A stretch of 64,000 nucleotides of DNA from Thermonema rossianum DSM 10300. GTDB taxonomy: Bacteria; Bacteroidota; Bacteroidia; Cytophagales; Thermonemataceae. Shown here piece after piece: positions 1 to 64,000 of the stretch. Location: NCBI RefSeq assembly GCF_000426825.1, contig NZ_AUGC01000009.1:1-64000 (forward strand). Reading direction: 5' to 3'. A program made the translations under genes and the position numbers. The notes beneath the pieces are model-generated. The model had not been told where the DNA came from, searched no databases, and was given only the letters and a program-made list of their open reading frames with translations. Positions within the stretch are counted from its first letter, which is position 1; each line of letters begins with the position of its first letter.

Positions 1-199
1 TGCCGGGCTTCCGTTCGTCGGGCGGGTCGAAAAATGCGCAGGCATTCATCGTGTAAAAACAGCCGTTCGTCCAAAATGTCAGCGCACGGCTGTCATGCTT
101 CTTTGGCTGCCGCCCATGCGGAAAGCCACTTGCAAAGTGAAGGCATTTTAACAAAAAAAATTATTCCACACAAGTATTGGCAGGTGTTTTTTTCATTAA
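1..199. other. left-edge stretch without a confident gene
   Basis: No frame here gives a convincing protein. A plus-strand frame is open from base 2 to a stop near base 150 and could be the last residues of a gene starting outside the window, but its composition is not protein-like enough to call. Past base 150 the sequence becomes AT-rich and leads into the terminator of the tRNA gene. Confidence 0.4.
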
Positions 200-234
200 A
201 AATGAAAAAAGCGACACTCATGGTGAGTGTCGCT
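200..234 (-). terminator. Rho-independent terminator of tRNA-Val
   Basis: A perfect 11-bp stem (AGCGACACTCA with TGAGTGTCGCT, three-base loop) is followed, reading the minus strand, by a run of six T. It lies just downstream of the tRNA-Val 3' end. Confidence 0.85.
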
Positions 235-241
235 TGGGGTG

Positions 242-316
242 TGGGTTCTGCAGGATTCGAACCTGCGACCCCCTGCTTGTAAGGCAGGTGCTCTGAACCA
301 ACTGAGCTAAGAACCC
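242..316 (-). tRNA. tRNA-Val (anticodon TAC)
   Basis: Reading the minus strand, a 7-bp acceptor stem GGGTTCT/AGAACCC closes a cloverleaf with an AGCTCAGTTGG-type D-arm, the anticodon stem CCTGC/GCAGG around the loop CTTACAA, and a GGTTCGAATCC T-arm. The loop gives anticodon TAC, which reads GUA (Val). The discriminator base is A and the CCA end is not encoded. The gene is flanked by a clear promoter and terminator, so it is a single-gene unit. Confidence 0.95.
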
Positions 317-335
317 TTTTGCTCAAATGCTGATG

Positions 336-367
336 CAAAGGTACGGCAAGGTTTTATTTCGTGCAAA
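336..367 (-). promoter_or_regulatory. Bacteroidota-type promoter of tRNA-Val
   Basis: On the minus strand TTTG (367-364) is separated by exactly 20 bases from TACCTTTG (343-336), which matches the TAnnTTTG -7 element known for Bacteroidota. The -7 box ends 20 bases before the tRNA 5' end. The same arrangement precedes tRNA-Gln at 36.6 kb. Confidence 0.7.
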
Positions 368-401
368 TTATTTTTCAAGTTTTTTCTTCACAAAAAAGCA
401 A

Positions 402-443
402 CCGGCTCAAAAGCAAGCGCTTGTAAAAAGCTTTTTGAGCCGG
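402..443 (-). terminator. terminator of glyS
   Basis: An 11-bp stem CCGGCTCAAAA/TTTTGAGCCGG lies about 25 bases after the glyS stop codon and is followed on the minus strand by a T-rich tract. Confidence 0.75.
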
Positions 444-467
444 TGAAACAGCACATGGGCCGCCGCT

Positions 468-1967
468 TTATTGCAGCTGTGTCAAAATAGAGCGGAACGA
501 TACTGCTTCGCCAATGATGCGGGGCAGCTCGGCAATTGCCACGCGTTCTTGCTCGGTGGTGTCGCGGTGGCGCAGTGTCACGGTATTGTCTTCCATGGTT
601 TGGTAGTCCACGGTAATGCAGAAGGGCGTGCCTATCATGTCTTGGCGGGTGTAGTTTTTGCCTATGGCGCCACGCTCTTCATAAATGGTGTTGAAGTCGT
701 AGCGCAACAGGTTGAACACTTCGCGTGCTTTTTCGGGCAGCCCGTCTTTGCGCACCAAGGGGAATACGGCTGCCTTCACCGGTGCTATGGCCGGGTGAAA
801 CTTCAAGTATATACGTTTTTTCTCATTGCCTTTGGCATCCACGCCTATGTCTTCGGTGTAGGCATTCGACAAAACAGCCAAGAAAAGACGGTCGGCACCA
901 ATCGAAGTCTCAATCACATAAGGAATGTAGCTTTGCTTGATTTCGTCATCGAAATAGCGCAGTTTTTTCTTTGAGTACTGCTCGTGGTTGCGCAGGTCGA
1001 AATCGGTGCGCGAATGGATGCCTTCCAATTCTTTGAAGCCAAAGGGGAATTCATATTCTATATCGAGGGCGGCATTGGCATAGTGTGCCAGCTTTTCGTG
1101 CTCATGAAAACGCAACTTGTTTTCGGGCAAGCCTATGGCACGCAAAAAGTCATAGCGTTTTTGTTTCCAGTATTCGTACCACTGCATCTCTTCGCCGGGG
1201 CGCACGAAAAACTGCATTTCCATCTGCTCGAACTCGCGCATGCGGAAGATAAACTGCCGTGCCACAATTTCGTTGCGGAAGGCTTTGCCTATTTGTGCAA
1301 TACCAAAAGGTATTTTCATGCTGGTGCCGCGCCCTGTTTTTTGCACATTCAAGAAATTGACAAAAATACCTTGTGCCGTTTCGGGGCGTAAGTAAATGGT
1401 CATGCTGTCTTCGGCTACGGCTCCTGCCTTGGTCGCAAACATCAGGTTGAACTGGCGCACTTCGGTCCAGTTGGCAGTGCCCGACACCGGGCAAACAATA
1501 TTTTCTTCGATGATCAGATTGCGCAGCCCTTCGAAGTCTTCCCGGTTGAGCAGCTCGTTCATCTTGTCGAGCAGGGCTTGCGCCTTGGCTTCCTCGCCGG
1601 CTTGGCGGTATTCTTCGGCTTTGCCCTCGATGAGGTGGTCCACGCGGTAGCGCTTTTTAGAGTCTTTGTTGTCGATAAGCGGATCGTTGAAGCTGTCCAC
1701 GTGTCCGGAAGCTTTCCATGTGGTAGGGTGCATGAAAATGGCAGCGTCCAGCCCCACGACGTTTTCATGCAGTTGGGTCATGGCTTTCCACCACAGTTGC
1801 TTGAGGTTGTTTTTCAACTCCACGCCATTCTGCCCATAGTCATAAACAGCCTGCAGCCCGTCGTAAATTTCACTGGAAGGGAAGACAAAACCGTATTCTT
1901 TGGCATGCGATACGATTTTTTGCAAGTTGGCTTCCTCCAAGGTCAGTGCTTGTTGCTTCTTCGACAT
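468..1967 (-). CDS. glyS: glycine--tRNA ligase (single-chain, class II)
   Basis: This 499-residue protein charges tRNA-Gly with glycine in the cytosol. It is the alpha2 homodimer type and not the two-subunit GlyQ/GlyS type: one chain contains the class II catalytic core, including the FRNE motif in GKAFRNEIVARQFIFRMREFEQME (motif 2 region), a C-terminal GADRLFLAVLSNAY motif 3 segment, and an anticodon-binding domain starting near APVKAAVFPL. The N-terminus has the WKASGHVDSFNDP signature typical of bacterial and eukaryotic homodimeric GlyRS. The gene stands alone, ends in its own terminator and is divergent from the surface protein gene at 2134. Confidence 0.96.
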   Translation of the reverse strand: MSKKQQALTLEEANLQKIVSHAKEYGFVFPSSEIYDGLQAVYDYGQNGVELKNNLKQLWWKAMTQLHENVVGLDAAIFMHPTTWKASGHVDSFNDPLIDNKDSKKRYRVDHLIEGKAEEYRQAGEEAKAQALLDKMNELLNREDFEGLRNLIIEENIVCPVSGTANWTEVRQFNLMFATKAGAVAEDSMTIYLRPETAQGIFVNFLNVQKTGRGTSMKIPFGIAQIGKAFRNEIVARQFIFRMREFEQMEMQFFVRPGEEMQWYEYWKQKRYDFLRAIGLPENKLRFHEHEKLAHYANAALDIEYEFPFGFKELEGIHSRTDFDLRNHEQYSKKKLRYFDDEIKQSYIPYVIETSIGADRLFLAVLSNAYTEDIGVDAKGNEKKRIYLKFHPAIAPVKAAVFPLVRKDGLPEKAREVFNLLRYDFNTIYEERGAIGKNYTRQDMIGTPFCITVDYQTMEDNTVTLRHRDTTEQERVAIAELPRIIGEAVSFRSILTQLQ

Positions 1968-2133
1968 ATCGATTGTGTTTTTGTGTTCCTTTGTATTTTG
2001 CTAAGAAACAAAAATAAGCAAGTTTTAAGAAAGGCACGCCGGCCGTGCGTAAAAAGAAAACATCCGTACCGCTTTTTGACGTATTACATTTTACCGGCTG
2101 ACCGAATGTAAACACAGCAACACACATTTACAC

Positions 2134-3852
2134 ATGAAACCACACGCTCTTTTCTTTCACATGCGGCGTTTTGCTTCCTTGCTGGGTGCATGGACGCTCC
2201 TGCTATGCAATGGCGGACAGACTCAAGCCCAAAGCCCTTGTTTTTATGCGCAGGGCTACCCGGCAAGTGCCACGCGCATACGGGCTTGTGTGCCTTTTAC
2301 CATTGAACTGGTCGATTGCACCGGGGGTGGGCAAAATATTGCCTATCGCTTTCAGGAAGGGGGCGAGCGCACCGCTTCCAATACTTTTACCTATACTTCG
2401 CCGGGCTTGTACAGCGTGACACAGTACGGCAATTTTCCGGACGGCAACGGGGGCTTTACCGGTGACAGTCTGACCAAAAGTGCCTATGTGGAAGTGTTGG
2501 CTACGCCCACGCCCCAAGTACGTATGGAGCGCTGCAACGGCAGACGCCTGCGGATTACTGCCCCTGCTGCCCCTTATGAGCAATATGTAGTGAACTGGGG
2601 CGACGGCAGCCCCCCGCAAATACTGACGCCCGGCAACACACTGAGTCATGTCTATGCCACAGCTGGCAGCTACACGCCTGTTGTGCGCGGCGAGTACCTA
2701 CTCAACCGCATCGACGGGCAAAATTGCGGCAAAGACACCACCATTACTTTGGCTATTTACGAAGATATAAACACTTCGAACTTCAACTTTCAAATGGAAG
2801 TGCAAAGCCCTTTGTCTGTTTGCGAAGGGCGTGTGCTGCTTTCTTGGGAAAACCTGCGTGCCGACTGGCAATATAGCTTGGAAGTATCGCGCAACAACGG
2901 CGCCTATGAGCCCGTCTTGCAGCTCGAAGACAGCACCGCCTCTTCGGTAGAGTATGTTTGGCAGGGCAATACGCTCACGCAAAGCCTGCGCTTCCGGTTG
3001 AATGTGCGCAATGCATGCGGCGAGTCGGTGTCTTTTGTGTCGGCTACCTACACGCCCCCCCTCTCGCAACTGCCCGTAAAAGTGCGGGACTTGCAACTGT
3101 CATTTACAAATGATAACCGCCTGCAGGCAAGCTGGAACGACAGCGAGAAGGCTTATCCCGAACTGCAAGAGCTGGAATTATGGCAAAACGGGCAATCGAT
3201 AAAAGTGCTTCCCAACAGCGGTAATTTCACCGGTGAAGAGCCACAGGACATGCCCGCATGTTGGCAACTGAAAAAAGAAGGCAGCTGTGGACCTATAGCC
3301 CACAGCGATGTGGTGTGCCCCTTGTGGTTGACCATAGAGCAACAGGGGCGCAACCAATACAATCTGTCGTGGCAGCCTTACCGCCGCAACGACACGATCA
3401 TCAGCAGTACCTACGAAATTGTGCTTAGCGATGAAGGGGGGGCTGAAATTGAACGTATTGCCGCAGGCAATAGCCTGCAAAGCAGCCTCGCGCCCACCGA
3501 CACACTGCGGCAGTTGCTGTTTGTGCATATAGAAAGCGTTTTGCCGGGCGGCTTTGTGAGCCGCTCGAACCGGCAGCGTCTCGAACGCCCCCTGCAGCTG
3601 CATTTCCCTACGGCCTTCACGCCCAATGGCGATGGTTTGAACGACATTTTTCGCCCCAAAGGGACCTTTGTGCGCAGTTACCGCCTGCAAATCTACGACA
3701 GCAAAGGCAGTCTGCTTTTTGAAAGCAGCAATATGGAAGAAGGTTGGGACGGTGCCCAAGCGCCGCCGGGCAGCTACCTGTATCGCGCCGTAGCCGAGGA
3801 TTACCTGGGCAGGCAATACAGCTTCGAAGGGGTGATAACCCTCATACGGTAA
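2134..3852 (+). CDS. secreted PKD-like protein with CHU_C-type (T9SS type B) C-terminal sorting domain
   Basis: This 572-residue protein is probably exported and attached outside the cell through the type IX secretion system. It has an N-terminal signal peptide (hydrophobic stretch around residues 12-32, then QAQS). Two PKD-like stretches follow (PGLYSVTQYG; VNWGDGSPPQILTPGNTLSHVYATAGSYTPVVRGEY). The last ~85 residues carry the CHU_C pattern FPTAFTPNGDGLNDIF ... LQIYDSKGSLLFES ... GWDG ... PPGSYLYRAVAEDYLGR. The middle has no obvious enzymatic motif. GldH and PorT homologues elsewhere in the window fit a working secretion/gliding apparatus. The substrate or adhesive role is unknown. Confidence 0.85.
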   Translation: MKPHALFFHMRRFASLLGAWTLLLCNGGQTQAQSPCFYAQGYPASATRIRACVPFTIELVDCTGGGQNIAYRFQEGGERTASNTFTYTSPGLYSVTQYGNFPDGNGGFTGDSLTKSAYVEVLATPTPQVRMERCNGRRLRITAPAAPYEQYVVNWGDGSPPQILTPGNTLSHVYATAGSYTPVVRGEYLLNRIDGQNCGKDTTITLAIYEDINTSNFNFQMEVQSPLSVCEGRVLLSWENLRADWQYSLEVSRNNGAYEPVLQLEDSTASSVEYVWQGNTLTQSLRFRLNVRNACGESVSFVSATYTPPLSQLPVKVRDLQLSFTNDNRLQASWNDSEKAYPELQELELWQNGQSIKVLPNSGNFTGEEPQDMPACWQLKKEGSCGPIAHSDVVCPLWLTIEQQGRNQYNLSWQPYRRNDTIISSTYEIVLSDEGGAEIERIAAGNSLQSSLAPTDTLRQLLFVHIESVLPGGFVSRSNRQRLERPLQLHFPTAFTPNGDGLNDIFRPKGTFVRSYRLQIYDSKGSLLFESSNMEEGWDGAQAPPGSYLYRAVAEDYLGRQYSFEGVITLIR

Positions 3853-3933
3853 ATGCTTTTTAAAGGCACATGCCGCTCAATCAGGCACGGCTTATCTGCT
3901 CACAGAACTCATCATTTCGAACGGAGCACAGCC

Positions 3934-4169
3934 TGTCATTTCGAACCGAACGCAGTGAGGTGAGAAATCTCAAAGCCCAACAAGCAAAAAGAAGTAAAAG
4001 AGATTTCTCGCTTGCGCTCGAAATGACAAAAGGGCGAATGTTAAAAAGGATACTTTTTGAAAGAGGAAAAAGCTATTTGTCATTTCGAACGAGCGAAGCG
4101 GAGTGAGGAATCTCTTCAAACCAAACACAACAAGAAAAAAGCGGTTTCCCGCTTGCGCTCGAAATGACA
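3934..4169. repeat. two ~93-bp palindromic MITE-like elements
   Basis: Two elements, 3934-4028 and 4078-4169, each begin TGTCATTTCGA and end with its exact reverse complement TCGAAATGACA, giving perfect 11-bp terminal inverted repeats. Inside are GAGCGAAGCG-like and GAGATTTCTCGCTTGCGC-like arms, with related sequence in both. A further left-end fragment lies at 3911-3927. There is no coding capacity. Related copies occur at 43.8-44.3 kb. They fill the interval between the surface protein gene and gldH (3853-4268), which has no gene. Confidence 0.8.
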
Positions 4170-4192
4170 AAGAACAAACGCCCTAAGAATAG

Positions 4193-4226
4193 CAACAGGC
4201 GCTTTTTGTGCAGAAAGCGCCTGTTG
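4193..4226. other. perfect 13-bp hairpin downstream of gldH
   Basis: CAACAGGCGCTTT pairs perfectly with AAAGCGCCTGTTG around an 8-base loop. It sits about 40 bases beyond the gldH stop codon. Neither strand has a T-run after it, so it is not a textbook terminator, but its placement suggests 3'-end formation or mRNA stabilisation. Confidence 0.5.
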
Positions 4227-4268
4227 AAGGTCTCACAAAGAAACAAAGCAAGTGTTTAGCAGGCTGTT

Positions 4269-4766
4269 TCAGGGCTTCGCCGGCACGCCCTCTTCATAGC
4301 GGCGCAATTTCACTCCGAAGCTCAGCACCTCGGGCAAGGGGTCTTCGCGCATATATTGCTGTATGAGGTAGATATACTTGCCCGGCGCCGGAAACTCGTA
4401 TGCCGGCAAGGCAATGAGCTCATGCTCGAAGATGTCGCCCAGATTGGTACCATAAGGCTCGCCCGTCTTGGGGTCCATCAGCTCTATGTGCTGCAGATGC
4501 TTGGCAAGCACCTTGCCGGTGCTGTCAATCAATGTGTATTGCACATACATGTTGTAATAAGGGTAGTCGAGCGTGTTGCGTATGTGATAATATACATCGT
4601 ATTTGCCGGCTTGAGCAATGGGCAGTTCAAAGCGCAAGACGGAGTCGGCATACCACTTGCCGCCCGGCAGCGAGTAAATTTTTTCATATACCAAACGGTC
4701 ATCGCTGCAAGCCGTCAGCAGTAGTAGCCCCAAAAAGAAAGCAACAAGGTTTTTGTAGCTGTTCAT
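4269..4766 (-). CDS. gldH: gliding motility lipoprotein GldH
   Basis: This is a 165-residue lipoprotein of the GldH family, part of the Bacteroidota gliding/type IX secretion apparatus. I start it at 4766 (MNSYKN), because that gives a lipoprotein signal peptide with the lipobox LLTAC near residue 20. A longer frame to 4958 only adds low-complexity sequence overlapping the upstream gene. Family features include the YHIRNTLDYPYYNMYVQYTL segment and the C-terminal IYLIQQYMREDPLPEVLSFGVKLRR stretch. It lies 13 bases after ricT, so the two are probably co-transcribed, an arrangement I recall from other Bacteroidota. Confidence 0.9.
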   Translation of the reverse strand: MNSYKNLVAFFLGLLLLTACSDDRLVYEKIYSLPGGKWYADSVLRFELPIAQAGKYDVYYHIRNTLDYPYYNMYVQYTLIDSTGKVLAKHLQHIELMDPKTGEPYGTNLGDIFEHELIALPAYEFPAPGKYIYLIQQYMREDPLPEVLSFGVKLRRYEEGVPAKP

Positions 4767-4779
4767 GGTGAATTGTGTC

Positions 4780-6027
4780 TTATGATTTGTTGTTGCGGCG
4801 GTTGTTGTTGCGCCGGTTCCGGCTACGCCGTTTTTTATTTGAAGACGAAGTATTTTCGCCTTCCCCGCTCTTCGACTTATGGGCAGCGCCCTGCTGCTCT
4901 TTGTCACTTCTGCTTTTGTTTTTCTTGCGGCGTTTCTTTTTGCGCTTGGCATTTTCACGCCCCTTGATGCGCTCTTCTATACGTTCCAGGTCTATACTGA
5001 TGTCGTTTTCTATGGCTTCGTCATCATCGAGCAAGGTGGTTTCCTGCAACGCATCGGGCATTTGCCCCGCTTCGTTCATTTCCATGATTTCGCGCACACG
5101 CTCCACACTAAGCGGATACCAGGTGCTCTCGTTCTCATAGGCAAACCACAATATCTTTTTGAAGATATCGGTTTTGCGCAGGTAAGCATTGCCTTTGGCT
5201 GTTTTGAGCACCTCCACCTCGGGGATGTCTTTAAGCGCTTCCACGTAGGTATCCAGCTCGTAGTTCAAGCAGCACTTCAGGCGCCCGCATTGCCCGGACA
5301 ACTTTGCCGGGTTGAGCGACAAGTTTTGATAACGCGCTGCCGACGTGGCTACGCTCTTAAAGTCGGAAAGCCAGGTAGAGCAGCAGAGCTCGCGCCCGCA
5401 AACGCCAATGCCGCCCAGGCGTGCCGCCTCTTGGCGCAGGCTTATTTGCCGCATCTCGACACGTATTTTGAACTCCGACGCCAGTATCTTGATAAGCTCG
5501 CGGAAATCCACACGCCCGTCGGCCGTATAGTAAAAAGTAGCTTTGGTTTGGTCTGCCTGATACTCTACGTCGTTGAGTTTCATTTGCATGCCCAATTCGC
5601 GTATAATCTCGCGTGTGCGAAACAGCGTGGGCATCTCCCTGTTTTTGGCTTCTTGGAATTTCTGCATGTCTGCTTCGGTAGGCAGACGCAAGATGCGGGG
5701 CAGCTCGGCATCTTCTGCCAGTTGTTTTTTGCGCATCTGCAGGCGCACCAGCTCGCCCCGCAACGACACATGCCCAATATGATAACCGGTGGGCATTTCT
5801 ACCACCACGGGGTCGCCGGTTTCCAACGCAAAGCCTTCGGTATTGCGGAAGAAGTCCTTGCGTCCGTTTTTGAAACGCACTTCTACGACGTCAAACTGTT
5901 CGTCGGGTGGTATATCCAGATGGCTCAGCCAATCAAATACATTCATTTTATTGCATCCGCCGGTGGCGCAGCTGCCGTTGCTCCGGCAGCCTGCGGGCTT
6001 GGCGGTCCCACAATTCGTACAAGCCAT
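4780..6027 (-). CDS. ricT: PSP1/RicT-like protein
   Basis: This 415-residue protein belongs to the PSP1 (YaaT/RicT) family. In Bacillus this family forms the Y-complex that binds an Fe-S cluster and influences RNA processing and phosphorelay signalling; the role in Bacteroidota is not established. The cysteine-rich core GVCGRELCCSTWL ... LSGQCGRLKCCLNYELDTY is clear. An unusual N-terminal cysteine cluster (CTNCGTAKPAGC ... CATGGC) precedes the PSP1 domain. The last ~70 residues are a basic, Asn/Arg/Lys-rich tail (KRKKKRRKKNKSR and RRNRRNNNRRNN) that looks disordered and RNA-binding. gldH follows 13 bases downstream. Confidence 0.9.
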   Translation of the reverse strand: MACTNCGTAKPAGCRSNGSCATGGCNKMNVFDWLSHLDIPPDEQFDVVEVRFKNGRKDFFRNTEGFALETGDPVVVEMPTGYHIGHVSLRGELVRLQMRKKQLAEDAELPRILRLPTEADMQKFQEAKNREMPTLFRTREIIRELGMQMKLNDVEYQADQTKATFYYTADGRVDFRELIKILASEFKIRVEMRQISLRQEAARLGGIGVCGRELCCSTWLSDFKSVATSAARYQNLSLNPAKLSGQCGRLKCCLNYELDTYVEALKDIPEVEVLKTAKGNAYLRKTDIFKKILWFAYENESTWYPLSVERVREIMEMNEAGQMPDALQETTLLDDDEAIENDISIDLERIEERIKGRENAKRKKKRRKKNKSRSDKEQQGAAHKSKSGEGENTSSSNKKRRSRNRRNNNRRNNKS

Positions 6028-6088
6028 AGTGATTCTACGGTTTAAATGAAAAAGGTGAAGTACTTACCTCAACAAGGCAAATACGGTT

Positions 6089-7402
6089 TTAGTTTTGCTT
6101 TGAAGCCTCTGCTTCTTGCTGCCAGCGCAACAGGTCCAAGCCTATGTCGCGGCGATAATACTTGTTGTCGAAATGGATGCTCCCGGCCGCTTTCATAGCC
6201 AATTCACGGGCTTCGGGCAGGCTTTCAGCCAAAGCAGTAACAGCCAACACACGCCCGCCATGGGTCAGTATTTCGCCTTGGCTGCCTTGACGGGTGCCCG
6301 CATGGAACACAATGGCTTCTTCTACTTCATCGATGCCGGTAATCACCTTGCCTTTTTCATAAGCCTCGGGATAACCTTGCGATGCAAGCACTACGGTAAC
6401 GGCCGTGTAAGGGCTAATCTGCAGACTTTGCTGCCCCAAGGTGCCTGCTGCCGTGGCTTCGAGCAACACCAGCAGGTCTGATTCGATACGCGCAAAAACG
6501 GCTTGTGTTTCAGGGTCGCCCATGCGCACGTTATACTCAATCACATAGGGGTCGCCTCCCACATTCATCAAACCCAAGAAGATAAAACCAGAGTAAGGGG
6601 CTTGCTCTTGCTGCAGCCCTTGCAAAGTGGGGCGAATGATGCGCTCTTCCACCTTGCGAATAAAATCCTTGTTCACGAAAGGCACCGGCGACACTGCCCC
6701 CATGCCGCCCGTGTTCAAGCCCGTATCGCCCTCACCTATGCGTTTATAGTCTTTGGCTTCGGGCAATACCATATAATCTTTGCCGTCGGTAAGCACAAAT
6801 ACCGACACCTCAATGCCTTGTAAAAACTCTTCGACCACCACTTTGCGGCTTGCTTCGCCAAATTTGCCGGAAAGCATGGCTTTCATTTCTTCCATTGCCT
6901 GCTCGCGCTGCTCGCAAATCAACACGCCCTTGCCGGCAGCCAAGCCGTCGGCTTTCAAGACCACGGGCAACGGATGCTGCCGCAGATACTCGAGCGCTTC
7001 GTCCAGCTGTCCTGCTTCAAAGGTGCGATAACGGGCAGTAGGAATGCCATAGCGCTGCATGAATTGCTTGGCGTAGTCTTTACTGCCTTCCAAGCGTGCC
7101 CCCGCTTTCGAAGGACCTACTACCTTCAGCCCTTTCAATGCAGGGCGTGCACTCAGCGCATCGCGGATGCCGGCCACCAAGGGGGCTTCGGGACCTACCA
7201 CAAGCAAGTCGATGGATTGCGCTCCGCAAAAGGCGGCCACCGCTTCAAAATCCATGGGGTCCAAAGCCACATTTTGGGCGTGGCGGGCAGTGCCTGCGTT
7301 GCCCGGTGCAATGAACAAAGCCTCGCAAAGGGGGCTTTGTGCGATTTTATATACGAAGGCGTGCTCTCTGCCGCCGCTGCCTAAAACAAGAACTCGTGCC
7401 AT
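6089..7402 (-). CDS. purD: phosphoribosylamine--glycine ligase (GARS)
   Basis: This 437-residue ATP-grasp enzyme joins glycine to 5-phosphoribosylamine in step two of purine synthesis. The N-terminal Rossmann-like region begins VLVLGSGGREHAF. The ATP-grasp core has LKADGLAAGKGV, VVEEFLQGIEVSVF and the catalytic GGMGAVSP and EYNVRMGDPETQ segments. Length is normal. No other pur gene lies beside it. The TetR gene ends 27 bases upstream on the same strand, so read-through from it is possible. Confidence 0.96.
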   Translation of the reverse strand: MARVLVLGSGGREHAFVYKIAQSPLCEALFIAPGNAGTARHAQNVALDPMDFEAVAAFCGAQSIDLLVVGPEAPLVAGIRDALSARPALKGLKVVGPSKAGARLEGSKDYAKQFMQRYGIPTARYRTFEAGQLDEALEYLRQHPLPVVLKADGLAAGKGVLICEQREQAMEEMKAMLSGKFGEASRKVVVEEFLQGIEVSVFVLTDGKDYMVLPEAKDYKRIGEGDTGLNTGGMGAVSPVPFVNKDFIRKVEERIIRPTLQGLQQEQAPYSGFIFLGLMNVGGDPYVIEYNVRMGDPETQAVFARIESDLLVLLEATAAGTLGQQSLQISPYTAVTVVLASQGYPEAYEKGKVITGIDEVEEAIVFHAGTRQGSQGEILTHGGRVLAVTALAESLPEARELAMKAAGSIHFDNKYYRRDIGLDLLRWQQEAEASKQN

Positions 7403-7429
7403 AACAACAATCGATTGGTAAAAGTTATT

Positions 7430-8110
7430 TTATTGAGATTCGGATTCACCGGAATGACCGGAAGCTTGTCCTTTTTTCAGGACGCCTTCGGTCGAAAGAC
7501 TTTCTTCGAGCAGCATAAAGAAAGTATTCATGATGCGCTCGCGCTCAATGTTCAAGTACTTCTGCAGCAAGGAACTTTTGTGATAAACCAGCTGCATGAT
7601 GCCGTTTGCCATTGCCCACAAGCACTTCGATACCACCTGCGGATCCACGCCTTTTTTAATGCTGCCATCTTGTATGCCCCACTCGATGCACTCAGCCAGT
7701 ATGTCGTCCATGCGCAACATTTCGCGCTCCAGGTCTTCGTCCAATTCGAAGTTATCGCCTGAAGTAAAATAAGCAATCACCTTGTAATAATCGGGGTAGC
7801 GGGTGGCGAAATCGAAGTAGGCATATCCGATGGCACGCACCTTATCTACTCCTTTCTCATGCCCTTCGATGGCTTCGCGCAGATGCTTCTGCAATATTTC
7901 ATTACCCTTTTGAGCGATGGTAAAGAAGAGCTCGTCTTTGGTTTTGAAATAGCTGTAAAGGGTGGCTTTGCTCAAGCGTGCCCGCTTGGCCACGTCGTCC
8001 ATGGTGGCTTGCCGGAAGCCTTTGGTAAAGAAAACCAATTCTGCCGCCTTCAGAATCGCTTCACGGCGATTCTGCTTTGCCTGTTCACGTCTCGATAGAT
8101 TCTTTGACAT
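7430..8110 (-). CDS. TetR/AcrR family transcriptional regulator
   Basis: This 226-residue regulator has an N-terminal helix-turn-helix of the TetR type (REAILKAAELVFFTKGFRQATMDDVAKRARLSKATLYSYFKTKDELF, about residues 17-62) and a variable helical ligand-binding domain. It is divergent from trmH, and the intergenic region has a TAGATTTG box (8137-8130) matching the -7 element. I see no clear inverted repeat there, so its operator is unknown. The target genes cannot be named from context. Confidence 0.88.
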   Translation of the reverse strand: MSKNLSRREQAKQNRREAILKAAELVFFTKGFRQATMDDVAKRARLSKATLYSYFKTKDELFFTIAQKGNEILQKHLREAIEGHEKGVDKVRAIGYAYFDFATRYPDYYKVIAYFTSGDNFELDEDLEREMLRMDDILAECIEWGIQDGSIKKGVDPQVVSKCLWAMANGIMQLVYHKSSLLQKYLNIERERIMNTFFMLLEESLSTEGVLKKGQASGHSGESESQ

Positions 8111-8220
8111 TTTCTTTAACTTTGAAGGACAAATCTACAAAATTTATAAAGGAAGGGCACGGCCTTGTGCCTGTCCATTCAATCAAGCAAGTGTAAATCT
8201 GCATCAAAATACCGGTCATT

Positions 8221-8955
8221 ATGCAACAGTGGGCAAAGTTATTGAGCGAAAAAAAGTTAAGCACGGAAGAGTTGAAACAGTTGTGGGATTTCCTGAGTCA
8301 CTACATTACACCACGCCGCAAAGCACTGTTTGAAGAAAAGATAGCCCACAGAACTTATCACATCACCGTAGCCGTAGAAGACATTTACCAAGAGCGCAAT
8401 GCCAGCGCGGTGGTGCGCTCCGCCGAATGTTTTGGTGTGCAGTCGGTGCATATTATCGAAAATCATAACGAGTACAAGATAGCCAAAGGCATAGCCAAAG
8501 GGGCTGACAAGTGGGTGGACCTGCACCTCTACGACCGCAAGGGGCAAAACAATACCGAAGCATGCCTGCAAGCGCTCAAAGCCCGGGGCTACCGCCTGGT
8601 AGCTACCACGCCCCACCAAGACGACTGCTATATAGACGAACTGGACCTCAGCCAACCGACGGCTTTTATCATGGGGGGTGAAAAAGACGGCCTCACACCC
8701 ACCGCCATGTCCATGGCAGATGCTTTCGTGAAAATTCCTATCTACGGCTTTACCGAGAGTTTCAACATATCGGTGGCCACGGCTATTATCTTGTATGAAA
8801 GCACACGCCGCCTGCATCAGAGCACAGACATTGCCTGGCAGCTCGATGAAACCACACGCCTGCAAAAGCTGGTCGAGTGGGCACTCAAAAGCGTGTCGGA
8901 TGGCAGCCGCTTACTGATGCGCTTTTTTGAAGAACAGACAAACGGCATAGGCTAA
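8221..8955 (+). CDS. trmH: SpoU/TrmH-family RNA 2'-O-methyltransferase
   Basis: This 244-residue protein has the SPOUT methyltransferase motifs in order: NASAVVRSAECFGVQSVHIIE (motif 1), FIMGGEKDGLTPTA (motif 2) and IPIYGFTESFNISVATAIILYE (motif 3). That combination and the extended C-terminal helix match TrmH, which methylates the ribose of G18 in tRNA using S-adenosylmethionine. Another SpoU substrate cannot be excluded. The stop codon is only 3 bases from the start of the next gene, so the two form an operon. Confidence 0.88.
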   Translation: MQQWAKLLSEKKLSTEELKQLWDFLSHYITPRRKALFEEKIAHRTYHITVAVEDIYQERNASAVVRSAECFGVQSVHIIENHNEYKIAKGIAKGADKWVDLHLYDRKGQNNTEACLQALKARGYRLVATTPHQDDCYIDELDLSQPTAFIMGGEKDGLTPTAMSMADAFVKIPIYGFTESFNISVATAIILYESTRRLHQSTDIAWQLDETTRLQKLVEWALKSVSDGSRLLMRFFEEQTNGIG

Positions 8956-8958
8956 AGC

Positions 8959-9984
8959 ATGGATATATCGAAAAAAAAGCCGGCTTATCCCATTCAGGGC
9001 TTTTTGCGCAAATATTTGTGGCATTACGACCGGATTAGCCGTTTGCCACTGCACTACGACGACCTCTTGCGTTATAGCGAAAGCTTTCCGGTCATCGACC
9101 AGTTTGGCAATGACACACTCTGGGAAAGTGTCATTTATCCTTCGTATATGTACGAAGAGCTCAACCATAAATTGACCACCATCTATGCCATTTTGCGCAC
9201 CGACGGCGACATGGCTTTCAGCGAGCACCTGTCGGTGGACCGCATCGATTACTGCACCTTTGGCAATTCCAACCCCTTCCGCATTCGTATCATCAACCGC
9301 TACAACGACAACTACGATTATTTTTATGTAAAACGTGCCGACGCCTCGCGCATTTACGGCTTGGAACTGGAGCACTTGCTCTCGCCCAACCGTATCAATT
9401 TCTTGGTGTTTCGCGACACGCTCATAGAAGAACACATTGCCGGCATCCCGGGCGATGCCTTCATCAAACGCTACCTTGAGCGCCCCGAAACCAACCTGGT
9501 GCGGGTAGCCAAGGAATTTGTCAAGTTCAACGAGCGGTGTTTTGTGCGCCTCCTGGGCGATATGCGCGCCTACAACTATGTGGTGGACATCACACCCGAC
9601 TTCGACAACGAGCAGTACCGTATCCGTGCCATCGACTTCGACCAACAGTCTTATGAAGGGCGCTACCGCCTGTATCTGCCGCAGTTCTTCAAAGAAAACA
9701 ACCGCTTGGTGCAGCTCAGCCTGCAACTACTCAACGAACGCACCATCAAACAATATCAACAGGAAGAGCGCACTTTGATTGTGCGGCGCCTTAAAGCAGC
9801 CCGCTACCGCCTCAAAGACCTTATCGACTGCATGCGTGCCGATACGCTGGCGCCCCCCGAAAAGGTAGAGCAGCTCAAGCAAGAGTTGGCTGCCTACCAT
9901 CATGACCGCCGTTTTTTGGCATGCCGTAATATGGGCGACATCGTGCGCCAACAACTGCGCAATGCGCTTACACGCCTGCATTAG
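8959..9984 (+). CDS. conserved hypothetical protein with kinase-like motifs
   Basis: I do not recognise a named family for this 341-residue protein. It has the order of residues expected of the kinase/aminoglycoside-phosphotransferase fold. A candidate beta-3 lysine is K125 (YFYVKRAD). A possible hinge acidic pair is E157/E158 (LIEEHIAG). A catalytic-loop-like RLLGDMRAYNYVVD holds D201 and N206. A metal-binding-like AIDFDQ holds D226-F-D228. The C-terminus is a charged helical region. It starts 3 bases after trmH and is probably translated from the same transcript. The kinase idea is inference from four short motifs; no signal peptide or membrane segment is visible. Confidence 0.6.
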   Translation: MDISKKKPAYPIQGFLRKYLWHYDRISRLPLHYDDLLRYSESFPVIDQFGNDTLWESVIYPSYMYEELNHKLTTIYAILRTDGDMAFSEHLSVDRIDYCTFGNSNPFRIRIINRYNDNYDYFYVKRADASRIYGLELEHLLSPNRINFLVFRDTLIEEHIAGIPGDAFIKRYLERPETNLVRVAKEFVKFNERCFVRLLGDMRAYNYVVDITPDFDNEQYRIRAIDFDQQSYEGRYRLYLPQFFKENNRLVQLSLQLLNERTIKQYQQEERTLIVRRLKAARYRLKDLIDCMRADTLAPPEKVEQLKQELAAYHHDRRFLACRNMGDIVRQQLRNALTRLH

Positions 9985-10010
9985 GCAAACCTTATTTCCG
10001 GCAATGGGCT

Positions 10011-11165
10011 TTACTGAAGTGCTCTTTCTTGGGGCTTCGACACGGCCGCAGGCGGTCTTGCGGGTGTTTCGCGGGTGGTGTAAATCAGCAAAAAAGGCAG
10101 CACAAAAAACAACAACAACACAGCGACAAAGCCCAGCATGCGATGCTGTACGTGCAAGCGTCCCAAGCGGCTTACCATACGCACAATGCCTTCGCGTATG
10201 GGTTTCCATGGTGCCAGCAAGCACATGCCGCAAAGATTAAACAGCACATGCGTAAGGGCAATGGTAAGGGCTGCTTCGCCATGCCCCAATGATGCCAGCA
10301 AGGCGGTGAGCGTTGTGCCTATGTTGGCGCCCACAATAAGCCAAAAAGCGCGCCCCAGCGGAATGCGGTTCGAAGCCACAGCCGTTACTATCAGCGAGGT
10401 AGTTAATGAGCTCGACTGCACCAAGATGGTCAAAAACAAACCGGAAAGCAATGCACGCCAGGGTGTGCCGGTCAGCAGGTGTCCTACACGGTAAATCACC
10501 TGACGCTCCAAAAAACCTTTGAACATCAAGGAAAGCAGGCGGATAAAAGCAATCATCAACAAGAAAGCCAAGCCCAGCGCCACAAGCAAGGAGCCGCCAA
10601 CCCACCGCATCAACTGCTCGGCCAGGGGATGCACCACCCAGTGGTTCAGCCCTTGAAAAGCCCACCCACCGGTGATACCCGCCATTTGTTGTGCCAGCCA
10701 ATGTGCAGCCCCCGACAACACATGCCCGAAAAACTCCAAAGGAAACAACACAAGGGCAGTCAAGATGTTGAAAAGCATATGCAAGGCGCTACCACTCACT
10801 GCCCTGCGGAATTCTTTTTTCCGCATCACGTGCCCCAGCGTAACCAAAAAGCAGGTGAGCGTGGTGCCTATGTTGGCACCTATGATGACGGGCACCGCCT
10901 GTGCATAAGTGAGTGCGCCGGCTGCAGTCAGCGCCACCGTAATAGAGGTAATCGTAGAGCTGCTTTGCACCACTGCCGTGGCTAAAATACCCACAAACAG
11001 AGCTACAAAGGGGTTGTTTATCATTTGAAAAATGGCATGCACCGAAGCCTCGCCCTTTTGCTGCACCGCCACCACCATCAGTTCTATACCCACCAAAAAC
11101 AAACAAACTACAGCTGCAAAGGCGAGCGTGCGCCCTATGAGCTTTAGCCAAGGCCAATCTTTCAT
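10011..11165 (-). CDS. Na+/Pi cotransporter family protein (NptA-like)
   Basis: This 384-residue inner-membrane protein has two inverted copies of the Na/Pi-cotransporter repeat: VVQSSSTITSITVALTAAGAL ... VPVIIGANIGTTLT near residues 64-102, and LVQSSSLTTSLIVTAVASNRI ... FWLIVGANIGTTLT in the second half. The QSSS motifs are the substrate-coordinating signature of the family. About eight or nine hydrophobic segments are present. There is no PhoU domain at the C-terminus. It is convergent with the kinase-like gene, with 26 bases between them. A TAATTTTG -7-like box lies at 11201-11194. Confidence 0.92.
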   Translation of the reverse strand: MKDWPWLKLIGRTLAFAAVVCLFLVGIELMVVAVQQKGEASVHAIFQMINNPFVALFVGILATAVVQSSSTITSITVALTAAGALTYAQAVPVIIGANIGTTLTCFLVTLGHVMRKKEFRRAVSGSALHMLFNILTALVLFPLEFFGHVLSGAAHWLAQQMAGITGGWAFQGLNHWVVHPLAEQLMRWVGGSLLVALGLAFLLMIAFIRLLSLMFKGFLERQVIYRVGHLLTGTPWRALLSGLFLTILVQSSSLTTSLIVTAVASNRIPLGRAFWLIVGANIGTTLTALLASLGHGEAALTIALTHVLFNLCGMCLLAPWKPIREGIVRMVSRLGRLHVQHRMLGFVAVLLLFFVLPFLLIYTTRETPARPPAAVSKPQERALQ

Positions 11166-11279
11166 CGTAATTATCTATCGCATTCTAAGAGGGCAAAATT
11201 AGCTAATTCATTGATAACAAAGGCTGTATGTCCAAAATTTAATATACAGCTAATATTCCCTTAACATACAGGACCGGTA

Positions 11280-12314
11280 TCAAAGCATGGCCGACAATTC
11301 CTTCACCATCGCCACAAAGTAGCGCACACGCGCCGGGTCAGTATCCGGATACAAACCATGCCCCAAATTGGCAATATAACGCTGCTTGCCGGCAGCACTC
11401 AACACCTGTTCCACATATTGCTTGATGGCTGCTTCCGGAGCATACAAAGCGCAGGGGTCTAAGTTGCCCTGCAGCGTTTTTTGCTGCCCCACTTGTGCAC
11501 GCACTTGTGCCAGGTCCATGGTCCAATCCAAGCCTATCACTTGGCAATCGGTCTGCAGCAAGTCGGGCACTATATAGTGTGCCCCTTTGGCAAAAACGGT
11601 CACGGGCACTTCTTGTATAGCCTCACAAATGCGGCGGATATAAGGCAGTGCAAAGGCTCTGTATTGCTGCGGCGACAAAATGCCTGCCCACGAGTCGAAG
11701 AGTTGCACTAAGTCTGCACCTGCTTTTATTTGTGCTTTCAGGTAAGCCGTCGTTACACGTGTGATGGCATCCAGCAAGCGGTGGGCAAGCCCGGGCGCTT
11801 CGTAAAGCATGCGCTTGGCTACGGCGAAAGTCTTCGAACCTTGCCCTTCCACCATGTAGCAGAAGATAGTAAAGGGCGCACCGGCAAAGCCTATCAAGGG
11901 CACCCGCCCATTCAACTCTTTTTTGGTCAGGCGTATGGCCTCGAGCACGTAGCTTAGGGCGTCCTCTACTTCGGGCTCCTGCAAGCGCTCCAAGTCAGCC
12001 TCCGAGCGTATGGTGTTGGGAAAGAAAGGACCGCGCTTTTCTACCATCTCATAAGGGCAGCCCATTGCCTCGGGCACTACCAATATATCAGAAAAGATAA
12101 TGGCAGCATCTACCCCCAGCAAATCCACCGGCTGAATGGTTACTTCGGCAGCCAGCTCGGGCGTCTTTACCAACTCAATGAAGCCACTCAGGCGCTCACG
12201 CACCGCCCGGTATTCGGGCAGTACCCGCCCCGCCTGACGCATCAGCCACACAGGCACACGCTCCACCGCCTCGCCACGAGCGGCTCGCAACAACAAATCG
12301 TTCTTTAAAGCCAT
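11280..12314 (-). CDS. hemE: uroporphyrinogen decarboxylase
   Basis: This enzyme removes four carboxyl groups from uroporphyrinogen III to give coproporphyrinogen III in haem synthesis. I choose the ATG at 12314 (MALKND, 344 residues); a longer frame to 12350 adds 12 residues not typical of the family. The signatures [16 protein letters not shown] near the N-terminus and [17 protein letters not shown] in the middle are both present, as are the active-site Asp in [12 protein letters not shown] and the C-terminal [12 protein letters not shown] and [11 protein letters not shown] segments. No other haem gene is adjacent. It is divergent from grpE. Confidence 0.96.
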
Positions 12315-12504
12315 AGACAATCCATCGGTTTTGGACACAATTTTACGCAATCTTTCTCTATATTTGCAGCCGACCTGTGTTTTTTACAAAACCTGCCATT
12401 TTGACACAATTTGACAGTTCGGCAAAAAAGTTGCAGTCTTAGGCAAAAGAAAATCACCCGCTTCCTTAACCAAGGGATAGCCAGACTACCAAAAAAACAA
12501 CACA

Positions 12505-12519
12505 AAAAGGAGGAATCCA
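12505..12519 (+). promoter_or_regulatory. strong Shine-Dalgarno of grpE
   Basis: The 15-mer ACAAAAAGGAGGAAT ends just before the grpE start codon. It contains AGGAGGA, nearly full complementarity to the 16S rRNA 3' end, which is uncommon in Bacteroidota. The same 15-mer precedes thioredoxin on the other strand at about 52.46 kb. Confidence 0.6.
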
Positions 12520-12522
12520 ACT

Positions 12523-13155
12523 ATGGCAAAAAATAAAAAGAACACCCATCATCCAAACGAAGAACCCATCAAACAATCATCGCAACAGCAACCCGAGCAA
12601 CAAACACACGATGAAGTAGTGGAAATACGGGAAGTGGAGGAAAAAGTGCCTTCACCCGAAGAAGTGGTGCAGGAAGCCGAAGCACACGCACAGGCACAAG
12701 CCGACAAAATAGCAGCTTTGGAAGCCGAAGTGGCAGAGTTGAAGGATAAGTATGTGCGCTTGTATGCCGACTTCGACAACTTCCGCAAGCGCACCAACAA
12801 AGAAAAGACCGAGTTTCTACAGCAAGCCAATGCCCAGCTGCTCAAAGATCTGCTGCCCATAGTCGATGACTTCGAGCGGGCACTGCAGGTCATGCAGCAA
12901 ACCGAAAGCAACGACAAAACCAAAGAAGGCATTGAGCTGATTTACAAAAAGCTGATGCGCACACTTGAAAAATATGGTGTAAAGCCATTGGAAACACCGG
13001 CCGGCACCGACTTCAATGCCGACCTGCACGAAGCCATTACGCAAGCCCCGGCCCCCAACGAAGAGCTGAAGGGCAAAATCATTGACACCATAGAAAAAGG
13101 ATACTATCTGCACGATAAAGTATTGCGTTTTGCAAAAGTGGTTGTAGGTAGCTAA
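12523..13155 (+). CDS. grpE: nucleotide exchange factor GrpE
   Basis: GrpE promotes ADP release from DnaK. The 210-residue protein has the usual layout: an acidic, Gln-rich disordered N-terminus (about residues 1-50), a long coiled coil ([34 protein letters not shown]) and the C-terminal beta domain ending [16 protein letters not shown]. dnaJ starts 26 bases downstream, so the two form a grpE-dnaJ heat-shock operon; dnaK is not in the window. The start is preceded by an unusually strong Shine-Dalgarno (AGGAGGA), identical in context to that of the thioredoxin gene at 52.4 kb. A TATATTTG box at 12359-12366 may be the promoter -7 element. Confidence 0.96.
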
Positions 13156-13181
13156 ACTCCAGGCGAAAAGTAAACAAAACC

Positions 13182-14315
13182 ATGGCGAAAAGAGATTATT
13201 ACGAGGTGTTGGGGGTGAGCCGGACGGCCACGCAGGAAGAAATCAAAAAGGCTTATCGCAAGCTGGCCATCAAATACCACCCGGACAAAAATCCGGGCAA
13301 CCCCGAAGCAGAAGAGAAATTCAAAGAAGCAGCCGAAGCCTATGAAGTGCTGGGCAACCCCGAAAAGCGTCGCCGCTACGACCAATTTGGTCATGCGGGC
13401 GTCAATGGCGGTGCCGGCGGCTTCAGCAGTATGGAAGATATCTTTGAACGCTTCAGCAGTATTTTCAACGAAGGCGGCAGCCCCTTCGAAGCCTTCTTTG
13501 GCGGAGGTGGCGGACGTGGGCGCCGCCGGAAAGGAAGCAACCTGCGGGTGCGGCTGAAGCTGACCTTGCAAGAAATAGCCAAAGGGGTTGAAAAGAAAAT
13601 AAAAATCAGACGGGAAGTCAGCTGCGATGCCTGCCATGGCACCGGCGCCAAAGGGGGCACTGCTTTGCGCAGCTGCTCTACCTGTGGGGGCACCGGCCAA
13701 GTGCAGCGCGTCACCAATACCATCTTGGGGCAAATGATTACTTCATCTACCTGCCCTACCTGCCAAGGTGCCGGCAAAATTGTAGATGAGCGTTGCGAGG
13801 TATGCCATGGACAAGGCGTTACTCAAAAAGAAGAAACCATCAGCGTACGCATTCCGGCAGGGGCTGTGGGCGGCATGCAGCTGTCGATGCGCGGCAAAGG
13901 CAACTACCCACCGGGCGGGGGCACACCCGGCGACCTCATCATCCTCATTGACGAGGTGGAAGATGATGTGCTCAAGCGCGATGGCAACAATGTAGTGTAT
14001 GACCTTTATATTAGCTTCATAGATGCCGCCTTGGGCACCACCGTAGAAGTGCCTACCATCGACGGCGCCGTGAAAATCAAAATAGAGCCGGGCACCCAGA
14101 GTGGTAAAATCCTCCGTCTGCGTGGCAAAGGTATCCGCGACATCGACGGCTACCAAGGTGACCAGCTTATCCATGTGAACGTGTGGACCCCTAAATACCT
14201 TACCGACGAAGAGCGCAAAATACTCGAAAAGCTACGCCATTCGCCCAACTTCCAACCCAATCCCGATAAGCGGGAAAAAGGATTCTTCGATAAGATTCGC
14301 GAGTTTTTCAAGTAA
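13182..14315 (+). CDS. dnaJ: chaperone protein DnaJ
   Basis: This 377-residue co-chaperone stimulates DnaK ATPase activity and binds unfolded substrates. It has a J-domain with the HPD motif ([10 protein letters not shown]), a Gly/Phe-rich linker ([13 protein letters not shown] ... [13 protein letters not shown]), four CxxCxGxG zinc repeats ([32 protein letters not shown]) and the C-terminal substrate-binding domain ending [10 protein letters not shown]. It follows grpE by 26 bases. The last 204 bases of the gene are present a second time at 15671-15874 (98% identical), beyond a lipoprotein gene. Confidence 0.97.
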
Positions 14316-14337
14316 TGGCTACCGGATACAAAAACAG

Positions 14338-14378
14338 AAAGGCATCCTCTGCTGCCGGAAGGATGCCTTTTCTTTTTT
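14338..14378. terminator. terminator between dnaJ and the lipoprotein gene
   Basis: The stem GGCATCC/GGATGCC (14341-14347 with 14361-14367) is followed on the plus strand by TTTTCTTTTTT. On the minus strand it is followed by a TTTCTGTTTTT tract, so it may serve both converging genes. Confidence 0.75.
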
Positions 14379-14427
14379 CCTTTCAATACGTGAAGCCGTC
14401 TTTGGCGAGCCTCATCTGCTCCGGAAC

Positions 14428-15597
14428 CTACTTACCCTCCTGCCCTTCAATGCGGTACACCGTGAAACGGCTGCGGTTTTGCATCTCATCTTCTTCTGTG
14501 TCGTATTCCTGCACCAGCAGGTGCTTGCTGTCGAGCAGGCATACAGGCCTACCCAGCTCTTTGGATACTTTTAAAGTAGCAAGCACGCCCCTTTCCGGGT
14601 GAATAAACGCTACCCGGTGGTCGAGCCTTACATTAGGGGCGTTTACAGGAAACTCCGGATACTTATTATGAAAATCTTTTAACATTCGCTCATCTGCCGC
14701 TACTTTGTATATGCAAGCCAGTGTGTCATTTCCAAGGTACTGCAAATACTCTACCCTTGCGCTCAAATATTGATCTAAGGCAGGCGACACAACGCTTTCT
14801 TTTTGATTTATGGGATAAGCATATACTTTAAAGCCGGGTAATTCGAGCGGCAGCGCGCGCACCTTCTTTTTTTGCTTTAAGTCATAAACAAACAACAAGG
14901 GTTCATTGAAAGGCTGCACATAAGCATGACGGCAGCTTTCATCGACTGTCATGCGCAAATGAGTAGCATAATAGGAAGTCTCCTTTCCGGAAGAAAAGCG
15001 GCTTTCGGCTTCGGGGTTTTTACCCAAAAACTCAAAAGCTGCCTTGTTGCTTTGCAAGCTGTCAAGTATGATGATTGCCGGGCGTGGATTCAAATAAGAC
15101 TCCGAATCTGCAATATCGCCTGCTTCCATATGCAAGCCAATCATCTTTTCTTTGCAAAACACAGGGTCCATGATCTGCATAACCATCTGGCTGCTGCGTC
15201 GTGGCAAAGCTACATAGCGCAAAAACTTACCGTCCAAGCTGTAATATACAAGACTATTGAAAGTACTTACCACGACTGTGGTGTCATTATACACGGCTAT
15301 GTTGCGCCATATGTTGTAATACTCATCGAAATTGCTGCCCCGCCTCCGGAAACTATGCGTGGTCTTTTGGTTTAAATCGTAAATTACCACGTCGAAAACA
15401 AGCATGTTGCTCAATAACAACTTGCCTTTTTGGAAGCCCTGAAACGTCAAGTTGCTTCCTTGTATCTCAAAACTGTCTGTTTTCACAAGGCGCAGCTCAT
15501 CCTGCTGTTCGCTTGCCTGCTTGGCTTCCTGCTCCCGGCAAGCCCAAAAAGAAACAACGGGCAGCAAGCAAAAAATAAGTCGTAGCAATTTTTTCAT
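14428..15597 (-). CDS. putative lipoprotein, DUF4221-like (beta-propeller)
   Basis: This 389-residue protein starts with a lipoprotein signal peptide; the lipobox SFWAC puts the lipidated Cys near residue 20. The body has repeated hydrophobic/aromatic blocks (VFDVVIYDLNQKTTHSF, NSLVYYSLDGKFLRYV, LLFVYDLKQKKKVRAL) spaced as in six-bladed beta-propeller proteins of Bacteroidota. I think of DUF4221, but this is from memory of the pattern. The gene points against dnaJ and lies entirely between dnaJ and a duplicated dnaJ 3' fragment, suggesting it arrived with that rearrangement. A TATATTTG box (15642-15635) lies 38 bases before the start. Confidence 0.65.
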   Translation of the reverse strand: MKKLLRLIFCLLPVVSFWACREQEAKQASEQQDELRLVKTDSFEIQGSNLTFQGFQKGKLLLSNMLVFDVVIYDLNQKTTHSFRRRGSNFDEYYNIWRNIAVYNDTTVVVSTFNSLVYYSLDGKFLRYVALPRRSSQMVMQIMDPVFCKEKMIGLHMEAGDIADSESYLNPRPAIIILDSLQSNKAAFEFLGKNPEAESRFSSGKETSYYATHLRMTVDESCRHAYVQPFNEPLLFVYDLKQKKKVRALPLELPGFKVYAYPINQKESVVSPALDQYLSARVEYLQYLGNDTLACIYKVAADERMLKDFHNKYPEFPVNAPNVRLDHRVAFIHPERGVLATLKVSKELGRPVCLLDSKHLLVQEYDTEEDEMQNRSRFTVYRIEGQEGK

Positions 15598-15670
15598 GTT
15601 TGTTTAGCGTTTAAAATTTTTAAATACAACATACCAAATATAAAAAGGCAGCAGGAAAGTACATAAGGCT

Positions 15671-15874
15671 CTCCGTCTGCGTGGCAAAGGTATCCGCGAC
15701 ATCGACGGCTACCAAGGTGACCAGCTTATCCATGTGAACGTGTGGACCCCTAAACACCTTACCGACGAAGAGCGCAAAATGCTCGAAAAGCTACGCCATT
15801 CGCCCAACTTCCAACCCAATCCCGATAAGCGGGAAAAAGGATTCTTCGATAAGATTCGCAAGTTTTTTAAGTAA
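15671..15874 (+). pseudogene. duplicated 3' fragment of dnaJ
   Basis: These 204 bases match 14112-14315, the 3' end of dnaJ including the stop codon, with only four differences. Three change the protein (Tyr to His, Ile to Met, Glu to Lys) and one is silent (Phe). Similarity stops abruptly at both ends. The fragment has no start codon or ribosome site of its own and is followed by its own terminator at 15897. It is the only notable content of the 15598-16066 interval, which has no functional gene. Confidence 0.93.
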
Positions 15875-15895
15875 ACAAACATCTTGTACCATTAC

Positions 15896-15945
15896 ACAAA
15901 AAGCGCCCGTCTTTGGACAGGCGCTTTTGTTGTTTGTTTTTCTTC
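15896..15945 (+). terminator. terminator after the dnaJ fragment
   Basis: The stem AAAAGCGCC/GGCGCTTTT with a further GTC/GAC pairing is followed by a T-rich tract. It may be the ancestral dnaJ terminator left beyond the inserted segment. Confidence 0.7.
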
Positions 15946-16066
15946 ACCCCTCCTGATTTCACCGAAGGCATTTTATTTTTAAATCATCCAATTCTCCCCG
16001 GGCCGGTTTGGAAAACATGCATAAAATATTTTCGTTGATTACTTAAACGCAAAAGCTTTTACAATT

Positions 16067-17407
16067 ATGAAACAGCTATTTCTTTTTTTATGCACCTTAT
16101 GGGCGCTGACAGCACACACGCAGCCCTCTGTTTTCGACAAAGCCAAGCTGGACAGCCTGTTGCAGCACATAGCGGCACACAACAAAGGCATGTTCAGCCT
16201 TTCTATATTTCAAGACGGACAGGAAGTATATCGAAACAGTGTAGGTTATGCACAGCTCGAAGCCCAAAGCAAAGCCCATGCAGAAACAGTCTATGGCATA
16301 GGGTCCGTATCGAAAACCTTTACGGCCATCTTGACACTGCAACTGATAGAAGCCGGCAAGCTGCGGCTCGACACGCCCCTGTCCATCTTCTTCCCCTCCC
16401 TGCCCAATGCCGATGCCATCACCATAGAACATTTGCTTCGTCATAGAAGCGGTATTTTCAACATTACCAACGAAGCCGATTATGAAGTGTGGCGCAAAAA
16501 ACCCATGTCACAAGAAGCCATGCTTCGCAAAATAGCTGCCCATCCCCCACGGTTCACCCCCGGTGAGGCTTTCGAGTATTCGAACAGCAATTATATTTTG
16601 CTTTCCTACATTATAGAAAAAGTCACTCAAAAGAGCCTGCAACAAGTGCTGGATGAACAAATATGCAAGCCTTGCGGCTTGACACACACTTTTCTCGACC
16701 GGACATTTTATCCACAAGAGCAACGTGCCGCTTCCTATCACATGCAGCGCGGCGCGTGGGTGCGTGTAGAAGAAACACACCCATCGGTGCCTTTGGGTGC
16801 CGGCGGTCTTTACTCTACCCCCACCGACCTCAACCGTTTCCTCCATTGCTTGTTTGAAGGAAAATTGCTTGCCGACTCGATCCTGCAACACATGCTGACA
16901 CTGCAAGACCTCTATGGCATGGGCATCACCGTTTTCCCCTTTTATGAAAAAAAGGCTTACGGGCACACCGGCGGCATCGACGGCTTCCAGTCAACAGCTG
17001 CCTATTTCCCCGCTGAAAAAGTGGCAGTGGCTTTTACTGCCAATGCTTTGGACATGTCTATGAATGACATCCTTATTGGGGTATTGAGCATTTATTTCGG
17101 ACGCCCCTACCCATTCCCGGTGTTTCGTCCTAAAGTAGAAGTCAAAGAAAATGTGCTCCGCACTTATACGGGTACCTATGCAAGCGCGCAGCTGCCTTTA
17201 AAACTCACCGTTTTTCTAAAAGAAGGCACGCTTCATGCACAGGCTACCGGACAAGCCGCCTTTCCGTTGGAAGCCATTGCCGAAAATGTATTTGTTTTCG
17301 AAGCTGCCAAAGTAGAAATAGAGTTCACTACTGACGGGAAAAAGCTTATTTTACGCCAGCATGGGGGCGAATACGTCTTCCTGAAAGAAAACAATTCTGC
17401 GGAATAA
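16067..17407 (+). CDS. serine hydrolase, beta-lactamase class C/AmpC-like family
   Basis: This 446-residue exported protein has a signal peptide (KQLFLFLCTLWALTAHTQP) and the three motifs of the serine beta-lactamase/penicillin-binding fold: SVSK (catalytic Ser and Lys, in YGIGSVSKTFTAIL), YSN (FEYSNSNYILLSYIIEKV) and HTGG (YGHTGGIDGFQS). The C-terminal ~100 residues form an extra domain common in the wider family. The family includes D-aminopeptidases and esterases, so beta-lactamase activity should not be assumed. It is 66 bases upstream of crtI on the same strand. Confidence 0.88.
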   Translation: MKQLFLFLCTLWALTAHTQPSVFDKAKLDSLLQHIAAHNKGMFSLSIFQDGQEVYRNSVGYAQLEAQSKAHAETVYGIGSVSKTFTAILTLQLIEAGKLRLDTPLSIFFPSLPNADAITIEHLLRHRSGIFNITNEADYEVWRKKPMSQEAMLRKIAAHPPRFTPGEAFEYSNSNYILLSYIIEKVTQKSLQQVLDEQICKPCGLTHTFLDRTFYPQEQRAASYHMQRGAWVRVEETHPSVPLGAGGLYSTPTDLNRFLHCLFEGKLLADSILQHMLTLQDLYGMGITVFPFYEKKAYGHTGGIDGFQSTAAYFPAEKVAVAFTANALDMSMNDILIGVLSIYFGRPYPFPVFRPKVEVKENVLRTYTGTYASAQLPLKLTVFLKEGTLHAQATGQAAFPLEAIAENVFVFEAAKVEIEFTTDGKKLILRQHGGEYVFLKENNSAE

Positions 17408-17473
17408 CCTTGTGAACAACAAACATTCCGGCCATTTAGTGGTTAAAAACCAGATTAAAACAACCATCGATTC

Positions 17474-18958
17474 ATGAGTACACAACCTAAAGCCATCGTC
17501 ATTGGTGCCGGTTTTGCGGGCTTGTCAGCCGCTACCTGCTTGGCACACCATGGGTGGAAAGTAACGATTCTGGAAAAAAACAATCAAGCGGGCGGGCGGG
17601 CACGACGCCTCTCACGGCAAGGCTTTCATTTCGATATGGGCCCCAGCTGGTATTGGATGCCCGACGTCTTCGAGCGCTATTTCCGACGCTTTGGCAAGCG
17701 TGTCGAAGATTATTATACCTTGCAACGCCTCGACCCTTCCTACCGGGTGGTATTTGGCAAAGAAGAGCAGGTGGATATACCCGCCCGCATAGAAGACTTC
17801 AAAGCTTTGTGCGAGTCCTACGAACCGGGCAGCAGCCGCCGCCTTGAGCAGTTTCTGCAAGAAGCTGCTTACAAATACGAAGTGGGCGTGGGCAAGCTCG
17901 TCTATAAGCCTTCGCTTTCAATACGGGAATTCATAGATCCCAAGCTGCTTGTGGACATGCTGCGCATGCAGGCTTTGCAGTCCTTTCACAAACACGTGCG
18001 CAAGTTTTTCAAGCACCCCAAGCTCATCGAGTTGATGGAGTTTCCCATTTTGTTTTTGGGGGCTACTCCTAAAAACACCCCTGCTCTTTACAGCCTCATG
18101 AACTACGCCGACGTGGCGCTGGGCACTTGGTACCCCATGGGCGGCATGTACAGTGTGGTGGAAGGCATGCTGCGCCTGGCACAAGAGCAGGGCGTAGAAG
18201 TAGTATATGGTGCCGAAGTGGAAAAAATAGACGTGCAGGCAGGCAAAGCACACAGTGTGCACACGGCTGCTCAAAGCTATGCCGCCGACGTGGTGATAGC
18301 CGGCGCCGACTACCACCACGTAGAAGCTGCCTTGTTGGAGCCCGCCTACCGCCAATACAGCGAAGCCTATTGGCAGAAGCGTACCATGGCGCCCTCTGCT
18401 TTGTTGTACTATTTGGGGGTAAGCAAGAAAATCAAAAATCTGCGCCACCATGTCCTGTTTTTTGATGAAGACTTTGAGCAGCATGCCCATGACATTTACA
18501 CACAGCCGCAATGGCCACGGGAGCCGCTGTTTTACCTCTCGGCTTCCTCTATTACCGACCCACAGGCTGCCCCTGCCGGCAAGGAAAACCTGGTGTTGTT
18601 GATTCCCATTGCTGCGGGGCTGAATGACACACCGGCCATACGTGCCCGCTATTTCGAGCAAATCATGAAGCAGCTGGAGTACTACACCGGTGAAAGCATT
18701 CGCCCGTTCATAGAAGTGCATGAGTCTTATGCCGGCAGCGACTTTATACGCGACTACCACGCTTTCAAAGGCAATGCCTATGGGCTGGCCAATACTCTAA
18801 AACAAACAGCCATCTTCCGCCCAAGAATAAAAAGCAAGAAAGTCAGCAACTTATACTTTACGGGGCAGTTGACCGTGCCCGGACCGGGGGTACCGCCCGC
18901 ACTCATTTCCGGTCAAGTGGTGGCAGATTACATCCGGGCGCAGTTCGAAAAAAATTGA
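17474..18958 (+). CDS. crtI: phytoene desaturase-type FAD oxidoreductase
   Basis: This 494-residue enzyme belongs to the CrtI family, which introduces double bases of conjugation into phytoene during carotenoid synthesis. The N-terminal dinucleotide-binding fold is IVIGAGFAGLSAATCLAHHGWKVTILEKNNQAGGRARR. The C-terminal FAD signature is NLYFTGQLTVPGPGVPPALISGQVVADYI. A related desaturase or ketolase of the same fold is possible. No phytoene synthase or cyclase gene is adjacent. A split carotenoid oxygenase gene at 28-30 kb and dxs at 37 kb fit isoprenoid pigment metabolism. Confidence 0.9.
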   Translation: MSTQPKAIVIGAGFAGLSAATCLAHHGWKVTILEKNNQAGGRARRLSRQGFHFDMGPSWYWMPDVFERYFRRFGKRVEDYYTLQRLDPSYRVVFGKEEQVDIPARIEDFKALCESYEPGSSRRLEQFLQEAAYKYEVGVGKLVYKPSLSIREFIDPKLLVDMLRMQALQSFHKHVRKFFKHPKLIELMEFPILFLGATPKNTPALYSLMNYADVALGTWYPMGGMYSVVEGMLRLAQEQGVEVVYGAEVEKIDVQAGKAHSVHTAAQSYAADVVIAGADYHHVEAALLEPAYRQYSEAYWQKRTMAPSALLYYLGVSKKIKNLRHHVLFFDEDFEQHAHDIYTQPQWPREPLFYLSASSITDPQAAPAGKENLVLLIPIAAGLNDTPAIRARYFEQIMKQLEYYTGESIRPFIEVHESYAGSDFIRDYHAFKGNAYGLANTLKQTAIFRPRIKSKKVSNLYFTGQLTVPGPGVPPALISGQVVADYIRAQFEKN

Positions 18959-19011
18959 TTTTACACATTACACCACCGCCTTGCCGGAAGAAAAAATATT
19001 TATCCCGTTTC

Positions 19012-19060
19012 ACAAAAGGAATGCAGTCTGTAAAGGCTGTTTCCTTTTGTTTTATATTTT
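19012..19060 (+). terminator. terminator of crtI
   Basis: A perfect 10-bp stem ACAAAAGGAA/TTCCTTTTGT (19012-19021 with 19041-19050) is followed by a T-rich tract, 53 bases after the crtI stop codon. Confidence 0.8.
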
Positions 19061-19152
19061 TGATATTTGCTAAAAGACAGCACTACGCCTTTTTTATATA
19101 CATACAACAAGAAAAAACTTACACCTGCAAAAAAACAGACACATCTCTCCTT

Positions 19153-19184
19153 TTTGATTTTCCCTTTTTTCTTTTTAATCTTTG
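19153..19184 (+). promoter_or_regulatory. candidate promoter of nrdA
   Basis: TTTG at 19153-19156 is followed after exactly 20 bases by AATCTTTG at 19177-19184, one mismatch from TAnnTTTG. The spacing equals that of the two tRNA promoters in this window. It implies an untranslated leader of roughly 145 bases. Confidence 0.45.
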
Positions 19185-19338
19185 TATCCCTTTTACGCAT
19201 TCAAAATACAGCACAAATACTTAAAAAACAGCACTTTAAACAAAAAACCAAGATTAACAAACCATTACACGCTAAAGGCCGTTTAATAAGGCGAAGAGTC
19301 AATTTTATCATGTATAACCTAAAAAATTACATATCAAA

Positions 19339-21693
19339 GTGTTAGTTACGAAAAGAGACGGGCGCCTCGAATCGGTGAAGTTCGACAAAATCACGGCGCG
19401 TATAGAAAAGCTATGTTACGGACTCGATACCAACTATATCGAGCCGGTAGAGATTGCCAAGCGGGTGATTGCCGGTATTTATGACCGCATCCCTACTACA
19501 GAACTGGACGAGCTGGCTGCCAAAACGGCTGCTTCCATGGCAACCATCCATCCGGACTACGCCATCCTGGCCGCACGCATAGCCATTTCCAACCTGCATA
19601 AGGTCACGAGCCAGTCGTTTTCCAACACCATGAAGCGGCTTTATGAGTATGTGGACCCCAAAACGGGGCAAAATGCATCACTCATTGCCAAAGATGTGTA
19701 TGAAGTGGTGCGCAAGCATGCAGCCCGCCTCGATGCCGCCATCAACTACGAACGGGATTACTATTTCGACTACTTCGGCTACAAAACTCTTGAGCGCTCC
19801 TATTTGCTCAAACTCAATGGCAAGATAGTAGAGCGTCCGCAACATATGTTTATGCGGGTAGCTGTGGGCATTCACAAAGACGACATCGACGCAGCCATAG
19901 AAACCTACAACCTGATGTCGGAAAAATGGTTCATTCATGCCACACCTACCCTGTTCAATGCCGGTACGCCCAAGCCGCAATTGTCTTCTTGCTTCTTGGT
20001 GCAAATGAAAGAAGACAGCATCGAAGGCATTTACGAAACCCTCAAGCAATGCGCTTTGATTTCGCAATCAGCCGGCGGCATAGGGCTCGCTATTCATAAA
20101 GTGCGGGCAACCGGTTCTTATATACGGGGCACCAATGGCACCTCCAATGGCATTGTGCCCATGTTGCGCGTATTCAACGACACCGCCCGTTATGTGGACC
20201 AAGGGGGCGGTAAGCGCAAGGGGGCTTTTGCCATTTATTTGGAACCTTGGCATGCCGACATCTTCGAGTTCTTGCAGCTGAAGAAGAACCACGGTAAGGA
20301 AGAGATGCGGGCACGCGACCTGTTTTATGCCTTGTGGATCCCCGACCTCTTCATGAAACGCGTAAAAGAAGACGGTGAATGGTCGTTGTTCTGCCCCAAT
20401 GAAGCGCCGGGCTTGCATGAAACCTATGGGGAAGAGTTTGAGCGCCTGTATGAAAAATACGAACGTGAAGGGCGCGCGCGTAAAGTAGTGCGTGCACAAG
20501 ACTTGTGGTTCGAAATATTGGAATCGCAAGTAGAAACCGGCACGCCCTATATGCTTTATAAAGACCACGCCAACCGCAAATCCAATCAAAAAAACTTGGG
20601 CACCATCCAGTCGAGCAACCTGTGTACCGAAATCATTGAGTACACAGCCCCCGACGAAATCGCCGTCTGCAACCTCGCTTCCATCTCTTTGCCCCGCTTT
20701 GTAAAAGACGGTAAGTTCGACCATCAGAAGCTTTACGAAATCACCAAAGTAGTCACCCGCAACCTGAACAAAATTATCGACATCAACTACTACCCTGTGC
20801 CGGAAGCACGCAAGTCGAACCTGCGCCACCGCCCCATCGGCATTGGCGTGCAGGGCTTGGCCGACACCTTCGTGATGCTGCGCATGCCCTATGACTCGGA
20901 AGAAGCGCGCGGTTTGAACAAAGACATCTTCGAGACTATCTACTATGCCGCTCTGGAAGCCTCTATGGAGTTGGCACAAAAAGACGGACCTTATGAAACC
21001 TACGAAGGTTCGCCCATTTCACAAGGCATATTCCAGTTCGACATGTGGGGAGTAAAACCCACCTCGGGACGCTGGGATTGGGAAGCCCTCCGCCAAAAGA
21101 TTTTGAAATACGGCGTGCGCAATTCGCTGCTGCTGGCGCCCATGCCTACGGCTTCCACCTCGCAGATATTAGGCAACAACGAGTGCTTCGAGCCCTTCAC
21201 TTCCAATATGTATGTGCGCCGGGTGCTTTCGGGCGAGTTCATTGTGGTGAACAAACACCTGCTGCGCGACCTCATCAAGCTGGGCTTGTGGGATGAAACC
21301 ATGCGCAACAAGCTGATGGCTGCCAACGGCTCGGTGCAAAACATCAAAGAGATTCCACAGCACATCAAAGACTTGTATAAAACAGCTTGGGAAATCAAGC
21401 AAAAAGCCATCATCGACATGGCTGCCGACCGCGGGGCATTCATCTGTCAAAGCCAAAGCTTGAATGTATTCATGGCAGAGCCCAACTTTGGCAAACTCAC
21501 CTCTATGCACTTCTATGCATGGGAAAAAGGCTTGAAAACAGGCATGTACTATCTGCGCACACAGCCGGCTGCCCAAGCCATCAAGTTCACTGTGGATCAA
21601 AAAATACAACAAGAGCTCAGCCGGGAACAACAGCAAAATGCCATCAGCTGCTCACTCGATGACCCCGACGGATGCGAAGCATGCAGCGCCTAA
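19339..21693 (+). CDS. nrdA: class I ribonucleoside-diphosphate reductase, alpha subunit
   Basis: This 784-residue subunit reduces ribonucleoside diphosphates to deoxyribonucleotides. It starts at GTG, directly giving an N-terminal ATP-cone ([20 protein letters not shown], residues 3-90) for allosteric control. Catalytic features are the cysteine in QLSSCFLVQ, the NLCTEI triad (Asn, Cys, Glu), the paired tyrosines in [11 protein letters not shown] for radical transfer, and a C-terminal CEAC redox pair. The beta subunit gene nrdB, needed for activity, is not adjacent. The gene is monocistronic: its own terminator follows. Confidence 0.95.
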
Positions 21694-21708
21694 ACAACCC
21701 AAAACGTG

Positions 21709-21745
21709 AAAACAGCAGCACCTGCCCGGCGGGTGCTGTTTTTAT
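21709..21745 (+). terminator. terminator of nrdA
   Basis: AAACAGCA/TGCTGTTT with an inner GC-rich loop is followed by five T, 16 bases after the nrdA stop codon. Its position also argues against any start codon for the next gene upstream of 21745. Confidence 0.8.
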
Positions 21746-21768
21746 TATATGAAATGCCTATCTTTCAG

Positions 21769-21776
21769 TATCTTTG
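21769..21776 (+). promoter_or_regulatory. -7 element upstream of lipoprotein-trmD
   Basis: TATCTTTG matches TAnnTTTG exactly and lies 19 bases before the chosen ATG at 21796, after the nrdA terminator. No convincing TTTG is seen at the -33 position. Confidence 0.4.
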
Positions 21777-21795
21777 CACAAAGCAACCGGGCATC

Positions 21796-22440
21796 ATGCA
21801 AAAGCATCATTTACAGCACCTTATCATTTTTTTCATGGCTGTATGTATGACAGCCTGCCACACTGACTCGCAAGAAGAAGAGCAGCCTGCCACAAACGAC
21901 AGCCTGCAGACCGAAACGCAAAGCCAAAACAGCGATTCTTTGCCGATGCCACAAGCATGGGCAGAAACGGTAAAGAAAAACATACACCTCGAGCAGCCGC
22001 TCACCTTGAAAGAGCAGGCAGCTGAAGTGCAGCTAATCATCGGTAGTGATACAGGCGTGGTACGTGGGTTTTATTTAGGCGACAGCATACAAAAAGTCAT
22101 GCAGCACGAGCAGGCATGGCTGATAGAAGACAGCACCGGTTTCAAAACTTTTAGCATAGACCTCAGCCGGCGACGCGCCGAAATGATTGACATACAATAC
22201 TTCACCGACAGCCTGACGCATCAATTGGTCCAATCCATCATCATTGATATATACCAAGCCGATGCAGGCATGTGGTATGAAAAGATGTATGACTATTACA
22301 CGGCACGTTACGGCAAACCCACCGAAGAAGAAAAAGGCAAACGGGCAGTATGGCAAAGCCCCGCCACCTACCGCGTGGTTTTAGAGAAGAAGACCATCAA
22401 ACAAGCCCCCGGCATACGCATTCGCTATATGCCTCTTTAG
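21796..22440 (+). CDS. hypothetical lipoprotein
   Basis: I start this 214-residue protein at 21796 (MQKHHLQHL), because a frame open to 21706 would begin inside the nrdA terminator. The N-terminus is a lipoprotein signal with lipobox MTAC near residue 19, followed by a Gln/Glu/Ser-rich linker. The rest has no motif I recognise; the segment GDSIQKVMQHEQAWLIEDSTGFKTFSIDL hints at a small alpha/beta domain. trmD follows 24 bases downstream on the same strand. Confidence 0.7.
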   Translation: MQKHHLQHLIIFFMAVCMTACHTDSQEEEQPATNDSLQTETQSQNSDSLPMPQAWAETVKKNIHLEQPLTLKEQAAEVQLIIGSDTGVVRGFYLGDSIQKVMQHEQAWLIEDSTGFKTFSIDLSRRRAEMIDIQYFTDSLTHQLVQSIIIDIYQADAGMWYEKMYDYYTARYGKPTEEEKGKRAVWQSPATYRVVLEKKTIKQAPGIRIRYMPL

Positions 22441-22464
22441 CTTTAAAATAAAACCAATTACACT

Positions 22465-23157
22465 ATGATGCGCATCGATATTATCACAGTTCTTCCGGAG
22501 CTGATAGAAGGCTTTTTGTTTCACTCCATCCCCAAAAGAGCCCAAGATAAAGGTTTGGTGGAAATACATCTGCACAACCTGCGCGACTATGCCACCAACA
22601 AATACCGCCAGGTGGATGACTACCCCTTTGGTGGCGGCGCCGGCATGGTGCTTATGATCGAGCCGATAGCACGTTGCATTGAAAAACTACAAAGCGAACG
22701 CTCCTACGATGAAGTCATTTATTTGACTCCGGACGGCAAACCGTTCAAACAAGCCGATGCCAACGAACTGTCCGGCAAGCAAAACCTGATACTGTTGTGC
22801 GGACATTACAAAGGCATAGATGAGCGCGTGCGCGAACATTTTGTAACCCGCGAAATAAGCATTGGCGACTATGTGCTTTCGGGCGGCGAGCTGGCTGCCG
22901 CTGTCGTTGCCGATGCAGTCATCCGCTTGATTCCGGGTGTCCTTTCCGACGAAACCTCTGCCCTGACCGACTCTTTTCAGGACAATTTGCTGGCACCGCC
23001 TGTCTATACCCGCCCTGCCGAATTTCGTGGATGGAAGGTGCCCGAGGTATTGCTGTCGGGCAATCATAAAGCTATAGATGAATGGCGCTACGAGATGTCG
23101 CTAAAACGCACCCAAGAGCGGCGCCCGGACCTGCTTTCCGGTAACGACCCAAAATAA
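22465..23157 (+). CDS. trmD: tRNA (guanine-N1)-methyltransferase TrmD
   Basis: TrmD methylates G37 beside the anticodon, which prevents frameshifting. The 230-residue protein has the trefoil-knot SPOUT motifs [32 protein letters not shown] and [16 protein letters not shown], and the C-terminal [24 protein letters not shown]. The start could be either of two adjacent ATG codons (22465 or 22468). It is not in the rpsP-rimM-trmD-rplS cluster seen in many other bacteria. Confidence 0.96.
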
Positions 23158-23230
23158 ACCAATCGATGGGGCGTTGCCTCTAACAGGTGTTTGCCTTTTT
23201 CTGTTTTTAGAAAACTCTACATCACACACA

Positions 23231-25582
23231 ATGAAAAAAACACTATTCTTATGGCTTTGCGTGGGCATGGCGGTTTGGGCTCCCCTCCGCTGTGCTCAGG
23301 CGCAACAAGCCCCCTCGCCCCGCCATACACTCAGCGGCTACGTGAAAGATGCCGAAACAGGCGAAGATTTGATAGGAGTTACCGTATCGGTGCCTTCACT
23401 AAAAACGGGGGCTGTCACCAATGAGTATGGTTTTTACTCTTTGAGCCTGCCTGCCGGCGACAGCCTCACCGTAGAATTCTATTTCATAGGCTACGAAAAA
23501 GTAGCGCAAACAGTGTATATGGACCGCGACCGGCGGCTTGACATACGCCTGCGCCCCGAGCTGCTGTCCATAGAACAGGTGGTCATCAGCACAGACCCCT
23601 TCCAAGAGCAGCTCGATGCCCCGCAGATGAGCGTGGAACGGCTGAGTATGGAAGAGGTAAAAAGCATCCCGGTAATTTTTGGCGAAGCCGATTTGGTGAA
23701 AGTACTGCAGCTGAAGCCGGGGGTGCAGTCGGGCAGTGAAGGCAGCAGCGGGCTGTATGTGCGCGGCGGCGGTGCCGACCAAAACCTCATTCTTTTAGAC
23801 GAAGCTTTGGTGTACAACCCCTCCCACCTTTTCGGTTTCTTTAGCATCTTCAATCCCGATGCGGTAAAAGATGTTACCTTGTACAAAGGTGATTTTCCTG
23901 CCAAATTTGGCGGCCGTTTGTCTTCGGTGCTGGATGTGCGGCTCAAAGAAGGCAACAAACAAAAGTTCAGCGGTGAAGGGGGCGTGGGGCTTATTTCCTC
24001 GCGCCTGACGCTGGAAGCCCCGCTTGCCAAAGACAAAGCATCATTTATTGTGTCGGGGCGCCGCACTTATTTCGACCTCATCACAAGGCAAATCAACAAA
24101 GCCAATGAGGACAATCCGGATTATGACCCTATCCCCGACTATTATTTCTATGACTTGAATACAAAGGTAAATGTAGAGCTGGATGAAAAAAACCGTTTGT
24201 TCCTGAGTGGTTATTTTGGCAGGGATGTGTTTCAATTCAACAACGACAATTTCAACTTCAATTTCGACTGGGGCAATGCTACCACCACTTTGCGGTGGAA
24301 CCACATCATCAACCCGCGCTTGTTCATGAATGCCTCTTTTATCTTTTCCGACTACAAATACCAAATCAAAAACCAATTCAATGCTTTCAACTTCAATATA
24401 GGCTCGGGCATACGTGACTACAACGGCAAATTGGATTTCGAGTATAGCCCCAACAGCAAACATTTCATACAGTTTGGTTATCAACACACCTACCATCAAT
24501 TTGAAGTGAGCCGTCTGCGTTTTGAAAGCGAAGACGGACGTGTGGATTTCGAATCGGGGCAGAACTTCGAAGGGCATGAAATGGGTGCCTACATACAGGA
24601 TGACATAGACTGGAGCGAACGCTGGCGTAGCGAAGCAGGTTTGCGTGTGTCGGCTTTTGGCAATCAAGGCAAATGGTACTATGGCATAGAACCACGGCTA
24701 TCGGTGCGTTGGCGTGCCTCAGACAAGACCTCTTTCAAAGCCGGCTATGCCCTCATGAACCAATACGTGCATTTGGTGTCGAACTCGGGCACCAGCCTTC
24801 CTACCGACATCTGGTATCCCTCGAACCGGGTAGTGGCGCCCCAGCAGTCGCAACAAATAGCCATGGGCATGAGCCGCACCCTTGCAAAGGGTAGCTTCTT
24901 TTTCAACACAGAGGTGTATTACAAATGGATGGCAAACCAAATAGATTACAAAGACGGGGCGCAGCTTTTCTTCAACGACAACCTGGATACGGAATTCGTC
25001 TTTGGCAAAGGGTGGGGCTATGGCTGGGAAGTGTATTTAGAAAAGAAAAAAGGGCGCACCACCGGCTGGATAGGCTATACTCTGTCGTGGACTTTCCGTC
25101 AGTTTGCCGACAGCAGCAACGGCAATGCCCCCATCAACAACGGAAAGGCATTCTTCCCGCGCTATGACCGGCGCCACGATGTGTCGGTAGTCTTGATGCA
25201 CCGTTTCACCGAAAGGTGGTCGGCAGGTTTCAATTTTGTCTTTGGCACCGGCAATGCCTTTTCGCTGCCTACCGGGCGTTTTATATACCAAGACTTGCCG
25301 GGCAAAGACCCGGTGGTGGTGCCTGTTTATCCGGAACGCAACAACTATCGCCTGCCCGATTACCATCGCGCCGACATAAGCCTCACCTATAAACTGCGCC
25401 CGCGTTGGGGCGAAGGAAGTCTTATGTTCAGTGTGTACAATGTGTATAACCGGCGCAATGCTTTCTTCGTTTATTTTGAAGAGGTAAAAGACCCGGATAC
25501 GAACCAAACCCTGTATTTCCAAGCCAAGCAGGTAACCCTCTTCCCCATCATTCCTACTTTTAGTTTAGACTTTAAATTTTAA
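23231..25582 (+). CDS. TonB-dependent outer-membrane receptor with carboxypeptidase-like regulatory domain
   Basis: This 783-residue receptor starts at 23231 (MKKTLFLWLCVG) with a signal peptide ending QAQQ. Residues ~30-115 form the CarboxypepD_reg-like domain (LSGYVKDAETGEDLIGVTVSVPSLKTGAVTNEYGFYSLSLPAG). The plug follows (QLKPGVQSGSEGSSGLYVRGGGADQNLILLDEALVYNPSHLFGFFSIFNPDAVKDVTLYKGDFPAKFGGRLSSVLDVRLKEG), then a long beta barrel ending in Phe (FSLDFKF). Typical SusC features at the extreme C-terminus are absent. The partner DUF4249 lipoprotein gene begins 4 bases later, a pairing frequent in Bacteroidota. The transported ligand is unknown. Confidence 0.92.
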   Translation: MKKTLFLWLCVGMAVWAPLRCAQAQQAPSPRHTLSGYVKDAETGEDLIGVTVSVPSLKTGAVTNEYGFYSLSLPAGDSLTVEFYFIGYEKVAQTVYMDRDRRLDIRLRPELLSIEQVVISTDPFQEQLDAPQMSVERLSMEEVKSIPVIFGEADLVKVLQLKPGVQSGSEGSSGLYVRGGGADQNLILLDEALVYNPSHLFGFFSIFNPDAVKDVTLYKGDFPAKFGGRLSSVLDVRLKEGNKQKFSGEGGVGLISSRLTLEAPLAKDKASFIVSGRRTYFDLITRQINKANEDNPDYDPIPDYYFYDLNTKVNVELDEKNRLFLSGYFGRDVFQFNNDNFNFNFDWGNATTTLRWNHIINPRLFMNASFIFSDYKYQIKNQFNAFNFNIGSGIRDYNGKLDFEYSPNSKHFIQFGYQHTYHQFEVSRLRFESEDGRVDFESGQNFEGHEMGAYIQDDIDWSERWRSEAGLRVSAFGNQGKWYYGIEPRLSVRWRASDKTSFKAGYALMNQYVHLVSNSGTSLPTDIWYPSNRVVAPQQSQQIAMGMSRTLAKGSFFFNTEVYYKWMANQIDYKDGAQLFFNDNLDTEFVFGKGWGYGWEVYLEKKKGRTTGWIGYTLSWTFRQFADSSNGNAPINNGKAFFPRYDRRHDVSVVLMHRFTERWSAGFNFVFGTGNAFSLPTGRFIYQDLPGKDPVVVPVYPERNNYRLPDYHRADISLTYKLRPRWGEGSLMFSVYNVYNRRNAFFVYFEEVKDPDTNQTLYFQAKQVTLFPIIPTFSLDFKF

Positions 25583-25586
25583 AGCC

Positions 25587-26465
25587 ATGCGCTACCTGCT
25601 TTTGTGGATGTTTGCAGCTATTATATGCTTACCGGCTTGTAACCTTGAAAAAGTCATTGAAGTAGATTTGCCTGCGCATGACTCACAGCTGGTTGTAGAG
25701 TGTTACCTGGAGCACGGCAAACCCTACCGCTTACTGCTTACCGAGAGTGTCAATTATTTCAGCAGCCCCACCTTGCCCGATATCGATGATGCCACGGTTG
25801 TCATCACACATCAAGGGCAAAGCGTGGTACTTGAATACAAACCACAGTTAGACACCCTCACCGGCAAAATATACAATTATGCCTCCGATGCGTTGGTGGA
25901 CTCTACGGGTGGTGGCACCTACCGGCTCGAAATCAGCGATACACGCGGACGGCGTATCACCGCCGAAACGGCCTTTTTGCCCAAGGTGCCTATCACAGAA
26001 ATCACGTGGGAGTTTGAAGACAAAGACAAAGAAGAAAAAGACAGCACCGCCAAAGCCCTGTTGCTCATACGCCACTCCGAAGACCCGGAGCAAGAGAATT
26101 ATTACCGCATGCGCATTTTAAGGGACAGTGCACAAAAGCTTATCAACGAATTGGACTTTGTGTATCGTGGGCTCTTTGCCACCAACGGAGAACTTACTCT
26201 GGGCACTGCCTACCGCTTCGAAGACAAAGACACACTGCAGGTACTGCTTTATCATATCGACCGGCGCTTTTATGACTACTTCCGCACAATAGACGACGCC
26301 GTCGATGCCAACGGTAACCCTTTTGCTCCACCCGCCAATATCATTTCGGGGGTAGAAGGTGGCTGGGGGGTATTTGCTGCCTTAAGTTACGACCAAAAGA
26401 CGGTGGTAGTTCGAAAAGACAGTATTACTCAACGACAACACCTACAACCGTTACATCGTCGTTAA
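25587..26465 (+). CDS. DUF4249-like outer-membrane lipoprotein
   Basis: This 292-residue protein has a lipoprotein signal (lipobox LPAC near residue 18) and the DUF4249 opening NLEKVIEVDLPAHDSQLVVECYLEHGKPYRLLLTES. Proteins of this type are usually encoded next to a TonB receptor and probably act with it at the cell surface. It begins 4 bases after the receptor gene. The final 14 codons run into the 3' end of the convergent phosphatase gene (41-base overlap); the tail RQHLQPLHRR does not look conserved, so the natural stop may have been lost. Confidence 0.8.
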   Translation: MRYLLLWMFAAIICLPACNLEKVIEVDLPAHDSQLVVECYLEHGKPYRLLLTESVNYFSSPTLPDIDDATVVITHQGQSVVLEYKPQLDTLTGKIYNYASDALVDSTGGGTYRLEISDTRGRRITAETAFLPKVPITEITWEFEDKDKEEKDSTAKALLLIRHSEDPEQENYYRMRILRDSAQKLINELDFVYRGLFATNGELTLGTAYRFEDKDTLQVLLYHIDRRFYDYFRTIDDAVDANGNPFAPPANIISGVEGGWGVFAALSYDQKTVVVRKDSITQRQHLQPLHRR

Positions 26466-27915
26466 GCCGGTCGCTACCTCTCCATGCCCGGATTGCATCT
26501 ATCAGAAGTTGTTTTTGCTGCTCCGGTGTTTTATCTTTTATGGACTCAATCAAATGAAAAAGACAGCGGCTTCCATAACGCTTCGGGCGCTTTCCTTGTC
26601 TATGGCATAACTGATCTTTATAGCCATCTGTAAACAAATAAAAGCGATCACCGGCTTCAAGAAAAAATTCCACCTGATCACCGGGGGCATCATCGGCCGG
26701 CACTAATAAACGGTTGGCAAGTAAACCGGCACGTGAAGTGCGCAACTCATATAAAACTGCCTGTCGTGTCAATAAAAGTGGGATGCCTCTACCCGCAAAA
26801 GAAGCCTCTCCGGAAGGCGCTATTTTGAGTATACCTATATCGGCTCCGGTTTTCAGATAGAGCGCTTCATGATGTAAATAAAAATCCATTCTCTCCTCAT
26901 AAAGCTCGAACAGCTGCACCGGTGACAACCTTTTGTGCCGCTGCAACAAGTCTTGCAATGCCAAAACCGACGCACAGCTGAGCAAAGCACCCGGTAGCCC
27001 ATGCCCCGTGCAATCACCTATGCACACCCAATCATATCCATGGGCATGCATGCATAAGAAAAAGTCACCACTAACCCCATCTGCTCCTTGAAAAAGTAAG
27101 AACGACGAGGGAAAACGCTTTTTCAGATAGTTTTCGTAAGGCAGCAACAAGGACCGTTGTACCTGCCGGGCGCTTTCTAAAGCCTGCTTTAAGTCTTCCT
27201 GTTGTTGCTGTAATAGCTTTTTTTGTAACTCTACCAAGCGCTTTCCCTTTTCTTTTTCTTCTATGAAGCGATGTAAGCGCTCATTTTGCTTTTGCAGCAC
27301 TTCTACTGCTCTTTGCAGTTTATCCTTCCGAAGTGCCACTTCATTTAGAACTTTGCTCAAAAGCTTGCGTTCTACATAGCGATTCTTGAAGTAAAAGTAA
27401 CGCAGGGCACTGATAGAGTGACTTGCTACAATGCTAATAACCAGCCAACTGATTATGGGGGCATATTCTACAAGTGATAACTTGTAATAGAAAACATGCA
27501 TTCCCAAATGCACCAACAAGGCATATGCACCTTTTAAAACTATGTATTTAGGGCGTAGCACAGGGATAACCGAGCCCACAAAAAACATAATGCTCAGGGA
27601 TAATGCATATTGTGTGATATTGAGTGCATCGGTCCGGTAAGCGCGTGAGGTATAAAGCAACAGGCTGGTGCCCAGTAGCAACCATTCGTGGGATAAATGC
27701 TTGGTTTTATATAATACCACAAGACATGCAGTCAGCAGGATGGGTACCAGCCGCGTGTAAAACCATAGTGTTTCGTTGTCTTTGGGTACCGGTCCTTCTC
27801 TTAGGAACACCAAAGGAGAAAAGAATACAGCCAACAGAGTGCCCCAATAGTTATAAATGCTCCCTATCCGGTCGTATTCTTTTTTCCAATTGTCGTTCAG
27901 GTACGCATGAACCAT
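26425..27915 (-). CDS. 6TM SpoIIE-type PP2C phosphatase (paralogue 3)
   Basis: This 496-residue protein has about six membrane segments in its first ~180 residues, a Gln/Glu/Lys-rich coiled coil (~190-260), then a SpoIIE phosphatase domain. Metal and catalytic motifs are intact: GVSGDFF, IGDCTGHGLPGALLS, TGADIGILKI, FAGRGIPLLL, YLFTDGYKDQL and LNDDVTVVGV. Such enzymes usually dephosphorylate anti-sigma-factor antagonists in response to a signal; no partner gene is seen here. It is closest to the copy at 30254. It starts 12 bases after the carotenoid oxygenase C-terminal frame, so the two are likely co-transcribed. Confidence 0.9.
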   Translation of the reverse strand: MVHAYLNDNWKKEYDRIGSIYNYWGTLLAVFFSPLVFLREGPVPKDNETLWFYTRLVPILLTACLVVLYKTKHLSHEWLLLGTSLLLYTSRAYRTDALNITQYALSLSIMFFVGSVIPVLRPKYIVLKGAYALLVHLGMHVFYYKLSLVEYAPIISWLVISIVASHSISALRYFYFKNRYVERKLLSKVLNEVALRKDKLQRAVEVLQKQNERLHRFIEEKEKGKRLVELQKKLLQQQQEDLKQALESARQVQRSLLLPYENYLKKRFPSSFLLFQGADGVSGDFFLCMHAHGYDWVCIGDCTGHGLPGALLSCASVLALQDLLQRHKRLSPVQLFELYEERMDFYLHHEALYLKTGADIGILKIAPSGEASFAGRGIPLLLTRQAVLYELRTSRAGLLANRLLVPADDAPGDQVEFFLEAGDRFYLFTDGYKDQLCHRQGKRPKRYGSRCLFHLIESIKDKTPEQQKQLLIDAIRAWRGSDRLNDDVTVVGVVVE

Positions 27916-27927
27916 TGACCTGCCTAA

Positions 27928-29244
27928 TTACTGCTTCTTACCATATTCATACGGAAAGACATATTCTTCAAACAGTTGCGTAATGGCTTGGCGGTGCTTG
28001 CGTCTTTTGATACCTTTGAGCATGGGCAAATAATCCTCTTTCACATTCAGGCAATAGGGCGGCTGGCTCACCTCTTGGGCTTCGGGCACCCACACGCTGT
28101 GAATCGTAAAGCCAAAGAGCAAATCGGGATGCCCCAGACGGGCAAGCGGTCCTTGCGACAAATTGGCTGCATCGAACACCCATATTTCCGAGGTATATTG
28201 CCCGGCACGGCAAGGCAAAACCGTACATAAAATATAGCCGTCTTGCTGGGGGTGCACACCGGGCGTTGGCTTGCGGCGTGGCACAAACTGTAAGGACCAC
28301 ATGTAGGTGCCTTCATCGAAGCGATAAGCATCGGTGGCTTTCATCTGTGCCGTGTCCACACAGAAAAGCACAAAGGGGGCACCTTGTTTTGTTTTCTCCA
28401 GCACTTTCTCTACCGGCAAAAGGCGGTGCCGTTCAGGGGAGTCATAGAGGTTGTAAATGAAAGAGGTAAGGCGCTCTTCTGCCAAACCATAACTCTGCCA
28501 ATAGACATAGCGTATGTCTTCCACGTTTTTCTCGGGCGAAAGCATGTCCCGGTAAGTGTAAAGCCCTATTGCCCAGGTGTGTGCCCCGGTAGGGTCTTCT
28601 TCTATATGCAAAAAGCGGCTTTCTTCTTCCAAAAGAAGCCCCTTTTCTGCATCAATCACGCATTTGCCTATCTTGCCTATGTCCATTTGCCCCACGGCAA
28701 TCAAGCCATACAGCTCTTCTTTTACGGCTTTGCCGGAAATCTTCTCTGTATCGTAAGGGCGCAGCCACTCTGCCGGACACGCCGAGCAGTTGTGTGCGGT
28801 ATGGATGGTTACTTTGCCGGCAGGATTGTCGTAGTTTACTGAAAAGTGCACTGTTTCGGAAGGGATGCGCACCCGCTTTGCTTTTACCTTCTTTGCACCG
28901 GGCTTGAGCGTGCGCCTGTCGATAAGATATACCGTAGAGTAGTCTGCCATCACCCCGCTCAGCAGTTTTCTAAAGAAAGCATCTATCTTGGAATTATGGG
29001 GAAATGGGTTGTTGAGCATGATGTCGAAAGAGAATTTAAAATTGGTATCGCCCAACACCAGGTAGTCTCTTGACAACCCCAGCTGATGCATATTGTGGCG
29101 TATTTCGATGCTCCGTCCCCGCTCGTCTGTCACCACCCAGGCTTCGGGGCGGCGCTGCCCCGTCCAACGAATCAAATAGACATTGTTGCGGTTGGAATAG
29201 AGGTGTCCTACGAGCCTGTACCACCAATCTTGCAGTTTGTGCAA
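27928..29244 (-). CDS. carotenoid oxygenase family, C-terminal part (frameshifted gene)
   Basis: This frame encodes about 438 residues from a TTG codon at 29244, but it is open further upstream and reads as the continuation of the frame ending at 29271. It carries three of the four iron-binding histidines expected of the RPE65/carotenoid cleavage family: H53 (NMHQLGLSRDYLVLGDT), H133 (TVHFSVNYDNPAG) and H382 (FGFTIHSVWVPE). The first histidine is in the other frame. The family cleaves carotenoid or stilbenoid double bonds. By itself this part cannot form the seven-bladed propeller, so either the frames are joined or the gene is dead. Confidence 0.8.
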   Translation of the reverse strand: MHKLQDWWYRLVGHLYSNRNNVYLIRWTGQRRPEAWVVTDERGRSIEIRHNMHQLGLSRDYLVLGDTNFKFSFDIMLNNPFPHNSKIDAFFRKLLSGVMADYSTVYLIDRRTLKPGAKKVKAKRVRIPSETVHFSVNYDNPAGKVTIHTAHNCSACPAEWLRPYDTEKISGKAVKEELYGLIAVGQMDIGKIGKCVIDAEKGLLLEEESRFLHIEEDPTGAHTWAIGLYTYRDMLSPEKNVEDIRYVYWQSYGLAEERLTSFIYNLYDSPERHRLLPVEKVLEKTKQGAPFVLFCVDTAQMKATDAYRFDEGTYMWSLQFVPRRKPTPGVHPQQDGYILCTVLPCRAGQYTSEIWVFDAANLSQGPLARLGHPDLLFGFTIHSVWVPEAQEVSQPPYCLNVKEDYLPMLKGIKRRKHRQAITQLFEEYVFPYEYGKKQ

Positions 29245-29270
29245 CCAACGGCTAAGCCCGGGACGGGTCT

Positions 29271-30104
29271 CTATTCTATCCCGTATTTTTTCAACACCTC
29301 TTCTACTTCCTCTACCAAGTCTATTTCTATATCCCTGTTGAGCCAGCCTTCCACTTTGCGCTCCAGCTCTTCTTCCAGTTCGTCGAGTGTTTCAAGGTTC
29401 CAGGCAAAGATGGTAGTTGCCTGCATGAGCGCCTTGGTTGTCTTTGTAAAATTCACAGAAAACACCTCGCGCGTTTCAGGGTCATATACGGGATGGGCGG
29501 TGGTGAGCACCATTTCAAAAGGTTGACGCATGAAAGGCGGCAAACCGGAGTGCCAGAAGGTATTTTCACCAATAGGCGTGATGCATTCCAAAGTAGCAGG
29601 GTCTATTTCAAAAGGACGCCCGGCATCGAAAGTAGCCAGCATACGCCATTCGCCATCATGCAAGCGAAAAGGCAAAAAAGCAGTATTCAGTTGGTTGCGG
29701 GTACCTAATAGGGGCGAAATGCGCGCCAACCCAAAACTGCGAAAGGCATAGCGCCAGAAGCGGTTGTCGGCGGGGTTGCACAAGGGGCTGGTTGCCACGT
29801 CGGCATGGTAACAAGGCGGGCGCAGTAAAGCGGTATTTACAACCACCTGCCCCCCATGGTTGAAGTCGAAACGAATCACATAACCATCGCCGTTGATAAG
29901 CGGCGAAGCATACTCTTGATTCACTTGACCACCGGGCAGCTGCTTTTGGTAAGGTAAACCACCGGAGTTGACGGTTCCGGCTGCCGTATTCAAAAAAACA
30001 TAACCGTACCAGTCATCGGGCACGGCTCCCTCAAGTACATGCAATGCTACGTTACGAAGCTCTTTGCGGGAAGCAATAAAAGGGAAAGGGCGGTCAGGTA
30101 TCAT
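29271..30104 (-). CDS. carotenoid oxygenase family, N-terminal part (frameshifted gene)
   Basis: These 277 residues match the N-terminal half of carotenoid oxygenases: GAVPDDWYGYVFLNTA, then LINGDGYVIRFDF (the 'GDGMVH' region), NTAFLPFR, MLATFDAGRPFEIDPATLE and the first iron ligand H204 in TTAHPVYDPETREVFSVN. Translation ends in VLKKYGIE and a TAG. Just before, the mRNA has GTTGAAAAAATACGG with six A (plus-strand T6 at 29286-29291). Reading one extra A would continue as KKIRDRIETRPGLSRW into the downstream frame and restore an enzyme of roughly 730 residues. Confidence 0.8.
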   Translation of the reverse strand: MIPDRPFPFIASRKELRNVALHVLEGAVPDDWYGYVFLNTAAGTVNSGGLPYQKQLPGGQVNQEYASPLINGDGYVIRFDFNHGGQVVVNTALLRPPCYHADVATSPLCNPADNRFWRYAFRSFGLARISPLLGTRNQLNTAFLPFRLHDGEWRMLATFDAGRPFEIDPATLECITPIGENTFWHSGLPPFMRQPFEMVLTTAHPVYDPETREVFSVNFTKTTKALMQATTIFAWNLETLDELEEELERKVEGWLNRDIEIDLVEEVEEVLKKYGIE

Positions 30105-30253
30105 TTTTATGTGATGTTAAAGTAAGTAATAAGCCTCTGCCATAGACAATGGCAATTAAGCCTTCTTGCGAAAAGACTTAATAATTTATGAAAAACCGGC
30201 ACCCCATCACAAGCAAATCCCCGCTTTTATGTTTAAAATTTTGTTAAGAACAC

Positions 30254-31732
30254 TTATACCACCTTAAACCCTACCACCGTTATGTCATCTGTAAATGCCT
30301 TGCCTGCCCGCCACAGCTGAATTTCCTCTTCAAAAAGCCGGTGCTGACGCGCCATGGGCACACCATGTGCTTTTTCTAAAAGCCGGAAAAGACGTCTGCG
30401 GCCATAACGCTGCGGGCGCTTGCTCTCTTTTAGCTGGTCTTTAAAGCCATCGGTCAACAGGTACACGCTATCACCCCGTTCCAAAAACACATCTACCTTT
30501 TTGTCTTGTTCCGGTTCCGGGGCTGCCAACAGACGGTTGGCCAATACGCCTGCCCGGGATGTACTCAACTCGTACACATTGCCTTGACGTATCAGTATCA
30601 GGGGAATTCCCCGCCCGGCATAAGAAGCCGCACCGGATGGAGAAATCTTCAATATGCCAACATCAGCACCAGTTTTTAGATTGACTGCTTCTTTGTGCAG
30701 ATAAAAATCCAGGCGCTCTTCGTACAGTTCAAGCAGCCGCTCCGGCGTCAGTTCCTTGTGCCGGTGCACCAAGTCGGCAAGTGCCATGACTGAAGCGCAG
30801 CTGAGCAGCACCCCCGAAACCCCGTGGCCGGTACAGTCGCCTACACACAGCCAATCTGCCCCGAAAGAACGTGTACACAAATAAAAATCGCCACTAATGC
30901 CCGAAGTTCCCTTGAAAAACACAAAGGACTCCGGAAACAGGCGCATTAAATGCTCCCTCGACATCCCCAACAGCCCTTCTTGCACCTGTGTGGCTTTCTG
31001 CAACATTACTTTCAACGTCTCCTGTTGCTCAAGAAGTGCTTGCTTCTGCCGTTCTAATGCCACGGTGCCTTCTTTCACCCGGATAATAGATTGCTTAAGT
31101 TTTTCGTTTTGCTTTTGCAATACCGCGGACACCCGCTCAAGCTGGTCCTGCTTGTGTAAAAGCTCACGCAACAGCTCGTTAAGCAGGCGGCGCTGAATGT
31201 ACTGATGTTTGAAATAATAATAACGGGCAATACCTATTCCATGACTTACCACTATACCGGTCAACACCCACCCGGCTATCAGAGCGTGTTCCGCAACAGA
31301 TTGTTTATAATAAAAGACATGCATGCCCAAATGAACCAACAGAGCAAACACCGCATTAAAGGCATAGCGGGCGGGACGCAAGACGGGAATCACCGCACTG
31401 GTAAAAAACATAATGCTTGCAGAGATGGTATATTGTGTTAAGTCTTGCGCATGCACCCGGTAAGCCCGTGAAGTATATAACAGCAGCCCTGTAAGTTGCA
31501 CAAGTAACTCGTGTGAAAGCCGTTTTCTTTTATAGAGCACAATCAGTAAGGCAATAAGCACGACCGGTACCAAGCGCGAAAGCAACCACCATGTCTCATT
31601 GTCTTTTGGGCGGGCACTTTCGGTAAGAAACGCTAAAGGCGAAAACAACACTGCCAGCAGCGCCCCCCAGTAGTTGTAGATACCACCAATACGCTCATGT
31701 TCTTGCTCCCAACTGTCTTGTAAGTACTTCAT
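30254..31732 (-). CDS. 6TM SpoIIE-type PP2C phosphatase (paralogue 2)
   Basis: This 492-residue protein has the same layout as its neighbours: six membrane segments, a coiled coil and a SpoIIE domain. Active-site motifs are GISGDFYLC, VGDCTGHGVSGVLLS, TGADVGILKI, YAGRGIPLIL, YLLTDGFKDQL and FTDDITVVGF. The N-termini of this copy and the one at 26425 share YNYWG, KDNETxW and SRAYR segments, so they are more recent duplicates of each other than of the 31808 copy. It lies 75 bases after that copy and 149 bases before the carotenoid oxygenase gene. Confidence 0.9.
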   Translation of the reverse strand: MKYLQDSWEQEHERIGGIYNYWGALLAVLFSPLAFLTESARPKDNETWWLLSRLVPVVLIALLIVLYKRKRLSHELLVQLTGLLLYTSRAYRVHAQDLTQYTISASIMFFTSAVIPVLRPARYAFNAVFALLVHLGMHVFYYKQSVAEHALIAGWVLTGIVVSHGIGIARYYYFKHQYIQRRLLNELLRELLHKQDQLERVSAVLQKQNEKLKQSIIRVKEGTVALERQKQALLEQQETLKVMLQKATQVQEGLLGMSREHLMRLFPESFVFFKGTSGISGDFYLCTRSFGADWLCVGDCTGHGVSGVLLSCASVMALADLVHRHKELTPERLLELYEERLDFYLHKEAVNLKTGADVGILKISPSGAASYAGRGIPLILIRQGNVYELSTSRAGVLANRLLAAPEPEQDKKVDVFLERGDSVYLLTDGFKDQLKESKRPQRYGRRRLFRLLEKAHGVPMARQHRLFEEEIQLWRAGKAFTDDITVVGFKVV

Positions 31733-31807
31733 TGGCTGTAATATTCACCCTGTCCTTCTCTTCCATAAAGTCAAGTTGTAATAAGTGGTCATTCCGCCCT
31801 GCAAGCA

Positions 31808-33316
31808 TTATAGACGTACGCCTACAAGAGAAATATCGTCCAATTGCTTTTGTTGACCTTCTGCCATCCAGTTTTCCAACTGTTGTTCCAGTATTTTGCC
31901 TTGTTCAGGCATAGGCAAATGGCTAACAGACTGCAACAGCTCACGTAACCGGCGGGAACCAAACTTTCGTCTTCCCTTGGGCCCGCCAAACTGATCCTGA
32001 TAGCCATCTGACAACAAATACAGACAATCGCCCGCCCGGTAATGAATCACTTCTTCCTTAAAGCGCTCATCTATAGACCGGAAGTTGCTTCCTCCCACAT
32101 TGCGCCGGCTACCCTCTATTTTGTGTAATTCGCCATTCTTTACATACAAAATGGGACTATTGGCAGCTGCTACCTTCAAGACATTTTGGCGCCTGTCGAT
32201 ACAGACAATGCCCACATCCATTCCATCGCCGGATTGGCTTCCTGCTTGACGTAACAAATAAGGAATTTCTTTACTCATATGCTCAAGCACCGCTGCCGGA
32301 CCGGTAACAGGATGGCGCAACACGAAGTTGTTCAACGAAGCATAGCCCAGCATGCTCATGAGGGCGCCGGGCACCCCATGCCCCGTGCAGTCCACCACTG
32401 CAAGCCAAAGCAGGTCGTCTTCTGTTTCCAAGAGCCAGTAGAAGTCACCGCTTACAATATCGCGTGGTTTATACAACACAAAATATTCCTTCAAAGCCTC
32501 ATCAAGCTCTTCGCGCTTAGGCAGAATAGCCTCTTGAATGCGCTTGGCATAGTGAATACTATCGAGAATATGTTGGTTTTGCTCCTCAATAAGGCGCTTT
32601 TGCTCTTCTATCTCATCACGCTGTGCCATGATTTCTTCATTCTGTTGGCGCAGCTCTTCGTTTTTCTCTCTCAGCTCCGCTTGAAAGGCTTCCAGCTGAC
32701 GGTTCTTTTCTTCCAAAGAAAGCAGTGCTTTCTGAAGCACCAGCTTATGCCTGAAAGCATTTTTAAAATAATAATAGCGGGCAATGCCCATGGTATAGCT
32801 CACAATAGCGCCCACCAAAAAGAGCGCAGCGATGCGCTGTGTCCAGAACTCTACAAAACTTTTTTCATTGAATACGATAAAAAAAGTGATGTTGATGACT
32901 ATGGTATAAACGAAGTTCAGTACAAAATAGGCAGGGCGCATAATCGGTACCAGGGGGATAGTCAAAAATAAAGTGGCATTAAAAATTAAATAGCCCAGCC
33001 ACTCGTCAGGATTTACCCAGTAGGCGCCCGAAGTAAACAAAAGCATCCCGGTCAGCTGCATCATACGGTCGTGCCGCACATAACCCAGGCGGTAAAGTAC
33101 AAGCAAAAGACCAATAAGCAGAGAAGGAGCCAAACGAAACAAATACCACCAGTCCGGATCTGCTTTGGGCAGACGCATTTCAACCAAAAGGGCAAGTGGC
33201 AAAAAAAGAGCTGCCAAAATAGCGCCCCAAAAGTTATACAAAGCCCCTAAGCGTTCATATTCTTTCTCCCACTCTTTGTCTAAGTCAATCTTTAAAAACT
33301 GATCGATGGATGTCAT
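31808..33316 (-). CDS. 6TM SpoIIE-type PP2C phosphatase (paralogue 1)
   Basis: This 502-residue membrane phosphatase opens the minus-strand block. Six hydrophobic segments are followed by a long coiled coil (LEEKNRQLEAFQAELREKNEELRQQNEEIMAQRDEIEEQK) and the catalytic domain with KPRDIVSGDFYWL, AVVDCTGHGVPGALMSMLGYASLN, GMDVGIVCI, SDGYQDQFGGPKGRRKFGSRRLRELL and LDDISLVGVRL. The KPRDIVSGDFYW and SDGYQDQFGG wording is the form usual in Bacteroidota; the two other copies have drifted from it. The membrane part has no recognisable sensor motif. Confidence 0.92.
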   Translation of the reverse strand: MTSIDQFLKIDLDKEWEKEYERLGALYNFWGAILAALFLPLALLVEMRLPKADPDWWYLFRLAPSLLIGLLLVLYRLGYVRHDRMMQLTGMLLFTSGAYWVNPDEWLGYLIFNATLFLTIPLVPIMRPAYFVLNFVYTIVINITFFIVFNEKSFVEFWTQRIAALFLVGAIVSYTMGIARYYYFKNAFRHKLVLQKALLSLEEKNRQLEAFQAELREKNEELRQQNEEIMAQRDEIEEQKRLIEEQNQHILDSIHYAKRIQEAILPKREELDEALKEYFVLYKPRDIVSGDFYWLLETEDDLLWLAVVDCTGHGVPGALMSMLGYASLNNFVLRHPVTGPAAVLEHMSKEIPYLLRQAGSQSGDGMDVGIVCIDRRQNVLKVAAANSPILYVKNGELHKIEGSRRNVGGSNFRSIDERFKEEVIHYRAGDCLYLLSDGYQDQFGGPKGRRKFGSRRLRELLQSVSHLPMPEQGKILEQQLENWMAEGQQKQLDDISLVGVRL

Positions 33317-33529
33317 AAAGTTTATTTGGTATTAGGCAAGCCGAATAAATACAGCCCACAATTTATAGAAAATGACGGTTTGAAATAAAACACGCCCCTT
33401 ATGAAACATGTAATATTTTACAAAACAAAACACATAAACAAACTTTCACTTGCCTTAATAAAACGCCTGCACATTATTTAATTTTCCTTATATTCATAAG
33501 GGAAAAAAACAGTAGCTCATTTTTAAATT

Positions 33530-34396
33530 TTGCCTATCAAGATGGAAGATGTAATACTATTTTTTGAAAAGATCCCAAGCAGCTGGCGTGCCGCTTTTCT
33601 TATTGGCGGTCTGGCGCTATTCTGGAGCCTGGAAAGCATTGTCCCGCTCATGAAATTTTCTTACCATAAATGGAAACATGCAGGCATTAATATTTTCCTT
33701 ACCCTTACGACCGTACTTATCAATTTGGCTTTTGCCGGCCTATTGTATTTATCAAGCCGCTGGGCAGTGGCACACTCCTTTGGTGTGATACAGTGGCTCC
33801 AACTGCCCCTTTGGGCAGAGATGCTTATTGGCTTGCTCTTGCTCGACCTGATAGGCGCCTACCTTATCCATTACTTAGAGCACCGCGTGCGCTGGATGTG
33901 GCGTTTTCATATCATTCACCACAGCGACCCCCACGTAGATACCACCACTGCCAACCGGCACCACCCTGTCGAGAGCGTATTCCGGGCTGTGTTCACCATT
34001 TTGGCGGTACTCATTGCCGGAGCACCTATGTGGCTGGTCATGCTTTACCAAAGCTTATCGGTGTTTTTTTCTCAATTTAATCATGCCAACATCAAGCTTC
34101 CTTCCAAGGTCGATAAGTGGCTCAGCTACTTCATCGTCTCGCCGGATATGCATAAAGTGCACCACCACTACCGCCTGCCACTCACCGATACCAACTATGG
34201 CAACATATTTTCTATTTGGGACCGCCTGTTTGGCACCTATGCCTTCCGCCCACCACAGCAGCTACGCTATGGCATAGATACTCACCTCAAAGAAGAAGAG
34301 CATAGCCGCATCGTGCGGCTTCTGACTATTCCCTTCGAGCCTTATCGCCCGGCTTCACCACCGGAGGAAGCAACCAAGCCTGTTAATGAGAAATAA
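33530..34396 (+). CDS. sterol desaturase/fatty acid hydroxylase superfamily protein
   Basis: This 288-residue integral membrane di-iron enzyme has the histidine clusters of the superfamily: HYLEH, HIIHHS followed by NRHHPVE, and MHKVHHHY, between about four membrane segments. Members hydroxylate or desaturate sterols, fatty-acid chains or carotenoids; the substrate here is not known. It begins at ATG 33530, 213 bases from the divergent phosphatase gene, and ends 12 bases from the convergent HAD gene. Confidence 0.88.
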   Translation: MPIKMEDVILFFEKIPSSWRAAFLIGGLALFWSLESIVPLMKFSYHKWKHAGINIFLTLTTVLINLAFAGLLYLSSRWAVAHSFGVIQWLQLPLWAEMLIGLLLLDLIGAYLIHYLEHRVRWMWRFHIIHHSDPHVDTTTANRHHPVESVFRAVFTILAVLIAGAPMWLVMLYQSLSVFFSQFNHANIKLPSKVDKWLSYFIVSPDMHKVHHHYRLPLTDTNYGNIFSIWDRLFGTYAFRPPQQLRYGIDTHLKEEEHSRIVRLLTIPFEPYRPASPPEEATKPVNEK

Positions 34397-34408
34397 GCTG
34401 CCACTCTA

Positions 34409-35203
34409 CTATTGCTTTAAGATGAGCTCAGCTATTTGCTTTAAATCAGAAGCTTGTAACTGGGGCTGCGGCGCCAAGGGAAAAAGCTGTTTACCTGGTC
34501 TATGAATAAAAGCTGCTTGCCAACCTGCCCACAGTGCACCGGCTATATCCCACCCATGAGCTGCAATAAGCATAGCTTCGTGGGCCTTTACACCCATTTG
34601 GCGGGCTGCCCATTCATATGCCTCTTTAAATGGTTTAAAAACCCCCACCTCCTCTACACTTAGGCGCTCATCAAAGAGCTCCAATAAATTGGCATTCATC
34701 AACTGTTGTTTTACTCCCTCTTTCGAAGAGTTTGTGAAAGATACCAAAGTAAAACCGGCTTCTTTTAAACGTATCAGCCCCTCACTAACATCGGGATGTG
34801 GCGGCAACGAGCGCAGCGCTTGTAAAATAGCTTTCTCCCCTTCCTCTTTCGATATGTGTATTCCTTTGGCTGCCCCAACCATTTGAAGGGCAGCGGCCCC
34901 TATCTGTCCAAAATGAGCGTATTGACCTGCCGCACTCATAACCAACGAATGGTGTAACATGGTAGAAAACCACAAATCAAGTAACTCTTTTTCACCATTC
35001 AAATAAGAAGCTATTACCGCTTTCATGGCAGTTAGGTCTAAAAGCGTCTCATTCACATCGAAAAACAAAACTTTAGGTCTTGATATCATATACTTTTTCT
35101 GTTTATTACCATATACTTGATTGCTGATAAGAGAGAAGGTAGTGGCTCCCAGACCAATGGTGCCTATTTGCCGGATAAATTTTCTTCTTGAAATCATGGC
35201 CAA
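34409..35203 (-). CDS. haloacid dehalogenase-like hydrolase (type II) with Tat signal
   Basis: This 264-residue HAD hydrolase has nucleophile motif FFDVNETLLDL, motif II Ser in SFTNSSKEG, a motif III Lys in GVFKPFKEAYEWA and the acidic motif AAHGWDIAGALWAG. These fit the 'haloacid dehalogenase type II' group, but the substrate is uncertain. The N-terminus ISRRKFIRQIGTIGLGATTFSLISNQVYG is a twin-arginine signal, so the enzyme is predicted to be exported folded to the periplasm. It is the third gene of a TetR/CMD/HAD cluster, 55 bases after the CMD gene. Confidence 0.85.
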   Translation of the reverse strand: MAMISRRKFIRQIGTIGLGATTFSLISNQVYGNKQKKYMISRPKVLFFDVNETLLDLTAMKAVIASYLNGEKELLDLWFSTMLHHSLVMSAAGQYAHFGQIGAAALQMVGAAKGIHISKEEGEKAILQALRSLPPHPDVSEGLIRLKEAGFTLVSFTNSSKEGVKQQLMNANLLELFDERLSVEEVGVFKPFKEAYEWAARQMGVKAHEAMLIAAHGWDIAGALWAGWQAAFIHRPGKQLFPLAPQPQLQASDLKQIAELILKQ

Positions 35204-35258
35204 TCTCGTTTAGGTCTAAAAATATGGGGCACCGGCTTCCCGGCACCCCATCCCTACT

Positions 35259-35819
35259 TTATTTTGCATACTTTTCAAACGCCTTATCCAATGGCGTATT
35301 GGCAATGTGGTTGACGTAATTGCTGATGATTTTTTGAGAAAGTCCTAAAATAATATCCAGCAAGTGGCGCTCCGTATAACCTGCTTCATAAAAAGCTTGC
35401 ACTTCTTCAGCAGTGACATTTCCCCTGTTTTTCACAATAGAAAGCGTCATTTGGCGCAGCGCTTCCAATTTTGGATTCGGCAAAGGTGTTTTGTTCCGCA
35501 ATGCCTCAATAATTTCATCACTTACCTTCATTGACTTGGCTATTGCCGTATGAGCAGGCACACAGTAGTGGCATTCGTGCTCCACATTAATAGTTTGCCA
35601 AACAACCGTCAATTCTTCTGCATTGAAAGAAGAAGTAGTAAACAACTCATGCAACTGCTGGTAGGCTTGTAGCAAATTGGGCGAACCAGCTAACACGGCA
35701 TGTAAATTGGGGATGTAACCATAATTGCGTAAAGATTTCTCTAACAAGGGACGGCTCTCTTCGGGCGCAGTCTCAAGTGTGTGAATTTGCAGGTTTTTGT
35801 TTTCTGACGTACTTGCCAT
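35259..35819 (-). CDS. carboxymuconolactone decarboxylase (AhpD-like) family protein
   Basis: This 186-residue protein is of the AhpD/CMD fold, with the redox motif HECHYCVPAHTAIAK (CxxC followed by His). Members act as peroxidase partners or decarboxylases; here a peroxidase-like redox role is more likely given the CxxC. I start it at ATG 35819 (MASTSEN); a longer frame would start with TTG inside a palindromic operator. A 16-bp operator-like inverted repeat sits 35 bases upstream, indicating control by the TetR protein encoded just before. Confidence 0.87.
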   Translation of the reverse strand: MASTSENKNLQIHTLETAPEESRPLLEKSLRNYGYIPNLHAVLAGSPNLLQAYQQLHELFTTSSFNAEELTVVWQTINVEHECHYCVPAHTAIAKSMKVSDEIIEALRNKTPLPNPKLEALRQMTLSIVKNRGNVTAEEVQAFYEAGYTERHLLDIILGLSQKIISNYVNHIANTPLDKAFEKYAK

Positions 35820-35853
35820 AATACTCACAATTTTAAAAGATGGAACAATATAA

Positions 35854-35869
35854 CTAACCAATCAGTTAG
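35854..35869. promoter_or_regulatory. predicted TetR operator upstream of the CMD gene
   Basis: CTAACCAATCAGTTAG is a 5-6-5 inverted repeat (CTAAC/GTTAG). An almost identical repeat with compensatory arm changes (CTAAACAATCATTTAG) lies before the TetR gene at 36487-36502. Shared core and conserved symmetry point to the same DNA-binding protein. Confidence 0.7.
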
Positions 35870-35898
35870 AAACAATTCAAAAAAAAAGACTTACAGAG

Positions 35899-36462
35899 TT
35901 ATACATTCATAAATACTTGCTCTATGTAGTCATACAATTGCTCTTTATCAAAGAGCTTGGTCGCTGCAGATAAGCCAAAAATAGACACCAACAAGTAATT
36001 GGCCTTTCTATTGACCTCTTCCATATCTTCATACTCCGCAGCCAATGCCTGTTTGAAAGCGCCACGCACCTGTCTGATAAAACACAATACTTCTTCTTTT
36101 ACTTGCTCATTGTTTAACTTCCCCAACTCATTTACTGTATTAGCAATCAGGCAGCCTTTGCCAAAGTTGCCTTCCTTGGCCAACTCGACAAAGTCATAGA
36201 AATAGCGCTTGATAGCCTGCTTACCTAAGGAAGCATCACTCTGTAGTTGGCGTATAAACTTACCAAGAAGCTGCTCATAGCATTTCATGCTTTTCAGGAA
36301 GAGTCCATCTTTGCTTCCAAAAGAAGCATAAATAGAAAACTTATTGATGCCCATCTCCTTCTCCAGCAGCTGCATGGAAGCGCCTTCGTAACCATAAAGC
36401 CAAAATACATTCATAGCTTTGTGCAGCACCTCTTCCTCCTTATACTTCTTGGGCCTTGGCAT
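35899..36462 (-). CDS. TetR family transcriptional regulator
   Basis: This 187-residue regulator has an N-terminal HTH (EEEVLHKAMNVFWLYGYEGASMQLLEKEMGINKFSIYASFGSKDGLFL, about residues 9-56) and a helical C-terminal domain. It precedes the CMD and HAD genes on the same strand. Matching 16-bp inverted repeats 25 bases before its own start and before the CMD gene suggest it represses itself and the downstream pair, releasing them on binding an unknown small molecule. Confidence 0.9.
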   Translation of the reverse strand: MPRPKKYKEEEVLHKAMNVFWLYGYEGASMQLLEKEMGINKFSIYASFGSKDGLFLKSMKCYEQLLGKFIRQLQSDASLGKQAIKRYFYDFVELAKEGNFGKGCLIANTVNELGKLNNEQVKEEVLCFIRQVRGAFKQALAAEYEDMEEVNRKANYLLVSIFGLSAATKLFDKEQLYDYIEQVFMNV

Positions 36463-36486
36463 TGTTTTTCGTTTTATGCTACAAAT

Positions 36487-36502
36487 CTAAACAATCATTT
36501 AG
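36487..36502. promoter_or_regulatory. predicted TetR operator upstream of the TetR gene
   Basis: CTAAACAATCATTTAG is a perfect 5-bp inverted repeat around CAATCA, 25 bases upstream of the regulator start. Compared with the operator at 35854 both arms change together (C/G to A/T), keeping the symmetry. Confidence 0.7.
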
Positions 36503-36515
36503 AATAAAGCAAACA

Positions 36516-36546
36516 AAAAGCCCACTCTTTCGAGTGGGCTTTTTTT
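36516..36546. terminator. terminator of tRNA-Gln
   Basis: An 11-bp stem AAAAGCCCACT/AGTGGGCTTTT closes immediately after the tRNA 3' end, with T-runs on both strands, so it can work in both directions. Confidence 0.8.
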
Positions 36547-36549
36547 GCG

Positions 36550-36622
36550 TTGGCCGACCAGGGCTCGAACCTGGACTCTTCTCAGCCAAAGTGAGACGTG
36601 TTGCCAATTACACCATCGGCCA
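36550..36622 (-). tRNA. tRNA-Gln (anticodon TTG)
   Basis: On the minus strand, acceptor stem TGGCCGA/TCGGCCA, a TGTAATTGGCAACA D-arm, anticodon stem TCTCA/TGAGA around loop CTTTGGC, and a GGTTCGAGCCC T-arm form a full cloverleaf. The anticodon TTG reads CAA (Gln). The discriminator is A; no CCA is encoded. Confidence 0.95.
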
Positions 36623-36642
36623 ATTCCCTTGCGATGACGATG

Positions 36643-36674
36643 CAAATATAGAAAGGCTTTTTTTATCTACCAAA
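36643..36674 (-). promoter_or_regulatory. Bacteroidota-type promoter of tRNA-Gln
   Basis: On the minus strand TTTG (36674-36671) and TATATTTG (36650-36643) are 20 bases apart, matching the TTTG/TAnnTTTG consensus. The -7 box ends 21 bases before the tRNA. The -33 element overlaps the last codons of dxs. Confidence 0.72.
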
Positions 36675-38645
36675 TTTTTCTTGCAATTTTTTTTCACCCG
36701 AAACATGCTCAGGCGTCCGTTCGCCCAACATTTTCTTGATTTCCAAGCGTATAGATTCCACATCATATCCGCACTCTTTGTACTGTTCTTGTTGCGTTCC
36801 GTGCTCCACTACTTTGTCGGGCACACCCAAGCGGCGTACACGCACATGATAGCCATGGTCTGCCATGAACTCGAGCACCGCACTGCCAAAGCCCCCCATC
36901 AAGCAACCGTCCTCTATGGTCAGTATATTGTCGAACTTTTGGAATATCTCATGCAACAGCTCTTCATCCAGCGGCTTCACAAAGCGCATATCATAATGCG
37001 CCGGATTGTAGCCTTCGGCAAGCAAACTGCTGTATGCTTCCACAGCCAAGTTGCCCACGTGCCCTATGGTGAGAATAGCCAACTCTTCACCCTCACGTAT
37101 GACACGCCCTTTGCCTATAGGAATGCGTTCAAAAGGCGTGCGCCATTCAACCATCACCCCTTGCCCCCGCGGATAACGTATGCTGAATGCCCGCTTGCCA
37201 TATTCTTCGGCATCCAGCATAGCCGTGTACATCAAATTGCGCAGTTCTTGCTCATTCATAGGCGCAGACACCACCAAGTTCGGAATACAACGGAAGTAAG
37301 CAAGGTCGTAAGTCCCTTGGTGTGTGGCACCGTCGGCGCCCACCATGCCGGCGCGATCCAGGCAGAAAATCACGGGCAGCTCTTGTATGCACACGTCGTG
37401 AATTACCTGGTCATAAGCCCGCTGCATGAAAGTAGAGTAAATATTGCAAAACGGAATGAAGCCTTGTGTAGCCAAGCCTGCCGAAAAAGTAACGGCGTGT
37501 TGTTCGCAAATGCCCACATCAAAAGCACGTTCCGGTATTTCGCGCATCATGATATTGAGCGAAGAGCCGGAAGGCATGGCCGGCGTGATGCCCACCACTT
37601 TCGGATTCATGCGCGCCAGTTCCACAATCGTATGCCCAAACACATCCTGATATTTGGGCGGTTGTGGCTTCTCCACAGGCTTCTTGTGTATTTTACCGGT
37701 GAGTTTATCGAAGGTGCCCGGCGCATGCCAGATGGTTTGTTCTTTTTCGGCAGGTGCATACCCTTTGCCTTTCACCGTCACGCAGTGCAACAATTTAGGA
37801 CCGGGTATTTTCTTCAGATCTTCCATCACATGCACCAAGTGCTCTACATCGTGACCATCTACCGGGCCGAAATAGCGCAAGTTCAGTGACTCGAAGAAGT
37901 TACTATGTTTCAACAAAAAGCTTTTAAAGGTATGCTCTATTTTCGAAGCCAGTTCTTGTGCATGAATGCCCAATTTATTGAGCACGCCCAGCATCTTCCA
38001 TATTTCATCTTTCAGCTTGTTGTAGGTGGTAGAAGTGGTGATATCGGTCAAATATTCTTTCAATGCCCCCACATTGGGATCAATGGACATGCAGTTGTCA
38101 TTCAACACTATCAACAAGTTGGCATCCGAAGCACCGGCGTTGTTCATACCTTCGAAAGCCAGGCCGCCGGTGAGTGCCCCATCGCCAATGACGGCTACAT
38201 GATGACGATGCTCTTCGCCCTTGAGCTTGGAAGCAATGGCCATGCCCAGCGCTGCCGATATGGAAGTGGAAGAGTGCCCCACACCAAAATGGTCATAGGG
38301 GCTTTCTTTGATTTTCGGGAAGCCCGAGATGCCACCATAACGGCGGTTGGTGTGGAATAAATCGCGCCGCCCGGTGATGATTTTATGCCCATAGGCTTGG
38401 TGCCCTACGTCCCATACCAATTTATCATCCGGTGTATTGAACACATAGTGCAAAGCTACGGTAAGCTCTACCACGCCCAAGCTTGCCCCAAAATGCCCGC
38501 CATATACCGACACCACATCTATGATGTAGTCGCGCAACTCGAAGCAAAGCTGTTGTAGCTGCTCGATAGGCAATTGACGCAAATCTTCGGGGTAATTCAC
38601 TTTTTCCAATAGCGGACCGGGCTTGAGTATATTGGGTGCACTCAT
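36663..38645 (-). CDS. dxs: 1-deoxy-D-xylulose-5-phosphate synthase
   Basis: DXS condenses pyruvate and glyceraldehyde 3-phosphate with thiamine diphosphate to start the MEP isoprenoid pathway. The ~660-residue protein has HFGASLGVVELTVALHYVF, DVGHQAYGHKIITGR, the ThDP motif GDGALTGGLAFEGMNNAG ... LNDNCMSI, the pyrimidine-domain DVGICEQHAVTFSAGLA and DRAGMVGADGATHQG. I start at ATG 38645 (MSAPNIL), although a frame is open to 38687. It supplies precursors for the carotenoid genes in this window and for quinones. Confidence 0.96.
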   Translation of the reverse strand: MSAPNILKPGPLLEKVNYPEDLRQLPIEQLQQLCFELRDYIIDVVSVYGGHFGASLGVVELTVALHYVFNTPDDKLVWDVGHQAYGHKIITGRRDLFHTNRRYGGISGFPKIKESPYDHFGVGHSSTSISAALGMAIASKLKGEEHRHHVAVIGDGALTGGLAFEGMNNAGASDANLLIVLNDNCMSIDPNVGALKEYLTDITTSTTYNKLKDEIWKMLGVLNKLGIHAQELASKIEHTFKSFLLKHSNFFESLNLRYFGPVDGHDVEHLVHVMEDLKKIPGPKLLHCVTVKGKGYAPAEKEQTIWHAPGTFDKLTGKIHKKPVEKPQPPKYQDVFGHTIVELARMNPKVVGITPAMPSGSSLNIMMREIPERAFDVGICEQHAVTFSAGLATQGFIPFCNIYSTFMQRAYDQVIHDVCIQELPVIFCLDRAGMVGADGATHQGTYDLAYFRCIPNLVVSAPMNEQELRNLMYTAMLDAEEYGKRAFSIRYPRGQGVMVEWRTPFERIPIGKGRVIREGEELAILTIGHVGNLAVEAYSSLLAEGYNPAHYDMRFVKPLDEELLHEIFQKFDNILTIEDGCLMGGFGSAVLEFMADHGYHVRVRRLGVPDKVVEHGTQQEQYKECGYDVESIRLEIKKMLGERTPEHVSGEKKLQEKFGR

Positions 38646-38762
38646 GTTTCGATATTTTAAATCATCAATACTTTCAGGATAATACAACTACTTTTTCAGC
38701 AAATGGTTGCCTACACGTCAAACAAACATACACATTTTTCTAAATTTACCAACGTATTTTGC

Positions 38763-38770
38763 TAATTTTG
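38763..38770 (+). promoter_or_regulatory. -7-like element upstream of scpA
   Basis: TAATTTTG matches TAnnTTTG and lies about 75 bases before the scpA start. No TTTG is seen at the expected distance upstream, so support is weak. Confidence 0.25.
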
Positions 38771-38845
38771 AAGACGTAGGAAAGCATCTCTTTTTCAAGA
38801 GACTAAAAAAAGTTCAACTTCAACCTCTAATAAGTCAAGAAAGTT

Positions 38846-39604
38846 GTGAGCTTCGAAGTAAAATTACCTTTGTTTGAAGGTCCATTTGACCTGCTGCTCT
38901 TCTTTATAGAAAGAGATGAGCTGGACATTTATGACATTCCTATAGCCAAGATTACCCACGACTTTCTTGATTATATCCATCAGCTCGAGAAACTGAACAT
39001 AGAAGTAGCCGGCGAGTTCATGGTAGTGGCGGCTACCCTCATGCGTATTAAATCAAAAATGCTGCTGCCCCGCCCCGAGCTGGATGAAGCAGGTAACGAA
39101 ATAGACCCGCGCGAAGAGCTTATCAAGCATCTGCTTGAATACAAAAAATACAAATCGGTCATTGATGAGTTTGCCAAGCTCGAAGATGAGCGCCTGAAAA
39201 AAGAAGCCCGCGGCAACCTGCACAAAGAGCTGCAAAAGCTGGCAGCCGTCAACAATGTAGAAGCCGAGCTCCAAGGTATTGACCTGTACAAGCTGCTGAA
39301 AGTATATGAGCAGGTGATGGAACGCTACCGGCTGGAAAACAAGCGCCTCTCCCATACCATCGAGCAGTATCCGTTCACCATCGAAGGGCAAAAACAGATG
39401 ATTCAACGGCTGGTTGCTCAAAAACGCCGGGTGGCATTTTCCGAAATCATTGAAACCAACCCGCGCCGGGTAGCCGTCATTTTCAACTTTTTAGCCATTT
39501 TAGAGATGGCACACTATGGGGAAGTGCGACTGATTATTGGCGAAGGTGCCAATAATTTTTGGTTGGAAGCCATGCCGGCCAAAGCCGAAAAAGCTGCCGT
39601 ATAG
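38846..39604 (+). CDS. scpA: segregation and condensation protein A
   Basis: ScpA is the kleisin that bridges the SMC dimer in chromosome condensation. The 252-residue protein begins at GTG with the hallmark FEVKLPLFEGPFDLLLFFIERDELDIYDIPIAKITHDFLDYI, followed by the EFMVVAATLMRIKSKMLLPR helix and a C-terminal winged helix (FNFLAILEMAHYGEVRL). scpB and smc are not adjacent. A terminator follows. Confidence 0.94.
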   Translation: MSFEVKLPLFEGPFDLLLFFIERDELDIYDIPIAKITHDFLDYIHQLEKLNIEVAGEFMVVAATLMRIKSKMLLPRPELDEAGNEIDPREELIKHLLEYKKYKSVIDEFAKLEDERLKKEARGNLHKELQKLAAVNNVEAELQGIDLYKLLKVYEQVMERYRLENKRLSHTIEQYPFTIEGQKQMIQRLVAQKRRVAFSEIIETNPRRVAVIFNFLAILEMAHYGEVRLIIGEGANNFWLEAMPAKAEKAAV

Positions 39605-39682
39605 CATGCTCCGGTGTATATTCGTTCGTCCGTATTCGAAATGCCCAATAGGTCCTGCCTTTTCACGCTGAAGAGCCAATAT

Positions 39683-39727
39683 TGAAAAAGGCTGCCTTTC
39701 ACATTCAAGAAAGGCAACCTTTTTTGT
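39683..39727. terminator. bidirectional terminator between scpA and the Lrp gene
   Basis: A long stem AAAAGGcTGCCTTTC/GAAAGGCAaCCTTTT with one mismatch and T-rich flanks on both sides lies between the two convergent genes. Confidence 0.75.
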
Positions 39728-39749
39728 CAAGCAACAACTACAGCTTTTT

Positions 39750-40247
39750 TTACTCCTCAATAATATCGTCAGGAATGGGCAGGGCACGCTTCTGCTTAAA
39801 TACCGACAGCACCACCATTGATTGCATGTGCTCAATTTCTTCGATTTCGCTCACTTGTTCGAGCATCAACTTTTGATAGGAAGCAATGTCTTCGGCTACG
39901 ATTTTCAACAGGAAGTCAGCGGCTCCCGTCATATAGTAGCACTCAATAATGTTGTCTATTTTATTGATTTTATCGACAAAGCTTTCTATCACACTTTTCT
40001 TATGGCTGATAAGCGACACCTGCACGAAGGTCATCACGCCCAAGCCCACTTTCTCTTTGTCCACCACCGCATGGTAGCTTTGAATAATACCGGCTTGTTC
40101 CAACTTTTTCACGCGTTCCAAAGTAGGAGCCGGCGACAATCCAATGTCTTTTGATAACTGCGCATTGGTGATTCGCCCGTCTTCTTGTAAGATTTGTAGT
40201 ATCTTACGGTCTATTTCATCGAGTTTCAATCTTCTGCGTTGTCCCAT
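39750..40247 (-). CDS. Lrp/AsnC family transcriptional regulator
   Basis: This 165-residue regulator has the N-terminal HTH (LDEIDRKILQILQEDGRITNAQLSKDIGLSPAPTLERVKKLEQAGII, residues 8-54) and the RAM/AsnC ligand-binding domain with GLGVMTFVQVSL and CYYMTGAADFLLKIVAED. It probably responds to an amino acid and forms octamers. It is divergent from deoC with an AT-rich spacer; its targets are not evident. Confidence 0.93.
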   Translation of the reverse strand: MGQRRRLKLDEIDRKILQILQEDGRITNAQLSKDIGLSPAPTLERVKKLEQAGIIQSYHAVVDKEKVGLGVMTFVQVSLISHKKSVIESFVDKINKIDNIIECYYMTGAADFLLKIVAEDIASYQKLMLEQVSEIEEIEHMQSMVVLSVFKQKRALPIPDDIIEE

Positions 40248-40363
40248 AGGTGATTATATTTTTTACACACAAATTTATTTTGGCAAAAATACAATTTATC
40301 ATAATATATTTTTGAAAACATAAGTTTTTTTCTTGATTTTTAAAAACTTAAGTTGCACGAAGC

Positions 40364-41035
40364 ATGGAAAAAATACAACAATACCTCGAACACACCTTGC
40401 TATCCCCAACTGCAGGGTATGGCGACTACGACCGCCTGGTGGCAGAAGCAAGGCAATATGCCTTTCTGGGGGTGTGTGTGCCTCCTTATTGGGTGAAGAA
40501 GGTAAAGCGGGACCTGCGCGATACAGCCATTCAGGTGGTTACGGTCATAGGGTTTCCGTTGGGTTATCAACGCACCGAAACCAAACTCGATGAAGTAAAG
40601 TATGCACTTCGCGACGGTGCCGACGAGCTGGACGTGGTACTCAATCTTTCTGCCGTTAAAAGTGGGGCTTGGGATTGGGTGAAAATAGAGCTTGTGCGCC
40701 TTGCCGAAAGCATTCATCAGGCAGAAAAAATTTTCAAATTGATTTTAGAAACAGCCTATCTAAACGATGACGAGCTTCAAAGGCTGTGCGAAATGTGCGG
40801 CGCCTATGGGGTAGATTACGCCAAAACCTCTACAGGCTTTGCTCCCAAAGGGGCAGAAATAGAGTGCGTGCGCAAAATGCGAAGCTGGTTGCCTGCTCAC
40901 GTAGGCATCAAAGCATCGGGGGGGATATGCACCTTTACACAAGCCAAGGCTTTTATTGAAGCCGGGGCTGAGCGCATTGGCACCTCTTCGGGGGTTGCCA
41001 TCGTAGAAGAAAGTCTTAAACAAACCAACACATAA
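40364..41035 (+). CDS. deoC: deoxyribose-phosphate aldolase
   Basis: DeoC splits 2-deoxyribose 5-phosphate into glyceraldehyde 3-phosphate and acetaldehyde in nucleoside catabolism. The 223-residue TIM barrel has VVTVIGFPLGYQRTETKLDE, DELDVVLNLSAVKSGAW, KLILETAYL, the Schiff-base lysine segment YAKTSTGFAPKGA and the phosphate-binding IKASGGICTFTQA and GAERIGTSSGV. suhB follows after 32 bases. Confidence 0.95.
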   Translation: MEKIQQYLEHTLLSPTAGYGDYDRLVAEARQYAFLGVCVPPYWVKKVKRDLRDTAIQVVTVIGFPLGYQRTETKLDEVKYALRDGADELDVVLNLSAVKSGAWDWVKIELVRLAESIHQAEKIFKLILETAYLNDDELQRLCEMCGAYGVDYAKTSTGFAPKGAEIECVRKMRSWLPAHVGIKASGGICTFTQAKAFIEAGAERIGTSSGVAIVEESLKQTNT

Positions 41036-41067
41036 TCGAATAAACAACTTAAACTTTACGCTGACTT

Positions 41068-41895
41068 ATGATTAACTACGCAGCATTGGTGCATCAAGTA
41101 GCCAGTTTATGCCGGGAAACGGGCGAATGGATTGCCGACCAAGCGATGCTCTTCAACCGTGAGCAAGTCGAATACAAAGGACGCAACGACCTGGTGTCTT
41201 ATGTGGACAAGGAAGCCGAAAGGCGCCTGTTGCATGGGCTAAGCCGCCTGTTGCCACAAGCCCGCTTTCTAAGCGAGGAAAGCAATGCGCAAACCCAAGT
41301 GGCACAAGGTGCTTACTGGATAGTGGACCCACTCGACGGCACCACCAACTTTGTGCATGCCGTGCCCGTGTATGCCATCAGTGTGGCATTGATGGTAGAT
41401 GGCGAACTAAAGCTTGGCGTAGTCTATGAAATCAACAGAAAAGAGTGCTTTTGTGCATACGAAGGCGGTGGCGCCTACCTCAACGATACCCCTTTGCGCT
41501 GTCATACGCATACCCCGCTGAGTGCTTCTTTGATAGCCACCGGCTTTCCTTATTACGACTTTGGTCTTACCGCCTATTATTTGCGCATCCTCGAGCGCTT
41601 CATGAAGAATACACATGGGGTGCGCCGTTTGGGGGCTGCGGCCGTCGATTTGGCCTATGTAGCCGCCGGGCGCTTCGAAGGCTTTTTTGAGTACAACCTG
41701 CAAGCATGGGACGTGGCCGCCGGCTCTTTGATTGTAAAAGAAGCGGGCGGATGCCTCTGCGAGTTTACGGGCGGCAACAATTATATCTTCGGACGCTCCA
41801 TCATTGCAGCAGCCCACCCCTCTTTGCTCAATGAAATGCTCGAGCAAATACAACCTGTTTGGGAAGAAGCGCTGGCAAGTCAAAATAAGGCTTAG
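41068..41895 (+). CDS. suhB: inositol monophosphatase family protein
   Basis: This 275-residue Mg-dependent phosphatase has the family motifs in order: LVSYVDKEAERRL, FLSEESNAQ, WIVDPLDGTTNFVHAVPVYAISVAL and the C-terminal WDVAAGSLIVKEAGG. It hydrolyses inositol phosphate or a related sugar phosphate. It sits behind deoC in a likely two-gene unit, and its last 4 bases overlap the end of the convergent gene. Confidence 0.92.
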   Translation: MINYAALVHQVASLCRETGEWIADQAMLFNREQVEYKGRNDLVSYVDKEAERRLLHGLSRLLPQARFLSEESNAQTQVAQGAYWIVDPLDGTTNFVHAVPVYAISVALMVDGELKLGVVYEINRKECFCAYEGGGAYLNDTPLRCHTHTPLSASLIATGFPYYDFGLTAYYLRILERFMKNTHGVRRLGAAAVDLAYVAAGRFEGFFEYNLQAWDVAAGSLIVKEAGGCLCEFTGGNNYIFGRSIIAAAHPSLLNEMLEQIQPVWEEALASQNKA

Positions 41896-42413
41896 TCCCG
41901 GGCATTCACTATCTTCAACAAGCACTCTTGTAGAGTAGAAAAAGCAGCCGGGGGCGGCTCCGCCAAAGGGCTACTCCGATAAACCACCTTTTTGGTACGG
42001 AAACGAACGCCGCCCTTATCTTTTCCTCTTTCTTCCCATTGTACCTGTATGGTATAAGGGTAAAAACGCTGAGACGCCTCCACCCCATAAGCATCTTCCG
42101 GCAACTCCAAGAATCCGGACGTAAGCAAGCAATCCTGTAGGCTCTGTTTGTCCTCCTCTGTGAGCCATTTTGTGCTTCGTTGCAATCTCACGCCGGCAGG
42201 GGTAGCTGTGGGCTCTGCCCCATGCTCATAAACATACTTGGTTATATACAAGCTGTCGCCTTGGAAGTGAGCCTCCAACCAAGCCGACTTATAAAAGAAA
42301 TCATAATCTTGGGCTTGCACGCTCCATGCCAAAAGCATAAGCGCCAAACAACCAACTGTTTTTTTCAATTGAAGGATAAGGCCCCTCATAAGGTTGAACT
42401 TTTTAGCTGCCAT
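41892..42413 (-). CDS. hypothetical secreted protein
   Basis: I do not recognise this 173-residue protein. Residues ~8-34 form a signal peptide ending SVQAQ. The mature part has two cysteines (LQDCLLTSGF and LQECLLKIV) that could form a disulfide, and a basic stretch EERGKDKGGVRFRTKKVVYRSS. It converges on suhB with a 4-base overlap. Confidence 0.65.
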   Translation of the reverse strand: MAAKKFNLMRGLILQLKKTVGCLALMLLAWSVQAQDYDFFYKSAWLEAHFQGDSLYITKYVYEHGAEPTATPAGVRLQRSTKWLTEEDKQSLQDCLLTSGFLELPEDAYGVEASQRFYPYTIQVQWEERGKDKGGVRFRTKKVVYRSSPLAEPPPAAFSTLQECLLKIVNARD

Positions 42414-42523
42414 ATTACATCAAACAGTCAAATTTAATACCATCCCCTCATGTCCTTTAAAAAGAGTTATTTCCTTTTCTTTTATTATCTTTTACATTAA
42501 ATGCTTTAAGAGTCTCACACCCT

Positions 42524-43666
42524 ATGCGCCTGTCTTATATTCTTTACATCACTATCAGTTTCATACTCATTACTCAAATATCCGGGATGGCACAAAATCT
42601 GGTGCCGGATGGCTCTTTTGAACAATATTTAGACTGCCCCCATGACTACGGCACCGTGCGTTTGGGTATCTTGCGACATTGGCGGGCAACCCCCGGTGAT
42701 TGCACCCCTGACTATTTTCATCATTGTGGAAAAAATGACTTTTCTACCGAAAAAAATACATGTGGCGGACTGCCGCCGCAAGATGGACACGGCTATGCAG
42801 GCTTGATTATACGCACCGGTGAAGGGAAAAACCAAGCCGACCTTTATTACAGGGAAGCCATTCAAACCGAACTGTCGGAAGTACTGCGTCCCAATGCCCG
42901 CTATATTGTGCGGTTTTATGTAGCACGCTCGGTCTATTCTGCCTATGCGGCCGGTAACATAGGCGTGCTCCTTACGCCCCATCCTATTGAAATATCTGCC
43001 TTGAAAGACTACCCCGCCCAGGTAAAGCACCCGGAAATTATTACTTCTACCGAATGGGTGAAAATAGAAGATACCATTGTGGCGCGCGGGGGGGAACGCT
43101 ATCTTACCATCGGTGAGTTTGAGCGCTATGAGAACCGCAAAATATTGCCCCTATCCGTGCCCGCCAAGTATAGCAAACGCTTCAGCTATCCCCGGGCTTA
43201 TTATTTCATAGACAAGGTATCGGTCGAATTTCTCGACGAGCCGAATGCCTCACGTGAAGTAGTGCTTACCCGCGAAGCGCCCAGCAGTTACATTGTCAGC
43301 CATGACTTTGGCGATATTCAACCGGGAAAACCGGTCGTACTACAAGGCATTAAGTTTGAATACAACCAAGCCGAACTGCTTCCTCAATCCGAAGTCACCC
43401 TGAAAAAACTGTATCGCCTGCTGCTGCTGCACCCCCAGATAAAAATCATAATTGTTGGGCACACCGACGAAAAAGGCACTGCCGAATATAATCAGCTGCT
43501 TTCAGAAGAGCGTGCCCGCCGGGTAGCCATGTATCTTATCAACAAAGGCATCAGCCCCGAGCGCATTCGCTTTAAGGGAAAAGGGGCAAGCGAACCATTG
43601 AACACCGCCGACACCCCCGAAGCACATGAAGAAAACCGGCGTGTAGAATTTATCATTGAGCCTTGA
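42524..43666 (+). CDS. OmpA family outer-membrane protein
   Basis: This 380-residue protein starts with a signal peptide (ILYITISFILITQISGMAQ). Residues ~25-245 form a carbohydrate-binding-like beta domain opening NLVPDGSFEQYLDCP. The C-terminal ~120 residues are an OmpA/Pal peptidoglycan-binding domain (GIKFEYNQAELLPQSEVTLKKLYRLLLLHP, GHTDEKGTAEYNQLLSEERARRVAMYLINKGI, ENRRVEFII). It probably links an exposed domain to the cell wall. Confidence 0.88.
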   Translation: MRLSYILYITISFILITQISGMAQNLVPDGSFEQYLDCPHDYGTVRLGILRHWRATPGDCTPDYFHHCGKNDFSTEKNTCGGLPPQDGHGYAGLIIRTGEGKNQADLYYREAIQTELSEVLRPNARYIVRFYVARSVYSAYAAGNIGVLLTPHPIEISALKDYPAQVKHPEIITSTEWVKIEDTIVARGGERYLTIGEFERYENRKILPLSVPAKYSKRFSYPRAYYFIDKVSVEFLDEPNASREVVLTREAPSSYIVSHDFGDIQPGKPVVLQGIKFEYNQAELLPQSEVTLKKLYRLLLLHPQIKIIIVGHTDEKGTAEYNQLLSEERARRVAMYLINKGISPERIRFKGKGASEPLNTADTPEAHEENRRVEFIIEP

Positions 43667-43760
43667 GAAAAAAATTCTTGATTTTGCCAAACAGAACACC
43701 GGCAATGCATCCTGTTTCACATAAGGCATAAGTTACTCCATAACGAAACACAAAAAAGAT

Positions 43761-44256
43761 CGTCATTTCAAACGGAGCAAAGCGTAGTGAGATTTCTCGC
43801 TGACGCTCGAAATGACAAGAGGGGAACTACCAAAGAGGTTTCTGAGAAAACAAAAGATCTTGAAAAGAAAGCTATTTGTCATGTCGAGCGAAACGTAGTG
43901 TAGCGAGACATCTCGTCAAACCAAGCTTTTATCTTGTCGCTTCGAACCAAGCGAAGCAAAGTGAGAAACCTCACACCCATCAAACCAAACAACAAGAAGC
44001 AAAGAGATTTCTCGCTTGCGCTCGAAATGACAAAGGGGATGACTCGACAGTGTGAAGCGTGGCTTGTCATTTTGAACGAAGCATAAATAAAGTGAGAAAC
44101 CTTATTTTTATCTAATCAAGCCGCTTTTCAGCTTCTTGTCATCTCGAACGAGCGAAGCGAGTGAGAGATCTCCTCAATCCAAGCCACAAGAAACAAAAAG
44201 ATTTCTTGCTAATGCTCGAAATGTCAAAAGGAAGGAGCACTCAAAATGACAAAGGG
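43761..44256. repeat. island of degenerate palindromic MITE-like repeats
   Basis: At least five partial or complete relatives of the 3.9-kb elements occur here, with ends such as TGTCATTTCGAAC, GAGATTTCTCGCTTGCGC and CTCGAAATGACA. One nearly complete short copy spans about 43761-43817; others are more decayed. The whole interval 43667-44403 between the OmpA gene and porT contains no gene. Confidence 0.75.
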
Positions 44257-44403
44257 GGCGCCAAATAACAAACACAACAACCAAAGAGGTAAGCTATAAA
44301 GAAAGCACCTTTTGCCATGCTCAAAGCATAAAATGCTCATCACAAGCGAAGCATAAGCAAGAGCAAAAGCGCATCTATATCAAGCAACCTCAAAAAGCGG
44401 CTG

Positions 44404-45117
44404 CTATTCAAAGAAGAAGTACAGCGATACCCTTTGATTATAGAGTGCTTTCAACTGGCCGGAATAGGCATTTCCATCTTGCTCCAACACATTCATAATA
44501 CCCTGCGAAAAACGCAATTCGGGGGCAAACTTAAACATCGGGAAAAATTTCTCCATGCCAAAACCAAACTCTATGGCTACATCAAAGGGTTTGACACGCA
44601 CCAAATCCTCTTCTTCCACCTTTTTTGCCAAAGCAAAAGAAGCACTGGCACCAATCAGCATAAACATACGGGCATTGCCCCGGCGCGAAGACTTGAAACG
44701 AAACAGCAAAGGCACATCTATATAGGTGGCTTCCACCAGCTTATCCACGGTGTTGCCGTCGCTCAGGCTGGTGTATTCCAAGGTGCGCTCGTTAAAACTT
44801 GCCATAGGCGCCAAGCGCATCTCCCACCAAGGGTTTAAATGAAGCACGCCCAACAAGCCCAATGAAAAACCGGGCGATATTTTGGCTTGCACCACTGTAT
44901 CGGAAGCGGCATAGCGGTCTTGAGTCTGGAAATGAAAGCGTGAAAAATTCAGTCCCAAAACAAAGCCATAGTGCAGCTTCTGTTCATCATAGTTGCGCAG
45001 GTTGATGTCGTTGCCCCGCAAATGCTGCGCATGTGCCGGTGCATAAGCCAACAAAACAATCAAAGCGGCTTGACACCCCAGTAAATAGAGCTGATTCCGA
45101 ATGTTAAAGGATACCAT
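44404..45117 (-). CDS. porT: PorT-like outer-membrane beta-barrel (type IX secretion)
   Basis: This 237-residue protein has a signal peptide (LLGCQAALIVLLAYAPAHAQ) and a predicted eight-stranded barrel ending in FFFE. The central VEATYIDVPLLFRFKSSRRGNARMFMLIGASASFAL and C-terminal PELRFSQGIMNVLEQ fit PorT/SprT, a type IX secretion component. Its first 58 bases overlap ubiE, which lies directly upstream; the ubiE-porT order is one I recall from other Bacteroidota. It fits the CHU_C-type secreted protein at 2.1 kb. Confidence 0.85.
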   Translation of the reverse strand: MVSFNIRNQLYLLGCQAALIVLLAYAPAHAQHLRGNDINLRNYDEQKLHYGFVLGLNFSRFHFQTQDRYAASDTVVQAKISPGFSLGLLGVLHLNPWWEMRLAPMASFNERTLEYTSLSDGNTVDKLVEATYIDVPLLFRFKSSRRGNARMFMLIGASASFALAKKVEEEDLVRVKPFDVAIEFGFGMEKFFPMFKFAPELRFSQGIMNVLEQDGNAYSGQLKALYNQRVSLYFFFE

Positions 45118-45791
45118 TTTGTTTCTTTAAATCCTGTTTGGTTCAATATATCCACAAATTGCATACCATCGGGGAAAGCATCTACCGACTCGGGCAGGTA
45201 GCTATAAGCCGCCCGGTCTTTAGAAATCAATCTTCCCACCCATGGTACCCAACGCGTAAAGTAAAAACGGTAGAGTTGTTTTATTGGAAAACGCTTGGGC
45301 TTGGAAAATTCCAGCACCAACAGTACGCCGCCCGGTTTCAATACCCGGAAAATCTCTTTTAAACCTTGTTCCAGGTGGGCAAAGTTGCGCACGCCGAAAG
45401 CCACGGTAACCGCATCGAAGGTATTGTCTTCGTACTTCAAGTTTTCGGAATCGCCATATTCCAAAATTACTTTTTCACTTAATCCTTTTTGATGCACCTT
45501 CTCTCTGCCATATTCCAACATTTTTTCGGAAATATCCACCCCTATCACTTTCTGTATGGAAGGCATTTTACTTAGCTGAATGGCAAAATCAGCCGTGCCG
45601 GTGGCCACATCCAACAAGTATTGCGGCCGGCGGCGCGCCAGCATCTTGGTAGCTTTTTTACGCCAAAGCACATCAATGCCCAAGCTTAGCACATGATTCA
45701 GCAAATCATAAGTAGCCGCTATGTTATTGAACATGCGCGCTACCTGCGATTTTTTGTCTGACGGCTCTTCTTTGTAAGGTAATACAGTCAT
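45060..45791 (-). CDS. ubiE: demethylmenaquinone methyltransferase
   Basis: This 243-residue SAM-dependent enzyme (MenG/UbiE) performs the last methylation in menaquinone synthesis. Signatures are RMFNNIAATYDLLNHVLSLGIDVLWRK, LLDVATGTADFAI, VIGVDISEKMLEYG and the family motif EIFRVLKPGGVLLVLEFSKPK. Bacteroidota use menaquinone, so the MenG role is preferred. porT overlaps its 3' end. Confidence 0.95.
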   Translation of the reverse strand: MTVLPYKEEPSDKKSQVARMFNNIAATYDLLNHVLSLGIDVLWRKKATKMLARRRPQYLLDVATGTADFAIQLSKMPSIQKVIGVDISEKMLEYGREKVHQKGLSEKVILEYGDSENLKYEDNTFDAVTVAFGVRNFAHLEQGLKEIFRVLKPGGVLLVLEFSKPKRFPIKQLYRFYFTRWVPWVGRLISKDRAAYSYLPESVDAFPDGMQFVDILNQTGFKETKWYPLTFGISSIYWGVKPL

Positions 45792-45834
45792 AATTGCTTC
45801 TTTCGAAATGATAATTCACGCTCCAACAACCAAG

Positions 45835-47031
45835 CTACACTTCTTTTGGTTTGGTCTGCCGGCTTTGTTCATACAAATAGGTCAATACTTGCTTCTCTGC
45901 TTCACTCAGCTGCTTGCCACGTCTTTGCATCATACGCCCGGCTGTGCGAAAAAGTTCTTCGAGGCGGTACAACTGCCAGCCATAGTGCGCCCCACCCCAG
46001 CTGAAAGATGGAATGTGTTTGGGCGGAAAATCACCACCAAAAATATTGGCAGCAACCCCCACCACCGTGCCGGTGTTAAACATCGTGTTGATGCCGGCTT
46101 TTGCGTGATCGCCCATGGTCAATCCACAAAACTGCAAGCCGGTGTCTATGTAGTCGTTGTGAAGATAGCTCCACACACGTACCGTACTGTAGTTGTTTTT
46201 CAAGTTGGATGTGTTGGTATCGGCACCTAAATTACACCAAGCCCCAATGACACTATTGCCTACAAAGCCATCGTGCGCTTTATTGCTGTATCCCCAGAAA
46301 ACACTGTTGCTTACTTCCCCGCCCACCTTGCAATAAGGTCCAATGGTAGTATCGCCGCGCATCTTGCCGCCTATGTTTACTACCGCCCCTTCGCAAAGGG
46401 CAAAAGCGCCGTGAATGACGCTCATTTCTTGTACTTGTGCCCCCCTGCCGATATACACCGGTCCGTCTTCGGCATTGATCACACAGGCACGCAAGCGTGC
46501 CCCCTCTTCCACCAGCACATTGTCTTTGCCGTAAATGACGGTATGGGGGTCGGTCACGGCTATGGGCTTTGCCGTGCAAGCCAGCAAGTCGAAATCAAAG
46601 CGGATTTGTTCGCCATTGAAGCGGAACACGTCGGCAGGCATTTGCAAAAACATACAAGTGCCGGTCCATTCCGTAGCGTGGCTTGGCTCGAGAGGCTGGT
46701 CGTGTAAAAAAGTAGTTGCCCGCATGGCCAGCAGCTTATTGTTCTGCACCAGCCCCTCGCCGGGTGCCAATGCTTCGATGGCTTGTATTAAAGCGGCATC
46801 CGGCAACAGGTTTCCCGCAATATACAGCGTTTCTTCTGCCGTTCCGGGTACTTCGTAAAGCGGCTGCATATAAGCCGGCGTACGGCGGTAAACCTTTTGC
46901 ACGCGCAAGAGGCGCTGCCATTTTTCGGCAATGGTGAGTGCCCCAACCCGCAAATCAGCCGTGGCACGGGTAAAGGTTAAGGGCAAAAGGGCGCGATGCG
47001 CTTCCGGGGTATCAAATAAAACAATATGCAC
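45835..47031 (-). CDS. GlmU-like putative sugar nucleotidyltransferase
   Basis: This 398-residue protein has an N-terminal nucleotidyltransferase-like region (MHIVLFDTPEAHRALLPLTFTRATADLRVGALTI) and a C-terminal left-handed beta-helix with hexapeptide-type turns (VYIGRGAQVQEMSVI, VVNIGGKMRGDTTIGPYCKVGGEVSNSVFWGYSNKAHDGFVGNSVIGAWCNLGADTNTSNLKNNYS). The helix resembles the acetyltransferase half of GlmU. The usual pyrophosphorylase start LAAGxGTRM is absent, so the substrate is uncertain. Confidence 0.82.
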   Translation of the reverse strand: MHIVLFDTPEAHRALLPLTFTRATADLRVGALTIAEKWQRLLRVQKVYRRTPAYMQPLYEVPGTAEETLYIAGNLLPDAALIQAIEALAPGEGLVQNNKLLAMRATTFLHDQPLEPSHATEWTGTCMFLQMPADVFRFNGEQIRFDFDLLACTAKPIAVTDPHTVIYGKDNVLVEEGARLRACVINAEDGPVYIGRGAQVQEMSVIHGAFALCEGAVVNIGGKMRGDTTIGPYCKVGGEVSNSVFWGYSNKAHDGFVGNSVIGAWCNLGADTNTSNLKNNYSTVRVWSYLHNDYIDTGLQFCGLTMGDHAKAGINTMFNTGTVVGVAANIFGGDFPPKHIPSFSWGGAHYGWQLYRLEELFRTAGRMMQRRGKQLSEAEKQVLTYLYEQSRQTKPKEV

Positions 47032-47068
47032 AATTCAGCATGTTTTGAGAGCGTTCGCACAAATCTAA

Positions 47069-47106
47069 TAAAAAAACGGTGTGCATGCCCCGGGGTATGC
47101 ACACCG
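47069..47106 (-). terminator. terminator of rpmE
   Basis: A strong stem CGGTGTGCAT/ATGCACACCG with an inner GCCCC/GGGGT extension is followed on the minus strand by seven T. It lies between L31 and the GlmU-like gene. Confidence 0.85.
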
Positions 47107-47136
47107 CGCACGGTGTATCCTGCTCACATGCCCTTC

Positions 47137-47403
47137 TTATTTCTGGTTGCGCATTTCTTTGCTCTTGGCTACGCGGCGGTTGAATTTCTCCACACGGCCG
47201 GCGGTGTCCAACACCAGCTTCTTACCGGTAAAGAAAGGATGCGACTTGGCACTTACGTCCAACTTAATAACAGGATAAGTGTTGCCGTCTTCCCACTCTA
47301 TAGTTTCGTTCGAAGTCATGGTTGACTTGCTCAGAAACTTATAGTCGCTGGTAATGTCCCAGAATACAACCGGTTGATAGTTCGGATGAATATCTTTTTT
47401 CAT
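47137..47403 (-). CDS. rpmE2: 50S ribosomal protein L31, type B
   Basis: This 88-residue large-subunit protein begins [16 protein letters not shown] and has the type B insertion ([32 protein letters not shown]). It has no cysteines, so it is the zinc-independent form, which in other bacteria supports growth in low zinc. The gene is monocistronic with its own terminator. Confidence 0.95.
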
Positions 47404-47664
47404 GAGTTTAAATATTTAAGTTCCCTGCTATCCAAATCAAAGGACTGCAAATTTAAGAACATTTATTTATTCGTACAAACTACAGCACACTGATTTTCAA
47501 AAAGCTTTTTCGTGGTATCAGGCATTTTTTTAGAAATGACCGCTTCAAGTGCTAACTATAGCCCCCGGGCAGATACTAAGTAAAAAAAGGAACACTTTTT
47601 GCCGTTCATTCTTTTGAAAAAAAAGAACTTCTTTTTAAGTTAGAAAAAAACAAAAAACACAACT

Positions 47665-48357
47665 ATGGGTATTTTCAAACGTATCGCCGACATTTTCAAA
47701 GCCAATGTAAATGATGCCTTGGACAAGGCAGAGGACCCGGCCAAAATGATTAAGCTAATGGTCATCGAGATGCAGGAATCGCTGACCAAAGCCACCGCCA
47801 GCTTGGCTAAGGCCATGGCACAAGAGCGCAAATTGAAAAACGAATATGAAAAGTATTTGAACCTGTCCGAGCAATGGAAGCAAAAAGCAGCGGCTGCCTT
47901 GCAACAAGGACGCGAAGACTTGGCGCGCCAAGCGCTGCAAAAAAAGGCGCTCTGCGACCAAAACGTAGCTCAATATAAGCAGATGTACGAAGCAGCTGCC
48001 CAACAGACCGCCCAGCTCAAAGAAACCGTTGACAAACTGAAAGCCAAGCTGGATGAAGCACGCGCCAAAGAGTCCATGCTTCTTGCCCGCAGCGAAACGG
48101 CTAAAGCACAAAAAGAAATTGTCAAACAAATTGGCGGCGTAGATACCTCCAGCATCTTTGCCAAGTTCGATAAGTTCGAAGAAAAAATACTTGAGCAGGA
48201 AGCCGAAGCACAGGCCTATTCCGAGCTTGCCAGCGATAACATGAGTTCACTTGAAGATGAATTCAAACAGTTGAATGCCGGCAGCCAAGTAGATGACGAA
48301 CTGGCTAAACTAAAGGCACAGCTCAACGCCGGCAATGACAACAACCCGACCCCCTAA
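47665..48357 (+). CDS. pspA: PspA/IM30 family protein
   Basis: This 230-residue protein is an almost continuous coiled coil of the PspA/Vipp1 (ESCRT-III-like) family, with the N-terminal amphipathic start MGIFKRIADIFKANVNDALDKAEDPAKMIKLMVIEMQE and the later QIGGVDTSSIFAKFDKFEEKILEQEAEA. It binds and remodels the inner membrane under envelope stress. The next gene starts 51 bases later and forms part of the same likely operon. No PspF or PspBC regulators are nearby. Confidence 0.93.
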   Translation: MGIFKRIADIFKANVNDALDKAEDPAKMIKLMVIEMQESLTKATASLAKAMAQERKLKNEYEKYLNLSEQWKQKAAAALQQGREDLARQALQKKALCDQNVAQYKQMYEAAAQQTAQLKETVDKLKAKLDEARAKESMLLARSETAKAQKEIVKQIGGVDTSSIFAKFDKFEEKILEQEAEAQAYSELASDNMSSLEDEFKQLNAGSQVDDELAKLKAQLNAGNDNNPTP

Positions 48358-48408
48358 GCTACTTCACTTCTATTTTTTCAAACCCTAAAACACTTAAACA
48401 ACAAAGCC

Positions 48409-48846
48409 ATGCCTAAGTTCAAAGTTTTAAAAGAAGGAGTCAACGAAGCACTCATAGAAAAAACACACCAAAAGATACAGTCTTTCATACAAGAGTTGTT
48501 TCATGAAGATGAGGTGATTACACTCGACGGAACCTATTCTTTCACCTTTGGCACGGTCAGTGTCAATGTGCGGGTGTTGCCCTGGCACACCGAAGACGTC
48601 CTGGTAGAAGTTTTTTCATATGTAGCCGAAGAAATAGAGCTCACGCCTTCGGCGATGGAAGAACTCCTTCGCCTGAATGCCACCACTCATTTTGGTGCTT
48701 TTGGCCTGACCTTCGACAACTCAGTCATATTCAGCTACTCACTGGCAGGTGCCAACTTGGACCTCAATGAGTTTACCGCCGCTGTTCAAACCGTGGCTAC
48801 CGTAGCAGACAGCTACGACGAGCTGCTCAAAGAGTTTAACGTATGA
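48409..48846 (+). CDS. YbjN-like (CesT-fold) protein
   Basis: This 145-residue protein resembles the YbjN/type III chaperone-like fold: an alpha/beta domain with EDVLVEVFSYVAEEIELTPSAMEELLRLNATTHFGAFGLTFDN and the end VQTVATVADSYDELLKEF. It has no enzymatic motif. It overlaps the following gene by 4 bases (ATGA), so the two are translationally coupled, and it follows pspA by 51 bases. A chaperone-like adaptor role is inference. Confidence 0.75.
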   Translation: MPKFKVLKEGVNEALIEKTHQKIQSFIQELFHEDEVITLDGTYSFTFGTVSVNVRVLPWHTEDVLVEVFSYVAEEIELTPSAMEELLRLNATTHFGAFGLTFDNSVIFSYSLAGANLDLNEFTAAVQTVATVADSYDELLKEFNV

Positions 48847-49628
48847 TATATATCATCATTGGGGTGATACTGCTTGCTGTCGGTGGCTTTCTGGAATACA
48901 ACCGCCGCCGGCAGCTGCGGCGTGTGCTCAATATTAAGTATCACCAAACAAGCAACATTGCCGATATCATAGCTACCTACAAGGACATTAGTCAGTCGTT
49001 GGGTGCCGGCAATTACTCGCAAATTGTGGAAGTCAAGGGCAAGGCAAAAGCCAAATCACCTTTGCAAAGTGAGTTCAGCAAAAAAGCCGTGGTTTACTGC
49101 GCCACCACGATTACGCGCGAATATGAGACCAAGGTGCAAAAACAAGACCAGGAAGGTAAGACCTACTGGGCAACCGAACGCCGCTCGGAAGTGGTAAGCC
49201 GGCAAGAAAACAAACTCCCCTTTCTGATAGAAGATGGCAGCGGTGAAATAGAAGTAAACCCTGAGGGGGCAGAACTGCATTTGATTCAGAGCGTCGATCG
49301 TTTTGAGCGCGAAGGGGAAGGTGAGTTTTTCAGCTACATCGCTCAAAACATAGGTGGCAGTGGCAACAACAAGACTTTGGGTTTTCGCTACCGGGAATGG
49401 ATTATTCCGGTAGGTGCTCCTTTGTATGTGCTTGGTGAAGCGCATGACCGCGACGGCTACCTGCGCATAGGAAAACCGAAGGACGAAAACGAAAGCTTCA
49501 TCATTTCTACCAAAACGGAAGAGCAATTGGTGAAGGAGTCGGAAGGCAGTGCAAAAATGTCGTTGGCAGGTGCTTTTGTCTTAGGCATCATCGGTATAGG
49601 GCTTATTATCTACGGCATAGTAAGCTAA
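48843..49628 (+). CDS. membrane protein with GIDE (E3 ligase-like) domain
   Basis: This 261-residue protein has an N-terminal membrane helix (IIIGVILLAVGGFL), a cytoplasmic region and a C-terminal helix (LAGAFVLGIIGIGLIIYGIV). The central part matches the GIDE/BAM domain found beside membranes in MULAN-type proteins: IVEVKGKAKAKSPLQSEFSKKAVVYCATTITREYE ... PFLIEDGSGEIEVNPEGAEL. There is no RING finger, as in other bacterial members. It overlaps the YbjN-like gene by 4 bases and completes the pspA operon. Confidence 0.8.
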   Translation: MIYIIIGVILLAVGGFLEYNRRRQLRRVLNIKYHQTSNIADIIATYKDISQSLGAGNYSQIVEVKGKAKAKSPLQSEFSKKAVVYCATTITREYETKVQKQDQEGKTYWATERRSEVVSRQENKLPFLIEDGSGEIEVNPEGAELHLIQSVDRFEREGEGEFFSYIAQNIGGSGNNKTLGFRYREWIIPVGAPLYVLGEAHDRDGYLRIGKPKDENESFIISTKTEEQLVKESEGSAKMSLAGAFVLGIIGIGLIIYGIVS

Positions 49629-49789
49629 CATAAGAAGCTGCCTTACGGGCCTTTTTGCTTTTATGCAAAGCATATCATTTCGAATAAAACAAAAGTAAGA
49701 CGGCTTGCCGCATGACAAGATGATGCATGAAAAAGACTTTGCCTGTTGCCGGGCGACTTGGCTTCCTTCCACCTGTTTTGTTATTGAAA

Positions 49790-49830
49790 AAAAAAGCAAA
49801 AGAGAGCCCGCAAAGGACTCTCTTTTTCCT
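49790..49830. terminator. bidirectional terminator between the GIDE gene and the M61 peptidase gene
   Basis: AAAAGAGAG pairs with CTCTCTTTT around a short GC-rich inner helix, with long A and T runs on the two sides. It lies between convergent genes; the rest of 49629-49848 holds nothing notable. Confidence 0.75.
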
Positions 49831-49848
49831 CTTATAGTACTCTACCTC

Positions 49849-51387
49849 TTAGCGAATTTCACGGTTTTTCAACCATGCTTCACGCAAACGAAGCTGCGCC
49901 TCAGTGGGCTGTTCCATCGGAACGAAGGTGGGCACCGGTGAAGCACTGTCGCCTGTTTTGTAGTCGATACCTATTTTATTGAAATATTCTTTCAAAGGCA
50001 GCGGTTCGGCATTCTTCACATAGCGTTCGAAGAAATCGGCAATCTCCGGATAAGTCATTTCCACAAAGATGTCAAAAAACTTATCTTCGGGGAAAGGCTT
50101 CGATGCGCCGTATTTATCAATCAACTCAAGAATCACCTCTCTCAAACCACGCTCGCCATTTGATAGCTCCAGCAAGCGGATATCGAGCAAGGAAGCTACC
50201 AAAGCCCCACGGTAGTAAATGTTGCTGTACTGCTTCTGTCCTTCTTCTGTGTAGGAATTCAAGCTGAGCTGCACCAGGCTATAATTAGGGTCAAAATAGC
50301 GGCTATCTACATACACTTTTCTGCCCCATCGTTGCAAGAACTCATCGAGTGTAATCAATCCACCGCGCAACTGCATCATGTGGGCAGCCCACTCGGTAGT
50401 GCCCTCGTACAACCATAAGTGTTGCGAGGGGGTGGGCTTCACGAAGTTAAAATGCTCAATGATTTCACTGTGGATATTCAGCGGGGTTACAATATGGAAA
50501 AATTCATGTGCGGCAATGCTTACCACAGAGTTTTTCATTTGGTCGCTCCACTCGCCCTCTTTTAAGATGTATTCCGAGCTATAGGAATGCTCCCATGCGC
50601 CGGCGCTTTTGTCCGAAAAGTGGAAAAGGAAAGTATAGCGCTCTACGGGCAAGCCGTTCAGGAAATTGCTGGCTGCCGTCAGCATATCTTTCATAGCAGT
50701 AAGCAAGGTGGTAGAGTTGATTTTACCGGTGGCCGAATAGGTGTACACGTCGATTTGGGCGCCCCCTACCTCATCTTTGGCATAGGTAAGATTGCCCAGC
50801 AAAATAGGTGAGTCCACTGCATGGTCATAATTTTTGGCAAGCCAGTATCCCTGCTCGTTGCGGTTCAAAGCGGTGCCTACTTTCCAATCCTCGGGGTAAA
50901 TCAGCTGAATGGTAAAAGGCTCTTGTTGCCAACCATGAAAATACCCAAAGACTGTTTGCCCGTTGATAAGCACATGATCATCTTCAATAGAAGAACCGCA
51001 CATCAAATAAATAGGATGTTCTTTCACCGGCGTATCCCATGTTTCCGCTATTTCATAGCGGATGGTTCGCACCTTGGCAGGCTTCTTTATTTCCCACTGG
51101 TTTATGGATATTTGCTTCACTTCTACCGGGCGTCCTTTTTTATCGAAGGCTTCGAATTTGCGCACAAAGCGGCCCATGTCCATCACTTGATAGGTGCCGG
51201 GCGCGGTAGAAGCAAATTGATAAATAACCGGCTGCTTGCCTAATTTACCATTTACTTGCAGGGTTACTTTAAAAGTGTCGCCGGAGCGATCGTTCAGATT
51301 GACCACATAATGCAGTTGTTGAGCCCATGCCGCCACGCTCAGACTTACAGTCAACCAAAGAGTTAAAATAATTTTTGTGTTTTTCAT
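49849..51387 (-). CDS. M61 family zinc peptidase
   Basis: This 512-residue exported peptidase has a signal peptide (IILTLWLTVSLSVAAWAQ), an N-terminal beta domain and a gluzincin catalytic domain with HEFFH at residues 294-298 and the downstream Glu in LYEGTTEWAAHMMQL. This fits the M61 (glycyl aminopeptidase-like) family. A C-terminal PDZ domain, common in M61 proteins, is absent. It probably degrades peptides in the periplasm. Confidence 0.9.
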   Translation of the reverse strand: MKNTKIILTLWLTVSLSVAAWAQQLHYVVNLNDRSGDTFKVTLQVNGKLGKQPVIYQFASTAPGTYQVMDMGRFVRKFEAFDKKGRPVEVKQISINQWEIKKPAKVRTIRYEIAETWDTPVKEHPIYLMCGSSIEDDHVLINGQTVFGYFHGWQQEPFTIQLIYPEDWKVGTALNRNEQGYWLAKNYDHAVDSPILLGNLTYAKDEVGGAQIDVYTYSATGKINSTTLLTAMKDMLTAASNFLNGLPVERYTFLFHFSDKSAGAWEHSYSSEYILKEGEWSDQMKNSVVSIAAHEFFHIVTPLNIHSEIIEHFNFVKPTPSQHLWLYEGTTEWAAHMMQLRGGLITLDEFLQRWGRKVYVDSRYFDPNYSLVQLSLNSYTEEGQKQYSNIYYRGALVASLLDIRLLELSNGERGLREVILELIDKYGASKPFPEDKFFDIFVEMTYPEIADFFERYVKNAEPLPLKEYFNKIGIDYKTGDSASPVPTFVPMEQPTEAQLRLREAWLKNREIR

Positions 51388-51488
51388 ACGGCTATTTTTT
51401 TAACTACGTTTTTGATGTGTAAATAAAACGCCCCACAGGGGGCGCATATTTTGATGCGTTAATATAAAGTTTTTCTGTGGGCTTCGCT

Positions 51489-52100
51489 TTATTCCTGCAC
51501 CACCACGTCAAAAACCACCTCTCTGCCGGCATTGCCCTGCCCGTCCAAATCACCAATTTGACGCACCCGGATAAATCCTTTTTTGCCTTGCGCATTCACA
51601 AAGGCGTAAGTGGTATTGGTGCGCAGCACAATGACTTTCACCGCATCGTTGCCATTGATGGCTGCTACCTCTGCTGCCGATACTTTACTCAGGTCAGCCG
51701 GTCCGCCGGGCACTTCTTTAAAAACGGTACGCGTAGCATATGCGCCCATCGGGTTGTTCAGGGCACTGCCGTCGTAGCCGCTTGTTTGCTCGCGGGCATC
51801 CGGTGAAACAAAAGCGGGTTCACGCTCGGTGTAAATGCTGGCGAAGGTAATGTCTATCCGGTTCTTTTCGGTAGGTGTCAAGGTGGCGATTTCCACGGCG
51901 GGCAAGGCTTCGTCGGCAGAAGAGCTGTAAAAACTCCCCACTGCCGACCCTTGGTCACCCAACATGATGTTTCGTGCAAGGGGTTTGAGCTTGGGCACTG
52001 CCGGGGCAGGCGTTTCTGTATTGAGCTGGCAGGCATACAGACCTGCGAGCAACGCAACCGGTAAACACAGGTGTTTCAGTGATGCGTAAAATGTTTTCAT
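51489..52100 (-). CDS. hypothetical lipoprotein
   Basis: I do not recognise this 203-residue protein. It begins with a lipoprotein signal (LPVALLAGLYACQLN; Cys about residue 24) and a Pro-rich linker. The mature part is beta-rich, with two halves ending VKVIVLRTNTTYAFVNAQGKKGFIRV and REVVFDVVVQ. It is flanked by the M61 peptidase and thioredoxin genes on the same strand, without tight spacing. Confidence 0.65.
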   Translation of the reverse strand: MKTFYASLKHLCLPVALLAGLYACQLNTETPAPAVPKLKPLARNIMLGDQGSAVGSFYSSSADEALPAVEIATLTPTEKNRIDITFASIYTEREPAFVSPDAREQTSGYDGSALNNPMGAYATRTVFKEVPGGPADLSKVSAAEVAAINGNDAVKVIVLRTNTTYAFVNAQGKKGFIRVRQIGDLDGQGNAGREVVFDVVVQE

Positions 52101-52144
52101 GACTTGGTGTTTTTTTCAAAGGAACGAAAAAAAACACCAAAAGT

Positions 52145-52453
52145 TTATGAAACCGGTGCGTGCTGCTTCAATACTTGCAGCAGCTGTCCTGCCGAAAGCA
52201 TGCCCGAATGACGCCATAACAATTGTCCATTCTTGAAGAGCATAAAAGTAGGCACACCGCGTATTTGATACTTCGCAGCCAAATGGGGGTTCTTGTCCAC
52301 GTCTATTTTGATAATTTTAGCCTGACCGCCTACTTTTTCCGCCACTTCTTTCAATATGGGCTTCATGGCCTGGCAGGGACCACACCACTCCGCCGAAAAG
52401 TCTATCAGTACCGGTATGTCTTGGTTAATCAACTCTTCAAATTTTCCTTTCAT
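52145..52453 (-). CDS. trxA: thioredoxin
   Basis: This 102-residue thioredoxin carries the active site [14 protein letters not shown] and the cis-proline region [14 protein letters not shown] start at ATG 52453 because an excellent Shine-Dalgarno lies just before it; a frame is also open to 52480 (MKKQKGG). It reduces disulfides in the cytosol, including those of class I ribonucleotide reductase, whose alpha subunit is at 19.3 kb. Confidence 0.94.
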
Positions 52454-52456
52454 GAT

Positions 52457-52471
52457 AATTCCTCCTTTTTG
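52457..52471 (-). promoter_or_regulatory. strong Shine-Dalgarno of thioredoxin
   Basis: Reading the minus strand, ACAAAAAGGAGGAAT precedes the chosen start codon. The same 15-mer precedes grpE, which supports the start at 52453 over the one at 52480. Confidence 0.55.
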
Positions 52472-52529
52472 TTTTTTCATATAAACAAAAGTTCATATAA
52501 AAAACGTTCAAAAAACAAGGCTGATTGCC

Positions 52530-52537
52530 TATCTTTG
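52530..52537 (+). promoter_or_regulatory. -7 element upstream of the transglutaminase-like gene
   Basis: TATCTTTG matches TAnnTTTG and lies 65 bases before the ATG at 52603. The -33 element is not clear. Confidence 0.35.
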
Positions 52538-52602
52538 TCATACTTCCCGGATGCGGCTAAGCCGTTGAATTGCGTTACCTTCACTTAGTAAAAAAACAAG
52601 CC

Positions 52603-53265
52603 ATGCAATCGCTTTTATTACCTACCTACTTTATAGACAGCGACCACCCCGCTGTAATTGCCTACACACGTGAAGTGTGTGACGGTGAACAGGACCTTCG
52701 ACGCTGCGCCATCAAGTTATTTTATGCCATTCGTGACGGCTGGCGCTATGATCCCGGTGTAGTCAGTCTAAAAAAAGAAGAGCTCAAAGCCAGTCATTTG
52801 CTTAGTAAAGACAGCGGCTATTGTGTAGAGAAAGCTGTGCTTTTAGCTGCTTGTGCCCGGGCAGCGGGCATTCCCTCGCGCCTGCACTTCGCAAATGTAA
52901 CCAACCACATTGGCACCGAGCGCATAGAAAAAATACTGGGGACACGTGTGCTTGTTTTTCATGGCTACACAGAGCTGTATTTGCAAGGGCAATGGGTAGC
53001 TGCCACACCGGCTTTCAACCGCTCTCTTTGCGAAAAACTGGGGGTGAGTGTCCTGGAATTCGACGGGGTGCATGATGCTGTCTTTCAGGAATACGACCCG
53101 GATGCAGGCAAGTTCATGGAATATCTGCACGACTATGGCAGCTTTGATGACCTGCCCTATGAGTTGATGATTGCCGAATGGCGGCGCCATTATGCTCATT
53201 TGTTCCGCAGGCTGGGCAACAAAGAAGTGATGGTGCTTACAGACAAGCCACACACGGCAGAATAG
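52603..53265 (+). CDS. transglutaminase-like domain protein
   Basis: This 220-residue protein has the transglutaminase/protease-like core: KDSGYCVEKAVLLAACARAAGIPSRLHFANV (catalytic Cys), FHGYTELYLQGQWVAATPAFN (His and the acidic position, here Thr). I use ATG 52603 (MQSLLL); the upstream TTG is unlikely. Bacterial members are often peptidases. It has no signal peptide, so it should be cytosolic. Confidence 0.85.
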   Translation: MQSLLLPTYFIDSDHPAVIAYTREVCDGEQDLRRCAIKLFYAIRDGWRYDPGVVSLKKEELKASHLLSKDSGYCVEKAVLLAACARAAGIPSRLHFANVTNHIGTERIEKILGTRVLVFHGYTELYLQGQWVAATPAFNRSLCEKLGVSVLEFDGVHDAVFQEYDPDAGKFMEYLHDYGSFDDLPYELMIAEWRRHYAHLFRRLGNKEVMVLTDKPHTAE

Positions 53266-53277
53266 TTTTTGCTTGCT

Positions 53278-53979
53278 TTAACGGTTGAGCAGCAGAAACT
53301 TGTCTATATCGGGTTTTCTGCCCATTAAAATCAAAATATCGCCTTCATAAATCATGGTGGTGGGCGTAGGCACGCCAATGATATGCTCTACCCGGCGGGG
53401 TTGTTCTTCACCCTCCACGGTTTCTTCATAATAACGTTTGATGGTAATAAGGTTCAAATCGTATTTTTCGCGCAAGCCAATATCCGCCAACTTACGGTTG
53501 ACAATCTTGGGGGGCGGGGGCACCTCTGCAATTTCATAGCCGTCGGGTAAAGGCAGGCGCACCAGTACATCGGGGTTGAGCAGCCCCTCCGACACGGTTT
53601 TGGCTACCTCGCGCTCGGGTGACAGTATTTTGGATACTCCCAGTTGCCGTAAAATCTTCTCTTGCTGGTCGCTGGCCGAGCGTACAATGATTTCTTTTAC
53701 CTGTAGCTCAAGCAAGTTAACCGTGCACAACAAAAGGGCCTCGAAGTCTTCGCCTATGGCTACCACCACGGCATCCATTTCAGAAATATTTTGCGCTTGC
53801 AAGGCACGCTTATCGGTGGCGTCGATTTGCACAGCATAGGCCACTTCGTCTTTGATGGCTTCGATGTGCCCCATGTCATTATCCAAGGCAAGGACTTCTG
53901 CGCCACGGGCTGCCAAGGTGCGGGCAATCTCCATGCCGAACTGCCCCAAACCTATTACGGCAATTTTTCTCTTAGGCAT
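53278..53979 (-). CDS. RCK-type potassium channel/transporter regulatory subunit
   Basis: This 233-residue cytosolic protein has the RCK_N Rossmann fold (KIAVIGLGQFGMEIARTLAARGAEVLALDNDMGHIE) that binds nucleotides, followed by an RCK_C (TrkA_C) domain near its end (DILILMGRKPDIDKFL). It resembles KtrA/TrkA and would gate a K+ channel. No KtrB/TrkH partner lies next to it. Its start overlaps the end of udk by 8 bases. Confidence 0.9.
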   Translation of the reverse strand: MPKRKIAVIGLGQFGMEIARTLAARGAEVLALDNDMGHIEAIKDEVAYAVQIDATDKRALQAQNISEMDAVVVAIGEDFEALLLCTVNLLELQVKEIIVRSASDQQEKILRQLGVSKILSPEREVAKTVSEGLLNPDVLVRLPLPDGYEIAEVPPPPKIVNRKLADIGLREKYDLNLITIKRYYEETVEGEEQPRRVEHIIGVPTPTTMIYEGDILILMGRKPDIDKFLLLNR

Positions 53980-54598
53980 TTTCTTTAATCTTTTGCTTCA
54001 AAAAAGCCTGTACCATTTCCAGGGCTGTGTCTATATGCTTGTTGTTGGGCACTATAATATCGGCATCTTCACGGAAAGGTGCAATATAACGCTCATAAGT
54101 GGGTGCCACGTGGCGTTCATAACGATAAAGCACGTCCTCTAAATCGTAGCCGCGCTCTATTTTGTCGCGTATGATGCGCCGTTTCAGTTTGATATGCTCT
54201 TTGGCCTCGATAAATATTTTCAAATCGAGCAGGGAAGCCACATCAGGGTAGTAAAACACAAAGATGCCTTCTACCACAATAATAGGGGTTGGTTTGAAAA
54301 CCAATTCTTTCGGGATAAGGTTGGGGTTATTGAAGGTGTATTCTTTACGGCGTACCGTTTCGCCCCGCAGCAGGCGCTGCAAATCGCGAGCGAAGGCTTC
54401 GTGGTCTAACGATTGGGGGGTATCAAAGTTGGCAACGTTGTTCTCGTCGCGTGGCTGCTCTTCCAGCGGGCGGTAGTAGTTGTCTTGTGATACCAAACAA
54501 ATTTCGTCTTCGGTGAAATGATTTAAAAGACTGCGAAGGAAATAAGTCTTACCGGATGCGCTACCGCCTGTAATTCCAACGATATAAGGCTTTTTCAT
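53972..54598 (-). CDS. udk: uridine kinase
   Basis: This 208-residue enzyme phosphorylates uridine and cytidine. It has the P-loop GITGGSASGKTYFLRSL, the SQDNYYRPLEEQPRDENNVANFDTPQSLDHEAF segment and the EGIFVFYYPDVASLLDLKIFI motif characteristic of uridine kinase. The RCK gene overlaps its 3' end by 8 bases. Confidence 0.95.
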   Translation of the reverse strand: MKKPYIVGITGGSASGKTYFLRSLLNHFTEDEICLVSQDNYYRPLEEQPRDENNVANFDTPQSLDHEAFARDLQRLLRGETVRRKEYTFNNPNLIPKELVFKPTPIIVVEGIFVFYYPDVASLLDLKIFIEAKEHIKLKRRIIRDKIERGYDLEDVLYRYERHVAPTYERYIAPFREDADIIVPNNKHIDTALEMVQAFLKQKIKENA

Positions 54599-54704
54599 TT
54601 GTATGAAAGAATTGGTCGAAAAGCAGTGCGAAGATACAACGCTTTATGCAAAGCTGCTAAATAAGCCGGGAATTACTTGTATTTTTGGGGCAAAATAGAA
54701 GCAA

Positions 54705-55166
54705 ATGGGAAAATTATGGCTTGTCGCTGTGGGTGTGTTTACAACCGCCATGCTTAAGTTTGCCTTTGCCCCGCCGGCGGCTTTCATAGGGGGCTTGCCT
54801 TTGTGGAGTGCCATATTGCTGACCATTGCCGGCATGATGACCACAGTGGGGATAGTAGTAGTTGGCGGTATTCCGCTGCGCAACCGGATTGTTGCCCGGC
54901 AACGCAAGCGCAACCAACGACGCTTCACACGCCGCAACCGCATGATAGTGAAGGTATGGCGTCGCTTTGGCATTTGGGGTATTGCTTTTCTTACGCCTGT
55001 TTTATTAAGCCCTCCTATTGGCAGTATCTTGGCTGTAAGCTTGGGGGCGCCGCGCCGTGCCATCCTGCTTAGTATGTTTGTGAGTGCCTGCTTTTGGGCG
55101 GTGGTTATGTGTTTGGCTATCTATTGGCTCAATATAGATTTGCGCAAACTCAATCCGTTTTCATAG
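54705..55166 (+). CDS. small membrane protein, DedA/small-multidrug-export-like
   Basis: This 153-residue protein has about three or four membrane segments (LWLVAVGVFTTAMLKFAFAPP; ILLTIAGMMTTVGIVVVGG; IAFLTPVLLSPPIGSILAVSLGA; MFVSACFWAVVMCLAIYW) and a strongly basic loop (RQRKRNQRRFTRRNR). The FLTPVLLSPPIG segment is like that of PF06695-type proteins, but the assignment is tentative. It is divergent from udk and directly upstream of the tmRNA. Confidence 0.6.
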   Translation: MGKLWLVAVGVFTTAMLKFAFAPPAAFIGGLPLWSAILLTIAGMMTTVGIVVVGGIPLRNRIVARQRKRNQRRFTRRNRMIVKVWRRFGIWGIAFLTPVLLSPPIGSILAVSLGAPRRAILLSMFVSACFWAVVMCLAIYWLNIDLRKLNPFS

Positions 55167-55219
55167 ATGAATGAACTTTTTTAAATTCGCAGTCGTTTTC
55201 ATTTGGTGAAAACACAAAG

Positions 55220-55597
55220 GGGGCCGACCGGTTTCGACAGCATGGACCGGAGGCATGCCTGCACGCCGGGCGATGGGAGTATCCCGTAAATCTACCTCCC
55301 GAACAATAAATGGCGAATCTAACTACGCCCTTGCTGCCTAATCAAGGATTACGGTAGCAAGTACCCGGGGCTTGAGGCGCCCTGCTCCCGGCGCTTCGCC
55401 CACTTATAAGGGTATCAAACCGGAACGGAGCTATGCCCAAAGGAGTGCCGCGCTCCGGCGGGCGAGACACACACGCGGCTTGGGGGTGTTTCAGGTGGTT
55501 GCCTACCATGGCACCCCGACATAAGAAGTGGCAACTAAGCGTGTAGACGGCATGTTGCCGGCATGCCTGGACGAGGGTTCGAGTCCCTCCGGCTCCA
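55220..55597 (+). ncRNA. ssrA: transfer-messenger RNA (tmRNA)
   Basis: The 5' end GGGGCCG pairs with the 3' CGGCTCC to form the acceptor stem, and the ends carry the conserved GACCGGTTTCGACAG and GGTTCGAGTCCC of tmRNA. The resume codon is GGC at 55312; the tag reads GESNYALAA followed by TAA at 55339-55341. tmRNA rescues stalled ribosomes and tags their products for proteolysis. The CCA end is not encoded. A terminator follows. Confidence 0.95.
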
Positions 55598-55603
55598 CAA
55601 AGC

Positions 55604-55648
55604 AAACACCCACCCCGCCCATGAAAAGGCGAAGGTGGGTGTTTTTTT
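55604..55648. terminator. bidirectional terminator between tmRNA and hsdR
   Basis: An 11-bp stem AAACACCCACC/GGTGGGTGTTT is followed by a T-run on the plus strand. It lies between the convergent ssrA and hsdR genes. Confidence 0.8.
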
Positions 55649-55717
55649 ATGAGTGGGTTGGTGATGCGATGCCCTCGTTTCAGATAACGACACGGGTGCT
55701 TGAAGAGAGCACACACC

Positions 55718-58700
55718 TTAAGCGGTCGTCAATTCGCCGGCAATCAATTCGGCTTGTTTCAAAACGGTCTCTGTTGCCAGTTTTGCCATATCCGGCGGGT
55801 ATCCATATTGGCGAAGTGTGCGCTTGATGATTACTTTTAGTTTTGCACGGACGCTTTCTTTGATGGTCCAATCAATTGTTGCATTGTTCTTCACTTTTTC
55901 AGTTAAGACAACGGCAAGCTCTCTAAGCTTTTCTTTTCCCATGAGCTCTCTTGCGCTCTTGTTTTCAGCCACAGCCGTGTAAAAAGCATATTCAAAATCG
56001 GACAAGCCCAGCTCTTCGGCTTGTTTGTCCAAGGCAACAATTTCCTTACTGATTTTTATAAGTTCTTCGATGACTTCGGCAGCCGTTAAAATTTTGTTGT
56101 GGTATTTTTTTATGGCGCTCTCCAGCATTTCTTTCAGCGACTTGCTTTTTACCAAGTTTGTTCTGGAGCGGGCTTTTATTTCGTCATTCAATAATTTTTT
56201 GAGCACCTCCATTGCTACGTTTTTGTGCTCCATGCCCTTTAGTTCAAGCAAAAACTCTTCTGAAAGAATGGAGATGTCGGGTTTTTTGATTCCTGCCGCA
56301 TCGAAAATATCAATCACTTGCTCGGATACCAATGCTTTATCGATTACTTGCCGGATGGTGGTTTCAATTTCTTCATTCGTTTTTCCCGAGCCGGTAGCGT
56401 CAAATTTTGCCAAACGTGCTTTTACTGCCTGAAAAAATGCCACTTCGTCCTTTACGTCCATTGCCTTGTCGTGGGGCACAGCCAAGGCAAATGCTTTTGA
56501 CAATGCCGTAACCTCATTGATGAAGCGTTTTTTACCGTCTTCCAAGGACAGAATATGTTCTTGTGCCTCTAATATGATAGAAAGTTTTTTTGAAGTAGCG
56601 GCACGGAAATAGGCTTTATAGTCAAAGCCATAAAGCATTTGTTGCACTACCTCCAATTTTTCGAGCATCAAATTCACTGCCTGCTCTTGCGCAATGGCAG
56701 GCTCTCCTCTTCCGCCCGAGTCAGAATAAAAAGACAGGGCTTTTTTCAAGTCGGAAGCGATGCCCAGGTAATCAACCACCAAGCCACCCGGTTTGTCTTT
56801 GTACACCCTGTTTACGCGCGCTATCGCCTGCATAAGGTTATGCCCTTTCATGGGCTTGTCGATATAGAGCGTATGCATGCAGGGGGCATCAAAGCCGGTA
56901 AGCCACATGTCTCTTACGATGACCAACTTCAGTTCATCGTTGGGGTCTTTCATGCGCTCTGCCAGTATTTTCCGTTGTTGTTTGGAGGTGTGGTGTTTGG
57001 CAATTTTTGGACCGTCGGAAGAAGAAGAGGTCATCACTACTTTTATAGCGCCCTTATCCAATTCATCGGAATGCCACTCGGGACGCAGCTTGATGATTTC
57101 TTCATATAGCTCGGCAGCGATGCGGCGTGACATGGTAACAATCATTCCTTTTCCTTCGAAAATTTCTTGGCGCTTTTCGAAGTGCTCCACAATATCTTTT
57201 GCTACGTTTTTTAAGCGGCTTTCACTTCCTATCAGCGCTTCCAGCTGTGTCCATTTGGCTTTTACTTTTTGGGTTTCGGTGAGGTCTTCTTGCTCGAGTT
57301 CTTCATCGAGTTGCTCCAGTAGTTTTCGCCCTTCTTCCGAAAGGTTTACTTTGGCTAACCTGCTTTCGTAATAGATGGGCACGGTGGCGCCGTCTTCCAC
57401 GGCTTGCGCGATGTCGTAGATGTCGATGTAGTTGCCAAATACCGCGGGGGTGTTTTTATCGTCTTTTTCCACGGGTGTACCCGTAAAACCTATATATGTG
57501 GCATTGGGCAGGGCGTCGCGCAAATACTTGGCAAAACCATATTTCAGTTCGCCGGTAGATTTGTCTATTTTGCCTTTGAAGCCATATTGGGTGCGATGGG
57601 CTTCATCAACGATGACAATGATGTTTTCTCGTTCGGAAAGGGTTTCAAAGACATTTCCCTCTTCGGGTTGAAATTTTTGAATGGTGGTAAAGATAATACC
57701 TCCGGAAGCGACTTTCAATTTTTCTTTCAGGTCTTGACGGCTCTCGGCTTGCTTGGGCTCTTGACGCAACAGCTGGGTGGAAGCGGCGAAGGTATTGAAC
57801 AATTGGTCGTCGAGGTCGTTGCGGTCTGTAATGACTACAACGGTGGGGTTATCCATTGCCAAGACAATCTTTCCGGTAAAGAAAACCATTGACAGGGATT
57901 TGCCACTGCCTTGGGTATGCCAGACAACCCCTCCTTTCCTGTCTCCTTTGGGCTGTTGTTTCACTCCTGGCAAGCTGTACTGCTCGGGTGATTCTTCTAC
58001 GAAGTTTTGCTGCGAAGGAGGAGTTGATGGTTCTTTTCCTTGAAAGGCAGGATGATCGTAAAGCCACTGCATTACTGCATCTATGCTTTGCAAAATTTCT
58101 TTTGCCGGTATATGAATGACGGTTAATCCCAGCGATTGGAGATAATGGTCTCTTTCGGCATCATATTCCATTTTATCATCATGGCTGCTCCCGTCTATTT
58201 CAATCACTACCTGATAATTGGGGCAATAAAAATCAACAATATAGTTTCCGATAATTTTTTGCCTGTCAAAATCCAAGCCTTTAAATTTTCCCTTATGGAC
58301 TCGTTGCCAGAATAATACCTCAGCAAGGTTGCCTGCTTTGCGCAATTCTCTTGCCCGTTCTTTAAGTTTTGGATTGTAAGGCAGGCTGAAATAGTTTTTG
58401 TTGGCTCTTTTTACCACCCCGTCAGACTTCGTCTGCCACCCCTCCAAAGGAGGGGAACTAACCACCCCGGTCTTCGACCACCCCTCCAAAGGAGGGGAAT
58501 AGTTGGCGGCTCTCAGGACCGACTCTACCGCCTTGTTTACGGCATAGTATTGATGGTAAGCTGCCAGTTTCTTTATGGTAGCGATGGTTATCTGTCCGGT
58601 TTTCGGGTCTTCGCGCTTTGATTTTTCATATACGATAAAGTGCCTGATTAAATCAAGCAAGGTGGTTTTGTTGAGCATGCCTTTGATGAGGGTTTCCAGC

Positions 58701-59386
58701 TGGCTGACCAGCTGCGAAGCCTCGCGCTTCCCGTCGGCTGATTTCCAAGCCATGAAACGGCTCATGTCCGCCGATAAGGTGCCTGCTCTGGCTTCGAAGC
58801 CATCCGAAATCACGGAAAAGGCGTTGTAGGTAAACAAGGAAGGAATGCTTTGCTTGTAGGTTTGTATTTGACGGAAAGCCGATTGTATGGTGGCATTTTC
58901 ATTGGCGGCATTCTTGAGCTCCATCACGACCAAAGGAATGCCGTTGACAAAAAGGACAATATCGGGGCGTTTGTTTACGCCGTTTTCAATGACCGTAAAT
59001 TGATTGACTACGACAAATTCGTTGTTTCCGGGGTTTTGAAAATCGATGAGACACACCGAGTCGCCGCGCGTTTGTCCGTCTTTTTGATAGGTAACTTTGA
59101 TGCCTTCGGTAAGCATGCGGTGAAAGGTTTCATTGGCGGCTATCAGCTCGGACGAGTGGACGCGCCGTACTTCTTTCAGGGCTTCTTCTTGTACCTCTGC
59201 CGGAACCGAAGGGTTTATTTTTTGAATCGCATTTTTCAGGCGGTTGGTGAGCAAGACGTCTTCATAGGCGGCTCTTTCGGGGTTCTCGCCGTCGGGGGCA
59301 ATGTGCGGACCATACAGATATTGAAAGCCCTGTTGTTGTAGCAGCTCTATGGCATATTGTTCTATGGTGTTTTCATTGAGTTTCAT
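55718..59386 (-). CDS. hsdR: type I restriction enzyme subunit R (HsdR) with inserted DUF559-like domain
   Basis: This 1222-residue subunit translocates and cuts unmodified DNA. The N-terminal nuclease has PDIVLFVNGIPLVVMELK (residues 141-158). The helicase has Walker A TQGSGKS (491-497) and DEAH (594-597), with ATPase domain 2 and a C-terminal helical tail. Between VNKAVESVLRAA (~293) and GDRKGGVVWHTQGSGKS (481) lies an extra ~187 residues absent from ordinary HsdR: two PPLEGW repeats then a PD-(D/E)XK domain of the DUF559/Vsr-like type. Without it the protein would be ~1035 residues, the normal length. It closes the operon with hsdM, hsdS and two extra genes. Confidence 0.92.
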   Translation of the reverse strand: MKLNENTIEQYAIELLQQQGFQYLYGPHIAPDGENPERAAYEDVLLTNRLKNAIQKINPSVPAEVQEEALKEVRRVHSSELIAANETFHRMLTEGIKVTYQKDGQTRGDSVCLIDFQNPGNNEFVVVNQFTVIENGVNKRPDIVLFVNGIPLVVMELKNAANENATIQSAFRQIQTYKQSIPSLFTYNAFSVISDGFEARAGTLSADMSRFMAWKSADGKREASQLVSQLETLIKGMLNKTTLLDLIRHFIVYEKSKREDPKTGQITIATIKKLAAYHQYYAVNKAVESVLRAANYSPPLEGWSKTGVVSSPPLEGWQTKSDGVVKRANKNYFSLPYNPKLKERARELRKAGNLAEVLFWQRVHKGKFKGLDFDRQKIIGNYIVDFYCPNYQVVIEIDGSSHDDKMEYDAERDHYLQSLGLTVIHIPAKEILQSIDAVMQWLYDHPAFQGKEPSTPPSQQNFVEESPEQYSLPGVKQQPKGDRKGGVVWHTQGSGKSLSMVFFTGKIVLAMDNPTVVVITDRNDLDDQLFNTFAASTQLLRQEPKQAESRQDLKEKLKVASGGIIFTTIQKFQPEEGNVFETLSERENIIVIVDEAHRTQYGFKGKIDKSTGELKYGFAKYLRDALPNATYIGFTGTPVEKDDKNTPAVFGNYIDIYDIAQAVEDGATVPIYYESRLAKVNLSEEGRKLLEQLDEELEQEDLTETQKVKAKWTQLEALIGSESRLKNVAKDIVEHFEKRQEIFEGKGMIVTMSRRIAAELYEEIIKLRPEWHSDELDKGAIKVVMTSSSSDGPKIAKHHTSKQQRKILAERMKDPNDELKLVIVRDMWLTGFDAPCMHTLYIDKPMKGHNLMQAIARVNRVYKDKPGGLVVDYLGIASDLKKALSFYSDSGGRGEPAIAQEQAVNLMLEKLEVVQQMLYGFDYKAYFRAATSKKLSIILEAQEHILSLEDGKKRFINEVTALSKAFALAVPHDKAMDVKDEVAFFQAVKARLAKFDATGSGKTNEEIETTIRQVIDKALVSEQVIDIFDAAGIKKPDISILSEEFLLELKGMEHKNVAMEVLKKLLNDEIKARSRTNLVKSKSLKEMLESAIKKYHNKILTAAEVIEELIKISKEIVALDKQAEELGLSDFEYAFYTAVAENKSARELMGKEKLRELAVVLTEKVKNNATIDWTIKESVRAKLKVIIKRTLRQYGYPPDMAKLATETVLKQAELIAGELTTA
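57947..58507 (-). mobile_element. in-frame insertion encoding a DUF559-like endonuclease domain within hsdR
   Basis: The insert corresponds to HsdR residues 294-480. Its nuclease core is about residues 332-446: NLAEVLFWQRVHKGKFKG, GNYIVDFYCPNYQVVIEIDG (D385, E396, D398) and LGLTVIHIPAKEIL. Two palindromic repeats flank its start. Its reading frame is kept through both junctions. It looks like a selfish nuclease domain that landed in a linker; that is inference from position and motifs. Confidence 0.75.
58420..58506. repeat. two PPLEGW-type palindromic repeats inside hsdR
   Basis: Two units each hold the palindrome CCCCTCCAAAGGAGGGG (about 58437-58454 and 58480-58497) preceded by a small hairpin (CAGAC-TTC-GTCTG and GGTC-TTC-GACC). 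On the minus strand they encode SPPLEGW-SK-TGVV and SPPLEGW-QTKSD-GVV, so the DNA palindrome is translated in both. Confidence 0.85.
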
Positions 59387-59468
59387 ATTGTATCATTCAG
59401 GTTCTGTTTCCGTCATCCGTCTTTGGTTTCTAATGGGTGGTTGGGAGTCCGGTTAATTTTTGGCATTT

Positions 59469-60197
59469 TTATATCATCCAAATTTCTGAATTGTATTCTG
59501 CTTGTGATTCCCTTATGGTGTTGCTGTTGTTGCTGTTTAATTTATCATTTTCCCATTTTTTGGGATTATTTATAATGTATTGTGTAATGCGATAATATTC
59601 ATTTTCATTTCGTATGACGTGTTCCCAATACCGGGGCTGCCATGCAAAAGATTGATTTATTTGGCGGGCATTTTTTGTTACGCCGATTTTAAATCCGCGA
59701 ACGATTGATGCCAAATTTTTGGATTGTGGACCGAATTTGTTTTTTGTTGATGGGGGTTCCGGTTGGGGTTGTAGAGACGCAATATTTTGCAGAGACGCAA
59801 TATTTTGTAGAGACGCAATATTTTGCAGAGACGCAATATTTTGCAGAGACGCAATATTTTGCAGAGACGCAATATTTTGTAGAGACGCAATATTTTGCGT
59901 CTCTACAATGTTTTTGTTCGCGTTGCGTTTATTGATAATGATAATGCCATGCACATGATTGGGCATAATGATATGCGCCCCCAATTCAACAAACGGAAAA
60001 TGATTGGATATTTCGTACCAACACGAATTGGCAATATGACCGATGGGAGACAATTGCATTGCACCGGATGAAATCTCTCCAAACCAACAATGTCTGTTTT
60101 TTGTGCAAATGGTGATAAAATACGCGCCATTCCAACCGTAATCCCAATTTTGCAATCGTGTTGACTCAATACGATATTTATTTTTGAATTTTCCCAT
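59469..60197 (-). CDS. REP-associated tyrosine transposase (RAYT, IS200-like)
   Basis: This 242-residue HUH transposase has the metal-binding HVH in IIMPNHVHGIIII (H81, H83) and a C-terminal NEYYRITQYIINNPKKW with the likely catalytic Tyr. Such proteins move or process short palindromic REP sequences. After the HUH strand the protein carries NIVETQ followed by seven NIASLQ units (residues 96-143), encoded by an 18-bp tandem repeat whose sequence is itself half of a REP-like palindrome. It lies 4 bases after hsdS within the restriction operon. Confidence 0.85.
   Translation of the reverse strand: MGKFKNKYRIESTRLQNWDYGWNGAYFITICTKNRHCWFGEISSGAMQLSPIGHIANSCWYEISNHFPFVELGAHIIMPNHVHGIIIINKRNANKNIVETQNIASLQNIASLQNIASLQNIASLQNIASLQNIASLQNIASLQPQPEPPSTKNKFGPQSKNLASIVRGFKIGVTKNARQINQSFAWQPRYWEHVIRNENEYYRITQYIINNPKKWENDKLNSNNSNTIRESQAEYNSEIWMI
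59771..59906. repeat. 18-bp tandem array ending in a perfect palindrome, inside the RAYT gene
   Basis: The unit AGAGACGCAATATTTTGY occurs seven times with exact 18-bp period, starting at 59773, 59791, 59809, 59827, 59845, 59863 and 59881. The last unit is completed at 59879-59906 as a 12-bp perfect inverted repeat GTAGAGACGCAA/TTGCGTCTCTAC around TATT. Confidence 0.95.
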
Positions 60198-60201
60198 TGT
60201 A

Positions 60202-61377
60202 TTAAAATTTTACCCGCACCTCCCCGCTCATCAATTTCGGTAACAAGGTATCCCGCAGTTTTTCAAGCGTGCGGATTTGCTTTGAATTAACTATTTGCTT
60301 GTCAATCAATGGTTGAATTTTATTTGTCATGTTTTTCAATTCATCATCTGTAGGCACTAAAACCATAGCATTATCCAAATCCTTTCTTTTTATGTGTCCC
60401 ATTGTAGTTGCTTGCGCCGTTGCAATAGCAATAAACTGCTCGAGATGGTATCTGCTCCATAGATAATAATACCATTTTGGAAATTCATCTGATGTAACCT
60501 TGAAAAGGTGCTGATTCAAAATGCAGGATTCGCCATCCCATATTTTGACCATCAAAGATGCTGACCATGAAAAAATCACATCACCATTTTCTACAACGTA
60601 TTTTTCATCAACATCAGTAGTACACCAGTCACAATCTTTCGAAATACCATTCCTCAGTTCTTTTATCTTCAAAACTGGCAGTTTATCTATATCATTTTTT
60701 GGCGGGTATTTTTGGCAAGCCAATCCATTTAAAAATGTAGCTATAGAACTCAAAGGCTTTTCTTCCCATTCAGGATTAGGATTCTCCACAAACCACTGCC
60801 GAAACAGGGTTTCGGCCATTTGTTCGAGTGTTTTGTTTTGGCGGTGGAGCAGGTCTATTTTGTCGTCTAAGCTGCTTAATACTTCAGCTATGGCTTTTTG
60901 CTCAGGGAGTGGGGGGAGGAGGATTTCGATTTCTTTGAAAGTATCGCGAGTAATCGTATCGAAAACACCTCCGTGAGAATATTGTAAAAAGTTTGACACT
61001 CTATCTTTTAGGAGATAGTAAACATATTCATTTGTCGAATACTCATTTGCCCTTATTCCATAGCAAGATTGATTAAATGCCATTTGTTTTCCCAACATTG
61101 CAACAATACCTACTGTTCCTCTAGCAGAAATAATTATATCGCCTTTTTCTAGCAATTTTGTACTACTGTTTTTTAGGCCTTCTTCAGTAATTTTTTTTTC
61201 TGTATCGTAAACATATTTCTTCCCATTGTTAAAATCAACAACTGAAAGCCATGGGATATCACCATTCCAATATTCAGCAACAGAAGTTTTGGGTGTCCCG
61301 CCTCCCACAATCTCTGCTATTTCTCCTAATTTATATTTCTTCCACTCACATTTCGAGCGGTTCAATGTATCACTCAT
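60202..61377 (-). CDS. hsdS: type I restriction enzyme specificity subunit (HsdS)
   Basis: This 391-residue subunit selects the DNA target for the methylase and nuclease. It has two target-recognition domains, each followed by a conserved helix: the first TRD (KWKKYKLGEIAEIVGGGTPKTSVAEYWNGDIPWLSV) ends in LPPLPEQKAIAEVLSSLDDKIDLLHRQNKTLEQMAETLFRQWF, the second in KIQPLIDKQIVNSKQIRTLEKLRDTLLPKLMSGEV. Its start overlaps the GIY-YIG gene by 4 bases (ATGA). Confidence 0.93.
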   Translation of the reverse strand: MSDTLNRSKCEWKKYKLGEIAEIVGGGTPKTSVAEYWNGDIPWLSVVDFNNGKKYVYDTEKKITEEGLKNSSTKLLEKGDIIISARGTVGIVAMLGKQMAFNQSCYGIRANEYSTNEYVYYLLKDRVSNFLQYSHGGVFDTITRDTFKEIEILLPPLPEQKAIAEVLSSLDDKIDLLHRQNKTLEQMAETLFRQWFVENPNPEWEEKPLSSIATFLNGLACQKYPPKNDIDKLPVLKIKELRNGISKDCDWCTTDVDEKYVVENGDVIFSWSASLMVKIWDGESCILNQHLFKVTSDEFPKWYYYLWSRYHLEQFIAIATAQATTMGHIKRKDLDNAMVLVPTDDELKNMTNKIQPLIDKQIVNSKQIRTLEKLRDTLLPKLMSGEVRVKF

Positions 61378-61814
61378 CGCTTTTCTGTTTTTTTGTTGTT
61401 GTCTTTGGCAGGGGTGCTGTTATTGGTTTTGGGGATGTTGCCTTCGACAGACTCAGGCAACATGTGTTTTGGCTCGGGCAATGGGTCTTCTTTTCCGGTG
61501 GTTTCGACAGGCTCAACCACCGGAGGATATTGGGTGTAGTTCCTCGATAATCGCGGCAATTGGTCATCATTGCCTTTTATTAATGCTTCTTTTTTCTTCC
61601 GGCTCCGGCCCTGCACTTGTTTTTCCCGGCAATACGCCTCGTCTATTCTGTCGTATTCTTCATAATATACCAATTTTACGGGCAACCGTTTTTTGGTGTG
61701 ATTGGCGCCCTCGCCTGCCCGGTGTTGAGCCAATCGCCTTTCCAAATCGGTTGTGCTTCCTGTATAATAGCTACCGTCTGAGCATTCTAATATGTACATC
61801 CAACCCTTCGGCAT
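61374..61814 (-). CDS. GIY-YIG nuclease family protein inside the hsd operon
   Basis: This 146-residue protein has the GIY-YIG fold in its first ~85 residues: GWMYILECSDGSYYTGSTTDLERRLAQHRAGEGANHTKKRLPVKLVYYEEYDRIDEAYCREKQVQG, with the conserved Arg and Glu. The C-terminal ~60 residues are not part of the fold and are largely encoded by two palindromic repeats (PVVEPVETTG; LPESVEGN). It sits 16 bases after hsdM and overlaps hsdS, so it is fixed in the operon. Its role there is unknown. Confidence 0.85.
   Translation of the reverse strand: MPKGWMYILECSDGSYYTGSTTDLERRLAQHRAGEGANHTKKRLPVKLVYYEEYDRIDEAYCREKQVQGRSRKKKEALIKGNDDQLPRLSRNYTQYPPVVEPVETTGKEDPLPEPKHMLPESVEGNIPKTNNSTPAKDNNKKTEKR
61435..61463. 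repeat. REP palindrome 1 (in GIY-YIG gene)
   Basis: A 9-bp stem ATGTTGCCT/AGGCAACAT encloses the 11-base loop TCGACAGACTC. The loop differs from the other two copies in one base. Confidence 0.85.
61495..61523. repeat. REP palindrome 2 (in GIY-YIG gene)
   Basis: A 9-bp stem CCGGTGGTT/AACCACCGG (extendable by one pair) encloses the loop TCGACAGGCTC. It is translated as VVEPVETTG. Confidence 0.9.
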
Positions 61815-61830
61815 GTTCGGATATCAACTT

Positions 61831-63393
61831 TCATTTTGACCCGTTCAATGTGGCGCTTTCCGGCAATTGTATTTTACTTAGGTTTTCCAATATCCTTTTA
61901 TTGAGCTCCGCTTCTTCTTTCAATTGTTCTTCGAACTCGGCTTTGAGTTTGGCAAAGCGCTCGGCAAAGTCAAAATCATCGTCTTCTTCGGGCAAGCCCA
62001 CATAGCGCCCGGGAGTGAGCACATAATCCAATTCAGCTACCCGCTCTATAGGCACAGAGGCGCAAAACCCTTTTATGTCTTCGTATTGGCGGGCTTCGAC
62101 AGGCTCAGCCCGCCAGTTATGGTAGGTATCGGCTATTTTGCGTATATCTTCTTTTGAGAGTTCGCGCGTTCTTCGGTTTACCAAGTGCCCCATGTTGCGT
62201 GCATCAATAAAGAGGATTTCCCCTTTTCTGTGGGTTTTGTTTTTGCGAATAAACCAAAGTGAAGCCGGTATTTGTGTATTTAAAAACAGTTTGGCAGGCA
62301 GGTTGACGATGCAGTCTATCAAATCGTTTTCGATAAGGTTTTTACGAATGGCATATTCTTCTTTTTGTTTGGTTGTCAGCGAGCCTTTTGCCAATACAAA
62401 ACCGGCAACGCCGTTGGGTGCCAGGTGATAGATAAAATGCTGTATCCATGCGTAGTTGGCATTGCCTACAGGCGGCACCCCGTATTGCCAGCGGGGGTCG
62501 TTGCGCAAGAGTTCCCCGCTCCAGTCGCTCACGTTAAAAGGTGGATTGGCGATGATGAAATCGGCTTTGAGGTCAGGGTGGGCATCGTTCAAAAATGAGC
62601 CTTCATTGTTCCATTTTACTTGCGAACTATCAATGCCCCTAATGGCAAGGTTCATTTTACACAGCCGCCAGGTGGTCTGGTTGCTCTCTTGCCCGTAAAT
62701 GGAAATATCGTTGACCCTGCCTTGGTGCTCAATCACGAACTTTTCGGACTGTACAAACATACCGCCTGAGCCACAGCAAGGGTCAAACACCCGCCCTTTG
62801 TATGGCTCAAGCATTTCTACCAACAGCTCTACCACACTGCGCGGTGTATAGAACTGACCGCCTTTTTTGCCTTCGGCAAGGGCAAATTCACCGAGAAAAT
62901 ATTCAAATACATGCCCGAGGATATCGGCACTCCGGGCTTTGGCTTCTCCAAGCGCTATGTTTCCTATAAGGTCCACCAACTCGCCCAAGGCGGTAGGGTC
63001 AAGATTGGGACGTGCATACACTTTTGGCAATACGCCTTTCAAGGAAGGGTTTTCCTTTTCTATGGCGTCCATGGCATCGTCAATCATTTTGCCAATGGCA
63101 GGTTGCTTGGCGTTTGCCTGCAGGTAACTCCACCGTGCTTTCCCGGGTACAAAAAACACATTCTCGGCTTTGTATTCGTCTATATCTTCGGGGTCGGCAC
63201 CGGCATATTCCCCTTCGCCTTCTTTCAGTTTTGCATATAGTTCTTCGAAAGCGTCGGAGATGTACTTCAAAAATATCAACCCCAGTACCACATGTTTGTA
63301 TTCTGCTGCATCAATGTTTTTTCTGAGCTTGTCGGCAGCTTTCCATAGTTGCTTTTCCAGTGGTTCTTGCGTTTTTTTTGTCTTCTTTGCCAT
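61831..63393 (-). CDS. hsdM: type I restriction enzyme methylase subunit (HsdM)
   Basis: This 520-residue subunit methylates adenine in the recognition site. It has the N-terminal HsdM helical domain, the SAM-binding motif DPCCGSGGM (residues 204-212) and the catalytic NPPF (283-286, in [14 protein letters not shown]). About residues 426-436 ([11 protein letters not shown]) are encoded by a REP palindrome inserted in the frame. It is the first gene of the restriction operon. Confidence 0.95.
62087..62115. repeat. REP palindrome 3 (in hsdM)
   Basis: A 9-bp stem TGGCGGGCT/AGCCCGCCA encloses the loop TCGACAGGCTC, identical to REP 2. It is translated as part of WRAEPVEAR, 100 codons before the hsdM stop. 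Confidence 0.9.
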
Positions 63394-63533
63394 GAAGCTA
63401 TAAGTGATTTGGTTTATTTGAAGAGAAATTTAAGGCTTTTTAACCAAGGTTCAAAGGGAAATTCCGGCGCAAAGGGAGGAAAGGAAAGCGTCATCTTTCG
63501 TAAGACATACCTTCTCTTCGCCGGCCGGTCTGA

Positions 63534-64000
63534 CTACCACTCCACTGCCTTCCTTACCGTCTCCCATCGGTCTGCGCCCGGCACTTCGCAGTAGGTCTGT
63601 CTGTGTTGCTGCTTGTTGAGGGCAGCGCGTACATACTCCACGCGTTCTTTTGAAAGCGGGTGGGTGCTGAGCCATTCCGGCATTTCGGGCAAAGCGGCAT
63701 CCCCGGCAGCAAAGCGCTGCAGGATGCTTACCAAGCCTTGCGGGTCGATGCAGGCATTTTCGAGCAGGATAACGGCACGCAGGTCAGCCTCTTGCTCTGC
63801 CTCACGGCTAAAAGCATTGGACAAGAGCATGGCAGCCAGCCGGCTTATTTCGCTGCCGCCGCCTGCCGCCGCCAGTATCATCGTAATACCTGCCTCTTTG
63901 AGCAGCTTTTCCGATATGTGATTGAGTTGAATGTGAGCCATCTCATGTGCCAGCACCGCAGCGAACTCTTCGGGTGTATCGGTAAGGCGCAACAAGCCGG
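63534..64000 (-). CDS. M48 family metalloprotease, C-terminal part (cut by window edge)
   Basis: The visible ~155 residues contain the zinc-binding HEMAHIQLNH motif, the second Glu in SREAEQEADLRAV and the end of an M48 (HtpX/Ste24/BepA-like) peptidase: PEWLSTHPLSKERVEYVRAAL. The reading frame runs off the right edge, so the N-terminus, any signal peptide and the start lie outside the window. It is on the same strand as, and upstream of, hsdM, 140 bases away. Confidence 0.9.
   Translation of the reverse strand, partial: GLLRLTDTPEEFAAVLAHEMAHIQLNHISEKLLKEAGITMILAAAGGGSEISRLAAMLLSNAFSREAEQEADLRAVILLENACIDPQGLVSILQRFAAGDAALPEMPEWLSTHPLSKERVEYVRAALNKQQHRQTYCEVPGADRWETVRKAVEW

Follow-up and report, generated by a model that had tools for sequence, protein, structure and literature searches.

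The carotenoid cleavage oxygenases (CCOs) have in common a seven-bladed propeller and an iron site of four histidines (PMC6097328). For the gene described here, the nearest solved fold is that of the Synechocystis apocarotenoid oxygenase (ACO), followed by NinaB, the lignostilbene dioxygenases and RPE65. Oxygenases of 720-790 residues are also encoded in Bacteroidota (Marivirga, Bernardetiaceae, Algoriphagus and others), each as one open frame, and in several of them a SpoIIE phosphatase adjoins the oxygenase. Two further groups of genes offer themselves for comparison because of the way in which our gene is broken. These are the young frameshift pseudogenes that form at homopolymers, a known phenomenon, and the genes expressed by programmed -1 frameshifting or transcriptional slippage, with overlapping open frames that meet at an A-run.

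Here, we describe an RPE65/CCO gene that is split over two frames on the minus strand of a 64,000-nucleotide stretch of the Thermonema rossianum DSM 10300 genome, referred to below as the window. The gene resembles the ACO/RPE65 superfamily in the Pfam match of both halves, the four invariant histidines and the propeller fold predicted for an intact homologue. It differs from ACO in being about 240 residues longer, in having a helical insertion, in a sequence identity of only 14-15% and in lying over two frames. With the Bacteroidota oxygenases it shares equal length across the run of six A at which the frames meet, and an identity of about 31-59%, but they are single open frames and the window's copy is not. 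We read the break as an ordinary, very young frameshift, caused by a one-base change in the length of the A-run of an otherwise intact CCO gene, and give this reading a probability of about 0.57.

The first part of the gene (29271 to 30104, minus strand) comprises 277 codons, ends in a TAG at 29273-29271 and holds the first iron-binding histidine (residue 204). The second part (27928 to 29292, minus strand) lies in the -1 frame, which is open over 487 codons that span all of 29292 to the stop at 27928, and holds the other three (residues 340, 420 and 669 of the joined product). The 1+3 division of the iron ligands reported in a preliminary description of this DNA therefore stands, and its placing of the junction proved correct as well. 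The frames meet at six A on the coding strand (29286 to 29291, T6 on the plus strand), within the sequence GAG GTG TTG AAA AAA TAC GGG ATA GAA TAG. It had also been proposed that continuing across the run leads into the second frame. Joined in this way, the product has 725 residues, there are no stop codons in the joined frame, and the alignment to homologues runs through unbroken. Around the junction the sequence is Lys/Glu-rich and poorly conserved, and the homologues differ there in length.

A tblastn search with an intact relative returned two matches (query residues 4-273 and 281-724), which lie in different frames and join at the A6 run. In 1.66 Mb of the genome there are 788 same-strand neighbour pairs, of which seven have comparable geometry. 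By inspection, only the CCO pair resembles two halves of one protein, and the other pairs were rejected as split genes on that ground. Since two adjacent open frames correspond, in the right order, to successive halves of a single domain, the pattern is not due to chance.

Both parts match the Pfam family PF03055 (RPE65), one after the other along the profile (positions 5-172 and 179-469), and score 53.5 and 48.2 bits where the cut-off is 27. The four histidine columns are invariant in 61 of 61 aligned sequences, and all four residues are present in the window's gene. The seven-bladed beta-propeller fold was judged on a model of the intact homologue L043 (pLDDT 84, pTM 0.88), which serves as a stand-in for the window's own protein. 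The best PDB matches in a fold search with this model were all carotenoid or stilbene oxygenases, with Synechocystis ACO first (E 1e-19, TM (target) about 0.7); a PDB sequence search with the intact homologue gave no match. Residue 273 of L043, which corresponds to the junction, is placed with modest confidence within a helix of a helical insertion (~222-304) between two strands. In the window the corresponding insertion, Lys/Glu-rich and weakly conserved, would extend over ~29191 to 29441 (minus strand), as judged from the alignment, and the model puts the break there, outside the propeller core. On its sequence, we regard the gene as a member of the known carotenoid cleavage oxygenase superfamily, predicted to cleave a carotenoid, an apocarotenoid or a stilbene. 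One other genome (G045; loci L012 and L016) encodes a 684-codon oxygenase homologue in an open frame that apparently does without the conserved iron histidines (the MHQ and IHS motifs, for instance, are missing) and that is possibly a non-catalytic member.

Ten of 59 related whole genomes, the window's own included, match the second part of the gene. In the closest relative (G005, 59% identity) the gene is one uninterrupted frame of 737 codons, and the others are mostly of similar length. When 84,980 species genomes were scanned, 79 homologous loci were obtained, and 77 of these, including some that are ended by the end of a contig, are uninterrupted across the match. We therefore rejected a conserved two-gene oxygenase; homologues encoded as two separate proteins with the same break, which the preliminary description had raised as the observation that would speak against its account, were not among these loci. 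Both broken loci represent poor data. L094 belongs to a metagenome-assembled genome (MAG) of 3x coverage and has two breaks, one of them at an A7 run (L094:5880-5890) that is situated about 35 residues upstream within the same variable linker, and the break in L102 adjoins N's. Within this sample the break is private to the window's genome, and neither the A6 run nor the frame change is common to the homologues.

It had been noted earlier that both halves look fully conserved, and the alignment bears this out: of the columns with an identity of 95% or more across 60 homologues, the window's gene retains all 65. No further lesions are visible in the joined alignment. When neutral decay was simulated, the first stop or loss of an invariant residue came after a median of 7 substitutions, and 95% of runs were damaged by 28 substitutions (1.3% of sites). 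The break is young, because all of the near-invariant columns are kept and there is no other damage, and constraint was either lost very recently or never lost. A relative-rate comparison with the closest homologue gave results that were mixed by outgroup, with no clear acceleration.

Under our preferred reading, a gene that normally encodes a CCO of roughly 725 residues in one frame would have undergone a recent one-base change in the length of its A-run, by replication slippage at the homopolymer, in the sequenced strain. A ribosome would then meet the TAG four codons beyond the run and yield a truncated product of 277 residues. This product would have one of the four iron ligands and is probably inactive, so the enzyme would be lost or nearly lost. 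Rare, leaky read-through of the A6 run is possible, and no sign was found that it is used. The gene is like the young frameshift pseudogenes in its single-base break at an A-run, in being otherwise intact and in being dispensable in a sister species; it differs from them in that we infer the loss of function.

The preliminary description had named a recent mutation, a sequencing error or slippage as the possible origins of the break. Recent mutation is the best supported of the three, error is possible, though a genome-wide control does not favour it, and slippage is without positive support. An assembly or sequencing error would mean that one base of the homopolymer was miscalled and that the gene is intact in the organism, and we hold this to be the less likely account, though one to be taken seriously. 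Homopolymers are the usual place of sequencing errors, and a gene that is otherwise undamaged, with every near-invariant residue in place, suits such an error, from which the absence of secondary decay is equally expected. In addition, the sole homologue with a comparable A-run break in the same linker is the low-coverage L094 with its second break. Against this stands the control, which consisted of about 600 genes with an orthologue in a second species of the same genus (G001; median 86% identity), covering ~698 kb and 1,345 homopolymers at least 6 bases long. In these genes, which are conserved ones, no homopolymer frameshifts were found, which puts the error rate at less than about 0.2% per run (95% upper bound, rule of three). 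Of seven candidate frameshifts that had been flagged, the five that were looked at closely proved to be adjacent genes or frames on the antisense strand, and the remaining two are matches of low identity (about 45-57%); they were not accepted as a sign of poor assembly. With no homopolymer frameshift in the control, the assembly is evidently reliable at runs of this kind, which speaks for a real mutation, and the presence of only one such split gene among the neighbour pairs points the same way. We infer that the base change exists in the organism, beyond the assembly alone, and a real mutation is favoured over an assembly error.

It is improbable that recoding takes place at the A6 run in this lineage, to give a truncated oxygenase of 277 residues and a full-length one of 725, or that the two parts are separately translated and assemble. 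Recoding on its own, for which we see a slightly slimmer chance, would require RNA polymerase or the ribosome to slip on the A6 run, whether as a programmed event or as a leaky rescue, so that both products are made. Ribosomal -1 sites take the form of an X XXY YYZ heptamer, and no canonical slippery heptamer is present at the junction, where the context is TTG AAA AAA TAC; with the frame G AAA AAA T, slippage of two tRNAs would mispair in the P site. The downstream RNA might be thought to act as a stimulator, as a 100-nt stretch of it folds at z = -2.2, but 4.5% of 334 coding windows reach this value and the shorter stretches give -0.5 (60 nt) and -0.3 (80 nt), and a downstream hairpin is probably nothing unusual. 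The second frame shows no relaxation, as recoding would lead one to expect, and the break falls in a variable linker, a kind of location in which frameshifts were bypassed more often in laboratory work (PMC3812077). As the bypass in that work took place at repeats of 4-8 bases between conserved motifs, slight leakiness at the A6 run is plausible. On the other side, slippage by the RNA polymerase of E. coli could not be detected unless a run had at least 7 T or 8 A (PMC6260861), and the A6 run is below this threshold, which is that of E. coli and not of the host. Over a thousand six-base runs in the conserved genes of this genome are decoded normally. The window's gene thus shares with genes of programmed -1 frameshifting or transcriptional slippage the overlapping open frames that meet at an A-run, and is set apart from them by a run too short for the E. 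coli polymerase, the lack of a canonical heptamer, an apparently unexceptional downstream structure and the lack of conservation of the site.

A split enzyme, with each frame translated on its own and the two products forming a single propeller, is very improbable. The break does fall in a helical insertion outside the propeller core of the homologue's model, and the second frame's first conventional start codon, a TTG at 29242 to 29244 (minus strand), is 27 nt beyond the stop of the first frame; no other start is plausible for an independent second protein. However, the second part has neither an ATG nor a GTG start close to the junction, and no homologue is reliably encoded as two proteins. 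The retention of the conserved residues in both halves would suit a split enzyme, but recency explains it equally well. We give least credence of all to phase variation through changes in the length of the A-run. The homopolymer is positioned inside the coding region, as this would need, but contingency tracts are usually longer than six bases, runs of this length are common (1,215 A6 and 1,288 T6 in 1.66 Mb), and the homologues have no comparable conserved feature at the site.

The preferred reading, a young frameshift, concerns a gene that is not found throughout the group. In the family, the oxygenase gene is present in two of eight genomes. It is absent from the genome of the sister species G001, and the gene is therefore dispensable in the genus. 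The G001 genes that flank the site on both sides are 88-97% identical to those of the window, and the distance from a fatty-acid-hydroxylase-like gene to trmD leaves space for no more than TonB-type and lipoprotein genes. Similarity to the window ends at window position 33483, beside the phosphatase end of the cluster; from the distances, and with the interval read except for ~1.8 kb in its middle, the whole cluster is probably absent from the G001 site. Microbial rhodopsins are consumers of retinal, and we considered a link with the oxygenase. A microbial rhodopsin was found in some oxygenase-bearing relatives and none was detectable in the window's own genome. The link was not convincing, as a rhodopsin is present in 5 of the 10 oxygenase-bearing genomes and in 13 of the 49 others (59 genomes).

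Three SpoIIE-type phosphatases surround the oxygenase in the window (26425-33316), all on the minus strand. One lies directly downstream (26425 to 27915), where several relatives likewise have such a phosphatase, and a paralogue 56% identical to it lies upstream (30254 to 31732). The third (31808 to 33316) is the most similar to the phosphatase that comes after the oxygenase in relatives; at the Bacteroidota loci L004, L005, L038, L043 and L044 the oxygenase is immediately followed by such a phosphatase, with 38-43% identity to the third. One might guess at a regulatory link between SpoIIE-type phosphatases and carotenoid cleavage.

Elsewhere in the window, a type I restriction R subunit (55718-59386) contains a DUF559 nuclease-like domain (PF04480, residues 340-443). 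This domain (about 58370-58060) lies in frame between HSDR_N and the helicase, beside SPPLEGW-type repeats, and resembles a mobile element whose insertion left the frame intact. The type I restriction genes have between them a small transposase-like gene (59469-60197), for which a Pfam search gave no match and which includes seven copies of an 18-base tandem repeat (59769-59898) that encode an in-frame NIASLQ repeat.

For the annotation of this genome, our results mean that two gene models should become one frameshifted oxygenase gene. The break is most likely not a new gene-decoding trick, and would be of wider interest only if the full-length product were shown. If the mutation is real, the locus offers a snapshot of gene loss, in which the sister species is without the gene and this species, in whose genome no rhodopsin was detectable, keeps a copy that is perfect but for the one break in its frame.
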